DNA of 40,662 nt, from the NCBI GenBank assembly GCA_003139615.1, contig PLJH01000125.1:1-40662 (forward strand). Direction: 5' to 3'. Position numbers and translations under genes: made by a program. The first letter of the stretch is position 1. Each line of letters opens with the position of its first letter. Under the pieces are notes generated by a model. The model searched no databases. It was not told the DNA's origin and worked only from the letters and a program-made list of their open reading frames with translations. This stretch comes from Alphaproteobacteria bacterium. Lineage in GTDB: Bacteria > Pseudomonadota > Alphaproteobacteria > Micropepsales > Micropepsaceae. This document shows positions 1 through 40,662 of the stretch, piece by piece.

Positions 1-117
1 TCCAAGGATGGGGGCAAGTTCACTAAAGGGCCAGACTCAAGTTCAACCCGGATTAAACCGCGGGGGCAACGTCATCGCCAATATATTTCCCATAATATAA
101 ATTATACGAAATCCTGA
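1..117 (+). CDS. Possible C-terminal end of an upstream gene (partial)
   Basis: Frame 1 is open from the left edge of the window to a TGA at 115-117, giving about 38 residues rich in Ser, Lys, Arg and Gly, ending in YTKS. A hairpin that could act as a terminator follows at 124-143. I do not recognise the protein. A second frame is also open over most of this stretch and the codon use is not clearly coding, so this may be non-coding sequence. Only the sequence to the left of the window can decide. Confidence 0.2.
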   Translation, partial: SKDGGKFTKGPDSSSTRIKPRGQRHRQYISHNINYTKS

Positions 118-123
118 CTTAGC

Positions 124-143
124 CCCGCACGACCGGGTGCGGG
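124..143 (+). terminator. Hairpin, possible terminator ahead of the methyltransferase-like gene
   Basis: CCCGCAC (124-130) pairs with GTGCGGG (137-143) around a 6-base loop and is followed by CATTT, a weak T tract. It sits just after the TGA at 115-117 and 48 bases before the next gene. The sequence before it (about 81-113) is strikingly AT-rich compared with the rest of the window. Confidence 0.35.
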
Positions 144-191
144 CATTTCGCGGGTTCGTTGGTATAGTCCGCCCTGCTTCCGGGACGCCCC

Positions 192-866
192 ATGCCGACC
201 AAAGTCGCGTTCGCCCTGTTTGCCGAAGCGATTGTCTTCGCGCTGCTCCTGTTCGTTGCCGCGGGCACGGCAGACTGGCCAGCTTGCTGGGTGTTCCTCG
301 CGCTGTTCTTCGGGCCTGCGGCTGCGCTCACGGCGGTCACCGCGCGGCGCGATCCGGCGCTGCTGGCCGAGCGCATGAAGCCGCCGGTCCAGAAAGGCCA
401 GCCGGTCTGGGATCGTGTCTTCCTCGTGATCCTGGCGGTCCTGTTCCTCACGTGGCTGGTCTCGATGGGCGTCGATGCGCGCTATCGCTGGTCCTACATG
501 GCGGATTGGCTGCGCGGGATCGGCGCCGTAACGATGCTGGCGAGCTGGTGGATCTGCGCGCGCGTGTTCGATGAAAACACGTTCCTCGCGCCTGTTGTGA
601 AAATTCAGGCCGAAACTAACCAGACGGTGATTTCGACGGGGCCCTATGCGATCGTGCGGCATCCCTTCTATGTGGGCGCGATCCTTTTGCTTGCAAGCAG
701 CGCCCTGCTTCTTGGCTCATGGATCGGTGTCGCCGGCGCCGGTGTGATCGCGATCGGGATCGCCATTCGCATTCCCGGCGAAGAGCATGAACTGCGCCGC
801 AAGCTCGCGGGCTATGAGGACTACGCCGCCCGCGTTCGCTATCGGCTCGTGCCTTTCGTCTGGTGA
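192..866 (+). CDS. Isoprenylcysteine carboxyl methyltransferase (ICMT/PEMT)-family membrane protein
   Basis: A 224-residue protein with several hydrophobic membrane segments (about 5-25, 31-50, 76-92, 105-123 and 160-193). The C-terminal half carries the family signature: TGPYAIVRHPFYVG (149-162), then the paired glutamates of GEEHEL (196-201) and a GYEDYAARVRYRLVPF tail. In known members this region binds S-adenosylmethionine in the membrane. Bacterial relatives are mostly uncharacterised and may methylate lipids or small molecules rather than prenylated proteins, so the substrate is unknown. The ATG at 192 was chosen because it begins the first hydrophobic segment; GGGA lies shortly upstream. 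The MerR-type regulator gene starts 67 bases downstream on the same strand, so the two may be co-transcribed. Confidence 0.8.
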   Translation: MPTKVAFALFAEAIVFALLLFVAAGTADWPACWVFLALFFGPAAALTAVTARRDPALLAERMKPPVQKGQPVWDRVFLVILAVLFLTWLVSMGVDARYRWSYMADWLRGIGAVTMLASWWICARVFDENTFLAPVVKIQAETNQTVISTGPYAIVRHPFYVGAILLLASSALLLGSWIGVAGAGVIAIGIAIRIPGEEHELRRKLAGYEDYAARVRYRLVPFVW

Positions 867-933
867 AATAGCGCTTGACCTTGCCCCAGGGGACGGCCTC
901 ACAAGCACTCAGGTCGATAGAGAGTTGTTCATT

Positions 934-1722
934 GTGAAGGACCGGCATCTCAGCCCTGCCGAAGCCGCGCGTCGCCTGGGCGTGAGCCCAAAGGCGTTGC
1001 GGCTTTACGAAGCCCGCGGACTTGTTGCGCCGGTGCGCAGCGCCACCGGATGGCGGACCTATGGTCCGGCGGAGATGGCGCGCCTGCATCAGGTTCTGGC
1101 GCTCAAGGGTCTCAGCCTGCCGCTCGCGCGCATTGCGGAGCTCATGCAGGGCCGGCTCGGCACTTTGGCCAAGGTGCTTGCGCTGCAGGAACAAGCGCTT
1201 GCGCGCGAGAGCTCGCGGGTCGGCCGCGCTCTCCAGCTCGTGCGCGCGGCCCGGGCCAAAGTCGAAGCGGGCGATGACCTCTCCATCGACGATCTCACCA
1301 CCCTCACCCAGGAGACCACGATGACGACCAAACCGAGCCAGGACGAGATGAAAGCGATCTTCGATCCGCTCATCGAAAAGCATTTCACGCCGGAGGAGAT
1401 CAAGGACCGCGCGTCCATCGGCTATGATCAGCACCAGGTCGCGGCCGAATGGGATACATTGATTTCCGAAGCGAAGGCCTTGATGGCAAAAGGCGATCCC
1501 GCCTCACCCGCCGCACTCGATCTCGCGCGACGCTGGAAGGCGCAGGTCGAGAAATTCACCCAAGGAAGTCCGCAGGCCGACGCCAAGGTCCGTGCGGTGT
1601 GGAACGATGCGATGTCGGATCCCCAGGCCGCGCCGAAGCTTCCGCTGAACCCGGAGATTTTTGCGTTCATGGGGGCCGCGGTGGCGAAGCTGAAGGAGCT
1701 TGGCCAGGAGAATAGCGAATAG
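934..1722 (+). CDS. MerR-family regulator with TipAS-type C-terminal domain
   Basis: A 262-residue regulator. Residues 4-70 are a MerR winged-helix DNA-binding domain (LSPAEAARRLGVSPKALRLY, then the GW-RTYG wing). A coiled dimerisation helix follows at about 75-110, then a helical domain (about 130-255) resembling TipAS, the ligand-binding domain of TipA. GTG at 934 was chosen: earlier in-frame starts lie inside the upstream methyltransferase gene, and AGAG sits 9 bases before this GTG. The protein has no cysteine at all, so it cannot bind thiopeptides covalently as Streptomyces TipA does; its ligand is unknown. The last codons and the TAG stop lie in a short inverted repeat shared with the mazG upstream region. 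Confidence 0.85.
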   Translation: MKDRHLSPAEAARRLGVSPKALRLYEARGLVAPVRSATGWRTYGPAEMARLHQVLALKGLSLPLARIAELMQGRLGTLAKVLALQEQALARESSRVGRALQLVRAARAKVEAGDDLSIDDLTTLTQETTMTTKPSQDEMKAIFDPLIEKHFTPEEIKDRASIGYDQHQVAAEWDTLISEAKALMAKGDPASPAALDLARRWKAQVEKFTQGSPQADAKVRAVWNDAMSDPQAAPKLPLNPEIFAFMGAAVAKLKELGQENSE

Positions 1723-1748
1723 GAGAAGAACTTCACTATTCGCTATTC
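1710..1748. repeat. 13-bp inverted repeat with 7-bp tandem units between the MerR gene and mazG
   Basis: GAATAGCGAATAG (1710-1722) is the exact reverse complement of CTATTCGCTATTC (1736-1748), with a 13-base loop. The right arm continues as head-to-tail 7-mers CTATTCG, CTATTCG, CCATTCG up to about 1756. The left arm overlaps the last codons and the stop of the MerR gene. Similar CTATTCGC-type short repeats are, from memory, scattered between genes in several alphaproteobacterial genomes. The stem lacks a T tract, so a terminator role is uncertain. Confidence 0.6.
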
Positions 1749-1771
1749 GCCATTCGCGGTACCTCTTGGGC

Positions 1772-2566
1772 ATGACAAACGCCTTGCCCGACATCTCCAC
1801 CCTCCTCGACATCATGCGCCGTCTGCGCGACCCGCAGTCCGGTTGCCCGTGGGACATCGAGCAGAGCTTCGCGACCATTGCGCCTTATACGATCGAGGAA
1901 GCCTATGAGGTCGCGGGCGCCATCGAGGACGCGGATTGGCCCGGGCTGAAGGACGAGCTGGGTGATCTTCTGTTGCAGGTCGTGTTCCATGCGCGCATGG
2001 CGGAAGAGCAGGAGCTGTTCGCTTTCGGCGATGTTGTCGCCGCCATCGTGGACAAGATGACCCGCCGGCACCCGCATGTTTTCGGCGACGCCGCCGGCAT
2101 CGACAGCGCGGATGCGCAGACCATTGCCTGGGAAGAACACAAAAAGCGCGAGCGGGCCGAGCGTGCCGGCGGCCTCCTCGACGACGTTCCCCGCGCCCTG
2201 CCCGCATTGCTGCGTGCGGTGAAACTTCAGAAGCGCGCCTCAACCGTTGGATTCGATTGGGATTCCGCGCCCAAGGTGGTCGAGAAGATCGCCGAAGAGG
2301 CGCATGAGATCGTCGAAGCGCAAACGGCTGGTGGGTCGGCCGAAAAGCTTGAGGAGGAAGTGGGCGACCTGCTCTTTGCGGTCGCCAATCTCGCGCGCCA
2401 TCTGAAGGTCGATCCCGAGTCCGCGTTGCGCGCGGCCAACGCCAAATTTATCCGCCGTTTCAAGATCATCGAAGAAACGCTTGCGGCGCGAGGTGAGTCT
2501 CTCGAAGCGGCGACGCTCGCCGAAATGGAAGCGATATGGCAGGCGGTGAAGGGGAAAGAGAAGTGA
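1772..2566 (+). CDS. mazG: MazG-type nucleoside triphosphate pyrophosphohydrolase
   Basis: A 264-residue protein with two tandem MazG domains, the usual layout of full-length MazG (about 260 residues in E. coli). The first has SGCPWD near residue 26, EEAYE at about 48 and DELGDLLLQVVFHARM. The second has EEAHEIVEAQ and EEEVGDLLFAVANLARH. These EExxE...ExxD acidic clusters bind magnesium and hydrolyse (d)NTPs to NMP and pyrophosphate, which removes damaged nucleotides; in E. coli MazG also lowers ppGpp. ATG at 1772 gives the normal N-terminus; the frame runs further upstream only through the repeat. In many alphaproteobacteria mazG follows hflX on the same strand, whereas here the two are convergent. 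Confidence 0.95.
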   Translation: MTNALPDISTLLDIMRRLRDPQSGCPWDIEQSFATIAPYTIEEAYEVAGAIEDADWPGLKDELGDLLLQVVFHARMAEEQELFAFGDVVAAIVDKMTRRHPHVFGDAAGIDSADAQTIAWEEHKKRERAERAGGLLDDVPRALPALLRAVKLQKRASTVGFDWDSAPKVVEKIAEEAHEIVEAQTAGGSAEKLEEEVGDLLFAVANLARHLKVDPESALRAANAKFIRRFKIIEETLAARGESLEAATLAEMEAIWQAVKGKEK

Positions 2567-2571
2567 TTTTC

Positions 2572-2667
2572 CTCCTCCGTTCACGGGGGAGGTGCAGAGC
2601 GGCAGCGAGGCAGAGGGCGCCCCCATCGACGCGCTTCGCGCGCCACTTCCCCCGTAAACGGGGGAAG
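2572..2667. repeat. Composite palindromic intergenic element between mazG and hflX
   Basis: Two hairpins bracket about 55 bases. The left one is CTCCTCCGT (2572-2580) with ACGGGGGAG (2583-2591). The right one is CTTCCCCCGT (2646-2655) with ACGGGGGAAG (2658-2667), a perfect 10-bp stem. Between them lies GCGCTTCGCGCG, itself nearly self-complementary. The two arms resemble each other in inverted orientation, as in REP- or MITE-like units. The element fills the gap between two convergent genes and could end transcription from both sides. That it recurs elsewhere in the genome is my expectation, not something shown here. Confidence 0.6.
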
Positions 2668-2685
2668 AAAGATTGGAGCGAGCTC

Positions 2686-4038
2686 TCAACTCACGCGCTT
2701 AGCAGACTGCTCAGCCATGATTTTCGCCCCATAATGGTTCTGGAATTTCTCGACCTCCGCCGGATCGACGGCCACGCTGATGCGCAGGCCATTCTTACCG
2801 TCGCTGCGCTTGAGCACGCGGCCATGCGCATAGGCCCAAGCGAGGCCTGCGCCGTCGGATTGGTCGAGCTTGAGTTCCAGGGTCACTTGCCCCTGCCCCA
2901 GAATCTCTTCCAGCCGCGCGAGCAGATCGGGGATGCCGTCGCCGCTGAGGGCCGAGATCGCGATCGGTCCATCGGAGCGCCGGTTCTGCGCCAGCATCCC
3001 TTTGCGGATCGCCGGGTCGACCAGGTCGATCTTGTTGAGCAGTTCGAGGATGGGCCGGTCGCCCTCCGGATCGATGCCGAGCTCGGCCAGCACCTTCAGC
3101 ACGTCCGCCTTCTGGGCATCCGATTCGCCATGGGCCGCGTCACGGACATGTGCGACGATGTCGGCTTCCAGCACTTCTTCGAGCGTGGCGCGGAACGCGG
3201 CGACCAGCTCCACCGGCAGGTCGGCGATGAAGCCCACCGTGTCGGACAGGATCACATTGCGCCCGCCCGGCAGCCTGAGCGCGCGCATGGTGGGATCGAG
3301 CGTCGCGAACAGCAGGTCCTTCGCGAGCACGCCCGATTTCGTCAGCGTGTTGAACAGAGTCGACTTGCCGGCATTCGTGTAACCGACCAACGCCACGATC
3401 GGATAAGGCACCCGCTTGCGCGCCTGACGATGAAGGCCGCGCGTGCGCTTGACCTCTTCAAGCTCTTTGCGGATTTTCGCGAGCCGCTCGCCGATCAGCC
3501 GCCGGTCGGTTTCGATCTGCGTTTCGCCGGGACCGCCCAGAAAGCCGAAGCCGCCTCGTTGCCGCTCAAGATGGGTCCAGCTTTTGACCAGGCGGCTGCG
3601 CTGATAGGAGAGATGCGCAAGCTCGACCTGCAAGCGCCCTTCGCGCGTCTGCGCGCGTTCGCCGAAGATTTCGAGAATGAGCGCTGTCCGATCCAGTACC
3701 TTCGCGTTCCACGCCTTCTCCAGATTGCGCTGCTGCACCGGGCTTAAATTCGTATTGACGACGATCACTTCGGGCTCGAGCCCGCGCGCGTTCGCCGCGA
3801 TCTCGTCAACCTTGCCGCTGCCGATCAATGTGGCGGGCACCGGCCGCGCGAGCGGCACGATCAATTGCGAGATGACGTGAAGACCGATGGCGGCCGTGAG
3901 ACCGACGCATTCCGCGAGGCGCGCTTCCGCATCGCGATCGTAACGGTCGTCCGCGCCGCGGCGCTTGGGCTCCACGTGAACGACAAAGGCGGTGCGCGCC
4001 TTCTCTCGCCCGTCGGACTTTTTCGAAGTAGGACTCAG
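2686..4038 (-). CDS. hflX: GTPase HflX (ribosome-associated)
   Basis: HflX is a GTPase that binds the 50S subunit and splits stalled or heat-damaged ribosomes. Visible parts, in order: the HflX N-terminal domain with [14 protein letters not shown], the linker [13 protein letters not shown], the G1 loop GYTNAGKST (about residues 219-227 of the model), DTVGF (G3) and NKID (G4). The start is unclear. The last 44 codons of the longest frame overlap hfq. The conserved TAFVVHVEP strand begins before any ATG, GTG or TTG that does not overlap hfq. I place the start at a CTG at 4038 that overlaps the hfq TGA, which would give 450 residues. GTG at 3975 (429 residues) would cut into the domain, and ATG at 4170 would overlap hfq by 136 bases. 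Confidence 0.93.
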
Positions 4039-4283
4039 GCGCTGTCCGCTGCGGGCTCGATCTCCTGCAGCTGGATCGGACCCAGCGGCATCACGGTCGA
4101 GATCGCGTGCTTGTAGACGAGCTGAGCTTGCCCGTCCCGGCGCAGAAGAACGCAAAAATTGTCGAACCAAGTGATATTTCCCTGAAGCTTTACGCCGTTG
4201 ACGAGAAAGATCGTGACGGCGGATTTGCTCTTGCGAACGGCGTTGAGAAAAGTGTCCTGCAAGTTTTGTTGTTTTTCGCTCAT
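4035..4283 (-). CDS. hfq: RNA chaperone Hfq
   Basis: An 82-residue Sm-like protein that forms a hexameric ring and pairs small RNAs with mRNAs. The Sm1 motif is seen in [18 protein letters not shown] and the Sm2 motif in [11 protein letters not shown]-terminal [10 protein letters not shown] supplies the conserved Gln and Asp of the poly-U binding face. The C-terminal tail is short and ends in EPAADSA, as is usual in alphaproteobacteria. ATG at 4283 begins MSEKQQ, the typical start. It lies 89 bases downstream of the aminotransferase gene and just upstream of hflX, a conserved hfq-hflX pair. In related bacteria Hfq also affects nitrogen control, fitting its place next to ntrYX. Confidence 0.97.
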
Positions 4284-4372
4284 GGGTCGACCCATTTGTT
4301 CTTGCGCCAATGCTTCAGCCCCTCGCCGAAGCGGGTCGAGCATAAGGTGATTTGCTGCGCCTGCGAATGGCC

Positions 4373-5290
4373 TTAAAGCCCTTTCTCCGCCCCCGCCTTT
4401 TTTGCCGCAGCAGCGAGATAGAGCTCCTGCAGCCGGCGGGTGACGGGGCCCGGTTTGCCGTCGCCGACCGGGTTTTCGTCGATTGCGACAATGGGCATGA
4501 TCCCCGCCGACGCCGACGATAGAAACGCCTCGCGCGCCCCGGCAGCTTCCTCCGGCGTGAAGCGGCGCTCAATGATCGGAATTTGGGCATCTGCCGCCGC
4601 TTCGAGCGCCACGCGCCGCGTCACGCCGGGTAGAATCGCATTGCTGAGATCGCGGGTGACGAGACACCCCTCCCCGTCCACGATCCAGGCCGTGGTCGAG
4701 CTGCCCTCCGTTACAAAGCCGTCGCGATCGACCAGCCACGCTTCATAAGCGCCCGCAGTGCGCGCAGCAGTCTTGGCGAGAACGTTCGCTATGAGACCGG
4801 TCGATTTGATATCGCAGCGCGCCCATCGCTGATCCGGCAACGTCACCACGCGCACACCTGCGTTGCGCCGGTGATCGATGGCATGCACATCGAGGCTGCG
4901 CGACGTAAGGATCAAGGTCGGCTTGGGAGGATGCGACGGAATCGGATGATCGCGGCGCAGCGTTCCGCGGGTGACCTGCAGATAGACCAATCCGTTCTCG
5001 ACGCGATTGCGCCGCGCGATCTCCCGCAGCACGAATTTGAGAGATTTGCGCGCAATGGGCATCGCCATATCGAGTTCGTGAAGCGAACGTTCGAGCCGAT
5101 CCAGATGTTCTTCTTCGTCGAAGATGTCGCCGCCGGCGATGCTCCACACTTCATAGATCGCATCGGCGAATTGCAGCCCGCGATCTTCCACATGCACGCT
5201 TGCTTCCGCGTGCGCGACATAGCGCCCATTGACATAAGCAACGCGGCCCGACGGCGCGCGCGTGGGCCAGCCGTGAGTCATCAATCGCAT
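4373..5290 (-). CDS. dat: D-amino-acid aminotransferase (class IV PLP aminotransferase)
   Basis: A 305-residue fold-type IV PLP enzyme. The N-terminal domain has [26 protein letters not shown] (written in part) typical of D-alanine aminotransferases. The PLP lysine is K162 in CDIKSTGL, and E195 in FVTEGSSTT should contact the pyridine nitrogen. The enzyme is expected to transfer amino groups between D-amino acids and 2-oxo acids, giving D-glutamate or D-alanine for the cell wall; a branched-chain or aminodeoxychorismate lyase role is possible but less likely. ATG at 5290 overlaps the ntrX stop (ATGA), so the pair is translationally coupled; MTHGW at 5281 is an alternative start. Its place between ntrX and hfq is seen in other alphaproteobacteria. 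Confidence 0.88.
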
Positions 5291-6702
5291 CAGGCGTTAT
5301 AGATCTGTTCGCGGCCTGTCGGTCCCACACCCAGCGACTTGAGCTTGCGGTGCAGCGCCGAACGTTCCATGCCGATGAACGACGCGGTACGCGAAATGTT
5401 GCCGCCGAAGCGGTTGATCTGCGCCATCAGATATTCGCGCTCGAAAATCTCGCGCGCTTCGCGCAACGGCAGCGAGATCACGAGATCGCTTTTGCCGCTG
5501 TTGCTCCAGGCGGCGCCGTTGCCGAGATCGGACGGAAGCAGATCGGCCGAGATCGCGACTTCCGCGTCATCGGTCGCGAGGATCAGCAAGCGCTCCACGA
5601 TATTGCGCAGTTGGCGCACATTGCCCGGCCAGTCATGCGCTTGAAGGACGGCCATCGCATCGTCGCCGATCTCGCGCATCGGAAGGCCCGATGCCGCGGA
5701 CAACCGCTTCATGATATGCGACACGAGATGCGGAATGTCGTCGCGCCGTTCGGCGAGCGACGGCACGCGCACCGGCACGACATTGAGCCGGTGATAGAGA
5801 TCCTCGCGAAATTGCCCCGCTTCGATCTCCGTGCGCAGATCGCGCGTCGACGACGAGATCACGCGCGCATCGACCTGCACCCGCGTCGTGCCGCCCTGGC
5901 GCAAAAATGTTTGATCGACCAGCACGCGCAATATCTTGCCTTGCGTCTCCAGCGGCATGTCGGCCACTTCGTCGAGATAGAGCGTGCCGTTATGCGCCAC
6001 TTCCAGCAGACCGATCTTGCGCGGACCATCCCCCGGCTCCTCGCCGAACAACTCCGTCTCGATGCGATCGGGCGCCATGGTCGCGCAATTGATCGCGACG
6101 AACGCATTGCCCGCGCGCCGCGAACGGCTGTGCATCAGCCGCGCGACGACTTCCTTTCCAGAGCCCGCCGGGCCCGTGATGAGGACGCGGCTGCCGGTCG
6201 GTGCGATCTTGTCGATGAGCTGGCGCACCTGCGAAATCGCGGACGACACGCCCACGAGATCCTGCTCGTCGCCGGCCTTCAATTTCAATTCCTGCACTTC
6301 GCGTTTCAGACGCGCAGCTTCCAACGCGCGGCCCACGACATGGATCAACCGGTCTGCCTTGAACGGTTTCTCGATGAAATCGTATGCGCCCTTCTTGATC
6401 GAGGCGACCGCCGTCTCGACCGTGCCGTGACCGCTGATCATCACCACGGGCAGATCGGGATGCTCTCTCTTCAGCACATCCAGCACCTGGATGCCGTCGA
6501 GCCGGCTGCCCTGCAGCCAGATGTCGAGCACCACAAGCTGCGGACGGCGCGTGCGCACGCTTGCGATCGCACTGTCGCTGTCGGCAGCCACGCGCGTCTC
6601 GAAACCTTCGTCGTGAAGGATTCCCGCAATCAATTCCCGGATATCTTCCTCGTCGTCGACGATGAGAATCTCAGGCGCGATCAACGATCCGTTCTTGCTC
6701 AT
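5290..6702 (-). CDS. ntrX: Response regulator NtrX (sigma-54 activator-like)
   Basis: A 470-residue response regulator. The receiver domain spans about 10-125 with phosphoacceptor D60 in VVLDIWLQGSRLDG and conserved K112. The AAA+ domain has Walker A GPAGSGKE (177-184) and a Walker B GTLYLDEVAD near 239-248. A Fis-type helix-turn-helix lies at the C-terminus (NISRTASFIGMERSALHRKL). The GAFTGA loop that contacts sigma-54 is missing: the corresponding stretch, about 221-234, reads EEPGDGPRKIGLLE. This is known for NtrX in alphaproteobacteria and suggests it does not work as a classic sigma-54 activator. ATG at 6702 (MSKNGS) was preferred to 6726; it overlaps the ntrY end by 32 bases. Confidence 0.95.
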   Translation of the reverse strand: MSKNGSLIAPEILIVDDEEDIRELIAGILHDEGFETRVAADSDSAIASVRTRRPQLVVLDIWLQGSRLDGIQVLDVLKREHPDLPVVMISGHGTVETAVASIKKGAYDFIEKPFKADRLIHVVGRALEAARLKREVQELKLKAGDEQDLVGVSSAISQVRQLIDKIAPTGSRVLITGPAGSGKEVVARLMHSRSRRAGNAFVAINCATMAPDRIETELFGEEPGDGPRKIGLLEVAHNGTLYLDEVADMPLETQGKILRVLVDQTFLRQGGTTRVQVDARVISSSTRDLRTEIEAGQFREDLYHRLNVVPVRVPSLAERRDDIPHLVSHIMKRLSAASGLPMREIGDDAMAVLQAHDWPGNVRQLRNIVERLLILATDDAEVAISADLLPSDLGNGAAWSNSGKSDLVISLPLREAREIFEREYLMAQINRFGGNISRTASFIGMERSALHRKLKSLGVGPTGREQIYNA

Positions 6703-8938
6703 CCCCTGAACCCTTTTTTGTTTCACGCACGCTTTTTTGCCGGAGTGGGAAACTCAAGCGCACTTCCGCGCCGTCTTCCTCGCCCCTGTCCGACAGCGCG
6801 ATTTCGCCGCCATGGTCTTCCAGAATCTTGCGCACGATGGCGAGCCCGAGGCCCGTGCCTTTCGCACGCGTGGTGACATAGGGCTCCGTGAGCCTGTGAC
6901 GATGTTCGGCCGGCAGGCCGATGCCGTTGTCCGCCACGCGGAACGTCACGCGCTCGCCGTTCGCGTCCAGCACTATGGCGATGCGCCCCGGCTCTTCGCC
7001 ACCGACCGCTTCGCGTGCGCCGATCGCTTCCGTCGCGTTCTTGAGCACATTGGTGAGCGCCTGCGACACAAGCCGTCCATCGCATTCGAACTTGACCGAC
7101 TCCGAAGGCGCGCTGGTCTCGAAAGTGATCTGCGGATGCGCGACGCGCTGCAGGAACACCGCCTGATGAATCAACTCCTGTGCATTCTCCTTGCGCATCA
7201 CCGGCACCGGCATGCGCGCAAAGGACGAGAACTCGTCCACCATGCGGCCGATATCGCCCACCTGGCGGATGATCGTGTCCGTGCATTGCTGAAACACTTC
7301 AGGGTCGGTGGTGACCTCCTTGCCGTATTTGCGCTTGAGGCGCTCGGCGGAAAGCTGGATCGGCGTCAGCGGATTTTTGATCTCATGCGCGATGCGCCGC
7401 GCGACATCGGCCCAGGCAGCAGTGCGCTGCGCGGAGACGAGATCGGTGATGTCGTCGAAGGTGACGATGAAATCGCCCCGTCCCTCCTCGCTGTCCACCT
7501 GCACGCTCAGGCTGCGCACCGTGCCGCCACGCTTGACGATCGCCTCGCCGCTCGCGCGACCGATCGGCTCTTGCAGCGCGCGACGAATGAGGCCTGACAA
7601 TTCCGGGACCGCTTCGGCGTAATGGCGGCCCTCGATTTCTTCGTGGGTGGCGTTCAACAGGCGCGCCGCCGCGCGATTGACGATGGTGATCTTGCCGTCA
7701 CGGTCGAGGCCGATCACACCGGCGCTCACGCCCGCCAGCACCGCTTCCGTGAAGCGGCGGCGCGCATCGATCTGATGGCTTGCCTCGATCAGCTCCGTGC
7801 GTTGCACATTAAGTTGCGCCGTCATGCGGTTAAACGCGCGCCCCAGCAAGCCGATCTCGTCGTCGTCGCGATGGATCTCGACCTGCGCCTTGAGATCGCC
7901 TTCGGACACGCGCTCGGCCGCGCCGATCAATCGCGAAATCGGCTTGATCAACCGGTTCGCGGCCCACAGGCCGAGCCAGATCGCCGCAAGCAGAATGAGC
8001 AGCGACACGACGGCGTAAAGGGCGGCAAAGATGAGCTGGTATTTGGCCCGATCGCGATCGAGGCGCTTATATTCGCTCACCGCATTCACGGTGCGCTGGT
8101 AATAGGCGAACACTTCCGGATCGACGCGCCGCACCACGAGCAGATAGGCGTCGTTCAATGCATCGAGCCGCACGAGCGCGCGCAACACGCCGATTTTCGA
8201 GTTCGCATCGATCAGCACGGGACCGCGCGCGGCCTGCGCAATTTCGGCCGGAGACGGCGGCTCGAGATCCGGCAGCGAGCGCAATTTGCTCGAGCCCAGC
8301 ACCTGCCCTCTGCCGTTGAGGATGTAAGCGGCCTGCAGGCCGTGATCCTCCGTCAGAATCTGCAGGCGCGAGAACAGAAAGCTCACATCGGCCTTGCCGT
8401 TCGCATCGAACAATTGCGGATCGCGCTGGATGTCCTTCGCGATCTGCCGCGCATCGGCGACGATGAGATCCTGCTTCTCGTCGCCATAGCGGTGCGTGAC
8501 GTTCACCGCGCTTTCGAGCGCGGATCGCACGTGCCCGGAGAACCACGCCTCGACGCCGAGGTTGAGGGTCACGGTCGCGAAGATCGCCACGAGAATGGCC
8601 GGCACCACGGCGATGACCGAGAACATCGTCACGAGCCGCACATGCAGCCGCGCGCCCGCGCTGCCCGAGCGGCGCTCGGCCCAGAGCCGCGTCAGCCGCC
8701 AGGCGATCAGTGCGCCCAACGCCAGCACAAGCGTGAGGTTGATGATCAGAAGGGCGATTAAACCGGCATGGTCGGGCGTGTAGGGAACGAGGCCGGTCAA
8801 GCTTGTGTAGGTGGCGACGCTGGAAATGACAGCCAGAAGGCCGATGGCGAGCGCGATCAGCGACGGCCGGGATATCATCCGGAACGGCCTGGGATCGCCT
8901 CCCCCAAGCGGAACATCGACCGTACTGGTTGTCGCCAT
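6671..8938 (-). CDS. ntrY: Membrane sensor histidine kinase NtrY
   Basis: A 755-residue sensor kinase, the normal NtrY length. Membrane segments are at about 26-48, 58-80 and 103-127, then an extracytoplasmic region (about 130-300) and a further segment at 301-326. A HAMP domain (about 327-380) and a PAS domain (about 390-500) follow. The HisKA box [14 protein letters not shown] contains the phosphorylated H518. The ATPase domain has ADNGIGLP and GTGLGLAIVRKILEDHGG. It should phosphorylate NtrX, and in Brucella the pair responds to low oxygen/redox, elsewhere to nitrogen. It opens the ntrYX-dat-hfq-hflX run. No strong promoter was recognised in the upstream 426 bases, which also separate it from ntrBC by an inserted segment. 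Confidence 0.95.
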   Translation of the reverse strand: MATTSTVDVPLGGGDPRPFRMISRPSLIALAIGLLAVISSVATYTSLTGLVPYTPDHAGLIALLIINLTLVLALGALIAWRLTRLWAERRSGSAGARLHVRLVTMFSVIAVVPAILVAIFATVTLNLGVEAWFSGHVRSALESAVNVTHRYGDEKQDLIVADARQIAKDIQRDPQLFDANGKADVSFLFSRLQILTEDHGLQAAYILNGRGQVLGSSKLRSLPDLEPPSPAEIAQAARGPVLIDANSKIGVLRALVRLDALNDAYLLVVRRVDPEVFAYYQRTVNAVSEYKRLDRDRAKYQLIFAALYAVVSLLILLAAIWLGLWAANRLIKPISRLIGAAERVSEGDLKAQVEIHRDDDEIGLLGRAFNRMTAQLNVQRTELIEASHQIDARRRFTEAVLAGVSAGVIGLDRDGKITIVNRAAARLLNATHEEIEGRHYAEAVPELSGLIRRALQEPIGRASGEAIVKRGGTVRSLSVQVDSEEGRGDFIVTFDDITDLVSAQRTAAWADVARRIAHEIKNPLTPIQLSAERLKRKYGKEVTTDPEVFQQCTDTIIRQVGDIGRMVDEFSSFARMPVPVMRKENAQELIHQAVFLQRVAHPQITFETSAPSESVKFECDGRLVSQALTNVLKNATEAIGAREAVGGEEPGRIAIVLDANGERVTFRVADNGIGLPAEHRHRLTEPYVTTRAKGTGLGLAIVRKILEDHGGEIALSDRGEEDGAEVRLSFPLRQKSVRETKKGSGDEQERIVDRA

Positions 8939-9090
8939 GCAGGCCCGCCGCTAGCGCCCCAAGACAGGCGCGGATGATGGAAGATCGGGCCGGAGTGTAG
9001 CCCAGCCACATCTTGTTGCAAGAATGCCGCGTTGCAAAACCGCATCAGGGTTAAGCCCGGAGGCAACAGCGGCAGCTCTCTTCCGAGGAG

Positions 9091-9111
9091 TTCCCCTGTT
9101 AAACAGGGGAA
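9091..9111. repeat. Palindrome TTCCCCTG-TTAAA-CAGGGGAA
   Basis: TTCCCCTG (9091-9098) pairs perfectly with CAGGGGAA (9104-9111) around a 5-base loop, and is followed by AAATAACAGGGGA. This resembles CCCTGTTAAACAGGG-type dispersed repeats that I recall from Bradyrhizobium-like genomes. It could also act as a terminator, but no gene points into it from either side. Confidence 0.45.
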
Positions 9112-9269
9112 AATAACAGGGGACGGATCTTTTCGGGCCGCCCAATCTCCTGATTGTCGGGAAAATCACAGGAGGCTCGGCGGAGCGCGGGTGTCCTCGC
9201 CCGCGTCGCGACACTGCCATCAGTCTTACAGGTAAGATGCCCGCGTTCCGTTCCATCCACATGAATGCA

Positions 9270-9286
9270 CCAAATTACTTATTTGG
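9270..9286. promoter_or_regulatory. Inverted repeat CCAAAT-N5-ATTTGG upstream of the 124-aa gene
   Basis: CCAAAT (9270-9275) and ATTTGG (9281-9286) form a perfect 6-bp dyad with a 5-base spacer, 23 bases ahead of a likely -35 box. The size fits a dimeric repressor or activator site, but no known consensus is matched. Confidence 0.3.
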
Positions 9287-9308
9287 ACTTCTAATATACC
9301 ATATAGGA

Positions 9309-9337
9309 TTTACAGTCAACTTAAACGGGCATATTTT
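9309..9337 (+). promoter_or_regulatory. Likely sigma-70 promoter of the 124-aa gene
   Basis: TTTACA at 9309-9314 and TATTTT at 9332-9337 are separated by exactly 17 bases. Transcription would begin near 9344, giving a leader of about 20 bases before the ATG at 9365. The surrounding sequence is AT-rich. Confidence 0.45.
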
Positions 9338-9364
9338 GCCTTCGATCCTAAGATCGAGGCTCCG

Positions 9365-9739
9365 ATGACCCCTGAGATATGCGAAGACATTTTTGAACGA
9401 CTGCAGGCGGCGCAACTTATCGAGGCCCAAGACCGCTTGGCCGACTATCTGAGACGCGGCCGGCGCTATGGGCCCTTGTCGATGGTCCGCGTGCGCGTGC
9501 TCTACATAAAGTCGGAATGCGATATGGCGCTCGGCGCCCCCTACTCGCAAATGTCGACCGAAGGACACGACGCCGAAGCCGAACTGACGATGCGCGGCGA
9601 GCCCCTTCCGGAAGCCGAAATCGCATCTGCGAGAGAACTGATCCGCGACGAGCTCATCTCCTGGTATGACGCACATCCGGAAGCTCGGAACGAGGACGTA
9701 TCGGCGCGCATGTACAAGACGCCGAAATGGGTGAATTAG
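9365..9739 (+). CDS. Hypothetical protein, 124 aa
   Basis: I do not recognise this family. The protein is soluble, mostly helical in appearance and acidic, with no signal peptide, membrane segment or known motif. The N-terminal half (EICEDIFERLQAAQ, DRLADYLRRGRRYG) looks like paired amphipathic helices; the C-terminus ends in ARMYKTPKWVN. A GAGG sequence lies 7-10 bases before the ATG and a plausible promoter lies upstream, which supports expression. It is the first gene of the accessory segment between ntrYX and ntrBC, separated from the next gene by 154 bases. Confidence 0.6.
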   Translation: MTPEICEDIFERLQAAQLIEAQDRLADYLRRGRRYGPLSMVRVRVLYIKSECDMALGAPYSQMSTEGHDAEAELTMRGEPLPEAEIASARELIRDELISWYDAHPEARNEDVSARMYKTPKWVN

Positions 9740-9893
9740 CCGGCTCAAACCTATCCCAACAAAAGAGGTCCGTTAGTCTTCAAAGACATTCTGAAAACTG
9801 TCATCCTCATCTCCGAAAAGGCTGGTCGGGGGATGACGGCTTGGGGTATCAGCAGAAACTTCATGGCGATGTCGCGACGCGCGGTGACGTAGC

Positions 9894-10598
9894 GTGAACC
9901 TTCACCGCCGAACTGTCCTCGCCGGAATGGCCGGTCTCGCTTTTGCCGGCTCATCCAACGCGATGGCAGATGACGCGCCTACCTCACCCGTCGCACACGG
10001 CATTCTGGCGAACAATGCATTGGCCCTCGCCTTCGAACCGCCGACGCGCACCGCACTTCCCGACGTCACACTAATCGGTGGAAAAGACCGCGAGCTGGAG
10101 ATTGCCGATCTCAAGGGTCGGACGCTTCTCATGCCGCTCTGGGCGGAATGGTGCGCGCCCTGCCTCAGCGAGCTTCCGGACTTTGCGCGATTACAACAGA
10201 AATACGCCAACGACAAATTCGCGATCGTACCGATACTGACAGGCACGCAAAAGCGTCTGACGAGCACGAACCTGGCCGATGTTCTCGTGTTCCTGCATGC
10301 AGGCATCTTCGAGCCGCTGATGGAAAAAAACTACCGCGACACGCTCATGAAGGCGATGGCGCGAAAAGGCGGTGGCGTTGAGATTCCCTGCAACCTGTTG
10401 GTTGCGCCGGACGGCACGGTGATCGGTCGGGAGATCGGCGCCAAACGCAGCGACGACGAGCAGGCGATGGTCGCGTCGGACAACAAATCGCAATTGATCA
10501 AACGCGCGGAAGCCGGAGAAACGCTAAGCCTGTGGGGCAAGGAGGAAGGCGAACAATTCGCCGCCGCCATGGCGAACGGGTTTCTGGCGCACGGTTGA
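9894..10598 (+). CDS. Exported thioredoxin-like (TlpA-family) protein
   Basis: A 234-residue protein. The N-terminus has twin arginines in HRRTVLAGMAGLAFA, ending in SNAMA-DD near residue 25, so it is probably exported, likely by the Tat route. The thioredoxin-fold core has the redox motif WCAPC with C87 and C90, preceded by LLMPLWAEW. A second conserved element is IPCNLLVAPDGTVIGREIG at about 163-181, where the cis-proline loop is expected. It may reduce or protect disulfides outside the cytoplasmic membrane, for example in cytochrome maturation, but the client is unknown. The start is GTG at 9894; no upstream ATG fits. The DUF805 gene begins 6 bases downstream, so the two form an operon. 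Confidence 0.82.
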   Translation: MNLHRRTVLAGMAGLAFAGSSNAMADDAPTSPVAHGILANNALALAFEPPTRTALPDVTLIGGKDRELEIADLKGRTLLMPLWAEWCAPCLSELPDFARLQQKYANDKFAIVPILTGTQKRLTSTNLADVLVFLHAGIFEPLMEKNYRDTLMKAMARKGGGVEIPCNLLVAPDGTVIGREIGAKRSDDEQAMVASDNKSQLIKRAEAGETLSLWGKEEGEQFAAAMANGFLAHG

Positions 10599-10604
10599 GG
10601 CGAG

Positions 10605-11087
10605 ATGAAGCTATTGACACTGTTGTTCAGCTTCGGCGGACGCGCAGGACGCAAGCAATTTTGGTTGACGCAACTGGGATACGCGATTTTTTTCGCGATT
10701 GTCTTTAGCCTCACTTTGTTTTTTGCGCAATTCCCAAATCAAACACTCATCATTTTCGCTGCATGGATTCCCGGCGCCCTTGCGGTGTACTCGGTCACAA
10801 TTCGGCGGCTCCATGATCGAGATCGTGGTGCAGTATGGTTCTTCCTGTTTTTCATACTTCCCGCGATTATGTTTGTTCCATCCATCTTCCTTGAAACTCA
10901 ACTGCAAACCGGGAAGATATCTCAATCGTTCCACGATATAGCGATTTGCATCCTGGCAACGGTTGCCAACATCCCGATATGGTGGGGTTATATCGAGATA
11001 GGATTTCTGAGAGGCACGCGCGGCCCAAACAGGTTCGGACCCGATCCGTTATCGCCAACGCCGCCTCCAGCATCGCTCACAACGTAA
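10605..11087 (+). CDS. DUF805 family inner-membrane protein
   Basis: A 160-residue protein with about four membrane helices (around 21-42, 46-63, 78-96 and 109-130). The N-terminal SFGGRAGRKQFW, the RRLHDRDRGAVW segment after helix 2 and the C-terminal GTRGPNRFGPDPL are the standard DUF805 signatures. The biochemical role of this family is unknown. It follows the thioredoxin-like gene by 6 bases with GAGGCGAG as ribosome-binding site, so the two proteins may act together at the membrane. It ends 15 bases from the convergent PH-domain gene. Confidence 0.88.
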   Translation: MKLLTLLFSFGGRAGRKQFWLTQLGYAIFFAIVFSLTLFFAQFPNQTLIIFAAWIPGALAVYSVTIRRLHDRDRGAVWFFLFFILPAIMFVPSIFLETQLQTGKISQSFHDIAICILATVANIPIWWGYIEIGFLRGTRGPNRFGPDPLSPTPPPASLTT

Positions 11088-11102
11088 AGGCATCCAGGAA
11101 AG

Positions 11103-11618
11103 TCATTGAGGACTTCTCGCCGGCACGCTTGTCGGCGCGGCGGGTGCTGGGGCCGCCAGACCGTCCAGCGCTTCCGCAAAGCGCGTTCGAAACACGACAG
11201 GATCTGGGATGTCGGGCATCGTATCGTGCGAACCGCCCGTGCCTGTGATGATCACCGAACCGTAATTCAACAGGCGCCCCGAGATGTCCTGATGCACGCT
11301 GACGCTCTCAATCTTCTCGAGGCGAATTTCCTGCGTCCGCAATGTGATAAATCCATACTTGGCCACTACGCGGCGGTTGGTCAGGGCAAGCTCACTGGTG
11401 AGATAACGCAGTATCGGCGGAACGATGAGCAGCGGTGTGAGTCCGACAAAGAGCCATCCGAACCGGGCGCCATCGGCGATTGCAGCAATGCCGAAAACAA
11501 ATGACGCACCGCCCAGAACGAACGACCCGATATAGCGCCGAAGCGCAATTTTGGTCTGGAGGAGGATGCGTTCATCTTTCAACAGCGTTTGTTCCAGATA
11601 ACTGGCTATGCGCGACAT
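11103..11618 (-). CDS. PH-domain membrane protein (bacterial PH / DUF304 type)
   Basis: A 171-residue protein with two membrane helices (about 29-47 and 53-70), then a bacterial pleckstrin-homology-like domain: LALTNRRVVAKYGFITLRTQEI, followed by KIESVSVHQDISGRLLNYGSV and IITGTGGSHDTMPDI. The start LLKDERILLQTK is also typical. Such proteins are membrane-anchored with a cytoplasmic beta-sandwich; function is unknown. The C-terminus is an Ala/Pro-rich tail. It lies between ntrC and the thioredoxin/DUF805 pair, with 192 bases of spacer to ntrC that holds a repeat, so it probably has its own promoter. Confidence 0.88.
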   Translation of the reverse strand: MSRIASYLEQTLLKDERILLQTKIALRRYIGSFVLGGASFVFGIAAIADGARFGWLFVGLTPLLIVPPILRYLTSELALTNRRVVAKYGFITLRTQEIRLEKIESVSVHQDISGRLLNYGSVIITGTGGSHDTMPDIPDPVVFRTRFAEALDGLAAPAPAAPTSVPARSPQ

Positions 11619-11753
11619 CCTTCCAATTCGTCAAAGACACATCGGGCGCTTTGTTCCACGGAGACAAGGCATCCGTTGTTCCCATACCGCGATGAGAATT
11701 CATCGCGCGATTGCTATTTGCGTCATTGCTATGTGAAAGCGAACAAGCGTCAA

Positions 11754-11805
11754 CTCCCCCTCACCCTGCCCTCTCCCCCTACGGGGTAGAGGGAAAATAG
11801 GGGAG
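11754..11805. terminator. Nested C/G hairpin immediately after ntrC
   Basis: CCCTCT (11769-11774) pairs with AGAGGG (11788-11793), with an inner CCCC/GGGG stem, and an outer CTCCCC (11754-11759) pairs with GGGGAG (11800-11805). On the - strand it lies 6 bases after the ntrC stop and contains a CTATTTTCC T-rich piece inside, so it may end the ntrBC transcript. The CCCCTCACCCTGCCCTCTCCCC wording resembles a common dispersed bacterial repeat. Confidence 0.5.
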
Positions 11806-11810
11806 GCGCC

Positions 11811-13262
11811 CTAATCCACCTTCATCCCGCGAAACACCTCCAGCCCCAGATCGCGGATCTTCTTCCTGAGCGTGTTCCGGTTGAGGCCAAGCAGATGCGC
11901 GGCGCGGATCTGGTTGCCGCGCGTGGCGGCGAGGCAGATGGAGATCAGCGGACGCTCGACCTCCTGCACGATGCGATCGTAGAGCCCGGGCGGCGGGAGT
12001 TGATCGCCGTGGGTGGCGAAATAGCGCATCAGGTGATGCTCGATGGAGGCGGAAAGCGTGGCCGCTTCGCCGTCTTCGCCGCCATGGCCGTTTTGCGCGG
12101 GCTCGCTCAATTCGCCCGCGATCACGGAGGCGGAAACCGTGTCGCCCGAATGCAGCACGGTCAGGCGGCGGATGAGATTTTCCAGCTCGCGCACATTGCC
12201 CGGCCAGCGATAGCGCCGCAGCATTTCGAGCGCTTCGGCATCGAGCCGCTTGACGGGCAGGCCCTCGCCTTCCGCCTTGTGCAGGAAATGGCGCACGAGA
12301 TCGGCGATGTCTTCGCCGCGCTCGCGCAAAGGCGGCAGGCGCAACGGCACGACATTGAGCCGGTAATAGAGGTCTTCGCGGAACAGGCCCTGATTGATCA
12401 GCTGGCGCAGATCGCGGTTGGTCGCGGCGATGATGCGCACATCCGTGCGGATGGGCGTGCGGCCGCCCACGGTCGTATATTCGCCCTGCTGCAGCACGCG
12501 CAGCAAACGCGTCTGCGCTTCGAGCGGCATGTCCCCGATCTCATCGAGAAACAGTGTGCCGCCTTCCGCCTGCTCGAACCGGCCGACGCCGCGATTGGTG
12601 GCGCCCGTGAACGCACCGCGCTCATGGCCGAACAATTCGCTTTCGACGAGCTCTTTCGGAATCGCCGCCATGTTGACCGCCACGAAAGGCCCATGGCGCC
12701 TGCGCCCGTAATCGTGGAGCGCGCGCGCGACAAGCTCCTTGCCCGTACCAGATTCGCCCATGATCATCACGGTGAGATCGGTCTGCGTGAGCCGCGCGAT
12801 GACGCGATAGATTTCCTGCATGGCGGGCGAGCGCCCGATGATGGGCAGCCGCTCTTCGGCCGAATCGCGCTCGGCCTGCGCATCGCGCTTGCTGCGCGGC
12901 GTGGCGAGCCCGCGCTGCACGACGGAAATCAATTCCTTCAGGTCGAACGGTTTCGGCAGATATTCGAATGCGCCCCGCTCCGCCGCCGTGATCGCAGTGA
13001 GAATCGTGTTCTGCGCGCTCATCACCACGATGGGAAGCTCCGGCCGCACGCGCTTGATGCGGGGGATCAGGTCGAACCCGTTCTCATCGGGCAGCACAAC
13101 ATCGGTGATAACGAGGTTGCCCTCGCCGCTTTGAACCCAGCGCCACAGGCCCGCGGCCGTGCCGGTCGTGCGCACGTCATAGCCTGCGCGGCCGAGCGCC
13201 TGGTTCAGCACGGTGCGGATCGCGCTGTCGTCGTCGGCAACGAGGATCATTCCGGCCGCCAT
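11811..13262 (-). CDS. ntrC: Nitrogen regulation response regulator NtrC
   Basis: A 483-residue sigma-54 activator. The receiver domain has phosphoacceptor D54 in [12 protein letters not shown] and K104. The AAA+ domain has Walker A GESGTGKE (169-176), an intact sigma-54 contact loop GAFTGA (216-221) and Walker [12 protein letters not shown] (234-244). The C-terminal Fis-type helix-turn-helix reads [21 protein letters not shown]. It should activate ammonium-scavenging genes when phosphorylated by NtrB. ATG at 13262 was chosen because AAGGAGGGT (13266-13274) precedes it at ideal spacing and it leaves only 1 base after the ntrB stop; the longer frame has no such site. Contrast NtrX in this window, which lacks GAFTGA. 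Confidence 0.97.
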
Positions 13263-13263
13263 C

Positions 13264-14373
13264 TTACCCTCCTTCGCCTTCCGCCTTCGGCAGAAGGACG
13301 CGAAACACTGTGCGCCGTGGCGCGGATTCACATTCGATCACGCCCCCATGATCGCCGACGATCTTGGCGACGAGCGCGAGGCCCAGCCCCGAGCCGCGCG
13401 CCTTGGTGGTGACGAAAGGATCGAAAATATTCGGCATCAAATCTGCCGGAACGCCTGCGCCGTTATCGCGAACCGTCACTTCCAGCGGCAGACTCAGGCG
13501 CGTGCCCGACAGCCCCCCACTCACGCGCATGCCGGGGCGGTAGCCTGTTGTTAATGTGATCTCGCCGCCCGATTCCGGCACGGCGTCGCTCGCATTGCGC
13601 ACGAGATTCATGAACACCTGGATCAGCTGATCGCGATCGCCCAGCACGGACGGCAAAGACGGATCGAACACTTCGGCGAAGGTCACATGCCTGGCAAAAC
13701 TCGTTTCAGCCACTTTGCGCACGCGATCCAGCACTTCATGGATGTTGACCGGCGTGCGCGGCAGCGCACGCGTGTCGCCGAACGCTTCCATGCGATCGAT
13801 CAGCGCGCAGATGCGGTCGGATTCGGCGCAGATGAGTTGCGTGAGTTCCTTCTCATTGTCGGCGAGCGCTTCCTCAATCAATTGCGCCGCGCCGCGAATG
13901 CCGGCCAGCGGATTCTTGATCTCATGCGCGAGGACCGCCGCCATGCCGTGCAGCGAGCGCACCGCGCCGCGATGCGAGAGTTGCCGGTCGAGGCGTTGCG
14001 CGAAGCCGCGTTCCTGCAATGTCACCAGCACCGCGCCGTCCGGCTTCGCGACCGGCGTGACGATCACATCCGCCAGCCGCTCGCCATGGCGTGGCGTGGT
14101 GAGGTCGACATCGTGCTCGCTGATCGAGGAACCGCGCTCGCGCGCCTGGGCGATGACCTGGATCAGCGGGCTCGCGAAAGGCGTGATATCCGGCAGCCGC
14201 TGGCGCACCAGAAGCCCGGCACCCATGTCGAAGAACTGCTCCGCGGCCGGGTTCACAAAAAGGATTTCGAGTTGTGGTCCGATTAGCAAAACAGGCATGG
14301 GCAGCGCGGCCGCGATGAGGCTCGCTGCCGGGTGTTCTAATTCCTCGATGCCGTTGTGCTGCCCCGGAGCCAT
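13264..14373 (-). CDS. ntrB: Nitrogen regulation sensor kinase/phosphatase NtrB
   Basis: A 369-residue soluble two-component kinase. A PAS-like domain (about 15-125) precedes the HisKA box [18 protein letters not shown] with H150 as phosphorylation site. The ATPase domain has [20 protein letters not shown] and [18 protein letters not shown]. No membrane segment is present. With PII it phosphorylates or dephosphorylates NtrC according to nitrogen state. It starts the ntrBC operon and is divergent from ispDF with 153 bases between. In many alphaproteobacteria dusB precedes ntrB; it is absent here. Confidence 0.96.
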
Positions 14374-14377
14374 ATTG

Positions 14378-14413
14378 CCTATAGTTTAATCAGTGCCTAG
14401 CCATGACTATAGG
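14378..14413. promoter_or_regulatory. Inverted repeat CCTATAGT ... ACTATAGG in the ntrB/ispDF divergent region
   Basis: CCTATAGT (14378-14385) is the exact reverse complement of ACTATAGG (14406-14413), with 20 bases between. It lies just upstream of ntrB. The arms could be a regulator site or part of the ntrB promoter; no known consensus is matched. The remainder of the 14374-14526 divergent region has only a small GGGCA-TTT-TGCCC hairpin. Confidence 0.3.
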
Positions 14414-14526
14414 ATGGGCATACCCATTCGCAAAGCCCGGCAGGGCATTTTGCCCGACTTGACGCACCGTTTGATTGAAAGAACTGTGGGAACAGGCCGC
14501 CTCAACCGCCTGATTCCGGAAATGAA

Positions 14527-15681
14527 ATGGCAAAAATCGCCGCCTTGATAGTGGCCGCGGGCAGCGGCGAGCGCGCCGGAGGCGGGATTCCGAAGCAGTA
14601 TCGCGCGCTCGCGGGCGTGCCCCTGCTGCGCCTGACCGCGGATATCTTTGCGCGCTTTCCGGGCATTTCAGACCTTCAGATCGTCATAGGTCCTGGTCAA
14701 ATGGAGCAAGCCGAAAAGGTGCTGGACGGCGTCGCCCATCTTTCACCCGTCACCGGCGGCAAGACGCGGCAGGAATCGGTTCGCAACGGGCTGGAGGCAC
14801 TCGCGGCGCGGGCACCCGATTACGTCCTGATTCAGGATGCCGCCCGGCCCTTCGGTTCGCATGCCCTGATCGAACGCCTGATGTCCGCGCTTGAAGGCGG
14901 CGCGGATTGCGCGATTCCGCTCCTGGCCGTCGCCGATACTTTGAAACTGGAACGGCCACCCGGCGTTTGGACCACGGTACCGCGCGACGGACTGATGCGC
15001 GCGCAAACTCCGCAAGGATTCCGTTTCGACAAGATACTCGCGGCGCATCGCCGGCATGCCGATGCCGCAGTCACGGACGACATGGCGCTGGCCGAACTTG
15101 CGGGATTGAAGATCGCCGCGGTCGCCGGCGAAGAGGTCAATATGAAGATCACCACGGCGGAAGATTTCGCCTACGCGGAGCGATTGATGGCGGGGCTAGC
15201 GGATTTTCGCACGGGTTCGGGGATAGATGCGCACCGCTTCGTGGCGGGCGATCATGTGTGGCTGTGCGGCATTCGTATTGCGCACGATATGGGACTCGAA
15301 GGCCATTCCGATGCCGATGCCGGATTGCACGCTTTGACGGATGCGATCCTCGGTGCGCTTGGTTCGGGCGATATCGGTTTGCATTTTCCGTCGGAGGATC
15401 CGCGCTGGCGCGGCGCGCCGTCGTCGAAATTTCTAGCGCATGCGGCAGGGCTTGTTCGCGAGGCGGGCGCCGCTATCGTACACGCCGACGTGACGCTCAT
15501 TTGCGAACGGCCAAAAGTCACGCCGCATCGCGAAGCCATGCGCGCAAAGATCGCCGAAATCCTCGAACTCGATGTGTCGCGCATCAGCGTGAAGGCGACG
15601 ACGACAGACGGCATGGGCTTCACCGGCCGACGCGAAGGCCTCGCCGCGCAGGCGGTGGCGACCTTGCGGTTTCCAGTATGA
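14527..15681 (+). CDS. ispDF: Bifunctional IspD/IspF isoprenoid enzyme
   Basis: A 384-residue fusion for two steps of the MEP isoprenoid pathway. Residues 1-222 are IspD: nucleotide loop LIVAAGSGERAGGGIPKQY, then GGKTRQESVRNGL and QDAARPF. Residues 228-384 are IspF, with zinc ligands D234 and H236 in GSGIDAHRF and H268 in DADAGLHALTDAILGALGSGDIG (in part), and KATTTDGMGFTGRREG near the end. The fused form is common in alphaproteobacteria; IspE acts between the two activities and is elsewhere. ATG at 14527 gives the standard MAKIAALIVAAG start. The stop overlaps the pgpA ATG (ATGA), so the next gene is translationally coupled. Confidence 0.97.
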   Translation: MAKIAALIVAAGSGERAGGGIPKQYRALAGVPLLRLTADIFARFPGISDLQIVIGPGQMEQAEKVLDGVAHLSPVTGGKTRQESVRNGLEALAARAPDYVLIQDAARPFGSHALIERLMSALEGGADCAIPLLAVADTLKLERPPGVWTTVPRDGLMRAQTPQGFRFDKILAAHRRHADAAVTDDMALAELAGLKIAAVAGEEVNMKITTAEDFAYAERLMAGLADFRTGSGIDAHRFVAGDHVWLCGIRIAHDMGLEGHSDADAGLHALTDAILGALGSGDIGLHFPSEDPRWRGAPSSKFLAHAAGLVREAGAAIVHADVTLICERPKVTPHREAMRAKIAEILELDVSRISVKATTTDGMGFTGRREGLAAQAVATLRFPV

Positions 15682-16160
15682 CGCTGCGCTCCACCTACAA
15701 CGCCATCGCCACAGTGTTCGGCGTCGGCCGCCTGCCCGTCGCACCCGGCACGGCCGCAAGCGTGATTGCGCTTCCGATTGCATGGCTGATCGTGGCGCTC
15801 ACCGGCAGCCCCTTTCTGCTGCTGTTCGCAGGCCTGCTCGTAAATGCTATCGGTGCCTGGGCCTGCGAACTTTATTCGCGCGACAAGGGCGAAAAAGATC
15901 CTTCCGAGTGCGTGATCGACGAAGTGGCGGGACAGTGGATCGCTTGCGCGTTCATACCGACGCATTCGACATTCGGCCACACGCTTCTCTGCTATGCCCT
16001 CGCTTTCGTCCTGTTTCGCGTGTTCGACATTTTGAAACCCTGGCCCATTTCGGCTGCCGAACGCCTGCCGGGAGGAATTGGTATCATGGCCGACGATTTC
16101 GTCGCGGGTCTCGCAGCGGGCGCGATCATTGCGGTGCTTGCGCACCTCGGCCTAGTCTGA
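15678..16160 (+). CDS. pgpA: Phosphatidylglycerophosphatase A
   Basis: A 160-residue membrane enzyme that removes phosphate from phosphatidylglycerophosphate to make phosphatidylglycerol. Family motifs are GRLPVAPGTAASV (about 17-29), ECVIDEVAGQWIAC (77-90) and RVFDILKPWPI (114-124), then GGIGIMADDFVAG. Acidic residues E77, D81, E82 and D139-D140 fit the magnesium site. About four membrane helices are visible. ATG at 15678 overlaps the ispDF stop by ATGA and gives the normal family length. The pncC gene follows after 7 bases in the same operon. Confidence 0.93.
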   Translation: MTLRSTYNAIATVFGVGRLPVAPGTAASVIALPIAWLIVALTGSPFLLLFAGLLVNAIGAWACELYSRDKGEKDPSECVIDEVAGQWIACAFIPTHSTFGHTLLCYALAFVLFRVFDILKPWPISAAERLPGGIGIMADDFVAGLAAGAIIAVLAHLGLV

Positions 16161-16167
16161 GCCCCTC

Positions 16168-16656
16168 ATGTTCCCGTCTCCCTTCCTGCGCCTTGCCGAA
16201 GTCGTGCTCGCCGATGCGCGCACGCAGAAGCTCCGCATTGCCACGGCCGAAAGCTGCACCGGCGGATTGATTGCGGCGCTGCTGACGGAGATTCCCGGCT
16301 CGTCCGATGCGTTCGATCGCGGCTTCGTTGTTTATTCGAATCGCGCGAAATCGGACCTTCTCGGTGTGCCGGGCGATTTGATCGCGGATGCGGGCGCAGT
16401 TTCCGAAGCTGTCGCGCGGTCAATGGCCGAAGGCGCTGTCGAGAATTCGAATGCGCATTTGGCGGTTTCGGTAACGGGCGTCGCCGGCCCGGGCGGCGGC
16501 ACGAAACTCAAACCCATCGGCCTCGTCCACATTGCAGCGGCGCGCGAAGGCCGTTCGATCATTCACGAAGCGCATCGCTTCGGCGATATCGGACGCGCGG
16601 AAATCCGGATGAAAGCGGTCGAAGCGGCGTTGCAGCTTCTACACCGCCTGCTTTGA
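16168..16656 (+). CDS. pncC: Nicotinamide-nucleotide amidohydrolase PncC (CinA C-terminal family)
   Basis: A 162-residue stand-alone CinA C-terminal domain. It deamidates nicotinamide mononucleotide to nicotinate mononucleotide in pyridine nucleotide salvage. Signatures are IATAESCTGGLIAALLTEIPGSS (in part, about 24-45), RGFVVYSNRAKSDLLGV and VTGVAGPGGGT with KPIGLVHIA. The serine of AESCTGG is the expected catalytic residue. The N-terminal MoaB-like half of full-length CinA is absent, which is usual for this type. It is third in the ispDF-pgpA-pncC operon, and its last 18 bases overlap the tail of the convergent ratA-like gene. Confidence 0.93.
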   Translation: MFPSPFLRLAEVVLADARTQKLRIATAESCTGGLIAALLTEIPGSSDAFDRGFVVYSNRAKSDLLGVPGDLIADAGAVSEAVARSMAEGAVENSNAHLAVSVTGVAGPGGGTKLKPIGLVHIAAAREGRSIIHEAHRFGDIGRAEIRMKAVEAALQLLHRLL

Positions 16657-17091
16657 CAATTTCTGCGCTTGAACTTCGAACGCCTGGGTCATGCGCGTCA
16701 TCACGCGCGCGAGGGCTGCTTCCGCGATCAGTGCGAGCACCTTGCTTTTGAATTCGAACAGAATCGAGAATTCGACCCGGCAGCCCTCGCCGTCCGGAAC
16801 GAAATGCCAGTGGTTTTCGAGTTTCCGGAAGACGCCTTCCGTCTGCACCACATCGACTTTGTAATTCGCCGGGTCGAGCGTCACCCGGCTGGTGTAGCGT
16901 TCGCGGAAATTCCGGAAGCCCACGATGGTTTCCGCGATCAGCTGCTCGCCGGTGGACGTTTTCTCGCGGCTGTTGACGCGCAACCCTGCGCACCACGGCA
17001 CAAATTGCGGATACCGTTCCACATCGGAAACGATCTCGTACATCAGTTGCGCCGTATACGGAACAAATCGCGTTTCAGAATGACTTGGCAT
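16639..17091 (-). CDS. RatA/COQ10-type START-fold protein
   Basis: A 150-residue SRPBCC/START-like protein. Landmarks are [25 protein letters not shown] near the N-terminus, the [17 protein letters not shown] strand, [12 protein letters not shown], and [23 protein letters not shown] (all quoted in part of the fold). COQ10 homologues bind coenzyme Q and are needed for normal respiration; E. coli RatA was reported to block 70S ribosome assembly. In alphaproteobacteria next to lipA the quinone role is more likely. The ATG lies inside the last 17 bases of lipA, so the two are translationally linked. Its tail overlaps pncC by 18 bases in convergent direction. Confidence 0.9.
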
Positions 17092-18046
17092 GGGCGTGTG
17101 CGGTGCGTGCGGCCTGCAGTGCCGTAAAATCCGTGTCTGCGTGATAGGAGGAACGCGTCAGCGGACTCGCCGACACCATCAGGAAGCCTTTGGCGTGCGC
17201 GATCTGTTCGAGAGCCTTGAATTCGTCCGGCGACCAGAAGCGCGCGAGTGCGGCATGCTTGCGGGTCGGCTGGAGATACTGGCCGATGGTGAGAAAATCG
17301 ACTTGCGCCGCGCGCAGGTCGTCCATCACCTGCATGATCTCTTCGCGACTCTCGCCGAGGCCGACCATGAGTCCCGATTTCGTGAACCCCGTCGGCACCA
17401 AGTCCTTCGCATGTTCGAGCAATCGCAACGACGTGAAATAGCGCGCGCCCGGCCGCACCGTCAGGTAGAGCCGCGGCACGGTTTCAAGATTGTGGTTGAG
17501 CACGTCCGGGCGCGCCGCCATCACGATCTCGATGGCGCCGGGCTTGCGCAGGAAATCCGGCGTGAGCACTTCGACGGTCGTGCCCGGGCTGAATTCGCGG
17601 ATGGCGCGGATCGTCTGCGCAAAATGTTCGGCGCCGCCGTCCGCGAGGTCATCGCGGTCCACCGACGTGATCACGACATGCTTGAGGCCCAGTTTCGCCA
17701 CCGCGCGGCCGACATTTGCAGGCTCGTCCAAATCGAGCGGCCCCGGCAATCCGGTTTTCACGTTGCAGAAGGCGCAGGCCCGCGTGCAGGTGTCGCCCAT
17801 GATCATCATGGTGGCGTGCTTGTTCGTCCAGCATTCGCCAATGTTCGGGCAGCCCGCCTCTTCGCAGACCGTGTGCAGCCCGTGCTCGCGCACGATCGCC
17901 TTGGTTTCGGCATATTCGCGGCTGACGGGCGCCTTCACCCGAATCCAGTCGGGCTTGCGCTGCACGGCCGAGTCGGGCCGGTGCGCCTTTTCCGGGTGGC
18001 GGGCCGCCCGGAGGTCCTTCAGATCCTGGTCGAAAACGATGGCCAT
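17075..18046 (-). CDS. lipA: Lipoyl synthase
   Basis: A 323-residue radical SAM enzyme that inserts two sulfurs into octanoyl groups on 2-oxoacid dehydrogenases and the glycine cleavage H protein. The auxiliary 4Fe-4S cluster is held by [12 protein letters not shown], which is cut apart to give its sulfurs, and the radical SAM cluster by CTRACAFC. The C-terminal [10 protein letters not shown] holds the conserved serine that ligates the auxiliary cluster. ATG at 18046 (MAIVFDQD) gives the family length; the longer frame adds no conserved sequence. It is the first gene of lipA-ratA and is divergent from the acyl-activating enzyme, with 136 bases between. Confidence 0.97.
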
Positions 18047-18182
18047 CGCCCCTACATATAGGCATGCCCTTGGAAAATCACGTGGCCTTAGGGTTGCCAT
18101 TTGCCACAACCGTCGCCTGGGCTAGCTTGGGCGGCAAAAAGGGGATGGGCTGTTCGCGCCCCTCCAGACAGGGAGCATTCGG

Positions 18183-19799
18183 GTGAGCCTTGCAACCGTC
18201 GCCGCCGCCTCGGGCGAAGAGATCGTGCCTTTCGATGTCGACCGCGCCTACAAGCCCGTATTCCGGGCGCTGACCCAGGCACGCAGCAGATTCGGCGGCA
18301 AGCGGGCGGCGCTGGTCGACGGTGACGAACGCGTGCTGACCTATGATGAGATCGTGCGCGCATCGCTCGCGCTGGGCCATGCGCTCAAAGCCGGCACGCG
18401 TGCGGGCGAAGCGGTGGGCGTGATGCTGCCGTCGGGCGCAGGCGCTGTAATCGCGTTCTTCGCGGTCTCGGCTTACGGCCGTGTACCGGCCATGCTCAAT
18501 TTCACTGCCGGCGCCGCCGCCATCAAAGCCGCGCTGCAGATGGCGCAGATCAAGCGCATCGTCACCGCACACAAATTCATCGAGCTGGGCAAATTCGAAG
18601 CGTTGATCGACGAGCTGAAAGATTCCGCCGAGATCGTCTATCTCGAGGACGTGCGCGAAAAGCTGACGATCTTCGACAAAGCGTTCGCGGCCGTGGGCCA
18701 GTTCCTGCCCGGCGCGGTGACCGCGCGGCCAGCGCACGCAACGCCTGCAGTGATCCTGTTTACTTCCGGCACGGAAGGCGATCCCAAAGGCGTCGCGCTT
18801 TCGCATCTCAATATACTTTCTAATGTCGAGCAGGTGCGTTCGCATATCGCGCTCTATGAATCCGACATTCTGTTCAATCCGCTACCGACCTTTCATTGCT
18901 TCGGATTGACGGTAGGTGTGGTGATGCCGCTGCTGCTGGGCATCAAGGTGGTGCTGCATCCCACACCGTTGCAGCCCCGCGAGATCGTGCGGCGAATCAA
19001 GACCTCCGGCGCCACAATTCTGCTCTCAACCGACACCTTCATCTCGCAATATGCACGCGCGGGCGATCAGGGCGACCTGAACAGCCTGCGTCTTGCGGTC
19101 TGCGGCGCGGAACGGCTGCGCGACGAGACGCGTGCGCTCCTGCGCAAGAAATACAATATCGAATTGCTGGAAGGCTACGGCGTGACGGAGGCCGCACCCG
19201 TCATCGCCGCGAACCAGCCCGGCGCCAACCGCGCCGGCACCGTCGGCCGTCTCGTGCAGGGCATGGAATGCAGGCTTGAACCCGTCGAAGGCATTCCCAA
19301 TGCCGGCAGGCTCTATGTGCGTGGGCCGAATGTGATGCTGGGCTACATCAAGGCTGACAATCCCGGTGTCATCGATCCACCCCATGGCGGCTGGCACGAT
19401 ACGGGCGATGTGGTGGCGATCGACGAAGAGGGCTTCATCGCGATCAAGGGGCGCCTCAAACGCTTCGCCAAGATCGGCGGCGAGACGGTGTCGCTGGCGG
19501 TGGTGGAGAATTGTGCGTCGGCTCTGTGGCCGGATTACGCGCATGCCGCCGTGACGATTCCCGACGGACGCAAAGGCGAGCAGATCGTCCTTGTCACCAC
19601 CTGCCCCGACGCCCAACGCACCGATCTCATCGGCTGGGTCCACAATCACGGCGTCCCCGAACTGGCCGTTCCCCGCCGCATCCTCCAGGTGGATTCGGTG
19701 CCTGTGCTCGGAACCGGAAAGACGGATTACACCAAGGTGCAGAAGATGGTGAAGGAAAGCATGGAGTCTGTCGCGACGCCGGGAGATGCAGCGAAATGA
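18183..19799 (+). CDS. AMP-forming acyl-activating enzyme (Aas-type acyl-ACP/CoA synthetase domain)
   Basis: A 538-residue member of the adenylate-forming family. The phosphate loop is LFTSGTEGDPKGVALSH (about 191-207), with GYGVTEAAPV further on, the HDTGDVVAIDEEGF region, the hinge KGRLKRFAKIGGE, and the A10 lysine in GTGKTDYTKV near the end. It most resembles the synthetase half of Aas, which loads fatty acids on ACP for lysophospholipid repair. The acyltransferase and membrane halves found in full Aas proteins are missing, and none lies nearby. It could instead be a CoA ligase. GTG at 18183 follows GGGAG at proper spacing. It converges on the RND permease gene with a 1-base gap. Confidence 0.85.
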   Translation: MSLATVAAASGEEIVPFDVDRAYKPVFRALTQARSRFGGKRAALVDGDERVLTYDEIVRASLALGHALKAGTRAGEAVGVMLPSGAGAVIAFFAVSAYGRVPAMLNFTAGAAAIKAALQMAQIKRIVTAHKFIELGKFEALIDELKDSAEIVYLEDVREKLTIFDKAFAAVGQFLPGAVTARPAHATPAVILFTSGTEGDPKGVALSHLNILSNVEQVRSHIALYESDILFNPLPTFHCFGLTVGVVMPLLLGIKVVLHPTPLQPREIVRRIKTSGATILLSTDTFISQYARAGDQGDLNSLRLAVCGAERLRDETRALLRKKYNIELLEGYGVTEAAPVIAANQPGANRAGTVGRLVQGMECRLEPVEGIPNAGRLYVRGPNVMLGYIKADNPGVIDPPHGGWHDTGDVVAIDEEGFIAIKGRLKRFAKIGGETVSLAVVENCASALWPDYAHAAVTIPDGRKGEQIVLVTTCPDAQRTDLIGWVHNHGVPELAVPRRILQVDSVPVLGTGKTDYTKVQKMVKESMESVATPGDAAK

Positions 19800-19800
19800 T

Positions 19801-22800
19801 TCAAGCCTTCGAGCTTTGCGTCGCTTCGTGACCGGACGTTTCCGAGTCCTCCGGCTCAAACATGCGATTAAATTTGTCGAGGTAGAAATACACGACGGGC
19901 GTCGTGTAGAGCGTCAGAATTTGCGACACGAACAATCCGCCCACGATGGCCCAACCGAGAGGTTGGCGAAACTCCGCGCCTGTCCCGTTCATGAGGATCA
20001 TCGGAATGCCGCCCAGCGCGGCGCAGGCTGTCGTCATGAGAATGGGGCGCAGCCGCTGGTGTGACGCCTGCCTGACGGCTTCCTCAGGTTCAAGATGGTG
20101 TTCGCGTTCGAGGCGCAGCGCGACATCGACGATCATGATGCCGTTTTTCTTGACGATGCCGATCAATAGAATGATCGCGATGATACCGATCACGTTGAGA
20201 TCCTGCCCCGCGGCCTTCAATGCCAGCAGAGCGCCGACACCGGCCGACGGCAGAGTCGAGAGAATGGTGATGGGATGAATGAAGCTCTCGTAGAGCACAC
20301 CCAGGATCACGTAGACCGCTATCAATGCTGCGGCGATCAGGATCGGCTCGCTCGACAGCGACTGCTGGAACGCCTGCGCCGTGCCCTGGAACGCGCCCGT
20401 CAACGTGATCGGCGAACCCAGCTTTTCGCGCGCAGCCAGCACCGCATTCGTCGCCTGGCTGAGCGCCACGCCCGGCGCGAGATTGAACGCCAAGGTCGCG
20501 GCGGGATATTCGCCCTGATGGTTGACCGTCAGACTGCCCGTGGCGTTGGGGTTTACCTTCACGAACAGCGAGAGCGGTACGGTTTTGCCCGTGATCGGTG
20601 AAAGGATAAACACGGAGTTGAACAGATCGGGACTCGCTTGCAAGGCCGGCGGCGCCTCGACGACGATGTGATAGCTGTTTTGCTGCGTATAGTATTGCGC
20701 AACCTCGTCCTGGCCGATCTGTTCGTAAATGGCTGTGTCGATCGCGGTGGGCGTGATGCCAAATCGCGCCGCCGCATCCCGGTCGATGGTCAGATTGACG
20801 GCCCCGCCATTGGATTGCTGATCGGAGCTGACATCCTTCAGCTCCGGCAAAGTCTGCATCAATGCGAGCATGCGCGGCGCCCATTCGTCCAGTTCGGTCA
20901 GGCTGGAGTCCGATAGCGTGTACTGATACTGCGCCTGCCCGGCGCGGCCGCCGACATTGATGTCCTGTGCCGCCTGAAGGAAGGTCTGCACGCCGACAAG
21001 CTCGGCGAGCTTCGGGCGCAACCGGGCGATGACCTGATCGGCGCTTGCCTTGCGGCCGCTGTCCTTGGGTTTCAACGCGATAAACAAATTCGCCGAGTTC
21101 GTGCTCGAGCTTCCGACGAAGACTCCAAAGCCGGAGATGGCGGTGTCGGCGCCCAGGACATGGGCGACATCCAGAATCTTCCGCTTTGTCTTCGTGAACG
21201 ACGCGTCCTGGGACGTAATCATGACGCCGCTGAGAAAGCCGGTATCCTGCTGCGGAAAGAATCCGGTGGAGGCAGTGGTGTAAAGGACGACCGCGAACGC
21301 GATCGTCGCCAGAAAGACCATCAGCGTTGTGAATTTGTGGCGCAGCACGATGTCCAGGGTGCGCGCATAGCCCGATTCGAGATTCGTGAATCCCTTTTCG
21401 AGCCCTTTGGTGAACCAGTTCGAAGGCGGCTCGGGCACCTGGAGGAATCTGCTGCACAGCATCGGGGTCAAGGTCAGGGTGAGCACGAGCGACAGCAGCA
21501 CCGCGGCGCTGAGCGTGATGGCGAATTCGCGCATGAGCAGGCCCACCACGCCGCCCATGAACATCAAAGGCGTGAACACTGCGACGAGCGAGATCGAAAT
21601 CGAGAGTACCGTGAAGCTGATTTCACCCGCGCCGGCCAGTGCCGCATCGAACGGTTTCTCGCCCTTTTCGACGCGCTGCCAGATCACTTCCACCATGACG
21701 ATCGCATCGTCGACCACAAAGCCCACGGCAATCGTCATTGCCATCAGTGAAAGATTGTCGAGGCTGAACCCCAATGGCAGCATTATGGCCGTGGTCGCCA
21801 GAAGCGCCAACGGGATCACGGCGCTGGGGATTAGGGTCGCCCGCACATTGCGCAGGAACAGAAAGATGACCAGCACCACCAGAAATACGGTGATAAGCAG
21901 TGTCACCTTAACGTCAGCGACTGACGCGCTGATCGTCTGCGTCCGATCCATCAGGATATGGATTTGAATGGCCGGCGGAATGTTCGCCTGGAGCGACGGC
22001 AACGCCTTTCGGATATCGCCCACCGTCTTGATGACGTTCGCGCCGGGCTCTTTGTAAATGACAAGGAGGATACCCTGTCCGCCCTTCAGGGTCGGATCGG
22101 TGTTGGCTTGGCCTGGATACACCCAGGCGCCGATCTGGTCGTTCTCCACGCTCTGGCTGGCGCTGCCCAGATCCTTGACGCGGATTGGCGAGCCGTTCTG
22201 GTAGCCTACGACGAGATCGTTCCACGGTGCCGCGGTGAGAATCTGATCGTTCGCGTACACGGTGAGGCCACGTTGCGCGCCGACGATCGAACCCTTGGGC
22301 TGATTGGTCGTGGCGGCGACGATCTGCGCGCGCACATTGTCGATCTGGAGACCGCGCGCCGCGACTTTGCGCGGATCGATCTGAATACGCACAGCCGGTT
22401 TCTGCTGGCCGCCGATGGTCACAAGACCCACGCCGTCGATGCGCGAGACCTGTTGGGACAGGATCACGTCGGCATAGTTGTCGACCTGATCGAGCGGCAA
22501 ACTGTCGGAACTGAGCGTCAGGATCATGATCGGCGCGTCGGCAGGATTGACCTGGCGTATCGTGGGCTGTGCCGGAAGATTGGCCGGAAGTTGCGCGCTC
22601 GCCGCGTTGATTGCCGCCTGCACCTGTTCGAAATCCGTGGTCATGTTCTGACCCAGCTCGAATTGCAGCGTGATCGAAGTGGATCCCAGCGAACTGACCG
22701 ACGTCATCTGGACGATGCCGGGGATAAGCGAGAACTGGCGTTCGAGCGGCGTCGCCACGTTCGAGGCCATGGTTTCGGGGCTGGCGCCCGGCAAGCTCGT

Positions 22801-22944
22801 GCCGATCTGAACGGTGGGAAAATCCACGTTAGGCAGGGCTGCGACGGGTAGACTCACATAACCGACGATCCCGACCAGCAGGAATGCGAACGCTATCAAC
22901 GTGGTAGCGACAGGACGGCGGATGAAGGGAGCCGAGAGGTTCAA
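19801..22944 (-). CDS. RND multidrug efflux permease (MdtB/MdtC type)
   Basis: A 1047-residue inner-membrane RND pump with 12 expected membrane helices and two large periplasmic loops. It begins MNLSAPFIRRPVATTLIAFA. The proton relay is present: paired Asp in GFVVDDAIVMVE (helix 4) and Lys in GIVKKNGIMIVDVAL (helix 10). Sequence wording (LPNVDFPTVQIGTSLPGASPETM, in part) is of the MdtB/MdtC subgroup. E. coli MdtB and MdtC work as a heterotrimer, but only one permease is found here, so it may form a homotrimer. The adaptor gene precedes it by 8 bases; no outer-membrane channel gene is near, so it probably borrows a TolC-like protein encoded elsewhere. Confidence 0.95.
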   Translation of the reverse strand: MNLSAPFIRRPVATTLIAFAFLLVGIVGYVSLPVAALPNVDFPTVQIGTSLPGASPETMASNVATPLERQFSLIPGIVQMTSVSSLGSTSITLQFELGQNMTTDFEQVQAAINAASAQLPANLPAQPTIRQVNPADAPIMILTLSSDSLPLDQVDNYADVILSQQVSRIDGVGLVTIGGQQKPAVRIQIDPRKVAARGLQIDNVRAQIVAATTNQPKGSIVGAQRGLTVYANDQILTAAPWNDLVVGYQNGSPIRVKDLGSASQSVENDQIGAWVYPGQANTDPTLKGGQGILLVIYKEPGANVIKTVGDIRKALPSLQANIPPAIQIHILMDRTQTISASVADVKVTLLITVFLVVLVIFLFLRNVRATLIPSAVIPLALLATTAIMLPLGFSLDNLSLMAMTIAVGFVVDDAIVMVEVIWQRVEKGEKPFDAALAGAGEISFTVLSISISLVAVFTPLMFMGGVVGLLMREFAITLSAAVLLSLVLTLTLTPMLCSRFLQVPEPPSNWFTKGLEKGFTNLESGYARTLDIVLRHKFTTLMVFLATIAFAVVLYTTASTGFFPQQDTGFLSGVMITSQDASFTKTKRKILDVAHVLGADTAISGFGVFVGSSSTNSANLFIALKPKDSGRKASADQVIARLRPKLAELVGVQTFLQAAQDINVGGRAGQAQYQYTLSDSSLTELDEWAPRMLALMQTLPELKDVSSDQQSNGGAVNLTIDRDAAARFGITPTAIDTAIYEQIGQDEVAQYYTQQNSYHIVVEAPPALQASPDLFNSVFILSPITGKTVPLSLFVKVNPNATGSLTVNHQGEYPAATLAFNLAPGVALSQATNAVLAAREKLGSPITLTGAFQGTAQAFQQSLSSEPILIAAALIAVYVILGVLYESFIHPITILSTLPSAGVGALLALKAAGQDLNVIGIIAIILLIGIVKKNGIMIVDVALRLEREHHLEPEEAVRQASHQRLRPILMTTACAALGGIPMILMNGTGAEFRQPLGWAIVGGLFVSQILTLYTTPVVYFYLDKFNRMFEPEDSETSGHEATQSSKA

Positions 22945-22952
22945 GAGTATCC

Positions 22953-24221
22953 CTATTTCGCCGCAGGAATGATTCGAACCGGCGAGCCCGCTTTCAAAAT
23001 CATCTGTCCGTCGGTCACCACGGTTTCACCGGCGCGAACGCCGCTCTTGACCACGACCGTCGTGCCCTGCGTCCATGCGACCGTCACCGGTCGCATTGAG
23101 ACTGTTTTATTGGCGCCGACCACGTAGAGGAACGAACCGTTCGGACCTTGATTCACGGCGTTCACGGGGATGGTCGTGACGCGCGGCAGAACCTGAAGCG
23201 TCAGTTGGACGTTGACGAACTGGCCGGGCCAGAGCTTTTCGGCCGTGTTGGGGAAGCGCGCTTTCAATTCGACAGAACCGGTGGTCGGATCGACGCGATT
23301 GTCGGCAATGCTCAGTTGACCTGTATCCAGCAACTCACCGGATTCCTGACTGAACGCTTTGGTCACCATGGGCTTGCGAAATCCGTTGGAGACATCCGAC
23401 AGACGTTGGAAGTCGCCCTCGGGAACAGTGAAGGTCACGGCGGTCGGCTGCAGCTGGTTGACGATGACGATGCCGGTTGCACTGCTGCTCCCACTGATCG
23501 GCGCGGAAGAACTGGTCGCGGCAGCCGTGCTGGGTGTGCTGCTGACAGAGCCGCTCGAGCTCACCAGATTGCCCGGATCGACAAGGCGCACGCCGACTCG
23601 CCCTGTGACGGGAGAGACAACACGACACCATCCGAGATTGACATTGGCCGCCGCGACCGTGCCCTGATCCAGAAGGACCGTTCCTTCGTCCTGCTGCACG
23701 AGTGCTGCCTGGGTGTCGACGGTTTGGCTGGCGATTGCGTTTTGCGCCTGCAACGCCCGGTAACGCGCCAGATCGATACGGGCGTCGGCGAGCAGCGCTT
23801 CATCGCGTTTCAACGCACCTTCCGCCTGCATGAGAACGGCGCGATAAGGCGCGGGATCGATCTGGGCGATGACCTGCCCTGCTTGAACCTCGCTTCCCTC
23901 CGGAACGTTGACGCTCAGAAGCTTGCCGCTGACCTGGGCCAGAACGGTGACGCTGGTCCAGGCCTGCGCCGCGCCGAGCGCGGTGATCGAGACGGGAACG
24001 TCCGCGACCGTGGCCTTGGCAACCGTCACGGGAACGGCGTGGACTTTTGGCGCCGCCGGCGGCGGCGCACGAAAGAAAAGCACCCAGACAAGCGCCAACA
24101 CCAGCACGAGCCCCAAGCCGACAAGAAGCACGCGCCAACGGGAGACAGCGGGGCGCCATCGCGGGGGCACGATGGTTCCGGTCCAGACGTCGTCAAAGGC
24201 GCTGCGCAGTCGAGTATCCAT
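22953..24221 (-). CDS. RND efflux periplasmic adaptor (MdtA type)
   Basis: A 422-residue membrane fusion protein. A single membrane anchor lies at about 31-50, followed by a Pro/Ala linker. The lipoyl-like half motifs are VTVLAQVSGKLLSVNVPEGSEV (about 91-112) and the return strand WCRVVSPVTGRVGVRLVDPG (199-218); a helical hairpin lies between. The beta-barrel and membrane-proximal domains follow to about 415. Residues 221-249 are an unusual Ser/Thr/Ala-rich insertion in the loop after GNLV, where E. coli MdtA has only a short turn. It heads the adaptor-permease operon. A TATAAT box and a 16-bp palindrome lie upstream. Confidence 0.93.
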   Translation of the reverse strand: MDTRLRSAFDDVWTGTIVPPRWRPAVSRWRVLLVGLGLVLVLALVWVLFFRAPPPAAPKVHAVPVTVAKATVADVPVSITALGAAQAWTSVTVLAQVSGKLLSVNVPEGSEVQAGQVIAQIDPAPYRAVLMQAEGALKRDEALLADARIDLARYRALQAQNAIASQTVDTQAALVQQDEGTVLLDQGTVAAANVNLGWCRVVSPVTGRVGVRLVDPGNLVSSSGSVSSTPSTAAATSSSAPISGSSSATGIVIVNQLQPTAVTFTVPEGDFQRLSDVSNGFRKPMVTKAFSQESGELLDTGQLSIADNRVDPTTGSVELKARFPNTAEKLWPGQFVNVQLTLQVLPRVTTIPVNAVNQGPNGSFLYVVGANKTVSMRPVTVAWTQGTTVVVKSGVRAGETVVTDGQMILKAGSPVRIIPAAK

Positions 24222-24243
24222 GGGTCGCTATTCTTCGGCGCTC

Positions 24244-24268
24244 ATTATACGGCGGCGCGATCGCGCCG
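24244..24268 (-). promoter_or_regulatory. -10 box and 16-bp palindromic operator candidate of the RND operon
   Basis: On the - strand a perfect TATAAT lies at 24249-24244, 22 bases before the adaptor ATG. Directly upstream is the perfect palindrome CGGCGCGATCGCGCCG (24253-24268), which falls in the spacer between the -10 and the place where a -35 box is expected. No good -35 is visible. A dyad at this position is typical for repressors that block RNA polymerase and for MerR-type activators. High GC content raises the chance of a random palindrome. Confidence 0.45.
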
Positions 24269-24464
24269 GTTTCCAGGGTTGATTCCAGGTCAAAACCGTC
24301 CGGATCTGGGCGGTGCCCCGCCGAATATCGAACTTGTTCCTAAGCTTCTGGTTGCCTAGCTAGCACGGGAATTTGCCGGAGCGTTGCTTTCCGGACGCTT
24401 TGGCACAGTTTTTTACAATTTCGTTTGGCCGGGTTCCAGGGAACTTTATCGGCCTTTTGCCGCC

Positions 24465-25232
24465 TTAAGCGCGCCTCCGGCGGCCCAGCGAATCAGCCAC
24501 CACCCACGCGACGCCCGTCAGGAGGAGATTCTCGGCGTTCTCGCTCCAGTTAAAATGGAGGGAGGGATCGGCGAACAGCGTCGGGATATGTACCAGTGGG
24601 GTGAAGGACGCGAACATGACGGTCAGCAGGATTGCCGCGAGGCGGGCCTGCACGCCCGTCAGAATCGCAATGCCGGCCGCGATATGGCCGATCGCCGTCA
24701 CATAAACCCAGAATACCTGGTTGGGCGGCAGCCATTTCGGGACCAGCACGGCGGTGTAGTTCAGATAGGCAAAATGCGAACCGCCGAATATCAGCGCGCA
24801 CACCCCAAATGCGATCTGGCCCACGCGCGTGAGGCGCGCGGCGAGCGCCGCATCGATATTGGCATTGGCGGCGTAGATGATCAGCGCGCCTGCCGCGATC
24901 GCGATCTGTTCGGCGGCGGACTCATAGGTACCGAATTCGCCGTAATGCTTGAGCATCAGATGGCCGTACATCAGCACGACGACAATGAGCATGTAGTAGG
25001 CAGTGAGTGCCGCGGTCGCCCATGCTGTCGTCCGCCGCCATTCGATGGCTGCACCGGCGATAAGCAAAAACGCGGCGGCGGCATAGCCGAGGACGGCGCG
25101 CTCGGGAAACGCCTTGGGGACGGGCTGTCCGGGGTCGAAGCCGCTCCACACGAAGCAGACCGCGGCCAGGGCCATCAGACCCAGGCCGTAGACGCGCCAA
25201 CCGAAGTCCATGGGTGCTTTTTCTGCGGTCAT
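24465..25232 (-). CDS. DoxX-like multispanning membrane protein
   Basis: A 255-residue integral membrane protein with about seven hydrophobic helices covering most of its length. The second half has a GSHFAYLNYTAVLVPKWLPP stretch followed by GHIAAGIAILTGVQARLAA, the pattern of DoxX-related proteins. Function in this family is poorly defined; some members are linked to thiosulfate oxidation or oxidative stress. GGGGGAAAAG precedes the ATG at 25232. It is transcribed in the same direction as the RND operon, which starts 243 bases after its end, and follows the DUF899 gene by 118 bases. The 243-base gap holds the RND promoter and an AT-rich TTTTTTACAATTT stretch near 24409. Confidence 0.75.
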   Translation of the reverse strand: MTAEKAPMDFGWRVYGLGLMALAAVCFVWSGFDPGQPVPKAFPERAVLGYAAAAFLLIAGAAIEWRRTTAWATAALTAYYMLIVVVLMYGHLMLKHYGEFGTYESAAEQIAIAAGALIIYAANANIDAALAARLTRVGQIAFGVCALIFGGSHFAYLNYTAVLVPKWLPPNQVFWVYVTAIGHIAAGIAILTGVQARLAAILLTVMFASFTPLVHIPTLFADPSLHFNWSENAENLLLTGVAWVVADSLGRRRRA

Positions 25233-25350
25233 GACTTTTCCCCCGTGATCGCAAACGCCCTTGGTTTTAGGGGCGCGGGAGGGAAAAGTATCTTCAACTA
25301 TCCGCTACTTGGCCGCCGGAGCGTTGTTGCCCTCCGCTATGCCGAAACAT

Positions 25351-26124
25351 TCAGTGTTCGTCGTACGCGTCGTGGTGGCGGACCCAGGGCCCGGTTTCAT
25401 TTCGACCTTTGGGCGCGCGATCGAGCCATTGGTACATGCCCCAGAGACTATCTAATCCACGCGCATAAGCCGAATAGGTGTGATAGACGACGCTCCCGTC
25501 GCGCATGAAGGCGCTTATTCCCGGTGCCTCGCGCGCATATGTCGGCACATCGACACCGGTCATGGCCGCCACCGCAGCAACTCCGGCCGGCGCTGCTTTT
25601 CCCGAGAGTCGATCCGGCGATGGGGCAGCCTGTCGCCGGAAATTATATTCGATGCCCTCGCGCCGTTGCTCCTGCGTGAACGCAACGGCGTAGTCGTAAT
25701 TGAAGTCGCTGCCGAACGACGACGCCCACGGGAAGCTCCAGCCCATCCGCTGCTCGAATGCCTGCAGTTTTGCGAGCGGCGCGCGCGAAACGGCCCAGAG
25801 CATCACATCATGGTGGGCCAGATGTTCGGTGATGCCGTTGAAGCCGTCGGCCATGGCGGAACAGGACGGGCAGCCGGCCTTGTAATCGGGCCCGAACATG
25901 AAGTGATAGACGATGAGCTGCGAGCGCCCTTTGAAGAGGTCTGCCAGCGAGGCGGCCCCTGTGTCGGTTTCAAATCGATAATCCTTGTCGACCCGGACCC
26001 ACGGCAACTCCTGACGCCGCCGAGCCAGATCATCGCACCGCCGCGTGAGCTCCTTCTCCTCATCGAGCAACTGCAGTCTAGCAGCAAGCCACTCTTCGCG
26101 CGTTCCGATTTGGTGATCGGTCAT
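25351..26124 (-). CDS. DUF899 family thioredoxin-like protein
   Basis: A 257-residue soluble protein of the DUF899 family. It begins with a helical region (REEWLAARLQLLDEEKELTRR in part) and PWVRVDKDYRFE, then the thioredoxin-fold core LIVYHFMFGPDYKAGCPSCSAMADG. The CPSC pair (about residues 84-87) sits where thioredoxins carry CxxC. Later motifs are WAVSRAPLAKLQAFEQRMGWSFPW and DGSVVYHTYSAYARGLD (each in part). The biochemical role is not established; a redox or detoxification enzyme is likely. Start at 26124 is backed by GGAGAGAAACG. The next gene upstream on the strand ends 63 bases away, with a hairpin between. Confidence 0.87.
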   Translation of the reverse strand: MTDHQIGTREEWLAARLQLLDEEKELTRRCDDLARRRQELPWVRVDKDYRFETDTGAASLADLFKGRSQLIVYHFMFGPDYKAGCPSCSAMADGFNGITEHLAHHDVMLWAVSRAPLAKLQAFEQRMGWSFPWASSFGSDFNYDYAVAFTQEQRREGIEYNFRRQAAPSPDRLSGKAAPAGVAAVAAMTGVDVPTYAREAPGISAFMRDGSVVYHTYSAYARGLDSLWGMYQWLDRAPKGRNETGPWVRHHDAYDEH

Positions 26125-26142
26125 CGTTTCTCTCCACGTACA

Positions 26143-26169
26143 TTCCCTCCCCCGGGGAGAGAGAGGGAA
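26143..26169. terminator. Hairpin between the secreted-protein gene and the DUF899 gene
   Basis: TTCCCTC (26143-26149) pairs with GAGGGAA (26163-26169), with an inner CCCC/GGGG stack. On the - strand it lies 18 bases after the stop of the upstream gene and ends in GAATGTACG, without a T tract. It may be a terminator or an intergenic repeat like the one after ntrC. Confidence 0.45.
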
Positions 26170-26186
26170 AGGTAGTTCTGTCTGCG

Positions 26187-27824
26187 CTACTTCCCCACCG
26201 GCGTCATGCCCTGGAAGCTGACCTGGTCGCCCATGCCATCAATGAGGGATTTGATATCGATAGGCGGGGCCACATCGATGCCGGTGCCGGGGTGGTGATG
26301 CTCGAGGTCTTCGAGCGAGAAATCCATTGTCACGTCATAGGTGCGGTCGGGCTGGTTGCGCAGGCGCTGCTCGCCTTCGTACCATTTGCCCTTGTCATGC
26401 CCTTCCGGGCATGACTGGCGCTCGTCGCCCTCCGCACCCCAACGCATCTCGATGCAGTGGAACGGATCGAACGACATTTTGTACAGGCGATGCACCATGT
26501 CGTCGAACGTCATCGCCACGGGCCGTTTGGCCGTGCTCAGATAGGTGATCGTGCAGGCCTGCGATTGCTCGTCATAGGCCTTTTCGAGATCCTGCTTGAG
26601 GAACACGCCGTCATAAACGATGCGCGGATCGCGATGCACCCACATATCGATCATTTCATTCATGTCTTTATAAAACTGCACGAACGCCGCCTTGATGCGC
26701 GCATCGCGTGATGGCGTGGAGTAGGTCTCCCACTCGACATTGCTGGAGCCATAGATGTTGTCGGGCAGTCGCGCGGGATGCGGTTTGTTCTGGAAATTCT
26801 CCTGGATCGCCTGATCGACATATTGCGCGCGATCGTTGAGATCGTTGCACAAGGTCTGCATCGTGGCCTTGAGTTCGTAGATCGGGTTGTAAGTCATCTT
26901 GCCGCCCGACACGGCGACACGGACATATTCATAGAAGCCCAATTCCGCACCGTTATATTTAAAGTGCGCCTTCGTCACATCCTGCTTTGGATTGGGTTCC
27001 GTGCCGACATACTGGACGAGAGAATAATCCGCGATCTGGTCGTTCTCCGCATAAGCCATATGGCCGCCGATCAGATGACCGGCGCTGTCACGATGCGCGC
27101 CGACGAGCTTGAACGGCCGCCAGTTCTTGAACCCTCCCCCCAGCCGCATCGGACTCTGGCCGAATTGTGCGCCATAGACGCTGCGCGAGATGGTGAAATC
27201 GGGATGCGCATCCATGTAGTAGACGCGCCCATCCTCATCGACCTTGTAGACGATGCCGACATGGCCGTTCACGTCATAGACGATGGTGCCGGGATGGATG
27301 GAGCCCGGCTGCAAGGCGGGCGCATAGAAATCCGACAGCACGCCACGCTTCTCGCCCGCATCGGTGCGATATGTACCCGAGTAAACGGTTTCGAGTTCGC
27401 CGCGGATAGCTTCCGGCGCATTGATGCCGGCGCCCCGGTCGATCATGTCGTGTCGCGAAGTCGCGCGGTTCGCGGTTTTGGTGAAGCGCAGATCGCCGCC
27501 TTCGCCGCTCAACCCATCGACATAGCTGAACGGCAAGCCGTTCTTCCACGCATAATAGGCGCGCAGCATGTAGGGCAGCTTGGCGCAATCGACATCAATA
27601 TCGAGGAACGCCTGGTCGGATTTGCGATAGGGATTGGCCGGATTGCGCAGGCAGCTTTCCGAGGAACTGCAATTGGTCTCGCCGAGCGCCTGGACGAAAT
27701 CGCCGAAGCCCTTTTCGTCGGCCTCGCTCCAATGGTCTTTGACGATGCGCCACGAAGCGGCCTGGGCAGACCCGGCGAACGCGACGGCCGCAATCAGGAT
27801 CAGAACGGCCGAAAACGCACGCAT
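26187..27824 (-). CDS. Secreted hypothetical protein with possible papain-like Cys-His-Asp site
   Basis: A 545-residue protein with a clear signal peptide (MRAFSAVLILIAAVAFAG..AQA, cleavage near residue 22-23). I know no named family for it. Two segments look catalytic: DIDVDCAKLPYMLRAYYAWK with C80, and GTIVYDVNGHVGIVYKV with H188 followed by YYMDAHPD with D205. The order Cys, then His in a GHVGIV strand, then an acidic residue, matches NlpC/P60, CHAP and transglutaminase-like hydrolases. This is inference from motif spacing. The C-terminal 300 residues have no recognised domain and hold several further cysteines (C326, C424, C457, C472). ATG at 27824 was preferred over GTG at 27836 because GGGGAC precedes it. 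Confidence 0.7.
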   Translation of the reverse strand: MRAFSAVLILIAAVAFAGSAQAASWRIVKDHWSEADEKGFGDFVQALGETNCSSSESCLRNPANPYRKSDQAFLDIDVDCAKLPYMLRAYYAWKNGLPFSYVDGLSGEGGDLRFTKTANRATSRHDMIDRGAGINAPEAIRGELETVYSGTYRTDAGEKRGVLSDFYAPALQPGSIHPGTIVYDVNGHVGIVYKVDEDGRVYYMDAHPDFTISRSVYGAQFGQSPMRLGGGFKNWRPFKLVGAHRDSAGHLIGGHMAYAENDQIADYSLVQYVGTEPNPKQDVTKAHFKYNGAELGFYEYVRVAVSGGKMTYNPIYELKATMQTLCNDLNDRAQYVDQAIQENFQNKPHPARLPDNIYGSSNVEWETYSTPSRDARIKAAFVQFYKDMNEMIDMWVHRDPRIVYDGVFLKQDLEKAYDEQSQACTITYLSTAKRPVAMTFDDMVHRLYKMSFDPFHCIEMRWGAEGDERQSCPEGHDKGKWYEGEQRLRNQPDRTYDVTMDFSLEDLEHHHPGTGIDVAPPIDIKSLIDGMGDQVSFQGMTPVGK

Positions 27825-27956
27825 CACAGTCCCCACTTGTTCAGACGAGCGAAGCGATGCCTCCCGACCAAGTCAAGAGCGCCCGGCGGTGTCGGTTAGC
27901 GCCGGTGCCGCCCGCGTCATTTTCCTGCGCTGATTCGGCGGGCGGCTAACCAGATA

Positions 27957-27984
27957 TTGCGTGACAGTGATGGGAAAGTATCAT
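27957..27984 (+). promoter_or_regulatory. Possible promoter of the lipoprotein operon or of a small RNA
   Basis: TTGCGT (27957-27962) and TATCAT (27979-27984) are 16 bases apart. The -10 matches consensus in 5 of 6 positions but the -35 only in its first three bases. If used, the leader to the ATG at 28229 would be about 240 bases and include the hairpin at 28041-28067. Confidence 0.25.
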
Positions 27985-28040
27985 ATGAGTCCCGCCCACA
28001 AAAGATTGTGCAAGGCCGCAAAAGGTCAAGTTTGGGGAGC

Positions 28041-28067
28041 GCCAAGGCCGGGAAACCGGCCTTTGGC
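28041..28067. ncRNA. Strong GAAA-tetraloop hairpin in the lipoprotein leader (candidate structured RNA)
   Basis: GCCAAGGCCGG (28041-28051), loop GAAA (28052-28055) and CCGGCCTTTGGC (28056-28067) form an 11-bp stem with a single bulge and a GNRA tetraloop. The downstream CATTTCTGG has only a short T run. Options are an intrinsic terminator of a small RNA starting near 27990, an attenuator, or a stabilising leader stem. No family was recognised. Confidence 0.4.
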
Positions 28068-28228
28068 ATTTCTGGTATTCGCCCTTCGCGACTTCACACC
28101 TTTCTCAGCTTCCGGACGGCCGGGAATACGGCTAATCTCCAATACGACGCTGGTCATATGGGGCATGTCGGCCATCGTCCTTCATCTGCCGATCATTCCG
28201 TCGGTGGAGGACATTTGGGGGCAAACTC

Positions 28229-29137
28229 ATGCGTCTTTCGATTTTTTTTGCTGTCTCATCGGCACTGCTGCTGAGCGCCTGTGCGACTGCAACTGTAAAT
28301 CCGCCGCTGCCCGATGCAGCGCGCAACAGCATCGCTTCTACGGAAGTTGTGGTGCCGATCCGTCAGAGCGAAATCTACGTCTATGTGCCGCCTTCGACCG
28401 CCAACGCTGCGGGTCAAGGAGGTCTTCTTGGCGCGCTGGTCGTTGCGGCGATCAATGCCGGAGTCGATTCCGTTCGTACGCAAAAGGCGGAAACAGCGGT
28501 CAAGCCGCTGCGTGACGCTCTCGTGGACTACAAATTCGACGCGACACTGCGGGACGACGTCAAAGGCTCCCTTGCAAAATTGCCTTGGCTGCACACGTCG
28601 GATGTTCGCGTCGTCAAGGAAGTGACACCAGCCAGCCTCGACTCCGCGTTGGAGCACTCAAAAGCCAATGCCGTTCTGTTCACGACCGCCGACTACCAAC
28701 TGTCGAACGATGCGGACATCCTGACGGTCTCGCTTACGGCGAGCCTTTTCGGAAATACCGATGCCCTCAATGCGCTGAGGACGAAAAAGACGAGCTCCGG
28801 CAGGTTCAGCACGGACATCGCCAATGCCATTTACTACAACACCTTCACCTTCGTCGCGAAGGTGCCTGGCGCGACCGGCGATCGGGATCACAACATCATC
28901 GTATGGGATGCGCAAAACGGCGCGGCGATGCGCGCGGATCTGGCATTGGGGGTCGATAAACTGTCGTCGATGCTTGTGGCGGATTTGCAGACATCCGCTG
29001 CCGATCGCGCAGCCGGCACCGCCTCGACCTTGATGGGTGCCCCCGTGCAAATCGTCGCAACCGACAGCTACGGCGAAACCGTACGACTTAAGGCCGGCAA
29101 TATGGAATTTGCCGAGAAATCCATGGTGGCTCCCTGA
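28229..29137 (+). CDS. Predicted lipoprotein, 302 aa, unknown family
   Basis: The N-terminus MRLSIFFAVSSALLLSAC is a classic lipoprotein signal with lipobox LLSAC, so C18 should be acylated. The next residue is Ala, which favours sorting to the outer membrane. The remainder is soluble with a Gly/Ala-rich patch GQGGLLGALVVAAINAG near residue 64-80, which may be membrane-associated. It ends with a beta-like tail (VQIVATDSYGETVRLKAGNMEF in part). I do not recognise the family. GGGGGCAAACTC precedes the ATG. The next lipoprotein gene starts 21 bases after it, so they form an operon and may act as a pair. Confidence 0.8.
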   Translation: MRLSIFFAVSSALLLSACATATVNPPLPDAARNSIASTEVVVPIRQSEIYVYVPPSTANAAGQGGLLGALVVAAINAGVDSVRTQKAETAVKPLRDALVDYKFDATLRDDVKGSLAKLPWLHTSDVRVVKEVTPASLDSALEHSKANAVLFTTADYQLSNDADILTVSLTASLFGNTDALNALRTKKTSSGRFSTDIANAIYYNTFTFVAKVPGATGDRDHNIIVWDAQNGAAMRADLALGVDKLSSMLVADLQTSAADRAAGTASTLMGAPVQIVATDSYGETVRLKAGNMEFAEKSMVAP

Positions 29138-29158
29138 TTCCGGCGGGCTTCGCGGATC

Positions 29159-29779
29159 ATGGCACGGCAAGAATGCTTTCGAATCTGGGTCGCAGCCGCA
29201 GCCGCCGCAGCGCTTTTCGGATGTGGCGAGGCACCGACATCCATGATGCTGTCGTCGGACTATACGCCGAGCTCCCATCTGGGCCGGTCCTCTCATTCGT
29301 CAAAGGACACGGGCGCAAATAAGGTTGCGCCATGTCATGTCCGTATCGGCGATATTCACGACTTGCGCGACGACAATCTGACGATGGGTGCATATGGCGA
29401 CTTTCTACTGCGCGCCGTCGATAGTGTTGCTTGGGTGCGTGCAGGCCTTCAGTCGCTGAGCCAGGACTCGCGCGTCCTCGTCGAGGACGGCCCCCCTGAT
29501 TCCACGCTCGTTCTGAATGCGGACTTGCTCAAGGCCTATGTCATGGACAGCGCCCAAGAGGCGCGCGCGACCAACGTCGTGGTGCGGGTTCACTTCAGCC
29601 GGCAGGGCGTCGCACTCGGCGAAAAAACCTACAGGGGGGCCGACGCAGGCCTGAACTGGACTGGCAGCAAGGGCGAAACACAATCCTCGCTCAACAAAGC
29701 GCTTGGCCAGATTATCGATGCGGTCGACGGCGACGTTCTCGGTTATTGCGGCTCAAAGGCTATTCAACGCGCTCAATAG
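29159..29779 (+). CDS. Second predicted lipoprotein, 206 aa, unknown family
   Basis: The N-terminus has a hydrophobic stretch IWVAAAAAAALFGC, giving a lipobox ending at C22; the next residue is Gly. A Ser/Thr-rich linker follows (about 27-52), then a soluble domain with LRDDNLTMGAYGDFLLRAVDSVAWVRAGL (in part), LVLNADLLKAYVMDS and NKALGQIIDAVDGDVL near the end. The layout (linker, then strands carrying a Leu-x-Ala-x-Leu pattern and a C-terminal helix) recalls auxiliary lipoproteins of envelope transport systems, but no family could be assigned. It is the second gene of the lipoprotein operon; its last 7 bases overlap the end of the convergent DUF6886-type gene. Confidence 0.75.
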   Translation: MARQECFRIWVAAAAAAALFGCGEAPTSMMLSSDYTPSSHLGRSSHSSKDTGANKVAPCHVRIGDIHDLRDDNLTMGAYGDFLLRAVDSVAWVRAGLQSLSQDSRVLVEDGPPDSTLVLNADLLKAYVMDSAQEARATNVVVRVHFSRQGVALGEKTYRGADAGLNWTGSKGETQSSLNKALGQIIDAVDGDVLGYCGSKAIQRAQ

Positions 29780-30312
29780 CGCGCCCATCCCGCGGCGTTC
29801 CTGAGCCTGATGCCGCTCGCATGCAGCGAGCTGCTCCAGACACCGCACAGAGGGAGAAGACTATCGAGGATGCGCTGTTCGACGCCTTGAGCGCAAAGTT
29901 CGCTCTCGAAATTATCGATCTTCTTCACATCGATCGGGGCTGCAGACTTACGCGAGACCCACATGCCGGCATCGTCGAGGCTTTCGAAAGTCGCGGCGTC
30001 GAACTCGTAACGAAAAATCACACAGACCCCCAACCGATCAAGCCAGCTTTGCTCGATACAGGCGACCATGCGCGCCTGTGTATCGCCCATCCATCGCTTT
30101 CGATCCTCGTCGGCCGTCCGTGGTGTCGGCCACAGGAGAATGCGCGGGCATTCGCGCGGGAACAGATACATCGGCTGGTGCCAGCCATCGATCGCCCAGA
30201 CGAGCGGTCCGTTCAGCCATTCTGAGCCGGCGCGCCGCTGCGCCGGAACGCTCACCGGTCGCGGCTCGAATATCACGATGTCGGGATCGTCGCTGAAATG
30301 AAACAAGCGCAT
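29773..30312 (-). CDS. DUF6886-type protein
   Basis: A 179-residue soluble protein that begins MRLFHFSDDPDIVIFEPRPV and continues with GPLVWAIDGWHQPMYLFPRECPRILLW (in part). These match, as I recall, a family of uncharacterised proteins now called DUF6886, whose opening HFS-x-x-PDI-x-x-FEPR resembles RES/ART-like enzymes; an ADP-ribose-related role is only a guess. It follows the DUF1467 gene by 15 bases on the same strand, so it may be the last gene of the nuo-birA-coaX-rnj-mce transcript. Its end overlaps the second lipoprotein gene by 7 bases. Confidence 0.7.
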   Translation of the reverse strand: MRLFHFSDDPDIVIFEPRPVSVPAQRRAGSEWLNGPLVWAIDGWHQPMYLFPRECPRILLWPTPRTADEDRKRWMGDTQARMVACIEQSWLDRLGVCVIFRYEFDAATFESLDDAGMWVSRKSAAPIDVKKIDNFESELCAQGVEQRILDSLLPLCGVWSSSLHASGIRLRNAAGWARY

Positions 30313-30327
30313 CGGCAGTGACGCCGG

Positions 30328-30567
30328 CTAAAGGTCCAGCACATGCAGCAGGATCAGCGCATAAAGAATGCCCCACAGCACGACAGCCACGCCTGTCGCG
30401 ATGAGCGCTTTGAAGCCGAGATTGGGATTGTGCGGCGCGCCCGGATCGGCACCCGCGACCACTTCCTCTCCGCTCTCATGCGGCGCTTTCACGCCGATGG
30501 GCATGACGATCTGCAACGCGAGAAACCAGAAAATGAAGAACGCTCCGACGAGCACGATCCAATGCAT
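30328..30567 (-). CDS. DUF1467 family membrane protein
   Basis: A 79-residue protein with two membrane helices (about 2-24 and 55-75). Between them lies the typical LQIVMPIGVKAPHESGEEV stretch and GADPGAPHNPNLGFKAL. The family is small, almost restricted to alphaproteobacteria and nearly always next to the methylmalonyl-CoA epimerase gene; function is unknown. It begins 3 bases after the epimerase stop. Confidence 0.9.
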   Translation of the reverse strand: MHWIVLVGAFFIFWFLALQIVMPIGVKAPHESGEEVVAGADPGAPHNPNLGFKALIATGVAVVLWGILYALILLHVLDL

Positions 30568-30570
30568 GGC

Positions 30571-30975
30571 TTACGCCTGCTCGAGCTCGACGAGCGTGCC
30601 CACGAAATCCTTGGGGTGCAGGAAGATCACGGGCTTGCCATGCGCTCCGATGCGCGGCTCGCCCGTGCCGGTGATCGTGGCGCCTTCCGCCTTCATGCGA
30701 TCGCGCGCGGCGTAGATGTCGTCGACCTCGTAGCAGATGTGATGCATGCCGCCGGACGGATTTTTCTCGAGGAATTTCGCGATCGGCGAATTCTCGCCCA
30801 GCGGCTCCAGCAACTCGATCTTGGTGTTCGGCAATTCGACGAATATCGTAGTCACGCCGTGATCCGGCTGCGGCACGGGCTCGGACACCTTCGCGCCCAG
30901 GGTGTCGCGATAGACCTTGGCGGCCGCCGCGATGTTCTTCGTCGCAATAGCCACGTGATTGAGCCGGCCGATCAT
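30571..30975 (-). CDS. mce: Methylmalonyl-CoA epimerase
   Basis: A 134-residue vicinal-oxygen-chelate enzyme that interconverts (R)- and (S)-methylmalonyl-CoA in propionate metabolism. The two beta-alpha-beta-beta-beta units start with GRLNHVAIAT (metal ligand H7) and GGMHHICYEVDD. The final LVELEQA supplies the conserved glutamate ligand. KDFVGTLVELEQ matches the family ending. It is in the nuo-birA-coaX-rnj operon tail, a common alphaproteobacterial position. The small membrane-protein gene upstream ends 23 bases away. Confidence 0.94.
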   Translation of the reverse strand: MIGRLNHVAIATKNIAAAAKVYRDTLGAKVSEPVPQPDHGVTTIFVELPNTKIELLEPLGENSPIAKFLEKNPSGGMHHICYEVDDIYAARDRMKAEGATITGTGEPRIGAHGKPVIFLHPKDFVGTLVELEQA

Positions 30976-30998
30976 GTTTTCTCTCCGTGGTTCTTAGA

Positions 30999-31253
30999 TT
31001 ACTTGAAATTTTCCGGCGGGCGACCGCACATCTCCCGGAGTCGCGGCTTCAGCGACTGAAACAGCGCCGCCATCGGCGAACTAACTGCGATGAACAGCGC
31101 CAGATGTTTTAGCGCAATGACTGCAACCATCACTGTCGCCGCCGTACCTGCCGCCATCGGGATCGAGCGGAACAGCAGCAACATGGCAACGCCGCTCACG
31201 AGGCTGGTGATGCCAAGCACGAACCACTTCCGATTGCGCCCGCGCCTGTCCAT
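30999..31253 (-). CDS. Small two-helix membrane protein, unknown
   Basis: An 84-residue basic protein: RRGRNRKW at the N-terminus, two hydrophobic helices (about 11-28 and 34-57), then a basic C-terminal tail ending CGRPPENFK. No family was recognised. ATG at 31253 is used; the frame continues upstream into rnj without a better start, and no strong ribosome-binding site is visible. It lies between rnj and mce, which are usually adjacent in alphaproteobacteria, so it looks like an inserted gene. Confidence 0.55.
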   Translation of the reverse strand: MDRRGRNRKWFVLGITSLVSGVAMLLLFRSIPMAAGTAATVMVAVIALKHLALFIAVSSPMAALFQSLKPRLREMCGRPPENFK

Positions 31254-31302
31254 TAGCGTCGTCTCGTAAACCGTCAAGTCCCTTATAACCTGCAAGCCTC
31301 TG

Positions 31303-32961
31303 TCAAACCCACATAATCTCCACGCGGGTGACGGGCTTCTTGCCCCAGGCGTCGGACGCGGCGCGCCGGGCAGCACGACGGACCGCCTCCCGCAGCACCT
31401 CGTCGTCGCCGCGCTTGGACCGGTGATGACGCAGCGCACCCTCCACCGCCTCGCGCACGGGCGCGTGGATTGGATCTGGAATGCCTTCCAGAAGCACCGC
31501 TGGTTCGCCTGCCACCCGGCCTTTGCTGTCCAGCGCCACCGTGATCGCGATCATACCTGCGAAGGCGAGTGCGCGGCGACCGCGGGCATGGCCCTTGCCC
31601 TCCTCGACCAGCACGCGGCCATCCATGTAGAGCCGGCCCGACGGGACTTCGTCTATGATTTCGGCGCGTCCGGGCGCCAGCCGCAGCATCTGGCCGTTTT
31701 GCACCACCACCGCCTGCGGCACCTGCAGCGAGAGCGCGAGCCGCGCATGGGCCGTCATGTGGCGCAGTTCGCCATGCACGGGCACCGCGATCTGGGGCCG
31801 GACCCAGCGATACATCTGGGCGAGTTCGTCGCGCGCGGGATGGCCCGAGACATGGACAAAATGGTCCTGCTCGGTGAGGACCTCCACGCCGAGCGCTGCG
31901 AGCTTGTTCTGCAGTTCGAAGATCGAAAGTTCGTTGCCGGGAATAATGCGCGACGAGAAGATCACCGCATCGCCCGCGCCCAGCTTCACATTCGGATGAT
32001 CGCCGGACGCCACACGCGCTAGCGCTGCGCGCGTTTCGCCCTGGCTACCGGTGCACAGATAAAGAATGCGGTTCGGCGGCAATTGGGCTGCTTCCGCTTC
32101 ATCGAGCAGATTGGGAAATCCCTTCAGATAACCCGTCTCTCGCGCGGCATTCGTGATGCGGTGCATGGCGCGGCCGACAAGCGCCACTTCGCGGCCGTGC
32201 TCGCGGGCGGCGCGCGCGATGGTATCGAGCCGCGCCACATTGGAGGCGAATGAGGTGACGGCCACGCGGCCCTTCAAGGTGCCGATCAATTCGGTCAGGC
32301 TCTTGCGCACATTGGCTTCGGAGCCGGAGCTGCCTTGCAACAGCGCGTTGGTGGAATCGCAGACAAGCGCCAGCGCGCCTTCGTCGCCAAGCTTCGTGAG
32401 CGCGCTGATATCAGTTACGTCGCCCAGCAGCGGATCGGGATCGATCTTCCAGTCGCCCGTATGCACGACGACCCCCAGCGGCGTGCGGATCGCAAGCGCA
32501 TTGGGCTCCAATATCGAATGGGTGATCGACACGAATTCGACGGCAAACGGCCCGAGCTTCAGCTTGCCGCCGAGCGGCACGATTTTGACGCGCAGTTTCT
32601 CGGACAGACCTGCTTCTTCGATTTTGTCTTCCAGCAGGCGCGCGGTGAAGGGCGTCGCATAGACCGGACAGCGCAATTGCGGCCACAGATGGGCGACAGC
32701 GCCGATGTGGTCTTCATGTGCATGCGTGAGCACGATCGCGCGCACGTTCTCGCGCTGCTCGGCCAGATAGCGGATGTCCGGCATGATCAGGTCGATGCCC
32801 GGCGTGAGGCCCTCGCGGCCGAACAGCACACCGCAATCGACCACGATCCATTCCCGCTCGTCGGCGGGGCCGTAGCCATAGGCATTGAAGTTCATTCCGA
32901 TCTCGCCCGCGCCGCCAAGCGGCAGCAGGACAAGCTCGTCGTCGCGACCCGGTTGAGCCAT
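31303..32961 (-). CDS. rnj: Ribonuclease J
   Basis: A 552-residue metallo-beta-lactamase/beta-CASP RNase with 5'-3' exonuclease and endonuclease activity on mRNA and rRNA precursors. LPLGGAGEIGMNFNAYGYG opens the fold. The zinc motif is LTHAHEDHIGA with H80, H82, D84 and H85. Further metal and beta-CASP motifs are VVHTGDWKIDPDP, CTGSQGETRAAL and HVSGHPARDEL. The C-terminal domain ends with WGKKPVTRVEIMWV. ATG at 32961 shares one base with the coaX stop (TGATG); the preceding TTG at 32964 is less likely. In alphaproteobacteria RNase J matures 16S/23S rRNA ends. Confidence 0.96.
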   Translation of the reverse strand: MAQPGRDDELVLLPLGGAGEIGMNFNAYGYGPADEREWIVVDCGVLFGREGLTPGIDLIMPDIRYLAEQRENVRAIVLTHAHEDHIGAVAHLWPQLRCPVYATPFTARLLEDKIEEAGLSEKLRVKIVPLGGKLKLGPFAVEFVSITHSILEPNALAIRTPLGVVVHTGDWKIDPDPLLGDVTDISALTKLGDEGALALVCDSTNALLQGSSGSEANVRKSLTELIGTLKGRVAVTSFASNVARLDTIARAAREHGREVALVGRAMHRITNAARETGYLKGFPNLLDEAEAAQLPPNRILYLCTGSQGETRAALARVASGDHPNVKLGAGDAVIFSSRIIPGNELSIFELQNKLAALGVEVLTEQDHFVHVSGHPARDELAQMYRWVRPQIAVPVHGELRHMTAHARLALSLQVPQAVVVQNGQMLRLAPGRAEIIDEVPSGRLYMDGRVLVEEGKGHARGRRALAFAGMIAITVALDSKGRVAGEPAVLLEGIPDPIHAPVREAVEGALRHHRSKRGDDEVLREAVRRAARRAASDAWGKKPVTRVEIMWV

Positions 32962-33743
32962 CAAGCTTTGGCAGGCGCGGCATTGCGCGCGTGAATCATG
33001 ACAAGGCCGCGGATCGTGAGATCGGGGTCGAGATGGTCGATGACGGTCGTCTGCTTGTGGAACAGGTTCGCAAGCCCGCCCGTGCCGATCACGGTCATGG
33101 GCTCGCCATACTCGTCTTTGATGCGTGCGACGAGACCTTCGATGAGGCCGATATAACCCCAGAAAAGGCCGGACTGCATCGCCGGCACGGTATCCTTGCC
33201 GATCACCGATTGCGTGCGCTGGATCGCGACACGCGGCAACATCGCGGCGCCCTTGTGCAGCGCTTCGGCCGACAGATTGGCGCCCGGCGCGATCACGCCG
33301 CCTTCATAATCGCCCCTGGCGCTGACGATATCGAAGGTGGTGGCCGTGCCGAAATCGACCACGATCAGCGCGCCTTTGTAACGCTCATGTGCGGCAACAG
33401 TATTCACGAGCCGGTCCGCGCCGACCGCTTCCGGCCGGTCGATATGAATTTCGATGCCGAGATCGAGATTGGGATCGCCCACCACCAGCGGCTCGCATTT
33501 GAGATAGCGCCGGCACAGGAGGCGCAGATCGAACAACGCGGCCGGCACGACCGTCGCGATGATCGCGCTGTCGAGGTCATCGAAAGTCAACCCGTTCAGC
33601 GCGAGCAACGGCGACAAAAGCACGGCATATTCGTCGGCCGTGCGCGTCGTCTCGGTCACCGCGCGCCATTCCGCACGCACATCCTTGCCGTCATGAACGG
33701 CGAAGACGATGTTGGTATTGCCGGCATCGATGACGAGGAGCAT
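32961..33743 (-). CDS. coaX: Type III pantothenate kinase
   Basis: A 260-residue acetate/sugar-kinase-fold enzyme for the first step of coenzyme A synthesis. The phosphate loop is [16 protein letters not shown]. The pantothenate region has [12 protein letters not shown] and the second nucleotide motif is [14 protein letters not shown], with [23 protein letters not shown] (in part) and [12 protein letters not shown] after it. Type III kinases need a monovalent cation and are not inhibited by CoA. The stop overlaps the rnj ATG and its start is 7 bases after the birA stop, so all three are in one transcription unit. Confidence 0.96.
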
Positions 33744-33750
33744 GGCGAAC

Positions 33751-34500
33751 CTAAAAAAAGACCTCTCCAGCCGAGATCACACGCGTGCGATCCAGGGTTT
33801 CTCGCAGGATCAGTGCGCCGCTCGCATCTATTCCTTCGAACACGCCGTGTGTCTCCTCGTTCTGCAACCGCGCCCGGATGCGCGTACCCAGGCCCGCCGC
33901 GCGCGACAGCCAGACATCCCGGATTTCGTCAAAACCCCGCGTCATCCAAACGTCATACCATTTCGCCCACGCGGCTGCGAGACCGGTCAATGCATCTTGC
34001 GGAGCGGGCGGCACGATGCCGAGTGCGGCCAGCGATGTGGCGGGGAACTCGGTACCTTCGGGAAAGACCTTGAGATTGACACCGATGCCGACTGCCAGCC
34101 AATCGAGCCGTTCGCCGCCGGCGCTTGCGGATTCGAGAAGGATGCCCGCGATCTTCCTTCCATCCGCAAGAACGTCATTCGGCCATTTGACCTTGATCGC
34201 GGCATTTCCGGCGTGACGCGACACCATATCGGACGCCGAGATTGCGGCGACAAAGGAGAGTTGCGCGCAATCCGCTGCAGCTTTCTCGGGACGCAGGAAC
34301 AGGCTGGCCGCGAGATTGCCTGTGGGAGACTCCCAGTTGCGTCCTCTGCGCCCGCGCCCCGCACTCTGGCGGTCGGCGGCGATCCACACCGGACCGCGTT
34401 CGCCCGCGGCGGCCATGCGGCGCGCTTCCTCATTTGTGGAATCGATCACTTCGAAGTGCTTGAGCGCGTAGCCCGGAGGCCACGCGGGGGCCGGGTTCAC
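33751..34500 (-). CDS. birA: Biotin--[acetyl-CoA-carboxylase] ligase (HTH-less)
   Basis: A 249-residue biotin protein ligase that attaches biotin to acetyl-CoA carboxylase and related carboxylases. The substrate loop is [20 protein letters not shown] (biotinyl-AMP binding), followed by [21 protein letters not shown] and AVGIGVNL. The C-terminal domain is short. There is no N-terminal winged-helix domain, so it cannot repress biotin genes. GTG at 34500 overlaps the nuoN stop (GTGA) and was chosen over the longer frame inside nuoN. Confidence 0.94.
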
Positions 34501-35927
34501 GGCAGGAGCGCTTTGGCGCTGGCCGCGGCGACCGAAACGATCTGGCCTCCCGAGGCAACAAACCAAACCACGAACAGGCTGGAACCCGTGAGAATTGTCT
34601 TGAGGTTCCAACTCATGTCGGGATCGAAGGCCGGCGCGGGATCGTCAAAGTACATGATCTTGACGATGCGCAGATAATAATAGGCGCCCACGACGCTCGC
34701 GAGAACGCCGAGCACGGCTAGCGCATACATATGCACCGCGACGACCGCGAGGAAGATGTAGAACTTGGCAAGGAAGCCTGCGAAAGGCGGCAGTCCCGCA
34801 AGGCTCAGCATCAACGCCGCGAAAGCCAGCGCCAGCATCGGGCGAGTGCGCGCGAGGCCCGCGAGATCGGAAATCGTCTCGACCGCCTCCCCGTCACGAC
34901 GCATCGCAAGGATGCAGACGAACACGCCCGCATTGGTGATCAGATAGATCGTCATATAGATCAGCACACCTTCGACGCCGGCCGTCGTCCCGGCGGCGAG
35001 GCCGAGCAGCGCATAACCCATATGACCGATGGAGCTGTAAGCCATCAGGCGCTTGATGTTGGTCTGCCCGATCGCGGCCACTGCGCCCAGGATCATGGAC
35101 AGCGCAGAGATAAAGATCACGATCTGCTGCCATTCTCCAGCGGCATGCGCGAAGGGCACGATCATCGCGCGCAGGAACAGCGCCATGGCTGCCACTTTCG
35201 GCGCCATCGAGAAGAAGGCAGTGATCGGCGTGGGCGAGCCTTCATAGACGTCGGGCGTCCACATGTGGAACGGGACGGCGGATACTTTGAACGCAAATCC
35301 CACGATCAGGAACACGATGCCGAAAACAAGCCCGATATTGATCGGAGATGTGACCACATGCGCGATAACGGAGAATTCGGTCGTGCCCGTGAAGCCATAG
35401 ATCAGCGAAATGCCGTACAGCATCATGCCGGAGGAAAGCGCGCCCAGGACGAAATATTTGAGGCCTGCTTCGCTCGATTTGAGTGAATCCCGGTTGAAGG
35501 CCGCGAGCACATAGAGCGCGAGGCTTTGCAACTCCAGGCCCATATAGACCGCGATAAAGCTGGACGCCGAAACCATCAGGAACATGCCGACGGTGGAGAG
35601 CACCAGCAGCACGGGGAATTCGAAATGCGCGATCTTTTCCCGCTCGAGATATTCCTTCGACATCAGGATCGTGAGACCCGTGCCCATCAAGATGAGGATC
35701 TTGGCAAAGCGCGCGAAATCGTCGGCGATAAAGGCGCCGTGAAAGGCGCGGTTGAACTGCGTCAGCGGGAACAGGACGAACCAGCCTGTCGCGACGAGCA
35801 GGATAATGGCGAGCCACGATACGAGCCCAAGCGAACGGTCGCCGCGCAGCACGCCCAGCACGAGCAGCGCCATGCCGCCGATAGCGAGCAGAATCTCGGG
35901 GAACAGAACCTGAAAATCGTTGGACAT
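34497..35927 (-). CDS. nuoN: NADH-quinone oxidoreductase subunit N
   Basis: A 476-residue antiporter-like membrane subunit of complex I with about 14 helices. It carries the conserved lysine/glutamate channel pattern: MGLELQSLALYVL (Glu), AFKVSAVPFHMWTPDVYEGSPTPITAFF (in part; Lys and His) and KRLMAYSSIGHMGY. MSNDFQ at 35927 is the natural start, 5 bases after the nuoM stop. Its end overlaps birA. Confidence 0.96.
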   Translation of the reverse strand: MSNDFQVLFPEILLAIGGMALLVLGVLRGDRSLGLVSWLAIILLVATGWFVLFPLTQFNRAFHGAFIADDFARFAKILILMGTGLTILMSKEYLEREKIAHFEFPVLLVLSTVGMFLMVSASSFIAVYMGLELQSLALYVLAAFNRDSLKSSEAGLKYFVLGALSSGMMLYGISLIYGFTGTTEFSVIAHVVTSPINIGLVFGIVFLIVGFAFKVSAVPFHMWTPDVYEGSPTPITAFFSMAPKVAAMALFLRAMIVPFAHAAGEWQQIVIFISALSMILGAVAAIGQTNIKRLMAYSSIGHMGYALLGLAAGTTAGVEGVLIYMTIYLITNAGVFVCILAMRRDGEAVETISDLAGLARTRPMLALAFAALMLSLAGLPPFAGFLAKFYIFLAVVAVHMYALAVLGVLASVVGAYYYLRIVKIMYFDDPAPAFDPDMSWNLKTILTGSSLFVVWFVASGGQIVSVAAASAKALLP

Positions 35928-35932
35928 GAAGC

Positions 35933-37465
35933 TCACGGCATCGCTCCTGTCCGCGAGACGGACGCGAGTTTCGGCGCCCGGTCGATGGCGAGCGCCGTCT
36001 TGTGCTGTGCGATCAGGTTCTCGACCGACACGGACGTCACATCGAGGATCACTTTGGGATAGACGCCCAGCGCGATGGTGGCGATCACAAGCGGCGAGAG
36101 GATCGCGATCTCGCGCAGGCTCAGATCCTGGATCGCCTGCAGGCTCGGCTTCACGAGCGCGCCGAACATCACACGGCCATAGAGATAAAGCATATAGGCG
36201 GCGGACAGGATTACACCCGTGGCCGCAAAGATCACGACCCACGTGTTGACTGCGAATGTGCCCAGCATGGCAAGGAATTCGCCGATGAAGCCGCTGGTGC
36301 CCGGCAGGCCCACATTCGCAAGCGAGAAGATCAGGAAGCAGGCGGCATAGATCGGCATGCGCGCAACAAGCCCGCCATAGGCCGCGATCTCACGCGTGTG
36401 CATGCGGTCATAGATCACGCCGACGCACAGGAACAGCGCGCCCGAAACCACGCCGTGCGACAGCATCTGGAAGATACCGCCTTCGACGCCCTGATGGGTG
36501 AGCGAGAAGATTCCCATCGTCACGAAACCCATATGGGCAACGGAGGAATAGGCAATGAGCTTCTTCATATCCTCCTGCGCCAGCGCCACGAGCGAGGTGT
36601 AGATGATCGCAATCACCGACATCACGAAGATGAACGGCGCAAAATATTCCGTGGCCGAGGCAAACATCGGCAGCGAAAAGCGCAGGAAACCGTAACCGCC
36701 CATTTTCAACAGGATGCCGGCGAGGATCACGGAACCGGCCGTCGGCGCTTCCACATGCGCATCCGGCAACCAGGTATGCACCGGCCACATCGGCATCTTC
36801 ACGGCGAAGGACGCGAAGAAGGCAAGCCACAGCCATGTCTGCATCGCGACCGGGAAATGCGCGGTCCGGATCAGGGTCTCGATGTCGGTCGTGCCGGTAT
36901 AGAAATACATCGACAGGATCGCGAGCAGCATCAGCACGGAGCCGAGAAGCGTGTAGAGGAAGAACTTGAAGCTCGCATAGACGCGCCGCTTGCCGCCCCA
37001 GATCCCGATGATGAGGAACATAGGGATCAGGCCGCCTTCGAAGAACACATAGAACAGCACGAGATCGAGCGCGGTGAACACGCCGATCATGAGCGTTTCC
37101 AGCAGCAGGAACGCGATCATATATTCCGGCACGCGGTCCTGAATCGATTCCCAGCTCGCGAGGATGCAGAACGGCATCAGTCCCGCCGTCAGCACGATGA
37201 ACAGCATCGAAATGCCGTCCACGCCGACGTGATACTGTATCCCGTATCCCAGCCAGTCGAACCGCTCGACAAACTGGAAGTCGGCGGTCGAGTTGTCGAA
37301 ATTGGCCCACATCACGATCGCCAGGATCAGATTGACGACCGTCGAGATGAGAGCGATCGCGCGCGCGTTGCGGGCGGTCGTCTCGCGATTGCCGCGTGTG
37401 ATCAGGATCAGGGCTACGCCGATGAGCGGGAAAAACGTGATGATGTTGAGGATGTGGCTCATCAT
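35933..37465 (-). CDS. nuoM: NADH-quinone oxidoreductase subunit M
   Basis: A 510-residue antiporter-like subunit of complex I with about 14 helices. Signatures are [18 protein letters not shown] (conserved Glu), [28 protein letters not shown] (in part; Lys and His) and [15 protein letters not shown]. The start ATG at 37465 overlaps the nuoL stop by ATGA; the next codon is also ATG (37462). It pumps protons together with NuoL and NuoN. Confidence 0.96.
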
Positions 37466-39492
37466 AGCGCCATCCTCAGCTGCGCAACCCAGGCCATGAA
37501 GGTGACGCTGCCTCCCAGCATGAACCAGGTGGCAAGCGTCACGACGCCCAGCAGCATCGCGAAGGCATATTGATAGACATAGCCGGATTGCAACTTCACA
37601 GCTTCGCGGGTCGCATCCGTCACGCGGGCCGCAATGCCGTCGGGGCCGAGCCCATCGATGATCTTGCCGTCGCCGAACTTCCACAGGAAGCGGCCGAGCT
37701 TTAGCGTCGGCTGCACGAACAGGAAGTCATAGAGCTCGTCGAAATACCATTTGTTGTAAAGGAACTCGTAGAGCAGCCCGCCGCGCGCAGCCATCTGCGG
37801 CGGAATTTCGGGGTGCAGGACGTAATAGTAGAACGCGATCGCGAAGCCGAGGATAGTCGCAACGAACGGCCCGAACTCGACCCACATGGGCACGCTTTCG
37901 AGTCCGCCGGCCGAATGCCCGGCGACCACGGCGACCGTGCCATGCCAGAAGGTCTTGGCGCCGTCGCCGATGAAAATGCCGTCGAACAATGCTCCCGCAA
38001 ACAACGCGCCGACCGCGAGCACGGCGAGAGGAATAAGCATCGTCAGCGGCGCTTCGTGGACGTCGGACAACGCGATCGCATGCCCGTGTCCGTGATCGTC
38101 ATGGCCATCATGCGCGTCCGCTTGCGCGCCGCGATAGGGACCGAAGAACGTCATCAGGAACTGACGCCAGGAATAGAAGGATGTCATCAGGGCGGCGATC
38201 AGGACCAGGGTGAAGGCATACGTCCCGACCGGTGTGCCCGCGACATAGGCGGCGTTGATGATCGCGTCCTTGGAATAGAAGCCCGCGGCGCCGATGCCGA
38301 GGAGCGGGATGCCGACACCCGTCAGTGCGAGATTGCCGATCAGCATCATCGTGCCGGTGAACGGGATCTGCTTCCACAGCCCACCCATCTTCCGCATATC
38401 CTGCTCGTGATGCATGGCCACGATCACCGCACCCGCGCTCAGGAACAGGAGAGCCTTGAAGAAGGCGTGCGTGAACAGATGGAACATCGCGCCGCCATAA
38501 GCCGAGACACCGGCGGCCACGAACATGTAGCCCAGCTGCGAACAGGTCGAATAGGCGATCACGCGCTTGATGTCGTTCTGGAACAGGCCGACGGACGCCG
38601 CGAAGAACGCGGTCGTGGCGCCGATGAAGGTGACGAACGCGAGCGCATTGGGCGCCAGCTCGAACATCGGCGAGCAGCGGCAGACAAGGAACACGCCTGC
38701 CGTCACCATCGTGGCCGCATGGATGAGGGCAGAGACGGGTGTCGGGCCTTCCATCGCATCGGGCAACCAGGTGTGTAGGCCGATCTGCGCCGACTTGCCC
38801 ATCGCGCCGACGAACAGCAGCAGGCACAGCGTCGTCAGGATATCGACCTGGTGACCCGCGAACAGGAAGGTCTTTCCGGCCATGGCGGGCGCGGCGGCGA
38901 ACACATTGTCGAAGTCCAGTGTGTGGAAAATGAAGAACACGCCGAAAATGCCGAGCGCAAAACCAAAATCGCCGATGCGGTTGACGACGAACGCCTTGAT
39001 GGCCGCAGCCACGGCCGAGGGGCGCGTATACCAGAAGCCTATCAGCAGATAGGACGAAAGCCCCACGCCTTCCCAGCCGAAGAACAGTTGAAGGAAGTTG
39101 TTGGCCGTCACCAGCATCAGCATCGCGAAAGTGAAAAGCGACAGGAACGCGAAGAAGCGCTGGCGGCTCGGGTCCTCCGCCATGTAGCCCACGGAATAAA
39201 GATGCACGAGCGAGGAGACGCCCGTCACCACCACGAGCATAACAGCAGTCAGCGCATCGACACGGATCGTCCAGTCGGCTTCGAACGTGCCGGACACGAT
39301 CCATTCGGCGAGGCGCACGATCTGGGCATGGCCGAGGATCGCCACGTCGTAGAACGCGTAGCAGGACAACACAGCCGAAACGAACAGAAGCCCGGTCGTC
39401 ACGATCTCGGACGAGCGCGCGCCTATGATGCGGCCCAGAAGACCCGCAATCAGAAAGCCCAGAAGCGGAAGGAAGACGATCGCCGTGTACAC
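37462..39492 (-). CDS. nuoL: NADH-quinone oxidoreductase subunit L
   Basis: A 676-residue subunit, the largest membrane part of complex I, with about 16 helices. Family motifs are [47 protein letters not shown] (in part), and [19 protein letters not shown]. The C-terminal third has the long lateral helix and a His/Asp-rich loop ([19 protein letters not shown]) at about residues 460-478, which is common but variable in alphaproteobacteria and could bind metal. It starts 3 bases after the nuoK stop. Confidence 0.97.
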
Positions 39493-39495
39493 GCC

Positions 39496-39804
39496 TCAGC
39501 CTTTCATCAGGTTGACGTCTTCGACCGCGATCGTCCCGCGGTTGCGATAATAGACGACCAGAATAGCAAGCCCGATGGCGGCTTCCGCGGCCGCGACCGT
39601 CAGCACGAACAGCGCGAACACCTGCCCCACCAGATCGCCGAGGAAGGCCGAGAACGCCACGAGATTGAGATTGACCGCGAGCAGGATCAGCTCGATCGAC
39701 ATCAGGATGATGATGACGTTCTTGCGGTTGAGGAAAATACCGAACACGCCGATCGTGAAGATAAAGGCGGCGACAATGAGGTAGTGCCCGAGTCCGACCG
39801 CCAT
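39496..39804 (-). CDS. nuoK: NADH-quinone oxidoreductase subunit K
   Basis: A 102-residue three-helix subunit of complex [27 protein letters not shown] (in part) carries the conserved Glu of helix 2 (SIELILLA); a second acidic residue is in [21 protein letters not shown]. It links the quinone site to the antiporter-like subunits. It begins 2 bases after the nuoJ stop, as expected in a tightly packed nuo operon. Confidence 0.96.
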
Positions 39805-39806
39805 GA

Positions 39807-40412
39807 CTAACTCCCCTGCCCCGGCAATACGTCTTTCAGTTCCATCGACATGGCCGGTGTCCGCGCATTCTGCGCCTTGATCGACTGGCGGCGCACGCCC
39901 GGCCGGTGCCGCAACGTCAGCACGATGGCGCCGATCATTGCGATCAGCAGCACGAGGCCCGCGGTCTGGAAGTAATAAATGTAATCCGTATAGAGGATGC
40001 GGCCGAGCGCTTCCGTGTTGGTGACGTGCAGCGGCGTCGCATGCGCAAGAGACGCAGCCGACAAAGGCGCGGATTTCCAGGCAATCAGGATCATCAGCAA
40101 TTCGCAGGCGAGCAAGATGCCAACGCCCGCGCCCAAGAGCAGATAGTCCTGCACGCCGCGGCGCAACTGCTCGAAATCGATGTCGAGCATCATCACCACG
40201 AACAGGAACAGCACGACAACCGCGCCGACATAGACGAACAGCAGCACGAGCGCCAAGAACTCCGCGCCCAGCAGCACGAACAGCGCGGCCGCGTTGAAGA
40301 AGGTGAGGATCAGGAACAGCACGGAATGCACGGGATTGCGCGAGGCAACCACCATGAACGCCGCCGCGATCATGATCGCCGAAAACAGATAGAAGGCGAT
40401 CGTTGTCAACAT
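39807..40412 (-). CDS. nuoJ: NADH-quinone oxidoreductase subunit J
   Basis: A 201-residue membrane subunit of complex I with five helices. The hallmark helix 3 is [22 protein letters not shown], with the preceding [30 protein letters not shown] (in part). A helix-5 stretch [24 protein letters not shown] (in part) follows a soluble loop. It begins 40 bases after the nuoI stop, with no obvious promoter in the gap. NuoJ contributes to the coupling of quinone reduction and proton pumping. Confidence 0.95.
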
Positions 40413-40452
40413 AGTCCCGTTACCGTCCCTCGATACCGATTATCGTCCGTGC

Positions 40453-40662
40453 CTAGCGATAAGGCGCGTCCATCTCCAAAGCTTGTGCGATTTCGACTTC
40501 CCAGCGGTCGCCATTCGCCATCAGCCTGGCCTTGTCGTAATAGAGTTCTTCGCGCGTTTCGGTCGAGAACTCGAAATTCGGTCCTTCGACGATCGCATCC
40601 ACCGGGCATGCCTCCTGGCACAGTCCGCAATAGATGCATTTGACCATGTCGATGTCGTAGCG
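40453..40662 (-). CDS. nuoI: NADH-quinone oxidoreductase subunit I (partial, runs off the right edge)
   Basis: Only the C-terminal 69 codons are in the window; the N-terminus with the first cluster lies beyond 40662. The visible part holds the second 4Fe-4S ligand set, [16 protein letters not shown], followed by [21 protein letters not shown] (in part), the standard NuoI ending. NuoI carries clusters N6a and N6b that pass electrons toward quinone. It is the first gene here of the I-J-K-L-M-N run. Confidence 0.96.

Follow-up and report, generated by a model that had tools for sequence, protein, structure and literature searches.

The 40,662-nucleotide stretch of alphaproteobacterial DNA analyzed here (the window) encodes a 545-residue protein whose N-terminal domain very probably adopts a papain-like fold with an active Cys/His pair. 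On balance, we favor assigning this protein to a family of periplasmic papain-like cysteine hydrolases, undescribed in the libraries searched, that would act enzymatically on a target in the cell envelope. The family lies near NlpC/P60 and CHAP and is a member of neither by their own criteria, and a search of the open literature found no paper describing it. The features to which we refer are the following.

26187..27824, minus strand: gene for the 545-residue protein, with ATG at 27824 and stop codon at 26187-26189, assigned from a codon-position test and from orthologues
27759..27824, minus strand: signal-peptide-like N-terminus, residues 1-22 (MRAFSAVLILIAAVAFAGSAQA), recognized by eye, with a helix at residues 2-15 in the model
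26970..27755, minus strand: N-terminal domain, residues 24-285, predicted to fold alone and papain-like by structural comparison
27585..27587, minus strand: codon of Cys80, the putative nucleophile, two residues before helix 82-95 and kept in 120/120 sequences covering it
27261..27263, minus strand: codon of His188, the putative catalytic histidine, directly before strand 189-195 and kept in 120/120 sequences covering it
27198..27212, minus strand: codons 205-209 (Asp-Ala-His-Pro-Asp), with D205 or H207 as candidate, by conservation, for the third residue
26190..26969, minus strand: C-terminal helical domain, residues 286-545, with conserved Cys 326, 424, 457 and 472, from the model and conservation

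Reading frame, export signal and domain layout

The 545-residue open reading frame is real, codes on the minus strand and is more than a product of chance. Relative to one orthologue (L041), the minus-strand frame carries 94, 73 and 228 substitutions at codon positions 1, 2 and 3, and the same order (third > first > second) was found in all six orthologues compared. A similar gene length is kept across dozens of genomes. An antisense frame of 373 residues lies on the plus strand within the gene, and the antisense frame is open across the whole gene in three of the six orthologues. Because such long antisense frames are also present, openness proves little in DNA of this kind, and it is the codon-position signal that marks the minus strand. 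A GTG located 12 bases upstream of the ATG at 27824 is an alternative start. A scan for promoters and terminators returned 0 promoter-like sites where 1.1 were expected and 2 terminator-like sites where 2.0 were expected. The reading frame and the residues named in a preliminary description of this DNA, Cys80 (in DCAKLPY), His188 (in GHVGIVYKV) and Asp205/His207 (in YYMDAHPD), are all present as described, on the minus strand.

The preliminary description had also called the protein secreted, and its translation agrees: by eye, the MRAFSAVLILIAAVAFAGSAQA-ASW start resembles a Sec signal peptide with an AxA site, and no lipobox is visible in the N-terminus. A crude scripted signal rule was met by 97 of the 123 family sequences, cut and broken copies included. 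Such a start would place the protein in the periplasm. The protein contains seven cysteines (52, 58, 80, 326, 424, 457 and 472), and the six other than C80 are present in 117-121 of the 123 rows. That these conserved residues are even in number is in keeping with an exported protein carrying disulfide bonds; the pattern fits disulfides, the pairing of which conservation does not prove.

The C-terminal domain is predicted to be mainly helical and spans about 260 residues; in the structural search it gave only unspecific coiled-coil matches. STAT proteins, which appeared as possible relatives of this half in the full-length structural search (Z 6.9 and 6.5), were rejected as a helical-bundle match. 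Matches to STAT proteins are typical for helical bundles. Several family members depart from the two-domain layout. Four short forms (330-465 residues) have the N-terminal domain with C80 and H188 and have lost much of the C-terminal domain: one from the window's own genome (L022, 3852-5144, plus strand), L235, L236, and L085 (6486-7475, minus strand). All four lack Cys457 and Cys472, and one of them also lacks Cys326 and Cys424. In two others, L038 (1278-3974, plus strand) and L117 (9953-12460, plus strand), the family member runs C-terminally into an FGE-sulfatase domain (PF03781; Pfam E 8.9e-53 and 1.8e-54, respectively). The 841-residue L238 (577-3099, plus strand) is probably a third such fusion, judging from its length and the clade that it shares with L038 and L117.

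Predicted fold and putative active site

AlphaFold predicted the full-length protein with a mean pLDDT of 91.6 and a pTM of 0.86. Residues 24-285, predicted alone, gave a pLDDT of 94.4 and a pTM of 0.93; since this segment folds by itself with high scores, it looks like a self-standing domain. D205 lies in strand 201-206 of the model and H207 just after it, and H188, directly before strand 189-195 in the full-length model, opens that strand in the domain model. The modeled order is therefore a cysteine before a helix, a histidine at the start of a later strand, and D205 and H207 at 17 and 19 residues after H188. This order matches the papain-like succession originally proposed for the site, with a polar residue on or after the strand that follows the histidine.

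Searched with Foldseek, the PDB contained no match at E ≤ 0.001; the best hit was at E 0.061 for the domain (2lrj, a staphylococcal protein) and 0.45 for the full model. A viral structure library likewise gave none at E ≤ 0.001, its best match (E 0.028) being a CHAP protein. Re-alignment of Foldseek's own top 1000 chains with VIA-align compared 995 of them with residues 24-285: 78 had Z of at least 2, 31 at least 5 and none at least 8, a range below which Z may reflect just a common arrangement. The best row was 7v6u (Z 7.2, rmsd 3.6, 114 residues aligned), tied, as are all rows within Z 1 of each other, with MepS (8xup, Z 7.0, rmsd 4.8, 121 aligned), BCE_2878 (3h41, Z 7.0, rmsd 3.4, 117 aligned), CwlO (23tz, Z 6.4, rmsd 4.0, 121 aligned) and Ly7917 (5d74, Z 6.2, rmsd 3.8, 124 aligned). 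The CHAP domain of LysGH15 (4olk, Z 5.3, rmsd 4.5, 129 aligned), LysK (4csh, Z 5.0, rmsd 4.5, 125 aligned) and PcsB (4cgk, Z 3.4, rmsd 3.7, 90 aligned) followed, and further neighbors included RipA/B/D, PlyC, Gsp amidase and C39 domains. Among the 50 titles listed, in which several rows can be entries of one protein, 28 name a peptidase, amidase, endolysin, autolysin, wall hydrolase, cysteine protease, NlpC/P60, CHAP or C39. Most of the other entries are presumably papain-fold proteins as well, ranks 49 and 50 excepted. The case for a papain-like fold comes from the uniformity of these rows, which are mainly papain-fold enzymes, no single score being decisive. The papain-like core of the preliminary description is accordingly backed by the confident domain model and by its papain-fold Cys/His hydrolase neighbors, with a best Z of 7.2 and a Foldseek E of 0.061 that do not settle the matter individually.

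Conservation points to the same residues. In an alignment of 61 members, C80, H188, D79, P208 and D209 are invariant, H207 is present in 59 and D205 in 53. Among 123 collected sequences, position 80 is Cys and position 188 is His in 120/120 of those covering each, the gaps being contig-cut or broken copies; rows with both positions number 119, group into 84 clusters at 80% identity and are thus neither independent nor mere copies. Homologues lacking C80 or H188, named beforehand as the observation that would speak against the proposed site, were absent from the 120 sequences covering each position. D209 is Asp in 120 of 121 covering rows, the exception being a broken copy. With one broken copy (L240) left out, position 205 is Asp in 110 of 120 rows and otherwise Ser, Gly or Ala, and position 207 is His in 114 of 120. 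As pairs, these 120 rows have Asp/His (106), Ser/His (7), Ala/His (1), Asp/Tyr (2), Asp/Ser (1), Asp/Asn (1), Gly/Asp (1) and Gly/Glu (1), so that every one of them keeps either Asp205 or His, Asp or Glu at 207. The expected conservation of the putative catalytic residues thus held for C80 and H188 and was not strict for D205, H207 being slightly better kept; either of the latter is a candidate for the third residue of a putative triad. The related expectation that the site residues would be the most conserved positions was borne out in part. C80 and H188 are invariant, but not alone in this: 27 positions of the 262-residue N-terminal domain are the same in 119/119 rows, these two among them along with D79, R88, Y90, N119, R153, D165, D209, R236 and others. 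Read from the alignment, conservation marks a putative site and not C80 and H188 alone.

In the mechanism that we propose, the protein would be exported, lose its signal peptide and become a soluble periplasmic protein. The nucleophile would be C80, which sits at the N-terminal end of the core helix and would be deprotonated by H188. D205 and/or H207, on or just after the next strand, would orient H188 or help to hold the transition state. The result would be cleavage of an amide bond, or transfer of an acyl group, in the cell envelope, and the cysteine-rich helical C-terminal domain would hold or select the substrate. We infer triad geometry and catalysis and, from the export signal and the fold, peptidoglycan or an envelope protein as the target. 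Within the hydrolase reading, peptidoglycan as the substrate is a guess to which we give somewhat less than even weight.

Two alternatives to this reading keep the same fold. The protein could be a papain-like periplasmic enzyme other than a cell-wall hydrolase, acting on a protein or a small amide, or as an acyl or amine transferase. Gsp amidase, trypanothione synthetase, C39 domains and the IgG protease IdeS do occur among the structural rows, at lower Z (≤ 3.9); Pfam finds no other domain, wall-binding or otherwise, in the protein; and the many invariant polar residues suggest a specific substrate. The FGE-sulfatase fusions, two by Pfam and probably a third, point in the same direction, and we know of no such fusions among wall hydrolases. 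The top-ranked structural neighbors, however, are peptidoglycan endopeptidases, in an order that is weak because rows within Z 1 are tied. We regard this explanation as rather unlikely. The second alternative is that the fold has been kept in a non-enzyme, a binding or scaffold protein such as RipD among NlpC/P60 proteins. RipD, titled a non-catalytic NlpC/P60 protein, is indeed one of the structural neighbors, and short forms and broken copies exist in the family. C80 and H188 are nevertheless kept in all covering rows, the four short forms included, as catalysis predicts, and we consider a non-enzymatic role highly improbable.

Relationship to CHAP and NlpC/P60 proteins

The preliminary description could place the protein in no known family, and this was borne out for Pfam, NCBIfam, PHROGs, PADLOC and the sequences of the PDB. 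For the window protein, Pfam returned CHAP (PF05257) alone, at 14.7 bits (E 0.046, residues 181-204) against a cut-off of 26; neither NlpC/P60 (PF00877) nor the transglutaminase core (PF01841) matched at E ≤ 10. When 21 diverse members were searched, CHAP matched 11 of them at E ≤ 1 (best 0.014) and was Pfam's only recurrent hint of a related enzyme. The other weak matches at that threshold were RHS_repeat in three members (best 0.022) and three single matches at ≥ 0.21, and NlpC/P60 was not among the five families listed. NCBIfam and PADLOC gave no credible match. PHROGs gave a best E of 0.26 for the window protein and 0.027 for a relative (L098), the latter to a family of unknown function. 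PDB sequences, queried both with the protein by itself and with a profile of 21 rows, yielded only an LDL-receptor-related protein at E 2.7, which reads as chance.

We also compared the domain by hhalign with CHAP, NlpC/P60 and transglutaminase alignments built from the searched genomes (30 proteins each) and with 15 control profiles. The CHAP profile scored 26.9, the best of 18, through a match of 14 columns around H188, not around the cysteine, at a probability of 10%. NlpC/P60 scored 19.3 and transglutaminase 16.6, and the controls, which were built from script-called ORFs and may include spurious ones, ranged from 10.4 to 17.9. After column shuffling, 0 of 60 CHAP profiles reached 26.9 and 1 of 60 NlpC/P60 profiles reached 19.3. 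In the same set-up CHAP and NlpC/P60, accepted relatives of each other, score 13.4. These comparisons suggest a faint sequence trace of CHAP, too short for claiming membership. The likeness to transglutaminases that had been suggested was not sustained, its score lying within the control range and Pfam giving no match.

Published active sites allow a comparison with both families. In the CHAP domain of LysK, Cys54 lies in a helix, strands C and D carry His117 and Glu134, respectively, and Asn136 is in the next loop; alanine at Cys54 or His117 abolished activity while alanine at Glu134 or Asn136 reduced it (PMC4126393). D205 and H207 stand at the same distances from H188, +17 and +19, as Glu134 and Asn136 from His117 of LysK, so that, matched by spacing, His207 takes the place of Asn136 (PMC4126393). 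In PcsB the corresponding residues are C292, H343 and E360, with the glutamate likewise 17 residues after the histidine (PMC11627006). The protein shares with CHAP domains a papain-type core, by structural alignment with LysGH15, LysK and PcsB, and a GHVA-like histidine strand, NGHVAIV being similar to the GHVAVV found in CHAP proteins of the searched genomes. Unlike CHAP proteins, it has a large helical C-terminal domain, and its Cys-His distance is 108 residues versus 63 in LysK (PMC4126393).

NlpC/P60 proteins give the highest structural Z (MepS, 3h41 and CwlO), and as in the DCSG of NlpC/P60 proteins from these genomes an Asp precedes the cysteine. A histidine could serve as the third residue, which would parallel the CHH triad that a survey of papain-like proteins by Ozhelvaci and Steczkiewicz (2023) reports for NlpC/P60 (PMC10318531). 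Unlike NlpC/P60 proteins, the window protein has an insertion between the helix and the strand preceding the histidine, has an extra domain and lacks the GD motif. That motif is described in the same survey as a hallmark of cluster II ('NlpC/P60, CHAP, and amidases'): it is a Gly-Asp on the first core strand whose Asp interacts with an Arg of strand 5 (PMC10318531). The window family resembles cluster II, as described there, in its cysteine before the core helix, its histidine starting a later strand and possibly its R236 after the presumed last core strand (PMC10318531). R236 is invariant in 119/119 rows and follows strand 231-235 in the model. The family differs in having Gly-Thr/Ser in place of Gly-Asp (PMC10318531). 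If the distance to H188 and the order of strands are used to place the motif at positions 179-180, G179 is kept in 121/121 sequences and position 180 is Thr in 106, Ser in 14 and Arg in 1, so that Gly-Asp never occurs. The word Alphaproteobacteria does not occur in the survey's main text (PMC10318531).

A third alternative is that the protein is a divergent CHAP or NlpC/P60 member missed by the curated models. That CHAP is the most frequent weak Pfam match and the best-scoring profile speaks for this, as do the Asp-Cys and NGHVAIV likenesses. The subthreshold CHAP score, the missing NlpC/P60 match, the absence of Gly-Asp from the 121 sequences covering the position and a Cys-His distance longer than that of LysK speak against it. 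In addition, the same genome encodes genuine CHAP and NlpC/P60 matches elsewhere, two of each. We judge simple membership in either family improbable.

The preferred reading, an undescribed family of periplasmic hydrolases, could be extended to a distinct class of periplasmic papain-like Cys-His hydrolases or acyl transferases with its own envelope substrate, particular to Micropepsales and Parvibaculum-like bacteria and characterized by Gly-Thr/Ser for Gly-Asp, a large insertion before the histidine strand and a dedicated cysteine-rich helical domain. This extension would be unlikely on present evidence. Were the preferred reading right, a function would come within reach for a large family, numbering hundreds by the 337 stretches of one scan, and the papain-like families would gain one that has the catalytic pair and lacks the motif by which its nearest relatives are recognized. 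A plain wall hydrolase would be a useful annotation and no surprise. To our knowledge, the envelope biology of these Alphaproteobacteria has been little studied.

Family range, copies and gene neighborhood

The family occurs mainly in two groups of Alphaproteobacteria. A search with the single protein gave matches at E ≤ 0.001 in 32 of 61 genomes. At the same threshold, a 61-row profile matched 77 of 96 genomes of the order Micropepsales, 13 of 385 of the class and 1 of 299 in a sample of the phylum, the last being the window's own genome, which is counted in each of these figures. In one scan of named genomes, 337 stretches encode a relative; the 80 best were retained, and hosts among these 80 include Rhizomicrobium, unnamed Alphaproteobacteria, Parvibaculum, Tepidicaulis and Candidatus Phaeomarinobacter. 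Two relatives (L089 and L098) come from MAGs labeled Bdellovibrionota, and their position in the tree is unsure owing to long branches. A tblastn search of phage and plasmid records found no relatives of the protein, and none of eight pattern matches in viral contigs was confirmed as one; a phage or plasmid origin of the family is therefore not supported.

Micropepsales and Parvibaculum-like hosts often keep two or three family copies. The window's own genome, a 4.6 Mb draft in which the window sits on a 56 kb contig, has three family loci, a fourth listed match being the second piece of one of them. A tree was built by quick search from 120 rows, 118 of them distinct, with SH-aLRT as the only support measure and midpoint rooting for display. 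In it, the window gene groups with copies of the RNase J-proS locus type described below, and the other two own-genome copies (L021 and L022) fall in two other groups.

On the same strand downstream of the window gene lie a DUF899 gene and a DoxX-like gene, followed by a membrane-fusion gene and an AcrB-family pump (Pfam). Upstream are two divergent ORFs, DUF6886, a glyoxalase-family gene, RNase J and pantothenate kinase (Pfam). The two divergent ORFs (window 28229-29137 and 29159-29779, both plus strand) are lipoprotein-like at the start, by eye, and match no Pfam family at E ≤ 0.01; the DUF6886 gene (29773-30312, minus strand) comes after them. None of the neighboring genes examined by Pfam points to peptidoglycan or tells the substrate.

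In the window's locus type, RNase J/glyoxalase-family genes flank the family gene on one side and a proS-like tRNA synthetase, accompanied by a permease and an ABC ATPase, on the other. The permease matches MacB_PCD and FtsX in Pfam, and we take it to be LolC-like. An initial neighbor survey, with ORFs called by length alone, found no family-gene cluster in 19 of 81 sources; the locus counts given here come from tblastn. Of 80 loci, 50 have RNase J or glyoxalase before the family gene or the permease after it. Where 5 kb or more of downstream sequence is available, the permease gene follows in 42 of 62 loci; where as much is available upstream, RNase J or the glyoxalase-family gene precedes in 42 of 61. 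The window has the RNase J side of this arrangement and no member of the tRNA synthetase and permease clusters. The same stretches also hold clusters for complex I, biotin ligase, pantothenate kinase, a class II tRNA synthetase and DNA polymerase III alpha. Because such clusters co-occur, we read the arrangement as a stable chromosomal neighborhood and rejected a functional link to lipoprotein transport.

At 16 of 80 loci, all of Parvibaculum type, a gene for an unclassified, exported-looking protein converges on the stop of the family gene; in 11 of these, the last sense codon is followed after 8 bases by the start of the match. An example is the gene for a 275-residue protein at L099 (11603-12427, minus strand); the one such gene tested had no Pfam match. 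Two family copies can also stand tail to tail, about 25 bases apart, as at L085 and L086, where one copy per pair has Gly at position 205 with Asp or Glu at 207. Broken copies with several internal stops were seen at G028:C2:919682-921160 (L027) and G017:C54:1889-3457, and the first of these genomes (G028) carries two additional family copies without stops.
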